33,600 nucleotides of DNA from Chloroflexota bacterium (GTDB lineage Bacteria; Chloroflexota; Dehalococcoidia; Tepidiformales; Tepidiformaceae): positions 1 through 33,600 of the forward strand of contig CAUJEQ010000052.1 of assembly GCA_963169135.1 (NCBI GenBank). Reading direction: 5' to 3'. The notes beneath the pieces are model-generated. The model saw only the letters and a program-made list of their open reading frames with translations, did no database searches and was not told the DNA's origin. This document shows positions 1 to 33,600 of the stretch, piece after piece. Positions within the stretch are counted from its first letter, which is position 1; the number at the start of each line of letters is the position of its first letter. The position numbers and the translations under genes are program-made.

Positions 1-423
1 CAGCTGGAGCGCGACATAGGCTCCAGTGATCGACGCGGTTCGGGTGCCACCATCGGCCTGCAGTACATCGCAGTCGAGGGTGATGGTCCGGGGCCCCAGC
101 ATCTCCAGATCCACCACACCGCGGAGCGCCCGGCCGATCAGCCGCTGAATTTCCTGGGTTCGGCCGCCCGGCCGTCCGCGTTCGACTTCACGCTGGCTGC
201 GCGTGTGTGTCGCCCGGGGGAGCATCGAGTACTCGCCGGTCACCCAGCCGCTCTGGGTGTTCCGCAGGAAGGGCGGTTGCCGGTCTTCGACACTCGCCGC
301 GCACAGGACGCGCGTCCGCCCGAACTCGACCAGGCAGCTCCCTTCAGCGAAGTCGAGGACGTTGGTGGCGAGGTGGACGGGGCGAAGCGCGTCGGGGCGC
401 CGCCCATCGATGCGGGTAGTCAC
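1..423 (-). CDS. rph: Ribonuclease PH (partial, C-terminus beyond window edge)
   Basis: Reverse-strand translation from GTG at 423 reads [141 protein letters not shown], the typical RNase PH N-terminal half. Confidence 0.93.
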
Positions 424-505
424 AGTTGGAACTCCAGGGAGTGGGTAGGGGCGCGTAGCCCTTGGGCTACCGTAATTCCGCGACGCCTGCCACGCAAAAG
501 CGGAG

Positions 506-2836
506 CTACCGCTCTGTCGCAACGGTAATGGAGCGGCCGTCTGTGGAGATCGTGACCCGGCCGTGCTGATCGGTGCGGTACACCCTGCTGCTCGCCAGCG
601 CTTCCAGCGTCTCGGCGTGCGGGTGCCCGAAGCGGTTGTCCGCGCCCACCTGGATGACCGCGATGGCGGGCCGGACGGCAGAAAGAAACTCGGTCGCGCT
701 CGTCTTCGATCCATGGTGCGGCACCTTCAGGATGGCTGCGTCCACGTCCGCTGACGACATCAGTTCCAGCTGCGCGGCCGCCTCGATATCCCCCGCCAGG
801 AGGAACGCCACCGAGCCGTAGGAAACCCGGAGCACGACCGAGGCGTCGTTTAGCTGTCGCGGCTCAAGCCCTGGCGGGGGCCAGAGGACCTCGAACACGA
901 CCCCGTCGATCGTGAACCGGGCCCCTGCTGCCAGCACCTCCGGTGTGGCGAACCGGTCCTCAAAGGCGGCAAAGGTCAGTGTCCCGTTAGTGTGCCCCGA
1001 TGTGTATGCGGTCGCCACACTCATCCGGCTGGCGATCCCCGGCAGCCCGCCGGCGTGGTCTTCTTGCGGATGCGTGAGTACCACCACGTCGAGCGTTCGG
1101 TCCCAGTGCGGGAGCACTTCGCCCAGTTCGCGCGCCAGCCCGACGCCGCTGGGCCCGCCATCAACCAGCACCTGCCGGCCGTGCGGCGTGGTAACGAGAA
1201 TTGCGTCGCCCTGCCCGACATCGAGAAACTCGACCCGCAGTTCACCGGGGCCCCGGGCCGGCAGGATGGTGAGCGGGATCGCCGCCAGCGCGAGGCAGCC
1301 ACCGGCACCCGCCAGCAGAAGGCGGTTCACCAGTCGCTGCCTCCGCTCCGTGCGCGGAGGAGCTTGAGTGACCGGAGGGACATACCGGTAGGCCACGGCG
1401 CCCGATAGCAGCAGCGGCACCGAAACCGCGAACGCCGCTCCAGCAGAACCGCGTCCGGGAGATGTCGACGCAAACGGGAGCGAAGATGCGGCCGTGGCGA
1501 CGCCGTTGATGAACGCGAGCGGATAGTAGGCGGCGATTCCCGCCAGCCACCCCAGCTGATCCGGCCATGCCCCCAGGACCGCTGCGATCAGGCTCGTCCA
1601 GAACGCCACCACGAACACTGGCTCGACGACCAGGTTGGCGAAGGGGCTTGCCAGCGAAAGCTCCCCGAAGCTCGCCCACATGATCGGCGCGGTCGCGATG
1701 CTGGCGGCGACCGAGAGGGCCGACACCTGTGTCACCCAGCGCGGGACAGGCACGCGAGTCTTCAGCGTCCACAGTTCAAGGACATAACTCAGCCAGGGCG
1801 CAAGGGTCAGCAGCCCTGCTGTTGCCGCCATGCTCAACTGAAAGCCAACGTCCAGGGTGTTGGCAGGCTCAACAAGGGTCATCAAGATGAGGGCCCCGCC
1901 GAGAGCCGGCAGACCACTCTGGGGACGTCCGGCGACGCCGCCGGCCAGGTAGATCCCCGCCATCACGCCGGCCCTCGCTACGCTTGGCGAGAATCCGGCC
2001 GCCAGCAAGTAAACGCCGATCGTGAGCGCGGCAGGTATCCATGCGTGGCGGCGCCCCATAAGGGGTATCGCCAGGGCAAGCGTGACGGCTGCCACGAGGC
2101 TGACGTTCGACCCCGAGACCGCTACCAGGTGGCGCAGTCCGGAGCGGTTGAACGCTTCCTTGCTCTCCTGCGAGAGGTTCCCATCCCGGCCAAAGGCAAT
2201 ACCGGCGGCGAGCGACGCTTCCGGCTCCGGGAGCGACCTCTGGAGAGACCGGTCGAGCGCAAGTCGGGCTCGCACAGTTTCGCGCGCGAAGCTGCGGTCT
2301 CCGGCGCCGACCAGTTCGAATCGCGGGAAGAGCATGGTGGCCCAGATGCCCCGTTGGCGCAGGTAGGAGCGGTAGTCGAAGCCGTCGAACACCGGCGGAA
2401 GCTCGATCTCTCCGGTGAGCCGAAGCCGATCGCCGGGCAGGAACGACGCGTACTGGTGCAGGGTTACTCGGACGAGGCCAGCATCGCGGACAAGCGTCCC
2501 GTCGGCCGCGAGTTCGTCGATGCGCAGTTCATACGAGGTGCTGACTGCTCCCGGGTCTGGCTCGGAGACTACCGTTCCAGTCACTGTCGCTTCTTGCCCG
2601 GTGAACGCCACGACGGCCGGCGGCGCGGCATCGAGTGCATGGTCGAGCCGCCAACCGGCGACGAGCGCCATCACGATGACCGCGGCGGCCAGCTTCCAGC
2701 GCGCTCGCGCACCGGAAAGCGCCAACGCTGGCAGCGCTGCCACAATCCATGCCGCGCCGACCCACCAGGGCGCGGACCATGCGGCTACGGGGACCAGCCC
2801 GGTGAACCACCCCAGCGCAAGGGCTATCAGAACCAC
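506..2836 (-). CDS. comEC: ComEC/Rec2-type DNA internalization protein (N-terminal domain, polytopic competence domain, C-terminal metallo-beta-lactamase-like domain)
   Basis: 776 aa ORF with many TM segments, [17 protein letters not shown] motif, and C-terminal [10 protein letters not shown] / [12 protein letters not shown] / [11 protein letters not shown] motifs. Confidence 0.92.
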
Positions 2837-2967
2837 AGCGCGCGGACGGTACCAGAGCGAGCGGCCGGAACGCTACCAGGCGGTTTGACGGCCTCAGGAG
2901 CCCTCCGTAGAGTCCCGAGACGAGGGCGGCACCCCGATCGGCCGCACCTGGCAAGGAGTTCGTGCTC

Positions 2968-4164
2968 ATGGTCTCCCAACGGCGTGATGCCGCCATCGTC
3001 GGCATCCACGAGTATCCCAAACGCAAGGCCCCCGGAGTCACCCCGCTCCAGATCAAGGCGGAATGTGCCGCCAAGGCGCTCGACGACGCCGGACTCAAGT
3101 GGAGCGATGTCGACGGCCTCTACGACGCGCAGGATGGCGCGGGCATGGCCGGCCTCGGCCTTGCCGAGTACTTCGGCCTCAAGCCCAACGTGATCGACAC
3201 CACGGCAGTCGGCGGAAGCTCCTACGAGTTCCATGCCTCCCACGCAAAGCGCGACATCGCGGCCGGCAAGTGCAAGGTCGCCCTCCTGACCTACGGCTCC
3301 ACTGCGCACAGCGATTCACGGCGCATCGGTTCGATGGGCGGCGGAATGGGCGCGGGCGCAGCCAGCCCGCTCAGCAACATGACCGACCCCTGGGGCATGA
3401 CCCTCATCGCGAACTACGCCATGGTTGCCCAGCGGCACATGTACCAATACGGCACAACCAGCGAGCAACTGGCGCGCATCTCCGTCGCTACGCGTGCGCA
3501 CGCCATGCGAAACCCCGAAGCCGTCCAGGCGATGACCGACCTCGAATTCGTCGGCATCAACGAGATCACGGTCCAGGACGTGCTCAATTCCCGCATGATC
3601 GCCGACCCGCTGCACTTGCTCGAATGCTGCATGGTCTCCGACGGGGGTGGCGCGGTGGTCATCGCCTCTCCGGAAGTCGCGCGAGACTGCAAGAAGAAGC
3701 CTGTCTGGATTATCGGCTCGGGCGAGGCCACGAAGTACTCCGAAAACGGTGGCGACCTCACCGTCAGCGCCGCCGCCCAGTCGGGCCCGCGGGCCTGGGC
3801 CGAGGCGGATGTCCGCCCCGATGAAATCGACATCGCGATGATCTACGACTCGTTCACGATCACCGTCATGATCATGCTCGAGGACCTCGGGTTCTGTAAG
3901 AAAGGCGACGGCGGCGCATTCGTCTCGGAGCAGCGCCTGCGCTGGGACAGCCCGCTCAAGCCTGCACTCAACACCGACGGCGGCGGCCTGAGTTCGAACC
4001 ACCCTGGCATGCGCGGTCTCTTCCTGCTGCTAGAGGCCACCCGCCAGCTGCGGGGCGAATCGACTTCCCAGCGCGCAGACGCGCGTCTTGCGGTCGCCCA
4101 CGGAAACGGCGGCATGCTCGCGACCAGCCACACTGGTGGCACCATCATCCTGGCGAGGGATTGA
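2968..4164 (+). CDS. Thiolase-family protein (SCP-x/lipid-transfer-like, probably non-canonical active site)
   Basis: MVSQRRDAAIVGIHEYPKRKAPGVTPLQIKAECAAKALDDAGL... with LLECCMVSDGGGAVVIAS and NTDGGGLSSNHPGMRGLFLLLEATRQLRG thiolase-fold motifs. ORF opens at 2962; the ATG at 2968 is an equally plausible start. Confidence 0.85.
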   Translation: MVSQRRDAAIVGIHEYPKRKAPGVTPLQIKAECAAKALDDAGLKWSDVDGLYDAQDGAGMAGLGLAEYFGLKPNVIDTTAVGGSSYEFHASHAKRDIAAGKCKVALLTYGSTAHSDSRRIGSMGGGMGAGAASPLSNMTDPWGMTLIANYAMVAQRHMYQYGTTSEQLARISVATRAHAMRNPEAVQAMTDLEFVGINEITVQDVLNSRMIADPLHLLECCMVSDGGGAVVIASPEVARDCKKKPVWIIGSGEATKYSENGGDLTVSAAAQSGPRAWAEADVRPDEIDIAMIYDSFTITVMIMLEDLGFCKKGDGGAFVSEQRLRWDSPLKPALNTDGGGLSSNHPGMRGLFLLLEATRQLRGESTSQRADARLAVAHGNGGMLATSHTGGTIILARD

Positions 4165-4166
4165 CC

Positions 4167-4574
4167 ATGGACCGGCCACAGCCACGCTTCCCCGAACCTG
4201 ACACCCAGCCCTTCTGGGACGCAACCAAGGAACACAAGCTCACGTACCAGGTCGACCGCGACACCGGCGATGTGGTCTTCTTCCCGCGCGCGCACAACCC
4301 GAAAAATGGTTCCCGCAATCTGGAATGGCGCGAGTCGAAGGGCGAAGGGACCATCTACAGCTACAGCGTCGTGCGTCTGAACCGCCACCCGGCGTTCGCG
4401 CCCCTCGGGCCGTACGCGGTCGCCTACGTCGACCTTGACGAGGGTTTCCGCATCCTCACCAACATCGTTGGCGTGGCGGACCCCACAAGCGACATAACAA
4501 TCGGCCAGCGCGTGAAGGTCCAGTGGGAGGACCAGACCACCGGGATCTCCTTGCCGATGTTCACTCCCGCCTGA
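4167..4574 (+). CDS. DUF35 / OB-fold (ChsH2-like) protein lacking zinc-ribbon cysteines
   Basis: MDRPQPRFPEPDTQPFWDATKEHKLTYQVDRDTGDVVFFPRAHNPKNGSRNLEWRESKGEGTIYSYSVV... matches the DUF35 layout and sits directly downstream of a thiolase-family gene. ATG at 4161 is an alternative start. Confidence 0.82.
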   Translation: MDRPQPRFPEPDTQPFWDATKEHKLTYQVDRDTGDVVFFPRAHNPKNGSRNLEWRESKGEGTIYSYSVVRLNRHPAFAPLGPYAVAYVDLDEGFRILTNIVGVADPTSDITIGQRVKVQWEDQTTGISLPMFTPA

Positions 4575-4599
4575 ACGATGTCCCGTCCCACGGACGAAG

Positions 4600-4630
4600 A
4601 AGGGGGCCGGTCATCGCGACCGGCCCCCTT
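4600..4630. terminator. Bidirectional intrinsic-type terminator hairpin between convergent genes
   Basis: AAGGGGGCCGGTC-ATCGC-GACCGGCCCCCTT, perfect 13-bp stem with 5-nt loop, between CDS ends at 4574 (+) and 4656 (-). Confidence 0.8.
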
Positions 4631-4655
4631 GACTATTCGGTGAGGCTGCCGCCGA

Positions 4656-5693
4656 TCAGGCTTTGACCTTCGACAGGATGTTCTGGATATCGACGTAGCG
4701 GTCGCCGGCGTTGCGGAGCTGCGTTGCCGTGCTCGTGCCGACACCGACCACCTCGACCCGGACGCCCTTCATCTGGACCACTTCGACCAGGCGTTGGAAG
4801 TCGCCGTCGCCCGAAACGAGGCAAACCACATCGAGGCGGTCCAGCATCTCCATGATGTCGAGCGCCATTTCGATGTCCACGTTCGCCTTGATGCTGCCAT
4901 CGGCAAACCGCTTCAGCGGTTTGGTGACGACGCGGAAGCCCTTGCCGATGAACGGTTCGGCGAAGCGTTGCGTTTCCAGGCTGACACCCGGGTCATCGTG
5001 GACTGGCGAGTACGCGATGGCCCGGACGAGTTGCCGCCCCTCGGTGAGGAAGTCGAGCAGCTTCTTCCAGTCGATGCGCGACCGAAGCCGGTCGCAGGCA
5101 AGCTCGATGTTTGCGGAATCGACAAAAACGCCGACGCGAGCGGGAACCGCCCCAGCAAGACCGCCACCAGCGCCCGGCACGCGCCTGGCGAGTTCTTCCT
5201 GCAGGCGGACCAGTTGTTCCAGCTGCTTGCCCTGCGACTCGATCGCCCGGGTGAGCGCCTTCAGGTCACCAGCGGCAACAGGGGCCGCTTTTGCCGGGGC
5301 GGGCGCCGCGGTCTCCGATTCAGGCCGGGGCTTCCGGGCGCGCGATGGTCGCGCGGGAGGCTCTTCCGGCTTTGGCTCCTCCGGAGGTGCCTCGGGCGCT
5401 GGTTCCGCGGCAGCAGCCGCGGTTCGGCGAGGCGCTCGGCGCGCCGCCGGCTTTTCGAGAACGGTGGCGATCGCCTCGGGCTCGGTGGGGGCTTCGGTTT
5501 CAGCTTCAGCCTCGGCTTCGGCCGTTTCGGTCTCGAGCGGCTTCCGCCGCCCACGCCCGCCGCGGGTGCCGCGACGGGTGCGCTTCTTGGCGTCCTCGAG
5601 TGCCTCTGGCGAGGGTTCAGGGAGGACTGGTTCTGGTTCGATGGCTGGAGCGGCAGCTGCCTTCTCACGCCTTGGGAAAATATTTAAGACCAT
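4656..5693 (-). CDS. NYN-domain (PIN-like, LabA/DUF88 family) putative nuclease with long basic/acidic low-complexity N-terminus
   Basis: C-terminal RVGVFVDSANIE...KANVDIEMALDIME...VCLVSGDGDFQRLVEVVQMKGVRVEVVGV carries the NYN acidic residues; N-terminal half is K/R/G, E/A and P rich. Confidence 0.88.
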   Translation of the reverse strand: MVLNIFPRREKAAAAPAIEPEPVLPEPSPEALEDAKKRTRRGTRGGRGRRKPLETETAEAEAEAETEAPTEPEAIATVLEKPAARRAPRRTAAAAAEPAPEAPPEEPKPEEPPARPSRARKPRPESETAAPAPAKAAPVAAGDLKALTRAIESQGKQLEQLVRLQEELARRVPGAGGGLAGAVPARVGVFVDSANIELACDRLRSRIDWKKLLDFLTEGRQLVRAIAYSPVHDDPGVSLETQRFAEPFIGKGFRVVTKPLKRFADGSIKANVDIEMALDIMEMLDRLDVVCLVSGDGDFQRLVEVVQMKGVRVEVVGVGTSTATQLRNAGDRYVDIQNILSKVKA

Positions 5694-5705
5694 TCGTAGT
5701 TGGGG

Positions 5706-6773
5706 TTACCCACCCATCCTTTGCAAAACACTGATGCGAGCGGCAACGTTCTTGGCGATGCGCTCAATCGCTTTCGCCGATTCGGACTCCGGTGCACCGT
5801 ACACCACCGGGACGCCCCTATCGGCACCCTCGCGAACCGCGGGTTCAATGGGGATCGCGCCCAGGAAGTCGATCCCGAGTTCTTCGGCGGCCTTCTCGGC
5901 GCCGCCATGGCCAAAGATGTCGTAGCGCGTGCCCGTATCTGGCGCCACGAAGTAGCTGAAGTTCTCCACCATCCCGAAGACCGGCACGTCCAGCTTCTCG
6001 AACATCGCGACCGCCTTCATCGCGTCCTCGACGGAGACATCCTGGGGGCTCGAGATGATGACGACACCGGTGATCGGGGCATCCTGGGCCATGCTCATCG
6101 ATGCGTCGCTGGTACCCGGCGGCAGGTCGATCAGCAGGTAGTCCAGTTCGCCCCACGGTACGTCGTGGAGCAGCTGGCGCACCGCGCTGCCGATCATCGG
6201 GCCGCGCCAAACCACCGGCGTGCCCTTGGGAAGGAGGAACCCGAGCGAAACCACCTTCACCCCGTATCGTTCGACCGGCCGTAATCCATCGCTGGCGCCC
6301 GCCTGGAGGCCGGCCGGGAGCCCGAACATCGTCGGCAGGTTCGGGCCGGTGATGTCGGCGTCAATCAGGCCGACGCTCGCACCCGTCTTCGCCAGCGCAA
6401 CCGCGATGTTCGAAGCCAGTGTGGACTTTCCAACGCCGCCCTTGTTGCTTGCGATGGCGATGATGTTGCGGACGCCCTCGATTGGCTGCTTGCCCTCGCG
6501 CGGGTTGGTGGCCCGCACGTTCGCACCCCACTCGAGCGTGACGTTGCCCACGCCGGGCACTTCGGCGAGCGCGGCCCGGATATCGGTCTCGATCGTTTCC
6601 TTGAGCGGGCATGCCGGGGTGGTTAGTTCGATGGTGAGCCGGACATCGTCCCCGTCGATGGCAAGGTCTTTGACCATGCCAAGGCGGACGATGCTGGCGT
6701 GCAACTCGGGATCCTGGACGCGGTCGAGGGCTGCAAGGACATCATCGCGTACTGCGGGCGGAGCAGAGGTCAT
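5706..6773 (-). CDS. mrp: Mrp/NBP35-family Fe-S cluster carrier P-loop ATPase
   Basis: N-terminal MIP18-like domain (VQDPELHASIVRLGMVKDL), then NIIAIASNKGGVGKSTLASNIAVALAKTGASVGLIDADITGPNLPTMFGL. Confidence 0.94.
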   Translation of the reverse strand: MTSAPPAVRDDVLAALDRVQDPELHASIVRLGMVKDLAIDGDDVRLTIELTTPACPLKETIETDIRAALAEVPGVGNVTLEWGANVRATNPREGKQPIEGVRNIIAIASNKGGVGKSTLASNIAVALAKTGASVGLIDADITGPNLPTMFGLPAGLQAGASDGLRPVERYGVKVVSLGFLLPKGTPVVWRGPMIGSAVRQLLHDVPWGELDYLLIDLPPGTSDASMSMAQDAPITGVVIISSPQDVSVEDAMKAVAMFEKLDVPVFGMVENFSYFVAPDTGTRYDIFGHGGAEKAAEELGIDFLGAIPIEPAVREGADRGVPVVYGAPESESAKAIERIAKNVAARISVLQRMGG

Positions 6774-7011
6774 GGAATGCGGAGGCCTTCCTGCCGGCCT
6801 GGTGCGTCAGTCTCGGGATCGTTGTGGCGGGCTCCCCGCGTGCCGTTGGCGTCATGGGGGAATTCGCGAACGGGGGCTGCTCGTGCAACCTGTACCAGCC
6901 GGTAAAGTGATCGTACCGGTATCGGGGCCACCGGGGCAAACCGTTTACCCGTCATTTCGCCCGGCCGGGTTAGGTTGGACGTGGCCCCCGCCGGATCGGT
7001 GCTACACTTAT

Positions 7012-7027
7012 CTTACCGTCCGGTAAG
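7012..7027. promoter_or_regulatory. Perfect inverted repeat, candidate operator
   Basis: CTTACCG-TC-CGGTAAG, perfect 7-bp arms with 2-nt centre, 18 bp upstream of the ATG at 7046; TetR-operator-like in form. Confidence 0.5.
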
Positions 7028-7045
7028 CATGAACAGGGAGAATTC

Positions 7046-7267
7046 ATGACAGACATGGTTACTCGCGAGACCGCAGCAACGTCCGCGCTCTGCCGCCATC
7101 ACTGGGTCATCGAAACCCCGAATGGCGCGCTCAGCAGTGGCCGGTGCAAACGCTGCGGCGTCGCCCGCGAATTCCGCAATTCGTCCGAAGAGGCCCTCTG
7201 GGACAATGACAGCTTCAGCCTGAATGGCTCCCGCTACCGCGGGCGCAGGGCTCCCTCGAACTCCTGA
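7046..7267 (+). CDS. Zinc-ribbon-like microprotein (73 aa)
   Basis: MTDMVTRETAATSALCRHHWVIETPNGALSSGRCKRCGVAREFRNSSEEALWDND...; GGGAG upstream of ATG; C-x2-HHW and CxxC pattern; flanked by its own operator-like palindrome and terminator. Confidence 0.75.
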   Translation: MTDMVTRETAATSALCRHHWVIETPNGALSSGRCKRCGVAREFRNSSEEALWDNDSFSLNGSRYRGRRAPSNS

Positions 7268-7292
7268 ATAGTCCGTCCTTGCACAATCGCTG

Positions 7293-7324
7293 ACCGGCCG
7301 GTACCCACCGGCCGGTTCCGTTTT
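7293..7324 (+). terminator. Rho-independent terminator
   Basis: ACCGGCCGGT-ACCC-ACCGGCCGGT followed by TCCGTTTT, immediately after the microprotein gene. Confidence 0.75.
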
Positions 7325-7359
7325 CCAATGCCGGCGGGCGAACCGTTACACTCTCTCCG

Positions 7360-8307
7360 ATGGCCCCAAACCTCGCGGTCGACATCGCTCCCGGACAGAA
7401 AACCGGCCTGCTCCTGCGCAACCCGGTGATGCCGGCAAGCGGCACCTTCAGCTGGGGCCTTGAATTCGCCAAGCACTTCGATATCAGCCGTCTGGGCGCC
7501 GTCGTCTCGAAGGGCGTGACCATCGTTCCCCGTGGCGGTAACCAGCAACCGCGCGTCGCAGAGACCCCGGCGGGCATGCTCAACAGCATTGGCCTCCAGA
7601 ATATCGGTATCCACGACTGCATCACCGAGATGGCGCCGCTCTGGGCCCGCTGGGATGTCCCTGTCATCGTTAACATCGCCGGCGATTCCATCGAGGAGTT
7701 CGGCGAAATGGCGCGCATGCTCGACGGCGTCCCCGGCATCGTCGGCATCGAGCTGAACATCAGCTGTCCGAACGTGGACATCGGTGGCATCGAAATCGGT
7801 CAGAACGTTGAAGCCTCCGCTCGCGCAACCCGCGCGGCGGTGCGCAACACCGACCTCCCGGTCATCGTGAAGCTGACTCCCAACGTCACCGACCCGGTTG
7901 CACTGGCACTGGCCTGTGAGGCAGAAGGCGCCGCAGCCATCTGCGCAATCAACACGGTCCTCGGTCTCGCCATCGACACGAAGCGCCGCCGGGCCGTGCT
8001 CCCTCGCGCCCGTGGGGGGCTAAGCGGGCCTGCCATCAAGCCGATCGCCCTGCGCATCGTCTACGACGTCGCGAAGGCAGTCCGCATTCCGGTCATCGGC
8101 TGTGGGGGAATCTCCACCGGTGAGGACGCCATCGAGTTCCTGATGGCTGGAGCGACCGCGGTCCAGGTCGGGACAGCCACCTTTGCCAACCCGCGGGCAC
8201 TGCTCGATGTCCTCGAAGGCATGGAGGCATGGCTGACGCGCGAGGGATGCAGCGACGTGAACCAGGTCATTGGCTGCGCCCTCCCCGAGGATGTGCGGGC
8301 AGGCTGA
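7360..8307 (+). CDS. pyrD: Dihydroorotate dehydrogenase (class 1B-like)
   Basis: LAVDIAPGQKTGLLLRNPVMPASGTFSWGLEFAKHFDISRLGAVVSKGVT...ELNISCPNVDIGG...PVIVKLTPNVTD...PVIGCGGISTGEDAIEFLMAGATAVQVGTA. Confidence 0.95.
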   Translation: MAPNLAVDIAPGQKTGLLLRNPVMPASGTFSWGLEFAKHFDISRLGAVVSKGVTIVPRGGNQQPRVAETPAGMLNSIGLQNIGIHDCITEMAPLWARWDVPVIVNIAGDSIEEFGEMARMLDGVPGIVGIELNISCPNVDIGGIEIGQNVEASARATRAAVRNTDLPVIVKLTPNVTDPVALALACEAEGAAAICAINTVLGLAIDTKRRRAVLPRARGGLSGPAIKPIALRIVYDVAKAVRIPVIGCGGISTGEDAIEFLMAGATAVQVGTATFANPRALLDVLEGMEAWLTREGCSDVNQVIGCALPEDVRAG

Positions 8308-8481
8308 GCCAATCCTGGCCAGCATTCCCATCCGCAGATCGGTCGAGTCGTTCGAACTGGACGAGGCCAATCTCGCCCTTCGATCGGCTGTCGAACGGAC
8401 AGATTTCCGGCGCGGCGGTGCTTCGCAGCGGCAAAGCCTCAATCGCCCCTCCCCGCGAATGCCTGTACGCTTGAAGCACCT

Positions 8482-8558
8482 CGGGGTGTAGCTCAGCCTG
8501 GCAGAGTGCTTGGTTTGGGACCAAGAGGTCGCGCGTTCAAATCGCGCCACCCCGACCA
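8482..8558 (+). tRNA. tRNA-Pro(TGG), CCA encoded
   Basis: CGGGGTG acceptor pairs with CACCCCG; D arm GCTCAGCCTGGCAGAGT; anticodon stem CTTGG/CCAAG around TTTGGGA (anticodon TGG); T arm GCGCG-TTCAAAT-CGCGC; discriminator A and CCA. Confidence 0.95.
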
Positions 8559-8631
8559 TCTCCTTTTGCCCCGGGGTGCGCCCTGCCATACCATGGCGGT
8601 ATTCCTCCACGTCTCTACCGGGCAGCCCCAA

Positions 8632-9075
8632 ATGAGTGATGAATTCGGTGTCGACCTCGATGAGGTTTTCAAAGTCATCGATACCGCGGATGTTCTCGTC
8701 GTCCGCTTCCACCTGATCGATAAGCGCTTGCTGATCGACTTCCGGACGAAGGCAGGCGTCCTGCCCCTCGTCAAGATCGTGCCCCGCGCCGAGTCGGTTG
8801 AAGACCGCTTCCGTTCCATCAAGCGCCTGCGCCCCGAATTCGCCTTGCCCGATAAGGTCATGTCATTCCACTGGCCACGGTCCATGCCCGTGCTCCTCAC
8901 GAGCGGGGTCTGGCAGCACCTGGTCGACCGCGTCTCGGCGCTTGGCGACGACGACACGACCGAGACCTGCGGCCGGACGATGGAAGAACTGATGACGATG
9001 GAAAGGCGCGAAGTCTTCGGAGCCATCCGCGGGGCCGACCACTACCAGACCATCTGGGAGCGCCAGCGGGCATGA
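8632..9075 (+). CDS. Conserved-looking hypothetical protein
   Basis: MSDEFGVDLDEVFKVIDTADVLVVRFHLIDKRLLIDFRTKAGVLPLVKIVPRAESVEDRFRSIKRLRPEF...; stop overlaps the next ATG (ATGA). Confidence 0.75.
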   Translation: MSDEFGVDLDEVFKVIDTADVLVVRFHLIDKRLLIDFRTKAGVLPLVKIVPRAESVEDRFRSIKRLRPEFALPDKVMSFHWPRSMPVLLTSGVWQHLVDRVSALGDDDTTETCGRTMEELMTMERREVFGAIRGADHYQTIWERQRA

Positions 9076-10109
9076 ACACCGTCATCGATCTCCGCAGCGA
9101 CACCGTCTCCAAACCGTCGGATGCGATGCGCCACGCTATGGCCAGCGCCGAGGTGGGCGACGACGTTTTCGGCGACGACCCGACGGTCCGCGTACTCGAG
9201 GAACGGGCGGCCGGGCTCCTGGGCAAGGAAGCCGCCCTTTTCGTTCCCAGTGGCACCATGGGCAACCTGCTCGCAGTGATGACTCACACGCGCCCCGGCG
9301 ATGAAATCCTCCTCGGCGACCAGAGCCACATTTTCCAGTACGAACTGGGCGGGGCGGCGCGGATCGCCAACGTCCTCACACGGCCGTTGACGAACAACGA
9401 CGCCGGCGCGATGGACCCGGCCGCAACTGCTACTGCCATCCGGCAGGAGAACCTCCATTCGCCGGGGACAACCCTCCTGTGTCTCGAAAACACGCACAAC
9501 CGCTGCGGCGGTGCCGCACTGCCGCTCACCGTCATGGACGAGCTGACTGCGGTAGCCGGAGAACGCAGGGTCGCCGTCCACCTGGACGGCGCACGCGTGT
9601 TCAACGCCGCGGCCGCGCTCGGCGTGCCAGTCGCACGTATCGCCCGGGACTGCGATTCCGTGTCGTTTTGCCTCTCCAAGGGTCTCGGGTGTCCCGTCGG
9701 GTCGCTGCTTTGTGGTCCGCGTGAGTTCGTCGACCGGGCGCGGCGCAACCGGAAGCTCCTGGGTGGCGGGATGCGCCAGGTAGGGATTCTCGCTGCCGCA
9801 GGGCTCTACGCGCTCGACCACAACATCACACGCCTCTCCGAAGACCACGCCAATGCCCGGGCACTTGCCGATGGCCTGCGTAAGCTCGCCCCCTTCCGGC
9901 CGAACGATCCAGCGACCAATATTGTCGTCGTCGACATTGCCCGGGGCCGCCTCCCGGATTGGCTCTCCGCATTCGAAGAGCAGGGCGTGCTTGGGGTCGC
10001 CTTCGGCCCGCAGCGCATGCGCCTTGTCACCCACATCAACATCACACGCGACGACGTCGACGAGGCACTCGCCCGGATCGCGTCGATCGCCGGAGCAGTC
10101 CCCGTTTGA
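9072..10109 (+). CDS. ltaE: Low-specificity threonine aldolase (PLP-dependent beta-eliminating lyase family)
   Basis: [69 protein letters not shown]...[12 protein letters not shown]...[14 protein letters not shown]. Confidence 0.93.
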   Translation: [345 protein letters not shown]

Positions 10110-10870
10110 TATCAGCTCGAATCGCTTCTCTGTTGCTGGCGGGATCGCTGGCAGTTGCCCTCTCCTCGTGTGCGGGGAGCAACGACCGACCGCTCACCAA
10201 AGTCTTTGTCTCGCCGCCGTGGACCGGCGACGAACGTAACGAATACAACCTGATCGATGAGGGCGGCGACCTCTACGGCACATGCGTACTTGAAACGGAT
10301 GTCGATGCCGAGCCCGGCAAGACCCGGTTGAGCCGGCTCTGCGCCAACGAACCGCGCTACCGCGATGATGGCACGGTACTTGTCGACTCGAAGACGCTCG
10401 TTCCTCTGGAGGCGGCGCGCGTCCGGACCGACGCGGAGAAGAACGAGCGGGTCGCGGCCCTCAGCGTGTACGAACCGCCGATCGTGAAGTTCATCTTCGA
10501 CGACAAGGGGAAGGTGCGCGAAACCGAACGCGACCTCCCTGAGCCGACGGAGACCAGCCCCGACCCCGGCTATTACGATGACGAGTCCCTGTTGTGGCTC
10601 GTCCGCGGCATGGACCTCCGCGAGGGCTACGAAGCGTCGTACCAGAACGTGAACGCGGGCACTGGCCAAACCTTCCCCGTCGACCTGAAGGTCGAAGGCC
10701 AGGAAACCGTCCGGGTTCCCGCTGGAGAGTTCAACGCGTGGAAGATCCGCATCCGGACGGCCTCGGTCACCCAGTTTGTCTGGGTCGAGGCCGAAGGATC
10801 CCGTCGCCTGGTTAAAGCCAGAATCGAAGGGATCGAAGATGTTATCTATGAGCTGACCGCTTCGAACTGA
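10106..10870 (+). CDS. Putative lipoprotein
   Basis: TTG start at 10106 overlaps the previous stop (TTGA): MISARIASLLLAGSLAVALSSCAGSNDRP..., signal peptide with lipobox-like LSSC. Confidence 0.7.
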   Translation: MISARIASLLLAGSLAVALSSCAGSNDRPLTKVFVSPPWTGDERNEYNLIDEGGDLYGTCVLETDVDAEPGKTRLSRLCANEPRYRDDGTVLVDSKTLVPLEAARVRTDAEKNERVAALSVYEPPIVKFIFDDKGKVRETERDLPEPTETSPDPGYYDDESLLWLVRGMDLREGYEASYQNVNAGTGQTFPVDLKVEGQETVRVPAGEFNAWKIRIRTASVTQFVWVEAEGSRRLVKARIEGIEDVIYELTASN

Positions 10871-11021
10871 CCTAACCACATCGCCGATGAAACGAGGGCG
10901 GAACGAAGGCGTATGCTGGCCGGAACCAGGCTTCTCCCGCCTCCGGAGGGGCCGACTGCCGGCTCTTGCCGCAACCGCACCGAAGTTCTCGACCTTTATG
11001 TTCCAGGGGGCCCGAAATTGC

Positions 11022-11050
11022 TTGACACCACCTTCCAGCGTCACGAAGAT
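11022..11050 (+). promoter_or_regulatory. Candidate sigma70-like promoter for the response regulator
   Basis: TTGACA (11022-11027), 17-nt spacer, weak -10 GAAGAT (11045-11050). Confidence 0.3.
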
Positions 11051-11089
11051 GCTCCAACGTCACCCCGAACCACATCTCACGGACGCAGC

Positions 11090-11764
11090 ATGACATCCGT
11101 TTTCGTCATTAGTCGCGAGCCTCGCATGCGGACAGCAGTCACGGAGTACCTCCGCGAGCGGGGATATGACACCGCGACTGCCTCGAACTACGACAACGCC
11201 ATGCTCCATCTCGCCGACTATCGCCACGACGCGATCGTGACGGACGTCCAGGGTCTCCCGCGGGATGAAGAAGGGGCCAACTTCATCCAGTTCAACCAGT
11301 GGCTCGCGAGTACCTACCGAACCACTCCGCCGACGATGGTGTACCTCCTTCACAAAGGCGCGCGCCGCCCGCACTTCCGCATCGAGGGAGCGGTCATCAA
11401 GAAACCGTTCCCGATCGAGGCACTCGGCGAAGCACTCCGGGAGCGCATCGGCCACCCCCGGCGCGACGGCCACGACCCGGGTATTGACCTCGACCTCGCC
11501 TCCAACACGCTGCGAAGCGGGGATCGCCAGGCGCACCTCACCAATATCGAGGCCACCCTGCTGGCGTACCTGATGGAACACCAGGGAGAGATCCTCCACC
11601 CGCGCGAACTGCTGGTGGATGTCTGGCAGTACCACGACGCGGCGGGGGCGAGTACCCTGGTCCGCGCTCACGTGAGCAACCTGCGCCGCAAGCTCCGCGA
11701 CGTGCTCGGTTCGGCTGACTACATCCAGACCATTCGCGGCAAGGGCTACCGGTTCACCGCCTGA
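11090..11764 (+). CDS. OmpR/PhoB-type response regulator with divergent receiver domain
   Basis: MTSVFVISREPRMRTAVTEYLRERGYDTATASNYDNAMLHLADYRHDAIVTDVQGLP... plus C-terminal winged helix (LTNIEATLLAYLMEHQGEILHPRELLVDVWQY...VRAHVSNLRRKLRDVLGSADYIQTIRGKGYRF). Confidence 0.88.
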   Translation: MTSVFVISREPRMRTAVTEYLRERGYDTATASNYDNAMLHLADYRHDAIVTDVQGLPRDEEGANFIQFNQWLASTYRTTPPTMVYLLHKGARRPHFRIEGAVIKKPFPIEALGEALRERIGHPRRDGHDPGIDLDLASNTLRSGDRQAHLTNIEATLLAYLMEHQGEILHPRELLVDVWQYHDAAGASTLVRAHVSNLRRKLRDVLGSADYIQTIRGKGYRFTA

Positions 11765-11797
11765 GTTCGCACCCTAACCTCAGCGCGGAGAGACGCC

Positions 11798-12838
11798 ATG
11801 AAACTCGGCATCAACATCGGCTACTCCGGGGCCAGCCTCCACATCCCGATGGACCTGGTACTCCGGGTAGAGGCAATGGGCTACGACTCCGTCTGGACCG
11901 CTGAAGCCTATGGCTCCGATGCTGTGACGCCACTCGCCTACCTCGCGGCGAAGACTACCCGCATCAAGCTCGGCACAGCCATCCTGCAAATTCCCGCCCG
12001 CACGCCGGCGATGTGCGCGATGACCATGTCGACGCTCGATGCGCTTTCGGGTGGCCGGGTGCTCGTGGGTCTCGGCCTGAGCGGCCCCCAGGTTGTCGAA
12101 GGCTGGCATGGCGTGCCCTACGGCAAGCCGGCGGCCCGGACGCGCGAGTACGTCGAGATCCTGCGCAAGATCTGGGCACGTGACGAGCCCGTGAGCTACC
12201 AGGGCCAGGAGTACCAGCTGCCATACACTGGCCCCGGCGCCACCGGGCTCGGAAAGCCGCTGAAAAGCATCCTCCATGGTCGGCAGCTGCCCGTGTACCT
12301 GGCCACGATGGGGCCGGTGAACATCCGGACGACCGCTGAACTTGCCGATGGCTGGCTCCCGATCTGGTTCTCTCCGAAGCGCATGAGCCTCTTCCGGCCG
12401 CATCTCGAGGACGGCTTCGCCCGTGCCGGAGGCGGAAAGTCCTGGACGGACTTCGACATCGCCGCCGGTTGCACCGTCGCCATCGGCGACGACGTGAAGT
12501 CACTCCTCGCGATGCAGAAGCCGCACCTTGCCCTCTACATGGGCGGCATGGGCGCCAGAGAGAAGAACTTCCACAACGAGATGGCCATCAAGTACGGCTA
12601 TGGCGAGGCCGCCGCGCGCATCCAGGAACTCTACCTGGCCGGCCGGAAACAGGAAGCCGCGGACGCTGTCCCGGATGAGCTCTGTGACGAGATGTCCCTG
12701 GTTGGCCCCGTGGAACGCATCAAGGAGCGCTACCGGGCGTGGGAAGACGCCGGCGTGACCACTATGCTCGTGCAGGCGCGCCAGCCCGAGGCGCTCGAAC
12801 TGATGGCGGACATTGCCGGCTCAGGGTCCTCGTCGTAG
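11798..12838 (+). CDS. LLM-class (luciferase-like, probably F420-dependent) oxidoreductase
   Basis: MKLGINIGYSGASLHIPMDLVLRVEAMGYDSVWTAEAYGSDAVTPLAYLAAKTTRIKLGTAILQIPARTPAMCAMTMSTLDALSGGRVLVGLGLSGPQVVEGWHG. Confidence 0.93.
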   Translation: MKLGINIGYSGASLHIPMDLVLRVEAMGYDSVWTAEAYGSDAVTPLAYLAAKTTRIKLGTAILQIPARTPAMCAMTMSTLDALSGGRVLVGLGLSGPQVVEGWHGVPYGKPAARTREYVEILRKIWARDEPVSYQGQEYQLPYTGPGATGLGKPLKSILHGRQLPVYLATMGPVNIRTTAELADGWLPIWFSPKRMSLFRPHLEDGFARAGGGKSWTDFDIAAGCTVAIGDDVKSLLAMQKPHLALYMGGMGAREKNFHNEMAIKYGYGEAAARIQELYLAGRKQEAADAVPDELCDEMSLVGPVERIKERYRAWEDAGVTTMLVQARQPEALELMADIAGSGSSS

Positions 12839-12841
12839 GCA

Positions 12842-13693
12842 CTATCCCGGCTTCTGGTGGCCCGGGCTCGACTCCCACATTGGCGGAAGCTGGTGGTAGC
12901 CGCCCCCTGCAGTCCAACCACCATCAACGTAGAGGATGTGTCCGGTGACGAACTTCGCCGCGTCCGACGCGAGATAGACGACCGCCCCCTCGAGGTCCTC
13001 CGGCTGCCCCAGCCGGCCCATCGGTGTCCGCGAAATGGCATGGTCGCGCGTGGCGGGGGTCGTCTCGAACACCTGGTCCATCAGCTCCGTACCGTCGAAG
13101 TACGACGGAGCGATGGCGTTCACGCGGATACCTTCCCGCGCGTACTCCAATGCCAGGACCCGCGTGAGCGCATCAACGCCGCCCTTCGCCGCGTGGTACG
13201 AAGCGGCCCGGAACTCGCTCCCCACCCGGCCGAGGATCGAGCTGATGTTGATGATGCTGCCGCCCGAGTCCTGCTCGATCATCTGCCGGCCGGCGAGACG
13301 GCACCCGTTGATGGTCGCCAGCAGGTCGAGCTCGACGATAGAGCGCATCCGCTTGAAGCTGCCGAGGTCGTGCCGCATGCCAGAGCGGTCCGTATACCCG
13401 GCGTTGTTCACCAGGATGTCGAGCCGTCCGTATTCTGCGACGACTTTCTCGAAGAGCCCCTCGAACTGTGCTTCGTCGGTGATGTCGGCCGCGATCGCTG
13501 TCGAACGGCCGCCAAACCCTCGCGCCATCGCGGCAGTCTGGTCGATACGTTCTTGGCGCCGGGCGGTGACGACGACGTTCGCCCCAGCCCGCGCGAGCCC
13601 CCGGGCGAACGCAACGCCGAGCCCGCTCGATGCCCCGGTGACGAGGGCAACCTTGCCATCGAGGTTGAATAGCTTGATGAACTCCGGGTCCAC
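12842..13693 (-). CDS. SDR-family oxidoreductase
   Basis: GTG start at 13693 preceded by GGGAGG: VDPEFIKLFNLDGKVALVTGASSGLGVAFARGLARAGANVVVTARR...NNAGYTD...SYHAAKGGVDALTR; ORF is open to 13741. Confidence 0.92.
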   Translation of the reverse strand: MDPEFIKLFNLDGKVALVTGASSGLGVAFARGLARAGANVVVTARRQERIDQTAAMARGFGGRSTAIAADITDEAQFEGLFEKVVAEYGRLDILVNNAGYTDRSGMRHDLGSFKRMRSIVELDLLATINGCRLAGRQMIEQDSGGSIINISSILGRVGSEFRAASYHAAKGGVDALTRVLALEYAREGIRVNAIAPSYFDGTELMDQVFETTPATRDHAISRTPMGRLGQPEDLEGAVVYLASDAAKFVTGHILYVDGGWTAGGGYHQLPPMWESSPGHQKPG

Positions 13694-13752
13694 ATGGACC
13701 TCCCGTCGGGGTGTGGCCGGAATGCTACCGGCGGGGCACATGCCCGCACCAG

Positions 13753-14352
13753 TCAGGAAAGGAGGCGAGCCGCCGTCCGCCGTCGCTTCCGCTTTTCGGC
13801 CCGGATGATCCGCTCGATCTCGTCGACTGTCTCTTCGAGCTGGCCGTGGCGGTTGTAGACGACATAATCGTTGTTCTCGATATCCGCCAGCTCTTCTTCG
13901 ATCTCTCCGATTCGGCGTGCCAGTGCGGCCGCATCTTCGCTGCCCCGGGATGCGAGCCGGGTGCGAAGGGATTCACGGTCTTCGGCCATCAGGAAGATGA
14001 AGATCGCGCCGTCGAGGCGCTCTCGCCAGGTGCGCGCCCCCTGGACATCAGTCCGGATGATGACATCGCGGCCATCGCGAAGCGGCTGCTCAACTTCGCG
14101 GCGTTCCAGTCCCTTGTAGTCGTCGTACACGCGGGCCCACTCGGCAAACTCTCCGGTGCGGATCTTGTCTTCGAACTCGGTTTCCGAAACGAAGTGGTAA
14201 TGATTCCCGTCCTCTTCGTTGGGTCGCGGGAGGCGGCTGGTAGTGCTGGTGGCGCGGTGGATGCCCGTGCGCTCGCGCAGCCGGTCGATGACAGCATCTT
14301 TGCCGACGCCGGACGGACCGTGGAGGACGATGACCAGTGGGCGCGCGTTCAC
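13753..14352 (-). CDS. gmk: Guanylate kinase-family protein (divergent)
   Basis: LVIVLHGPSGVGKDAVIDRLRERTGIHRATSTTSRLPRPNEEDGNHYHFVSETEFEDKIRTGEFAEWARVYDDYKGLERREVE. Confidence 0.87.
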   Translation of the reverse strand: MNARPLVIVLHGPSGVGKDAVIDRLRERTGIHRATSTTSRLPRPNEEDGNHYHFVSETEFEDKIRTGEFAEWARVYDDYKGLERREVEQPLRDGRDVIIRTDVQGARTWRERLDGAIFIFLMAEDRESLRTRLASRGSEDAAALARRIGEIEEELADIENNDYVVYNRHGQLEETVDEIERIIRAEKRKRRRTAARLLS

Positions 14353-15650
14353 GCGCTGATCATCCCGCCCTCAGCCGCGTGTGCAAGGTCATGCCAGAAG
14401 TCCGGGTACGAAACGCCAACTGCATCGTTCTCCACTCGAGTTTCTCCGCTGGCAAGGCTGCCCGCGATTGCGCCCAGCATCCCAATCCGGTGGTCTCCCC
14501 GGCCATCCACGCGCGCCCCGTGGAGCTTCGCGGGTCCGTGGACCGTGAAGCCGTCCGGGTGGGCAGTGATTCGCGCACCCATCCGGCCCAGGACCTCCAC
14601 CACCGCCTCGACGCGGTCGGACTCCTTCACCCGCAGTTCGGCGGCATCGCGCACAACGGTGTCACCTTCCGCAAAACACCCCAGGAGGGCGACCAGCGGG
14701 AGTTCGTCGATGGCCCGGGGCACCAGTCCGCCGGCGACCGTCGTGGCGCGCAGCTCCGAAGAGCGCACCAGGATGTCGGCCACGGGTTCGCCGCCGCTCG
14801 TTCGTTCTTCCATCAGCTCGATGGACGCCCCCATGGCCGTCAGGATGTCGAGCAGTCCCGTCCGCGTCTCGTTCACGTTAACGCCTTCGAGCACGAGTTC
14901 AGCGTCAGGGTGGCACGCAGCAAGGGCGAGCCACGGCGCGGCACTCGAAATGTCGCCGGGCACGCGCAGGCTGAGCGCGAAAAGGGGGCTGGTTGCTGGT
15001 TCGACGGTCACGGTGGTGCCGCTGACAGTGAGCGGTGCTCCCATCGCCATCAGCATTCGCTCGGTGTGGTCCCGGCTGGTGGCCGGTTCGGTGACGGCGG
15101 TCTTCCCGTCGGCATAGAGGCCCGCCAGGAGGAGCGCCGACTTGACCTGGGCGCTCGCCACCGGGCTCTGGTACCGGGTGCCCGTCAACCCGCCGCCCTT
15201 GATGACCACTGGTGCGAGCGTGTCGCCGGTCCTGGCGTGGATGTGCGCGCCCATCTGGCGCAGTGGGCCGATAACCCGTGCCATCGGCCGCTGGCGCAGC
15301 GAATCGTCGCCCGTCAGGACGCTCAGGAGCGGGTGGCCGGCGAGGAGGCCCATCAAGAGGCGCATGGTGGTTCCGCTGTTTGCGCAGTCCAGGATCTCTT
15401 CGCTTTCGAACAGCCCGTGCAGGCCCTGCCCGGTGACACGCGCTACCGGTGAACCCTCGGGCCAGTCGATCGGCACCCCCAGCGCCTCAAGACATCGCGC
15501 GGTCGCGCGCACGTCCTCGGAGTCCAGGATGCGCTCGATGGTGGCCGGCCCGTGCGCTATAGCGTTGAAAATCAATGCGCGGTGGGAGATGGACTTATCG
15601 GAAGGGACCTCGACAGTCGCGCGGATGCGGTCGGCACGGATGACCCTCAC
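14349..15650 (-). CDS. aroA: 3-phosphoshikimate 1-carboxyvinyltransferase (EPSP synthase)
   Basis: MRVIRADRIRATVEVPSDKSISHRALIFNAIA...CANSGTTMRLLMGLLAG...GDDSLRQRPMARVIGPLRQMGA...SPVASAQVKSALLLAGL...SRDHTERML. Confidence 0.95.
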   Translation of the reverse strand: MRVIRADRIRATVEVPSDKSISHRALIFNAIAHGPATIERILDSEDVRATARCLEALGVPIDWPEGSPVARVTGQGLHGLFESEEILDCANSGTTMRLLMGLLAGHPLLSVLTGDDSLRQRPMARVIGPLRQMGAHIHARTGDTLAPVVIKGGGLTGTRYQSPVASAQVKSALLLAGLYADGKTAVTEPATSRDHTERMLMAMGAPLTVSGTTVTVEPATSPLFALSLRVPGDISSAAPWLALAACHPDAELVLEGVNVNETRTGLLDILTAMGASIELMEERTSGGEPVADILVRSSELRATTVAGGLVPRAIDELPLVALLGCFAEGDTVVRDAAELRVKESDRVEAVVEVLGRMGARITAHPDGFTVHGPAKLHGARVDGRGDHRIGMLGAIAGSLASGETRVENDAVGVSYPDFWHDLAHAAEGGMISA

Positions 15651-16681
15651 TGGTCGTCGCGGACGCCGAGTTTGCGGCGCAGTTCGGCGTCGTCCTTGGG
15701 GGCGCCAGGTCCGCGGGTCGAGACTTCCTTGAGGCGGTCGTAGAAACCTCCCACGAACATCCGCGCCATCGCGTCCTGCGCCGAAGGCGCCTGGACGCCC
15801 TCCGGCCGCCTGCGCACCGGCGGGTTCTCGATGAACGTATCGCGGTCGAGCTGTGTGCTGCGGAAGAGATCGAGCACCGGCTCGCCACCGATCTCGAGCG
15901 CCTTCTTCACCGTCGACAGCTCGTCCTGGATGCGGCTGATCCAGTGGAGGATGGCGTCACGGTTCGTGAACATAATGTCGCGCGACATCACCGGGTCGCC
16001 ACTCGCGAGCCGGGTCAGGTCGCGGAAGCCCGGCCCGGCCAGCAGCGAGGCGTCTTCCCAGCCCTGGCTGTCTCGGACCATGCGGAACAGCGCCACCGAG
16101 AGCAGGAGAGGAACATGGCTGACCGCCGCGGCGTACTGGTCATGTTCCGCAGGATCGATATAGAGCGGGATGGCTCCGAGCGTCTCGACGAGCCCCAGGA
16201 CCACGCCGACGGCCTTCTCGTCCGCGCGCGGGGAAGGCGTGATGGCCCACGTTGCATCCTTGAAGAGGTCCGCCGAAGCGGCGGAGGGGCCACTCTTCTC
16301 CTTCCCCGCCATGGGGTGGCCACCAACAAAGTTGGCCGACTCGGGGAGGTACTCCTGCGCCCAGCGCATGATGTCGGACTTCGTGCTGCAAGCGTCGGTG
16401 ATGACAACACCCGGCTCGAGGTAGCGTCCGATGTCCTGCAGAATCTGCCGTGCAGCGACGACCGGCACCGCGAGGATGACCAGGCCCGCGCCCTGGACCG
16501 CCTCTTCGAGCGACCCGACCTCCCGGTCGAGCGCGCCCATCTTCTTCGCCGTCCGGGCCGCATTCCGGTCACGGTCCGCTCCAACGATTTCGTACTGGCG
16601 GTCCGGACGCGAGGCGAGTGCGAGGCCGATCGACGTGCCGATCAGGCCGGTACCAATAATGCTAACGCGCGACTGTGGCAT
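15647..16681 (-). CDS. tyrA: Prephenate dehydrogenase
   Basis: ATG at 16681: MPQSRVSIIGTGLIGTSIGLALASRPDRQYEIVGADRD...ITDACSTKSDIMRWA...FVGGHPMAGKEKSGPSAA...VSHVPLLLSVAL; 4-bp overlap with aroA. Confidence 0.93.
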   Translation of the reverse strand: MPQSRVSIIGTGLIGTSIGLALASRPDRQYEIVGADRDRNAARTAKKMGALDREVGSLEEAVQGAGLVILAVPVVAARQILQDIGRYLEPGVVITDACSTKSDIMRWAQEYLPESANFVGGHPMAGKEKSGPSAASADLFKDATWAITPSPRADEKAVGVVLGLVETLGAIPLYIDPAEHDQYAAAVSHVPLLLSVALFRMVRDSQGWEDASLLAGPGFRDLTRLASGDPVMSRDIMFTNRDAILHWISRIQDELSTVKKALEIGGEPVLDLFRSTQLDRDTFIENPPVRRRPEGVQAPSAQDAMARMFVGGFYDRLKEVSTRGPGAPKDDAELRRKLGVRDDQ

Positions 16682-16794
16682 GTCGACCCCTGGGAGTTCC
16701 TGCGAAATGGGCAGGATTGTAAGCCTAAGGCTAGCACAGGTTCGGTATGGCTTTCGCGAACCCTGCGCCGGCGGCAGATCCGGCATCCTGCTGG

Positions 16795-17505
16795 CTACAG
16801 GATCAGGTTGAAGATGTCGTCGTAGACGAGGCCAATGAGCCACCTCAACGGGCTCAGTTCCGGCGCGATGAACCCGATGGCGATGAGGGCCATCAGGATG
16901 CCCGGACCGTACGGCTCGAGGCGTTCGAGACCGCGGGCCGCTTCACGCGGAAGTATCCCGACAGCAACCTTGAAACCATCAAGCGGGGCGATGGGTATCA
17001 GGTTGAAGATGCCCAGGAGAATATTGATGCTGATGATGAAGAAAAGGAACAGCCAGAGAAAGTCCTCGCCCGAACCGCGCTGGATGATGTTCTCGATGCT
17101 GCCGAACCTGGTTTCGACGAATCCCATCTTCAAAGGCAGCGCCGCCAGTGCGGCAAAGAAGAAGTTTGAGGCCGGCCCCGCGAACGCCACGATGGCATTG
17201 CCGCGCCTTGGCCCGCCACGCAGGCGCCACGGGTTCACGGGAGTCGGTTTCGCCCACCCGAACCCGAACAGCAACACCAGGACGGACCCGATCGGGTTCA
17301 GGTGGGCCAGCGGGTTGAGTGTGAGGCGGCCCGCCCGCGCGGCCGTGTCGTCACCGAGTTCGTGCGCTGCCCAGGCGTGGCTGAACTCGTGAAAGGCAAG
17401 GCCGGTGAAGATTGCGACTGCGGTGGCAGCCAGATAAATAAGAAGGACCTCGGGATTCTCCGCGAGGTCTTGGAAATACCAGATCATGCGCAGAAATGTT
17501 AGCAC
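16795..17505 (-). CDS. Site-2 protease family (M50) membrane metalloprotease
   Basis: GLAFHEFSHAWAAHELGDDTAARAGRLTLNPLAHLNPIGSVLVLLFGFGWAKPTPVNPWRLRGGPRRGNAIVAFAGPASNFFFA; HEFSH zinc motif. Confidence 0.92.
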   Translation of the reverse strand: MLTFLRMIWYFQDLAENPEVLLIYLAATAVAIFTGLAFHEFSHAWAAHELGDDTAARAGRLTLNPLAHLNPIGSVLVLLFGFGWAKPTPVNPWRLRGGPRRGNAIVAFAGPASNFFFAALAALPLKMGFVETRFGSIENIIQRGSGEDFLWLFLFFIISINILLGIFNLIPIAPLDGFKVAVGILPREAARGLERLEPYGPGILMALIAIGFIAPELSPLRWLIGLVYDDIFNLIL

Positions 17506-17555
17506 AGGTGCTCGATTGGGCCGTGCTTACCGGTCCCTCCACCGGTTAACGGTGA

Positions 17556-17584
17556 TTGACGGGATAGATCCCGGTTGTTACGTT
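17556..17584 (+). promoter_or_regulatory. Candidate promoter with internal inverted repeat
   Basis: TTGACG (17556-17561), 17-nt spacer, TACGTT (17579-17584); perfect IR CGGGAT-AG-ATCCCG (17560-17573) lies between the elements. Confidence 0.3.
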
Positions 17585-17777
17585 CGGCCACAGGTTGGCG
17601 TCAGGAAGGCGCTTGCCGGCCGCCGGTTGGCGGTTGACGCGGTACCGCGGGGGTACCGGGCTTCATCGATGCGGGGCCGAAGCGCTGGAGTCGAGCCGGC
17701 GTCAGACCTGGGTGGCTGGCCACCCTCAAGCGCGAGGTAGCCGCGTGCTCGTTCCCGGGGTTCGCCACGGTATTCAC

Positions 17778-18860
17778 GTGCCACGCAGTCTCATTCCACT
17801 TTCGCTCGGGACGTTCGCTGTTGTTGCAGCGGTTGTCGCCTGGGCTGTCTTCGGCCCACGCCAGACCGGGACGGACGTGGCGCCAATGGTTGCCGCACCC
17901 CTCGGCGACGTGCGCGCTATCGCGTACTCCGTCCCGGCCGAGGGTGGCGTCGACCACCTGGTTGTCCGCAATGCCGCGACGGGCTCAGAACCGGAGCTCG
18001 TCGCCGTGATTCCGCACTTCCCCGGCTTCCATGCCAGGGGTTCGGCGTCTCCTCTCGGTGACCGGGTAGCCGTCCTGTCCGTCACCTCCGGCGTGTTTGC
18101 GTCGCTCTACGTGGTCGATGTCGCAGCTCGCGAGACCACCGCCGTGAACGGCAGCCTGGACTATCTCAGCGCGTTGGCGTGGTCCCCGGATGGCCAGCGC
18201 CTCGCGGCAGTCCAATCTTCCGCCGAGGACGGCTCCAGGGTGGCGCGGGTGCTCGAATTCGATGTCGCCGCCGGTGCGGCCCGGATGGTGGCTGAGTTCC
18301 GGAATCCATTCGCGGTGGCGCCGGTCGGGTACAGCATCGATGGCGAGCGGCTGTTTGTCGTTGTCGTCGACGAGACCGGGTCGCACCTCTGGGAACGGCG
18401 CGGTGGCGAAGTCCGGCGCCTGGCCGAACTCAGCCCCGGACGGACGCGAGACTGGGCACTCAGTCCGGGAGGCTCACGCCTGGCGTTCGTCGATGTGCTC
18501 GGGGGGGGCTCGCGTACCTACGTCGGCCGTGTCCTGACCATCGCAACCGGCACCATCTCCACGCAGCCGGCGGAAAAGGACCAGCTCGGCGCCGCCTGGG
18601 AACCGGGATCGCCAGTCCCGGTGTTTGGCGGTCCCGGGGGCGCCCTGGCACTGGAAGAGCCCGGCCCCGAAGGGGGCTACGTGGTCCCGCTGGACTGGGC
18701 CCCGGCAGGCGACACCTGGGTCGCAACCGTCATCGTCCCCGGCGCGGATCGGACGCTCCGCGCCGAGGAGTTCATTGAGCTACAGACCCGGTCGTCCCGC
18801 GAGCGGATTGCGGTCGAACCGGGATCATCATTCTTCGGCTGGGTCCGAAGCCTCGACTAA
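17778..18860 (+). CDS. Membrane-anchored beta-propeller (TolB/WD40-like) protein, paralog A
   Basis: GTG start: MPRSLIPLSLGTFAVVAAVVAWAVFGPRQ... (N-terminal TM), repeats such as LSALAWSPDGQRLAAV and TRDWALSPGGSRLAFVD. Confidence 0.75.
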   Translation: MPRSLIPLSLGTFAVVAAVVAWAVFGPRQTGTDVAPMVAAPLGDVRAIAYSVPAEGGVDHLVVRNAATGSEPELVAVIPHFPGFHARGSASPLGDRVAVLSVTSGVFASLYVVDVAARETTAVNGSLDYLSALAWSPDGQRLAAVQSSAEDGSRVARVLEFDVAAGAARMVAEFRNPFAVAPVGYSIDGERLFVVVVDETGSHLWERRGGEVRRLAELSPGRTRDWALSPGGSRLAFVDVLGGGSRTYVGRVLTIATGTISTQPAEKDQLGAAWEPGSPVPVFGGPGGALALEEPGPEGGYVVPLDWAPAGDTWVATVIVPGADRTLRAEEFIELQTRSSRERIAVEPGSSFFGWVRSLD

Positions 18861-18882
18861 TCAAACGTACGGAGCTCACTCT

Positions 18883-20004
18883 TTGGCTGTTTCACGACGG
18901 ACCATGGCCGCACAAACCAGTGTCTCCCGCCTCATCATCGGAGTGACGGTGCTGGCCGCCATCATCGCCATCGCGCCGATTGTCGCCGCTGCCTTCGGCA
19001 TTTCAGGGCAGCGGGTGGTCCCGCGCACTGCCTTCGCGAGCGCACCGTCCGGCAACTACGCCGTGGTCTCGAGGACCGAAGGCCAGTACGACATCGTGGC
19101 CGTCGCCTGGGCCGAGAACCCCGGCGCCATCACCGAGGTGGCCCGTGTCCCGCACATCGACGGCATGGGCGCCACGGGCTCGGTCTCTCCCGATGGAACG
19201 AAGGTCGCCCTGGTGGCGGTCGATGCCGGGACCGCCACGCGACCGGTCGCATCGCTGATTACGGTCGACCTGGTAACCGGCGAGCTCTTCCGTGCAGCCC
19301 TGAACATCGAGCCGAACCAGGTGCCTGTCTGGGCGCCTGACAGCCAGTCGCTTGTGGTCACGCGAGGTGTGGCCTCGGGCACCTCGTCCGGCGCGATACA
19401 GGTCCTCCGCGTGGCCCTCCGCGGCACCGAGGACGTGCTCTGGACGCGCGACGCTGTTCTGGCGGTGTTCCCCGTCGGCTACGATCCCTCCGACTCGCTG
19501 ATCGCCGTGGTCATCGACGGGCGGGGTTCGACGGTCACACGCGCCGGCACAGACACGCTCTCGCTGGGGACGGCTATCACCCGGGACTGGCAGCTAAGCC
19601 CCGACGGCGCCCGGCTTGCCTACGTGGAAGCGAACACCGACAACGGCCTGCGTTACGTGGCTCGGACCGTCTCGCTGAGCGGCGCCACATCCGTCCAGGC
19701 ACAGTCGCTCTCTGCCGAAATCACGGCACTGGGCGTAGCCTGGGAGCCCAAGAGTGATCACCCGACCTTCGGAGTCGAACCAGGCCAAGAGACCGGCGGC
19801 GTCAGTGCCCAGGCCCTCAAGGCCGATGCCGGCGGATTCGACGTCCCCCTGGCATACGCGCCCGACGGCTCAACTCTGGCTGTGATGCGCTGGTCGGGTG
19901 AGAGCTTCCTCGATGCGGGTTCCGCGCGGTTGGAGCTGGTGGATGCGTCCGGCCGTGCCGCTATAGATGACTACACAAGGTTCCTCGGATGGGCGCGACG
20001 CTAG
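18883..20004 (+). CDS. Membrane-anchored beta-propeller-like protein, paralog B
   Basis: TTG at 18883 with GGAG 8 nt upstream (alternative ATG 18904, MAAQTSVSRLIIGVTVLAAIIAIAPIVAAAFG...); VSPDGTKVALVAV, TRDWQLSPDGARLAYVE and similar repeats. Confidence 0.75.
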   Translation: MAVSRRTMAAQTSVSRLIIGVTVLAAIIAIAPIVAAAFGISGQRVVPRTAFASAPSGNYAVVSRTEGQYDIVAVAWAENPGAITEVARVPHIDGMGATGSVSPDGTKVALVAVDAGTATRPVASLITVDLVTGELFRAALNIEPNQVPVWAPDSQSLVVTRGVASGTSSGAIQVLRVALRGTEDVLWTRDAVLAVFPVGYDPSDSLIAVVIDGRGSTVTRAGTDTLSLGTAITRDWQLSPDGARLAYVEANTDNGLRYVARTVSLSGATSVQAQSLSAEITALGVAWEPKSDHPTFGVEPGQETGGVSAQALKADAGGFDVPLAYAPDGSTLAVMRWSGESFLDAGSARLELVDASGRAAIDDYTRFLGWARR

Positions 20005-21818
20005 AACGATTCGCCGCGATGGCGGCCCTCGTCGCGCTTGCGTGTGCGTTCGCCGTCGGCAGTCCCGAATCGGGGAAGGCCGACCACTACGCGTGCCACC
20101 TGCCGAACCGTGGCTGGGGTTTCGACACCTACGAGTTTGAGGACTATGGCCAGCAATACGGGCGCGTGATCGAGCTTGCCGCCCGCGGGCTTGCCGTGCC
20201 GCAGGCGTACACGCTGAGCAACGGCGAAGTCATCGACGTAACCTACCAGGGCGTGGAAAGCGGCCCACGCTCGGCGCGCCTCCCGGCGGACAAAGCGAAC
20301 AGCATCCCCCCGTCGCTGTACAAAGCGATTGCCTGGATCGAATCCGACTATGGCAACGCGTCCCACAGCACGCCCTATGGCGGCGTCGGTTCCATCCTCC
20401 TGTCGATGGACTGCGGCTACGGCATCGGTCAGATCACGAGTGGCATGGGTCACTTGGCGGCCCCGCCGGCGCTCGACGTGCGCGTCCCTTCCGCACGCCA
20501 GGCGATCATCGGCACACATCCGATGTTCAATGTCGCCGAAGGTATTCGCATCCTGGCCGACAAGTGGAATAACGCCCCCGATCTCCGCCCTGTCGCCGGC
20601 AATGGCGACCCGCTGGCGCTCGAGGACTGGTACTACGCCGTCTGGAGCTACAACGGTTTCGCCTTCAGCAACCACCCCCTCAACCCGGCGAAGGACCCGC
20701 TCCGCGGGACAGTGTGGAACTGTGGAGACCCCAACGCACCGGGCTACGGCGTGTTTAACCGAAGCGACTACACCTATAACGAGGTGGTATACGGCTGCTT
20801 GCGCTACCCGCCGGTGGCGAAGGGCGCCACGTACCCGCCGCCGCTGGGCCAGCCCGGGGCACCGCCGCCCGCCGCTGGCGGCGCCAAGTTCGAGCCCGGG
20901 GACGCCGGCGTCGTCACCGGCACGGGCAACTGCCTGAATCTTCGCGCGGAACCGGCAAGCCCAACCGTCGTCACCTGCCTCTCCGACGGGACGGTGGTCA
21001 CCGTCCTGGGCGGTCCGGCTTCGGCCAATGGGCTGACCTGGTGGAACATCCAGGCGGCAGAATTCACCGGCTGGTCGGCCGACGAGTTCCTGACGAAAGT
21101 CACCAAACCCGACCCCGAAGCTCCCGTGAACCCGGAGGGCCGGCTCTGGCCGCCCCAGGTGTTCACGATGCCCAGCCTCACTGTGCCCCAGGTTGCATCG
21201 GCGCTCACAGCCGAGAACTACAACAGCTGCTCTGACGGGAGCTTCGACGAAGGCTGCGCTTCGATGGACTTCCCCACGACGATCCCCGAACTCGAAATCG
21301 TGCCCCACTTCGACACGACGCCGCCGGTCGATCCCGCTCTTGCGGCAGTGTTCCTGGGGAACCCGCAACTCCAGGTCGTTGGCGACCGCGCCGTTTCCAT
21401 CACCGCGAGCAAGACCAGTGCTACGTCGTCTGCCATCACCGTCCGCAACACGGGGACGTGGATCGCCCCATTCCGGGTGCGGACATCCGCCTCCTGGCTG
21501 ATCGTCCGGCACCCGAGCGACCCGCCAGGCCGCGTGGTCGACGGCGGCGTCGCCATCGGCAGCGAGACAGACGTGGTTGTGCAGAAGACGCCCCGGATCG
21601 CAACCCGTGGCCGGGACTCGGAACTGCAGATTACCGTCGATGCGGCCAACCTCCCAGAGGGTCAGCTCACCGGCACGATCATCATCGAGCCGCTGCTGGG
21701 CGGCGGCGGCATCACGACCATCACCGTGCAGGTCACCCGCGACAACACCGGAGGTGGAGCCCCGGGCCCCGGCTTCAAGTCGGTGCTGCCCGGGATCACC
21801 TACGAGGGCTCGCCGTAG
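19989..21818 (+). CDS. Secreted lytic-transglycosylase-like protein with SH3b-like and Ig/BACON-like C-terminal domains
   Basis: Signal peptide; IPPSLYKAIAWIESDYGNASHS...CGYGIGQITSGMGH (SLT-type Glu and GYGIGQ motif); GVVTGTGNCLNLRAEPASPTVVTCLSDGTVVTVLGG...WWNIQAAEFTGWSADEFL (SH3b-like); late NTGTWIAPFRVRTSASWLIVRHPSDPPGRV. 16-bp overlap with the preceding gene. Confidence 0.82.
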   Translation: MGATLERFAAMAALVALACAFAVGSPESGKADHYACHLPNRGWGFDTYEFEDYGQQYGRVIELAARGLAVPQAYTLSNGEVIDVTYQGVESGPRSARLPADKANSIPPSLYKAIAWIESDYGNASHSTPYGGVGSILLSMDCGYGIGQITSGMGHLAAPPALDVRVPSARQAIIGTHPMFNVAEGIRILADKWNNAPDLRPVAGNGDPLALEDWYYAVWSYNGFAFSNHPLNPAKDPLRGTVWNCGDPNAPGYGVFNRSDYTYNEVVYGCLRYPPVAKGATYPPPLGQPGAPPPAAGGAKFEPGDAGVVTGTGNCLNLRAEPASPTVVTCLSDGTVVTVLGGPASANGLTWWNIQAAEFTGWSADEFLTKVTKPDPEAPVNPEGRLWPPQVFTMPSLTVPQVASALTAENYNSCSDGSFDEGCASMDFPTTIPELEIVPHFDTTPPVDPALAAVFLGNPQLQVVGDRAVSITASKTSATSSAITVRNTGTWIAPFRVRTSASWLIVRHPSDPPGRVVDGGVAIGSETDVVVQKTPRIATRGRDSELQITVDAANLPEGQLTGTIIIEPLLGGGGITTITVQVTRDNTGGGAPGPGFKSVLPGITYEGSP

Positions 21819-21827
21819 CCCTGGCAG

Positions 21828-23885
21828 CTAATGCGCCTCTTCGAGTTCCTTCTTGTGGTCGGCGACGACCTTCTGGGCGATGTGCGACGGCACATCACCG
21901 TAGTGATCGAAAGCGAGCGAGAAGGCACCTCGTCCCTGGGTGATCGAACGAAGGTCGGATGCGTAGCGCTGCACTTCGGCGAGCGGAACCTCGGCTTCGA
22001 TGACGCTCGACCCGCCGTCAGGATTGATACCGTGGATCTTCGCGCGCCTGGTGTTCAGGTCGCTGACCACGTCACCCGCATGCTCTTCCGGCGCCCAGAC
22101 CGTGATGGTCATCACCGGTTCGAGGAGCGTCCCCCCGACTCCGTTGATAGCCTCCTTGAGCGCCTGCGAAGCTGCGACCTTGAAGGCCATCTCGCTCGAG
22201 TCAACCGGATGGTGCTTGCCATCGAGGAGCGTAACCTGGCAGTCGGTCAGCTCGTAGCCGGCGAATACGCCGCCGTGGGCCGTTTCCATTACGCCTTTTT
22301 CGACCGCCGGGATGAATTCCTTCGGCACCGAACCGCCAACCACCCGCGTGTTGAACTGGACCCCAGAACCCCGCTCGAGCGGTTCGACCTCGAGGACAAC
22401 CTTTGCGTACTGGCCATGGCCACCGGTCTGCTTCTTGTGCGTGAACTCCGCCTGGCTCTTGCGGGCGACGGTTTCCCGATAGGGAACGCGCGGCAGGCTG
22501 AGTTCGACGTCAACGTTGAACTTCCGCTTGAGCCGCTCGATGGTCACGTCCAGGTGGGCCTCACCGAGTCCCGCCAGGACAACCTCGCCCGTCCCCATGT
22601 CGCGGCTCAGTAGCAGACCCGGGTCCTCTTCTACCATCCGCTGGAGGCTCGGTCCCAGCTTGTCGACGGCCGCCTTGCCCACCGGGTGAACCGCCATACT
22701 GAAAACCGGCGCCGGGAAGGCGATCGGTGGCAGCTTCAACGGCTGCTCCTTTGGCCCGAGAGTGTCGCCGGTGGCTGTGTGCGCGAGCTTCGCCACGACG
22801 CCAATGTCGCCGGCGTTCAGCTCCGAAACTTGAATCTGCTCCTTGCCACGCTGGAGGTAGAGCGTTCCAAGGCGTTCGTCGGCTTCCTTGTTCGCGTTCC
22901 AGAGATGGCTGTCGGCGGTCACTTTCCCGCTGATCACCCGCAGATAGGTGAGCCGCCCCACGAAGGGGTCCGCCGCAGTCTTGAACACGAGCGCGCGCGT
23001 CGGAGCGTTCGGTTCAGGTTTGAGGGCCACGCCATCCGCCTCGATCGGATCGCGGTCGAGCGGCGATGGACCGCTGAATGCGATGTTGTGCAGCAGTTGG
23101 CGAACGCCGATGAGCTTCGTCGCCGACGAGCACAGGACCGGGATGATCAGGTTGCGATCGAGCCCGCCGTGCAGCACTTTCCGCAGTTCGTCTTCGCTCA
23201 GTTCCTCGTCGGCAAAGTACTTTGCCATCAGGTCTTCGTCGGTCTCGACGATGCCTTCGATCAGCTGCGCCCGGAGTTCGTCGGCGTGGCTCACCATCTC
23301 AGCAGGGATGGGGACCTCTTCCGCCGTTTCGCCGATATACGCGCGCATGTGCAGGAGATCGATCACTCCTTCGAACGATTCGTGTGCGCCGATCGGGATC
23401 TGCAAGGGCATCACCTTGTGACCCCAGCGCTCCTGCAATCTGCCAAGCACGGAGTCGAAATCCGCGTTCTCACGGTCCATCCGGTTGACCACGATCATGC
23501 GGGGGAGGTTGAGCCTTTCGATGATGCCCCAGGCGCGATCGGTGCCTACCTCCGGCCCCGAGACGGCATCGACCACGACCACCGCCATGTCCGCCGCGTG
23601 GGCGCCGCACAGGACTTCCGACACGAAGTCCGCGTAGCCCGGCGTGTCGATGATGTTGATCTTCCGGCCTTCCCACTCCACCGGAACGATGGCCAGGTTC
23701 AGGCTGAACTTCCGCTTGTGTTCATCGTCGTCGTAGTCACTGACGGTGTTCTGGTCCTGGATGGTGCCGAAGCGCGTGCTTCCGCCGCTCTCGTACAACG
23801 CTGCTTCGGTAAGCATCGTCTTCCCAACGCTGCCGTGGCCAACCAGGACCACATTACGGATGTCTTCGGTCGGATAGACCTTCAT
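21828..23885 (-). CDS. EF-G-like (EF-G-2/FusA2-type) translational GTPase
   Basis: ATG 23885 preceded by TGGAGG: MKVYPTEDIRNVVLVGHGSVGKTMLTEAALYESGG...INIIDTPGYADFVSEVLCG...VVNRMD...; EF-G domains II-V recognisable (THKKQTGGHGQYAKVVLEVEPL). Confidence 0.9.
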   Translation of the reverse strand: MKVYPTEDIRNVVLVGHGSVGKTMLTEAALYESGGSTRFGTIQDQNTVSDYDDDEHKRKFSLNLAIVPVEWEGRKINIIDTPGYADFVSEVLCGAHAADMAVVVVDAVSGPEVGTDRAWGIIERLNLPRMIVVNRMDRENADFDSVLGRLQERWGHKVMPLQIPIGAHESFEGVIDLLHMRAYIGETAEEVPIPAEMVSHADELRAQLIEGIVETDEDLMAKYFADEELSEDELRKVLHGGLDRNLIIPVLCSSATKLIGVRQLLHNIAFSGPSPLDRDPIEADGVALKPEPNAPTRALVFKTAADPFVGRLTYLRVISGKVTADSHLWNANKEADERLGTLYLQRGKEQIQVSELNAGDIGVVAKLAHTATGDTLGPKEQPLKLPPIAFPAPVFSMAVHPVGKAAVDKLGPSLQRMVEEDPGLLLSRDMGTGEVVLAGLGEAHLDVTIERLKRKFNVDVELSLPRVPYRETVARKSQAEFTHKKQTGGHGQYAKVVLEVEPLERGSGVQFNTRVVGGSVPKEFIPAVEKGVMETAHGGVFAGYELTDCQVTLLDGKHHPVDSSEMAFKVAASQALKEAINGVGGTLLEPVMTITVWAPEEHAGDVVSDLNTRRAKIHGINPDGGSSVIEAEVPLAEVQRYASDLRSITQGRGAFSLAFDHYGDVPSHIAQKVVADHKKELEEAH

Positions 23886-24090
23886 AGACGCAAACCTCCA
23901 TTCACTGGGGTGACCCGTGGTTCCCGATTCTACGCATGCCGGAGAAGGCCCCTCAATGCCCACCTGTTGCGCGGTTAATGCGCGGCGACCGCGTCACCCG
24001 GTGACGCACCTGAAAACGAGCATAGTCCGAGTCAATTGGCCCCGCGCGCACGCGGGCCGTAGACTGCTCGTTCGCACGGATGTTCGCACC

Positions 24091-26829
24091 ATGACCCGCA
24101 CCTATGTCGCATTGGACCTCGAGACCACGGGCCTCGATCCCGAGCAGGACCGCATCATCGAGATCGGCGCCGTCCGGTTCGACGCGTCCGGGCGGGAGCT
24201 TGAGTCCTACCAGCAGCTCATCAATCCCGGCCGCGAAATCCCGCCGTTCATCGAGCGCTTTACCGGCGTGACCAACGACATGGTCGCCAATGCGCCTGGC
24301 GTTGCGGTGGCCGCTCCCGAACTGGAGACCTTCATCGGCGGCAGCCAGGTCGTCGGACATAACATCGGCTTCGACCTCAACTACCTTGCCCGCGCAGGCG
24401 TTCGCCTTCGAGTTGAGGCTCTCGATACCGCCGAGCTGGCGCGGTATCTGGTGCCGCGCCTGCGGTCGCACGGCCTCGCCGAGGTCGCACGCGAGTTGGA
24501 GGTTGAGGCGATCGACCACCACCGGGCGCTCAACGACGCGCGCACGGCTGCCGCGGTGTTCGCCCGCCTCCTCGCTCGCGCCGCCGCCCTGGAGCCTGCC
24601 CAGCGCAGTCAGCTCGCCCGCTTCGTCGCGATTAATCAGCCCATCCTTGCCGCCGTCATCGCCGGTGAGGCGCACGCGGAGGACGTCTCGGCGCGGCACA
24701 TTCCCGCCCTGAGCCAGGCTCCCGACTACCCGGCGCTCGAACCCCAGGACCCGCCCCTGCCGGTCACGGCGGCCGACCTCGACGCCGGCTTGCGGGCGGC
24801 CGCCGCCGTGATCGAGCGCTTCGAGGAGCGGCCCGAGCAGCGCCAGATGGCCGAGGCTGTCCGCCAGTCGTTCGCCCGGGGCGGGCACTACCTCATCGAG
24901 GCGGGCACGGGCGTCGGGAAGTCGCTGGCTTACCTGCTCCCGGCAGCCATCGACGCAGTTCGGAACGGCCGCCGGGTGGTGGTTTCCACCAACACCATCG
25001 CCCTTCAGGAACAGCTGCTCGCCAAGGACATCCCCGCCCTCCGGCGAATCATGGCCGAGGCCGGGATCATCGATACCGAGGAGGACCTGCGTGCCAGCCT
25101 CCTGAAGGGGCGCGCGAACTACCTCTGCCTCCAGCGGTGGATCGCCAACTACGCCTCCGGGCTTGGCGATCCCGACTTCGCCCGCCTTGGTTCCGCGATG
25201 CTGCTCTGGCTGCCCGAGACGCAGACCGGCGACCGGTCCGAACTCAACCTGGCCCCCGACGAGTGGGTCTCGTGGCAACGCTTCAGCGCCCAGGATGCTG
25301 ACTGCCTCTCGAAACAGAACCGTTACGTCCGCGAGGGCCACTGTTTCTTGCTGCGCGCGCGAAAGTCCGCAGAATCGGCGCACATCCTGGTGGTGAACCA
25401 CGCGCTCCTGTTGGCGGACCTCGCGGCCGGGGGAAGCGCCATCCCGGAGTTCGACCACCTCGTGATCGACGAAGCGCACAACGTCGAGGATGTCGCCACC
25501 AACCAGTTCGGCGCGAGCCTGAGCCTTCGCCGCACGATCGACGCGCTCGACGGCGTCCACCGCCGCGGGGGGCGCGAGCAGCGCGAGGGCGGTGTGGCCA
25601 CCCTGTTGCGCGCCCTGCCCCAGGAGGCGTTCGGGCTACTGGCGAAATCGCTGGAGGACTCGGTCGCGCGTTGCTTCGAACATGCGGCCCCGTTCTTCGC
25701 AGCGCTCGGAAAGCTCACTCCTGCGGGGGAGGACGACCGGCAGCTGCTTACCGCGGCCATCCGGCATGGTGACCGCTGGGAGGCCGTTGAGGATGCGTGG
25801 GACGGCTTCCTGCGGGCACTGCGAGACCTGGAAGCTCGTGGCGCCACGGCCGCGAAAGCCGTATCCGAGGCCGCCGTTGAGTCGGCGGATGTCCTGGCGG
25901 ACGAATTCGAGGCAGCACTCCGTAAGATCCAGGAGCTCCACCTGCTGGCGGAACGGCTGATGGGCTCGCCCGGCGACGACACGATCGCCTGGACCGGCCG
26001 CGACCGCGACGGGAACGGCAACTTGAACTCGGCGCCCCTGGAGGTGGGGCCGCGGCTCTGGGAGGAACTGTTCTCAAAGACCGAGACCGTCATCGCGACC
26101 AGTGCCACCCTGAGCGCGAACGGGGACATGAGCTTTGCCGCGCGCCGTCTCGGCCTCCAGGACCCCGAGATGCTCCAGCTCGGCTCGCCCTTCAACTACC
26201 GCGAAGCGACACTCCTGGCCGCTGTGGGGGACGTTCCTGACCCGTCGGCCCGGGAGTACCTGGACGCCGTGGCAAGGGCGGTCATCGAACTGACCGACGC
26301 CTCCGGAGGCCGCGCGCTCGCCCTTTTCACGTCGAACGCTGCTCTTCGGCGCGTGGCCGACCTGGTCCGGAGCGAACTCGATGCGCGCGGCATCCTGGCG
26401 CTCGCACAGGGGGTTGATGGTTCGCCGCGCCAGCTGACCGAACAGCTGCGCTCGAACCCGCGCACGCTGGTGCTCGGCACCGCCAGCTTCTGGGAGGGCA
26501 TCGATATCCGGGGCGACGCGCTCTCGATGCTTATCATCGCCAGGCTGCCGTTCGGCGTGCCATCGGACCCGGTGTTCAAGGCCCGCTCGGAGCAGTACTC
26601 GAGCCCGTTCAACGACTACGCCCTGCCGTCGGCCATCCTCCGCTTCCGCCAGGGCTTTGGCCGGCTCATCCGCGACAAGACCGACCGCGGGGTGGTCGCA
26701 GTCCTCGACCGGCGGCTCTGGGAAAAGCAGTACGGGAAGGCGTTCCTGAATTCGCTGCCGGACTGCACGCGGCTGAAGGCGCCGACGCTGGAGGTGGCGG
26801 AGGCCGCCCGCGACTGGCTCTCGCGATGA
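24091..26829 (+). CDS. dinG: DnaQ-like 3'-5' exonuclease fused to DinG-family helicase
   Basis: MTRTYVALDLETTGLDPEQDRIIEIGAVRF...HNIGFDLNYLA...HHRALNDART (DEDDh exonuclease) then EAGTGVGKSLAYLLPAAIDAV, LVIDEAHNVEDVA, LGTASFWEGIDIRGDAL, RFRQGFGRLIRDKTDRGVV. Confidence 0.93.
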   Translation: MTRTYVALDLETTGLDPEQDRIIEIGAVRFDASGRELESYQQLINPGREIPPFIERFTGVTNDMVANAPGVAVAAPELETFIGGSQVVGHNIGFDLNYLARAGVRLRVEALDTAELARYLVPRLRSHGLAEVARELEVEAIDHHRALNDARTAAAVFARLLARAAALEPAQRSQLARFVAINQPILAAVIAGEAHAEDVSARHIPALSQAPDYPALEPQDPPLPVTAADLDAGLRAAAAVIERFEERPEQRQMAEAVRQSFARGGHYLIEAGTGVGKSLAYLLPAAIDAVRNGRRVVVSTNTIALQEQLLAKDIPALRRIMAEAGIIDTEEDLRASLLKGRANYLCLQRWIANYASGLGDPDFARLGSAMLLWLPETQTGDRSELNLAPDEWVSWQRFSAQDADCLSKQNRYVREGHCFLLRARKSAESAHILVVNHALLLADLAAGGSAIPEFDHLVIDEAHNVEDVATNQFGASLSLRRTIDALDGVHRRGGREQREGGVATLLRALPQEAFGLLAKSLEDSVARCFEHAAPFFAALGKLTPAGEDDRQLLTAAIRHGDRWEAVEDAWDGFLRALRDLEARGATAAKAVSEAAVESADVLADEFEAALRKIQELHLLAERLMGSPGDDTIAWTGRDRDGNGNLNSAPLEVGPRLWEELFSKTETVIATSATLSANGDMSFAARRLGLQDPEMLQLGSPFNYREATLLAAVGDVPDPSAREYLDAVARAVIELTDASGGRALALFTSNAALRRVADLVRSELDARGILALAQGVDGSPRQLTEQLRSNPRTLVLGTASFWEGIDIRGDALSMLIIARLPFGVPSDPVFKARSEQYSSPFNDYALPSAILRFRQGFGRLIRDKTDRGVVAVLDRRLWEKQYGKAFLNSLPDCTRLKAPTLEVAEAARDWLSR

Positions 26830-27197
26830 CCGTGGCAGAGCAGCTTGCCGCTCACGGCGAGCGCTTCGACCTGGTGGCCGCCGGGCCGGCCAGCCTGACC
26901 GTCCGCCGCATTGGCGATGGCAAGGACGTGGGCATGGCCGAGGTCGATGCGGATGACCCTCAGGGGCTGACAATCCATCGGCTGTGTATCGATGAGGCGC
27001 ACCGGAGCTACGGTGCTGGTTCGGAGGCCGCATGGCTGCTTGTGCAGGCGGCGGAACGGGCCGGGTATGTGCGCCTGCGCGCGTGGGCGCATCCGTCGCT
27101 GGGGCTTTCGGTCTACTTCTGGATTCGCATGGGCTTCAGCCCCCGCCACGGACAGGGGCCGGAAGGCGGCATCTGGTTCGAGCGGAGGCTTGGGTGA
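26826..27197 (+). CDS. GNAT-like N-acetyltransferase-family protein
   Basis: GMAEVDADDPQGLTIHRLCIDEAHRSYGAGSEAAWLLVQAAERAGYVRLRAWAHPSLGLSVYFWIRMGFSPRHGQGPEGGIWFERRL; ATGA overlap with dinG stop. Confidence 0.65.
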   Translation: MTVAEQLAAHGERFDLVAAGPASLTVRRIGDGKDVGMAEVDADDPQGLTIHRLCIDEAHRSYGAGSEAAWLLVQAAERAGYVRLRAWAHPSLGLSVYFWIRMGFSPRHGQGPEGGIWFERRLG

Positions 27198-27439
27198 TGC
27201 CAACCTTCAGGATCGGAGGGTACATGTTTCGCTTTTACTCATCCGACGGCGTCGAGCCTCCGCATGTCCACATCCTCCGCGACTCCTGCGAGGCGAAGGT
27301 CTGGCTCAATCCCGTCGCGTTGCAGCACAACCGGGGATACACTTCAAGGGAACTGGGAGAGGTACTCCGCCTTTGCGCCGCGAATGCGGCAACGTTTCTG
27401 GAGGCATGGAATGGCTACTTCGGAAAGTTCGAGCGTTGA
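27197..27439 (+). CDS. DUF4160 protein (putative toxin-like partner)
   Basis: MPTFRIGGYMFRFYSSDGVEPPHVHILRDSCEAKVWLNPVALQHNRGYTSRELGEVLRLCAANAATFLEAWNGYFGKFER; TGATG overlap with the preceding gene. Confidence 0.8.
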   Translation: MPTFRIGGYMFRFYSSDGVEPPHVHILRDSCEAKVWLNPVALQHNRGYTSRELGEVLRLCAANAATFLEAWNGYFGKFER

Positions 27440-27677
27440 GCCAGAGGTGGCAGCGGTGGACGCGGAGCTATCGGAGAAGACTCTCCGTGTGCGGCTCAGC
27501 GATGGCCGCGTCGTTGAGATCGGGCTGGACAGGCCATGGCTTCACTGGCTCCGCGATGCTACAGATGCGCAGCGCCGGCGTTGGCGGCTTGAACCGGGCG
27601 GGTTCGCGATCTACTGGGACGAACTCGACGACGGAGTTGAAGTCCGGCACCTGCTTTCGCTGACCCCGGTCGCCTGA
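27411..27677 (+). CDS. DUF2442 protein (putative antitoxin-like partner)
   Basis: MATSESSSVEPEVAAVDAELSEKTLRVRLSDGRVVEIGLDRPWLHWLRDATDAQRRRWRLEPGGFAIYWDELDDGVEVRHLLSLTPVA; overlaps DUF4160 ORF by 29 bp. Confidence 0.78.
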   Translation: MATSESSSVEPEVAAVDAELSEKTLRVRLSDGRVVEIGLDRPWLHWLRDATDAQRRRWRLEPGGFAIYWDELDDGVEVRHLLSLTPVA

Positions 27678-27695
27678 CCGCTCTATAGGGCAAGG

Positions 27696-27724
27696 CGTGG
27701 AGGGAGGAAGTTCCTCCCTCCACG
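27696..27724. terminator. Hairpin terminator between convergent genes
   Basis: CGTGGAGGGAGGAA-G-TTCCTCCCTCCACG, 14-bp complementary arms, between CDS ends at 27677 (+) and 27736 (-). Confidence 0.75.
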
Positions 27725-27735
27725 TGATCTCGATC

Positions 27736-28956
27736 CTACCAGGCAGCCATCTTCTTCTGGAGGTTCCGGTCGAGTGCGTCCAGGAAGCCCTCCGTCGTCA
27801 GCCACGGGCTGTCCGGCGAGATCAAGATCGCGAGATCCTTCGTCATCTCGCCGCCCTCCACGGTCTCCACGCACACCTGTTCGAGCGTTTCGGCGAACCG
27901 GGCGACGTCCGGCGTGTTGTCGAGCTTCGCCCGGAAGGCGAGGCCCCGCGTCCACGCGAAGATCGACGCGATCGGGTTGGTCGAGGTCTTCTCCCCCCGC
28001 TGGTGAGCGCGGTAGTGCCGTGTGACTGTCCCGTGGGCCGCCTCCGCCTCGCAGGCCTTGCCGTCGGGCGTCAACAGGACCGAAGTCATGAGCCCGAGTG
28101 ATCCAAAGCCCTGTGCGACGGTATCCGACTGGACGTCGCCGTCGTAGTTCTTGCACGCCCAGACATAACCACCCTCCCACTTCATGCAGGCCGCGACCAT
28201 ATCGTCGATCAGCCGGTGCTCATAGGTAAGCCCGGCTGCCTTGAAGTCGGCTGCGAACTCGGCGTCAAAAACCTCCTGAAAGAGGTCCTTGAAGCGGCCG
28301 TCGTAGGCCTTGAGGATGGTGTTCTTGGTCGACAGGTAGACCGGGTAGTTCCGGTCCAGGCCGTAGCGGAGCGACGCCCGCGCGAAGTCACGGATCGAGT
28401 CGTCAAAGTTGTACATGCCCATCGTGATGCCCGAGCCGGTGAACTTCGCCACATCCATGGTGATCGGGTCGCCACCGCCATCCGGCACCCAGCTGAGCGT
28501 GACCGTTCCCGGGCCGGGGACGCGAAAGTCGGTGGCCTTGTACTGGTCTCCATGGGCATGGCGGCCAATGACGATCGGCTTGGTCCAGCCCGGCACCAGG
28601 CGCGGGATGTTCTTGCAGACGATGGGCTCGCGGAAGACCACGCCGCCGAGGATGTTCCGGACGGTGCCGTTGGGCGACTTCCACATCTGCTTGAGCTTGA
28701 ATTCTTCGACGCGCGCCTCGTCAGGAGTGATTGTCGCGCACTTCACGCCCACGCCGTGCTTCTTGATGGCGTTCGCCGCATCGATGGTGACCTGGTCATT
28801 GGTCGCGTCGCGGTGCTCCATGCCGAGGTCGTAGTACTCCAGCTGCACATCGAGGTAAGGGAGAATCAACTTGTCCTTGATGAACTGCCAGATGATGCGG
28901 GTCATTTCGTCGCCGTCGAGTTCGACGACCGGATTCGTGACTTTGATCTTCGCCAT
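27736..28956 (-). CDS. icd: NADP-dependent isocitrate dehydrogenase
   Basis: [112 protein letters not shown]. Confidence 0.95.
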
Positions 28957-28988
28957 GTGAACGGGTGCTCCTCTGGGTGGGTGGTGGC

Positions 28989-31679
28989 TCAGGCCTGGGG
29001 CTGACTGGCGAGCTGGCGCAGGACGTACTGCAGGATCCCGCCGTGACGGTAGTAGTCCAGCTCGACCGGGGTGTCGATCCGGCAGATCGCATCGAAGGTC
29101 GTTGTCTTGCCGTCGTCGGCGCGGGCTGTCACGGCCAGGCGCTTACCGGGCTCGAGGCCGGCCGCGATACCATCGATCGCAAAGGTCTCCCGGCCGGTCA
29201 GCCCGAGCGATTCGCGGTTCTCGCCCGGCAGGTACTGCAGCGGCAGCACGCCCATGCCGACCAGGTTGCTACGATGGATGCGCTCGTACGATTCCGCGAT
29301 GGCCGCCTTCACGCCGAGCAGGTTCACGCCCTTTGCCGCCCAGTCGCGCGACGAGCCCGTCCCGTACTCCTTGCCCGCGAGCACGAGCAGCGGCACTCCT
29401 TCAGCCTTGTAGCGGGCCGAGGCGTCGAAGATGGTCATCTCCTCACCAGCGGGCAGGTGTTGAGTCACGCCGCCTTCCGTCCCCGGCGCGAGCTGATTGC
29501 GCAGACGGATGTTTGCGAACGTGCCACGGACCATCACCTCGTCGTTGCCGCGGCGGGACCCGTAGGAGTTGAAATCGTTGCGGTCGACGCCCATCTCGCG
29601 GAGGTAGATTCCCGCCGGGCTGTTGGCGCTGATGTTCCCTGCCGGCGAGATGTGATCGGTCGTGACCGAGTCGCCGACCATCACCAGCACGCGCGCTCCG
29701 GCAATATCGGTCACCGGGGCAGGCGTCATGGTCAGGTTGTCGAAGTAAGGCGGGTTCTTGATGTAGGTGGACCAGGCTTCCCACTTGAACAGCCCGCCTT
29801 CGGGTGTATCGAGGTTGCGCCACCGGTCGTCGCCCTTGAACACCTCCGCGTAGCGCTTGCGGAACATGTCCGAACGGACGGAGGTGCGGATGGCTTCTTC
29901 GACCTCGGCCTGCGATGGCCAAATGTCGCGCAGGAAGACGGGTTGCCCGTCCTTGCCGTTGCCGATGGGCTCGTTGTAGAGGTCGATGTCCATCCGCCCG
30001 GCGAGCGCATAGGCCACGACCAGGGGCGGAGAAGCCAGGTAGTTCGCGCGTGTGTCCGGGTTCACGCGCCCTTCGAAGTTCCGGTTGCCCGAGAGGACGG
30101 CCGCCGCAACCAGGTCGTTTTCCTTAATCGCCTCGGTGATCTTCGGGTCGAGCGGTCCCGAGTTTCCGATGCATGTGGTGCACCCATAGCCGACGAGGTT
30201 GAAGCCGAGCGCATTCAGAGCGGGCGTAACGCCTGCCGCGTCGAGGTACTCCGTCACCACCTGTGAACCCGGCGCAAGGCTGGTCTTCACCCACGGCGGC
30301 GTCTTGAGTCCCTTCTCGACCGCTTTCCGCGCGAGTAAGCCCGCCCCGAGCATGACTTCAGGGTTGGAGGTGTTGGTGCAGCTCGTGATGGCGGCAATCA
30401 CCACCGATCCATGTTTCAGGTCGAACGTCACGCCGTTCTGAATGTGGGCCGACGCGCCTGACTTCGCCGGGTCGACCGTGGCGGCAAGGTTCTTTTCCCA
30501 GTCGGCCTTCGCGTCGGTCAGCGAGATCCGGTCCTGTGGCCGCTTGGGCCCCGCAATGGCCGGGACCACATCTCCAAGGTCGAGTGAGAGTGTGTCGGAG
30601 AACACGGGGTCCGGCGTGGCATCGGTCCGGAATAGCCCCTGGGCCTTGCAATAGCTCTCCACCAGCGCTACCAGGGCGTCCTCTCGCCCCGTGAACCGCA
30701 GATAGTTGAGCGTCTCGGCGTCGACGGGGAAGAAGCCCATGGTCGCACCGTACTCGGGCGCCATATTGGCGATGGTCGCACGGGCGGCGAGGGGCAGTGT
30801 CGTGAGGCCGGTCCCGTAGAACTCCACAAACTTGCCGACCACGCCCCGCTCCCGCAGCATCTGGGTCACACGGAGGACGAGGTCCGTGCCGGTCGCGCCT
30901 TCGGGAAGCTTGCCCGTCAGCTTGAAGCCGACCACTTCGGGGATGAGCATCGCCACCGGCTGGCCGAGCATCGCAGCTTCCGCTTCGATGCCACCCACGC
31001 CCCAGCCGAGCACCCCGAGGCCATTGATCATCGTGGTGTGCGAGTCCGTGCCGACCAGCGTGTCGGGGTAGGCGAGCGTCTGCCCGCCTTCCTCCTTCTC
31101 GAAAACGACGGAGGCGAGGTACTCGAGGTTCACCTGGTGAACGATGCCGGTCCCGGGAGGGACGACACGGAAGTTGTCGAAGGCCTGCTGGCCCCAGCGC
31201 AGGAACTGGTAGCGCTCGCGGTTCCGCTCAAATTCGATTTCCACGTTCCGCGTGAATGCGTCAGCCGTGCCGAAGTTGTCGACCTGAACGGAGTGGTCGA
31301 TGACGAGGTCGACGCGCTGCAGAGGGTTGATCCGGCCGGGGTCGCCGCCAAGCGACTTGATCGCCTCGCGCATCGAGGCGAGGTCGACCACCACCGGCAC
31401 GCCGGTGAAGTCCTGGAGCAGGACCCGCGCGGGCGTGAACGCGATCTCGCGATCGGTCCCGCTGTTCGGCTGCCAGGATGCGAGTGCCTCGATGTCCTCG
31501 CGCGTGACGGCTCGTCCATCCTCCAGCCGGAGCAGGTTTTCGAGGAGGATCTTGAGTGAGAATGGCAGCCGGTCGAGATGGCCGACGCCCTTCGCGCGGA
31601 GCGCTTCGAGCGAGAAATAGGTGTAGGTGCCCCCGCCCGAGGACAGGGTAGTGCGACTGGCGAAACTGTCTGGATGCAC
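28989..31679 (-). CDS. acnA: Aconitate hydratase
   Basis: GTG start at 31679 with AAGGAG 7 nt upstream; [111 protein letters not shown] is open to an ATG at 31724. Confidence 0.95.
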
Positions 31680-31922
31680 CGTTGGGCTCCTTGTACTGAA
31701 CGCTGCCGGGAGATCCCGGCGCAATGTGGATGTCGCCGGTTACCGGGCTACAAGGGTCTGGTGCGTGAGGGCGGGCTGATTCCCATGTCCCAAGCCTCCT
31801 TCCACGTGCGTGGGGGTACTTGGGCCCTTTCCGGGTGAGAACCCGGGCTGCCGTCTCGCCAGGTTCCGCGACTTCCCCGTGGGGGACCGTTGGGCCCGGA
31901 CCTGGCTGCGTGCGGGACGGTT
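31680..31922 (-). ncRNA. Candidate structured 5' leader (cis-regulatory RNA) of acnA-icd
   Basis: Several self-complementary stems upstream of acnA: 31859-31864/31900-31905 (with inner 31874-31878/31882-31886), 31831-31836/31841-31846, 31789-31794/31819-31824, 31705-31710/31715-31720, and 31689-31695/31749-31755 covering the acnA SD. Confidence 0.5.
31748..31786 (-). CDS. Candidate 12-aa leader peptide MGISPPSRTRPL
   Basis: ATG at 31786 preceded by AGGAGG (31800-31795) with 8-nt spacing; reads ATG GGA ATC AGC CCG CCC TCA CGC ACC AGA CCC TTG TAG. Confidence 0.45.
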   Translation of the reverse strand: MGISPPSRTRPL

Positions 31923-31928
31923 AGGCCG

Positions 31929-31934
31929 AGTATA
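31929..31934 (-). promoter_or_regulatory. Candidate -10 element for acnA-icd leader
   Basis: TATACT on the minus strand just downstream of the MFS stop codon; no convincing -35 hexamer at 17 nt. Confidence 0.4.
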
Positions 31935-31942
31935 GCGCAGAC

Positions 31943-33370
31943 TTACGCTGGCGGGGCGACAACGGGTTCCCTACCCGGTTCAGCGTCCTTGCGGCCGGGT
32001 GTGCCCAGCCCAAGGAAAAAGCCCAGGCACGCCACCGCCAGCACCGGGATGAGTGCATCGCTGAACTCCGTGGCGCCGCCGCCAACCAGGGGATTGATGG
32101 CCGAAACGGCACCCTCCCGGGACCTGAGGATGGACCCCGAGAGCGCGACCGTTGTTGCCCCACCAAGGAAGAACACGAGGTTGAACACACCGACCCCGAG
32201 CCCGGCGAGGTCGAAGTCGAGTTCGCCCGTGGCGGCGTTGATCACAGATGCGTTCACCATGCCGTAGCCGGATGCGATGACCAGGTAGACGAGGCTCACG
32301 CCCCACGCCGGACCATCGAAGCCCGCCAGGTGGAAGTAGCCAACACCCACCACCATGATCGCTGTCCCGGCGATGATCAGCAGCCGATTCCCGACCGTGT
32401 GCGAGAGTACGCCGCCCGCCATACCAAACAAGGCGATCGCCAACGCTCCCGGCAGGAGGTGCAGTCCGACCTGGATGATGCTGGTTTCGTGATAGCGATA
32501 CAGCAGGAGGGGGATCAGTACTACCGCACCGAAGTGCAACCCTTGCGTGGCGTACCCGACGCCGGCCATCCGCATGAAGCGCACATTGCGGACGACGCGG
32601 GGAGAGAGGAACGGGTCCGGGGTTCCCACGATTCGCGCCACCATCAAGGCTCCGGCCACCAGCGCGCATCCCAGCGCTACCAGGCCGACGGAGTCGGCCG
32701 GGTCGCGGGGGAGGCGGTTGAGCGCCAGCACCCCTCCAGTCACGGTGAGCGCCAGCAGGCCCGCACCGGGTGCGTCGAAACGCTGGTTCGAGTCGCCAGG
32801 GACTCCCGGGACTGCCCTGAGCGCCAGCGGGAGCAGCGCCGCCGCCGAGGCCGCGGTCGCGAAAAATGGGGCGCGCCAGCTTCCAATCTCCGTCAGCGCA
32901 CCACCCACGAGCGGGCCGAGCCCAAAACCCACCCCCACCGCCATGATCGTTGTGCCCATCGCCCGGCCGCGTTCCCGATCAGAGGTCGTCTTTACGATTG
33001 TTGCGAGTGAGAGCGAGGGCACTGCCGTCCCGCCGAATCCCTGGGCCGCCCGGGCTGCCACCAGCAGCCAGTAGGAAGGCGCCAGCGCGACCCCGAGGGA
33101 TGCGACGGTGAAGAGCGTCAGTCCGAAGACGTACATCGGCTTGGTGCCGACTATGTCGGCGAGGCGCCCGTAGACCACCGTCCCGGTGGCGAACGTGATG
33201 ATATAGGCCGTCACGACCCACGTCAGGGTGTCGTCGCCGACGCGGAAGTGCTCCTGGAGATCCGGCAACGCGACCGTCGTCATCGACGCGCTCATGACCG
33301 AAACGAGAATCGTCGCAGAGAGCACGAGCAGCGCGAACCGGCCAAGCCGTGGGGGCGGCAGCGGATCCAT
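31943..33370 (-). CDS. MFS transporter (drug:H+ antiporter-2-like)
   Basis: ATG at 33370 (ORF open to 33463): MDPLPPPRLGRFALLVLSATILVSVMSASMTTVALPDLQEHFRVGDDTLTWVVTAYIITFATGTVVYGRLADIVGTKPMYVFGLTLFTVASLGVALAPSYWLLVAARAAQGFGGTAVPS. Confidence 0.92.
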   Translation of the reverse strand: MDPLPPPRLGRFALLVLSATILVSVMSASMTTVALPDLQEHFRVGDDTLTWVVTAYIITFATGTVVYGRLADIVGTKPMYVFGLTLFTVASLGVALAPSYWLLVAARAAQGFGGTAVPSLSLATIVKTTSDRERGRAMGTTIMAVGVGFGLGPLVGGALTEIGSWRAPFFATAASAAALLPLALRAVPGVPGDSNQRFDAPGAGLLALTVTGGVLALNRLPRDPADSVGLVALGCALVAGALMVARIVGTPDPFLSPRVVRNVRFMRMAGVGYATQGLHFGAVVLIPLLLYRYHETSIIQVGLHLLPGALAIALFGMAGGVLSHTVGNRLLIIAGTAIMVVGVGYFHLAGFDGPAWGVSLVYLVIASGYGMVNASVINAATGELDFDLAGLGVGVFNLVFFLGGATTVALSGSILRSREGAVSAINPLVGGGATEFSDALIPVLAVACLGFFLGLGTPGRKDAEPGREPVVAPPA

Positions 33371-33558
33371 GGCCGTCAATCGTGGGCGGAGATTCGCTGG
33401 CTGTCGAACCGAAATCAGCACATTCTTGATGACAGCCGCGATCGGTACTGGTACGCTAGCCACGGTAACCGCGTTCCATCGGCCTCACGGAGAGGTCATT
33501 CGAATTCCACCGGCGCTCGATGACCGTAGGTTCCACGCAATTTCAGGAGGGTCATTGG

Positions 33559-33600
33559 GTGTCGTACACCGACAAGACGCTCGTCTGCAGCGACTGCAGC
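33559..33600 (+). CDS. Zinc-ribbon domain protein (partial, N-terminus only)
   Basis: GTG start with AGGAGG 8 nt upstream: M-SYTDKTLVCSDCS..., resembling small CxxC zinc-ribbon proteins; truncated by the window edge. Confidence 0.6.
   Translation, partial: MSYTDKTLVCSDCS

Follow-up and report, generated by a model that had tools for sequence, protein, structure and literature searches.

Lytic transglycosylases of the SLT family (GH23; PF01464), such as Slt70 and MltC, carry a catalytic Glu in an ES motif together with GLMQ, N/G and Y-N motifs, and they are exported enzymes with wall-binding modules. Among the beta-propellers of the cell envelope are TolB of the Tol-Pal system and LpqB of the MtrAB-LpqB system in Actinobacteria, the latter an extracytoplasmic protein tied to envelope regulation. 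In Chlamydia, a lytic transglycosylase lies near tol-pal (PMC7391070). The literature that we searched, with most subscription journals outside its scope, contained no propeller-transglycosylase system in Chloroflexi and no study on the remodelling of the peptidoglycan wall of Tepidiforma. Among the cultivated genera of Dehalococcoidia, this one is reported to be alone in containing peptidoglycan; it is flagellated and reportedly monoderm without outer-membrane genes, its sacculi, beta-lactam sensitivity and S-layer have been demonstrated, and neither DAP nor Lys was found in its wall hydrolysate (PMC10284905).

The window analysed here is a stretch of 33,600 nt (contig CAUJEQ010000052.1, positions 1 to 33,600; assembly GCA_963169135.1) from a Chloroflexota bacterium of the Tepidiformaceae. 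The initial annotation proposed a three-gene envelope cassette in this window, made of two anchored propellers and a lytic transglycosylase-like protein, and all three ORFs (P1, P2 and P3) were found at the coordinates that it gave (Table 1). Judging from sequence, we consider it fairly probable that P2 and P3 form a propeller-lytic transglycosylase pair with P1 as a duplicated accessory propeller, in which a wall-directed enzyme is tethered or regulated by the propellers.

Table 1. Positions of the cassette genes, their junction and the P3 domains in the window
Feature	Coordinates	Strand	Remarks
P1, N-terminal hydrophobic anchor and PD40-type beta-propeller, accessory paralog	17778..18860	+	360 aa, GTG start; orthologs in 26/37 family genomes; own clade in tree
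P2, N-terminal hydrophobic anchor and TolB-like beta-propeller, core partner	18904..20004	+	366 aa, ATG start; read as seven blades; 37/37 family genomes
P3, secreted SLT + SH3b + BACON/Ig-like protein, probable lytic transglycosylase	19989..21818	+	609 aa; 37/37 family genomes
P2/P3 gene overlap	19989..20004	+	16 nt; length constant in nearly all family members
SD-like site for P3 (AAGG, AGG codon) inside the last codons of P2	19977..19981	+	codon and run analysis
P3 SLT domain, residues 100-278; catalytic Glu118 codon 20340-20342	20286..20822	+	motifs invariant in 41/41; SLT matches in relatives
P3 SH3b domain, about residues 303-372	20895..21104	+	SH3_3 in relatives; strands in model; LysM, linker or nothing in some relatives
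P3 C-terminal Ig-like/BACON-like domain, about residues 452-586	21342..21746	+	BACON matches in relatives; Foldseek matches to PapD/ASH/BACON-type domains

Conservation of the locus and apparent duplication of the propeller

Compared with two close relatives, P1, P2 and P3 of the window had dN/dS values of about 0.06-0.18, and the three are thus genes under purifying selection. The family sample comprised 37 Tepidiforma-like genomes of the class Dehalococcoidia, including Tepidiforma flava and Tepidiforma MAGs; many of them are incomplete MAGs, and gene starts in the relatives were set by homology. P2 and P3 were present in every genome and in constant order, which excludes rare co-occurrence, one of the two outcomes that would have spoken against the cassette. 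P1 was found in 26 genomes; it was absent from genus g12, G009 and G011, and the locus of G008 lay at a contig edge. Because P1 was missing from 10 of the 36 assessable genomes, the core is P2-P3 and not three genes. The proposed cassette therefore stands for its second and third genes, and the first is dispensable. A TAG occurs within the P3 frame of G018, and P1 of G021 is spread over two reading frames (L054:5752-6881); either could reflect a sequencing error or genuine decay.

The genes adjoining the cassette are those of an M50-like peptidase, tyrA, aroA, gmk and an EF-G-like gene, and in most family members the cassette is divergent from the run of the first four. The M50-like membrane peptidase gene (window 16795-17505) forms a divergent pair with the cassette, with an intergenic region in common, and this pairing is found in most family members and also in family f2. 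In many relatives a short gene for an HD-domain protein of about 160 aa lies between the peptidase gene and tyrA (L069:11228-11710, L087:5415-5906); the window is without it, and there the two genes are almost adjacent (16786-16795). A DUF6391 gene directly follows P3 in some relatives, one of family f1 (L069:5722-6207; Pfam E 1.3e-35) and one of family f2 (L087:9298-9792), and it is absent downstream of P3 in the window. A DNA pattern search detected no extra copies of the cassette in its own genome. We rejected a recently mobile cassette, as the synteny beside tyrA-aroA is conserved and each genome has one copy.

P1 and P2 each have one N-terminal hydrophobic stretch followed by a PD40-type propeller. 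They had been described as adjacent anchored paralogs, and this was borne out by an alignment with 32% identity over 350 aa (E 2e-28) in which the shared sequence blocks are present. The AlphaFold2 model of P2 (pLDDT 90.3, pTM 0.85) matched TolB in fold (1crz, E 1e-10; Foldseek), as did the propeller sequence profile (E 2.2e-23), and TolB structures were the top matches by both approaches. A tree of 72 propellers resolved into three supported groups, each forming one side of a tree branch in an unrooted reading: P1, P2, and the propellers that other families have singly. Elsewhere in the class there was one propeller only, upstream of P3. In the simplest reading, P1 and P2 look like the products of a single duplication in the ancestor of the family, with P1 lost afterwards in several lineages.

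Gene overlap and linkage of P3 to the propeller

The reported 16-bp overlap of the third gene with the second is real, and nearly all family members share its length, with the P3 start lying 16 nt before the end of P2. The GW codons of the closing strand of P2 provide the start of P3 (GG-ATG-G), and an SD-like run is present in the P2 codons just before it. Of 30 Arg residues at this site, 28 use the rare codon AGG, compared to an AGG share of 6.8% among the Arg codons of these genes (binomial p 7.5e-31, with relatives that are not independent); where Gly or Glu takes the place of Arg, the codons are still purine-rich. A 5-nt SD-like run was found at 25 of 36 P2 ends versus 1.8% of internal positions; the homologous ends of P1, at which no gene begins, had it in 0 of 22 cases. 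The window's own run is the 4-nt AAGG. These codon preferences point to selection for ribosome binding beyond the protein sequence. With the constant overlap and the AGG-based Shine-Dalgarno site, the translation of P3 is very probably coupled to that of P2. The co-translation postulated for the cassette thus agrees with an invariant overlap that has an SD-like site embedded in it, and with conserved synteny.

Across the class, P3 was detected in 98 of 245 genomes, with one copy in each (the G170 match consists of two adjoining pieces). A propeller was immediately 5' of P3 in 74 of these 98. The other 24 included 14 genomes of genus g38 (family f21), and some were split by contig ends. In g38 and some others, P3 is kept with no adjacent detectable propeller, so the enzyme can do without one in these genomes. 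In a sample of the phylum, a P3 homolog was present in 12 genomes outside the class. On a Roseiflexus-labelled contig (L066:855-3300) the propeller is adjacent to it; on a Proteobacteria-labelled contig (L065:7767-9410), whose label may be wrong, no propeller was seen and the C-terminus is likely of the N_BRCA1_IG type.

It is possible that P3 cuts the wall and that the propellers are separate envelope proteins, binding glycans, the S-layer or peptides, which merely share its operon, the coupling serving only to balance expression. The genomes with P3 and no adjacent propeller would fit such an arrangement, as would the S-layer of Tepidiforma (PMC10284905) and the many ligands that propellers bind. 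However, the constant overlap and the apparently selected coupling site within P2's own codons suggest a more direct partnership, and P3 and the propeller are adjacent across many families of the class, so we think independent propellers rather unlikely. Instead, the tight linkage and the restriction to wall-building genomes suggest that the propellers serve or control the P3 enzyme.

The SLT assignment of P3 and its association with the wall

The match of the window's P3 to the Pfam SLT model was under the cut-off (12.1 bits against 21.3, E 0.15). Naming its domains SLT, SH3 and BACON, as had been done at the outset, was nevertheless sound because the matches are clear in relatives. Among 41 P3 homologs, Pfam identified SLT in 11 (best E 1.3e-5), SH3_3 in four (best E 1.2e-8), BACON in three, BACON_2 in three (2e-7) and LysM in two (3.9e-10), and at the P3 locus the SLT cut-off was exceeded in L087 (24.0 bits), G010 (27.0) and G040 (25.4). 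The middle module varies among relatives, being SH3b, LysM, a Pro/Thr-rich linker or nothing. The putative catalytic Glu motif was recovered as well: all 41 homologs have E118, G143, G145, Q148, Y221 and N222, N181 is kept in 40, and Glu118 is followed by Ser in 34 and by Ala in seven. The motif order is that of GH23/SLT enzymes. Profile alignment gave E values of 2e-4 for Slt70 and 0.007 for MltC, with motifs in register, 0.22 for MltD, with no useful alignment, and 0.49 for MutY as the negative control.

The AlphaFold2 model of P3 was confident (pLDDT 87.9, pTM 0.80). In a Foldseek search of PDB and viral structures, only matches of the Ig-like/BACON or SH3b kind were apparent among those listed, the residues covered being judged from match length and descriptions. 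The whole P3 profile had no match in the PDB, and a profile of the SLT domain had non-significant matches only, the best being EtgA, a type III secretion transglycosylase (E 0.08). From the motifs and profiles, P3 is probably a GH23/SLT lytic transglycosylase. There were four other SLT matches in its own genome, so there are candidates for a wall enzyme besides P3, and the notion of a sole transglycosylase was ruled out. In the small genome of G011, no SLT matches were found besides P3.

The distribution of P3 follows that of mraY, which occurred in 105 of the 245 class genomes. Both genes were present in 94, P3 only in four, mraY only in 11 and neither in 136 (Fisher 1.8e-49, with genomes that are not independent events). 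All four P3-only genomes had penicillin-binding transpeptidases; thus, each of the 98 genomes with P3 has wall-synthesis genes. In a smaller sample outside the family, P3 was found in 8 of 12 genomes with wall genes and in none of 12 others (Fisher 0.0013). According to a published reconstruction, peptidoglycan was lost once in the class Dehalococcoidia (PMC10284905), and the association therefore rests largely on one ancestral loss, which is why the genomes are not independent. The suggestion that the third protein is an extracytoplasmic, wall-directed enzyme accords with its SLT motifs, with the replacement of SH3b by LysM and with the occurrence of P3 only alongside peptidoglycan genes.

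Instead of acting in general growth or division, P3 might be a transglycosylase specialised in opening the wall for one particular envelope machine, such as a flagellum, a pilus or a secretion system. The nearest, non-significant PDB match to EtgA and the flagella of Tepidiforma would be in line with this function, but the conserved neighbourhood showed neither flagellar nor pilus genes, and flagella and peptidoglycan were lost at one node (PMC10284905), so that wall and flagellum predict a similar distribution; we consider such a role very unlikely. It is highly improbable that P3 is a glycan-binding relative of SLT enzymes, without catalytic activity or with a different one, that acts on the S-layer or surface glycans: its distance from characterised SLT enzymes, the listed Foldseek matches, apparently on other domains, and the wall hydrolysate without detected DAP and Lys (PMC10284905) would allow it, but the catalytic Glu and all the SLT motifs are invariant in the 41 homologs, and P3 is absent from genomes without peptidoglycan genes although S-layers occur there (PMC10284905).

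Proposed mechanism and comparison with known systems

In the propeller-transglycosylase pair that we favour, P3 would be exported and would cut the glycan strands of peptidoglycan with its SLT domain through Glu118, being held on the wall by SH3b, or LysM in some relatives, and by its BACON/Ig-like C-terminal domain. P2 and P1 would stand outside the membrane on their N-terminal anchors as TolB-like propellers and may tether, localise or restrain P3. The translational coupling would ensure that the enzyme is produced along with its partner. We infer the enzymatic activity, the contact between P2 and P3, and the tethering or regulation from the gene structure, the conservation, the coupling site, the motifs and the association with peptidoglycan genes. 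A role of the propeller as tether or restraint would be the most economical, and its nearest analogy is TolB together with the Chlamydia transglycosylase.

More tentatively, the pair may be a module specialised in controlling a lytic transglycosylase by means of a propeller. Such a module would be ancestral in the walled Dehalococcoidia, where it is present only with peptidoglycan, and the final codons of its propeller gene would act as ribosome-binding site and start of the enzyme, so that the enzyme would rarely be made without its partner. P3, usually in a single copy, tracks wall-synthesis genes across the class and may mark its walled members. For a lytic transglycosylase of an S-layered monoderm, the propeller is a partner that can be put to the test, and the P2 codons that double as the translation start of P3 are a clear example of translational coupling that appears to be under selection.

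The arrangement of an anchored propeller with an SLT protein had not been recognised as a named system, and the libraries and papers that we searched likewise held no name for it. P1 and P2 have a TolB-like fold, yet they are neither TolB nor LpqB. Their scores against the TolB model were 20.8 and 19.9 bits, far under the cut-off of 343. Pfam found no N-terminal TolB domain ahead of the propeller, where there is only a hydrophobic helix, and no Tol-Pal partner genes were among the called genes of the window and neighbourhood. In contrast to TolB, P1 and P2 are membrane-anchored, and their host lineage is reported as monoderm. They share with LpqB the extracytoplasmic propeller; a Gmad1 match was obtained in one of 56 propeller relatives (E 3.2e-8) and in neither window protein by Pfam, and mtrA-mtrB were not among the genes upstream of or alongside the cassette.

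P3 resembles the SLT lytic transglycosylases in its catalytic Glu within an ES motif, in G-x-G-Q-I-T as the counterpart of GLMQ, in the order of its N/G and Y-N motifs, and in its export and wall-binding modules. It differs from them in the insertions between motifs, in its BACON/Ig-like C-terminus and in the propeller gene upstream, and it belongs to a divergent subfamily with most members under the Pfam cut-off. With the EnvC/NlpD-amidase pairs, P2-P3 would have a proposed logic in common, in which a wall hydrolase is under the control of an envelope protein that is not itself an enzyme (PMC7391070 and general knowledge); here the partner is a propeller, the enzyme is a probable lytic transglycosylase, and the control is what we propose.
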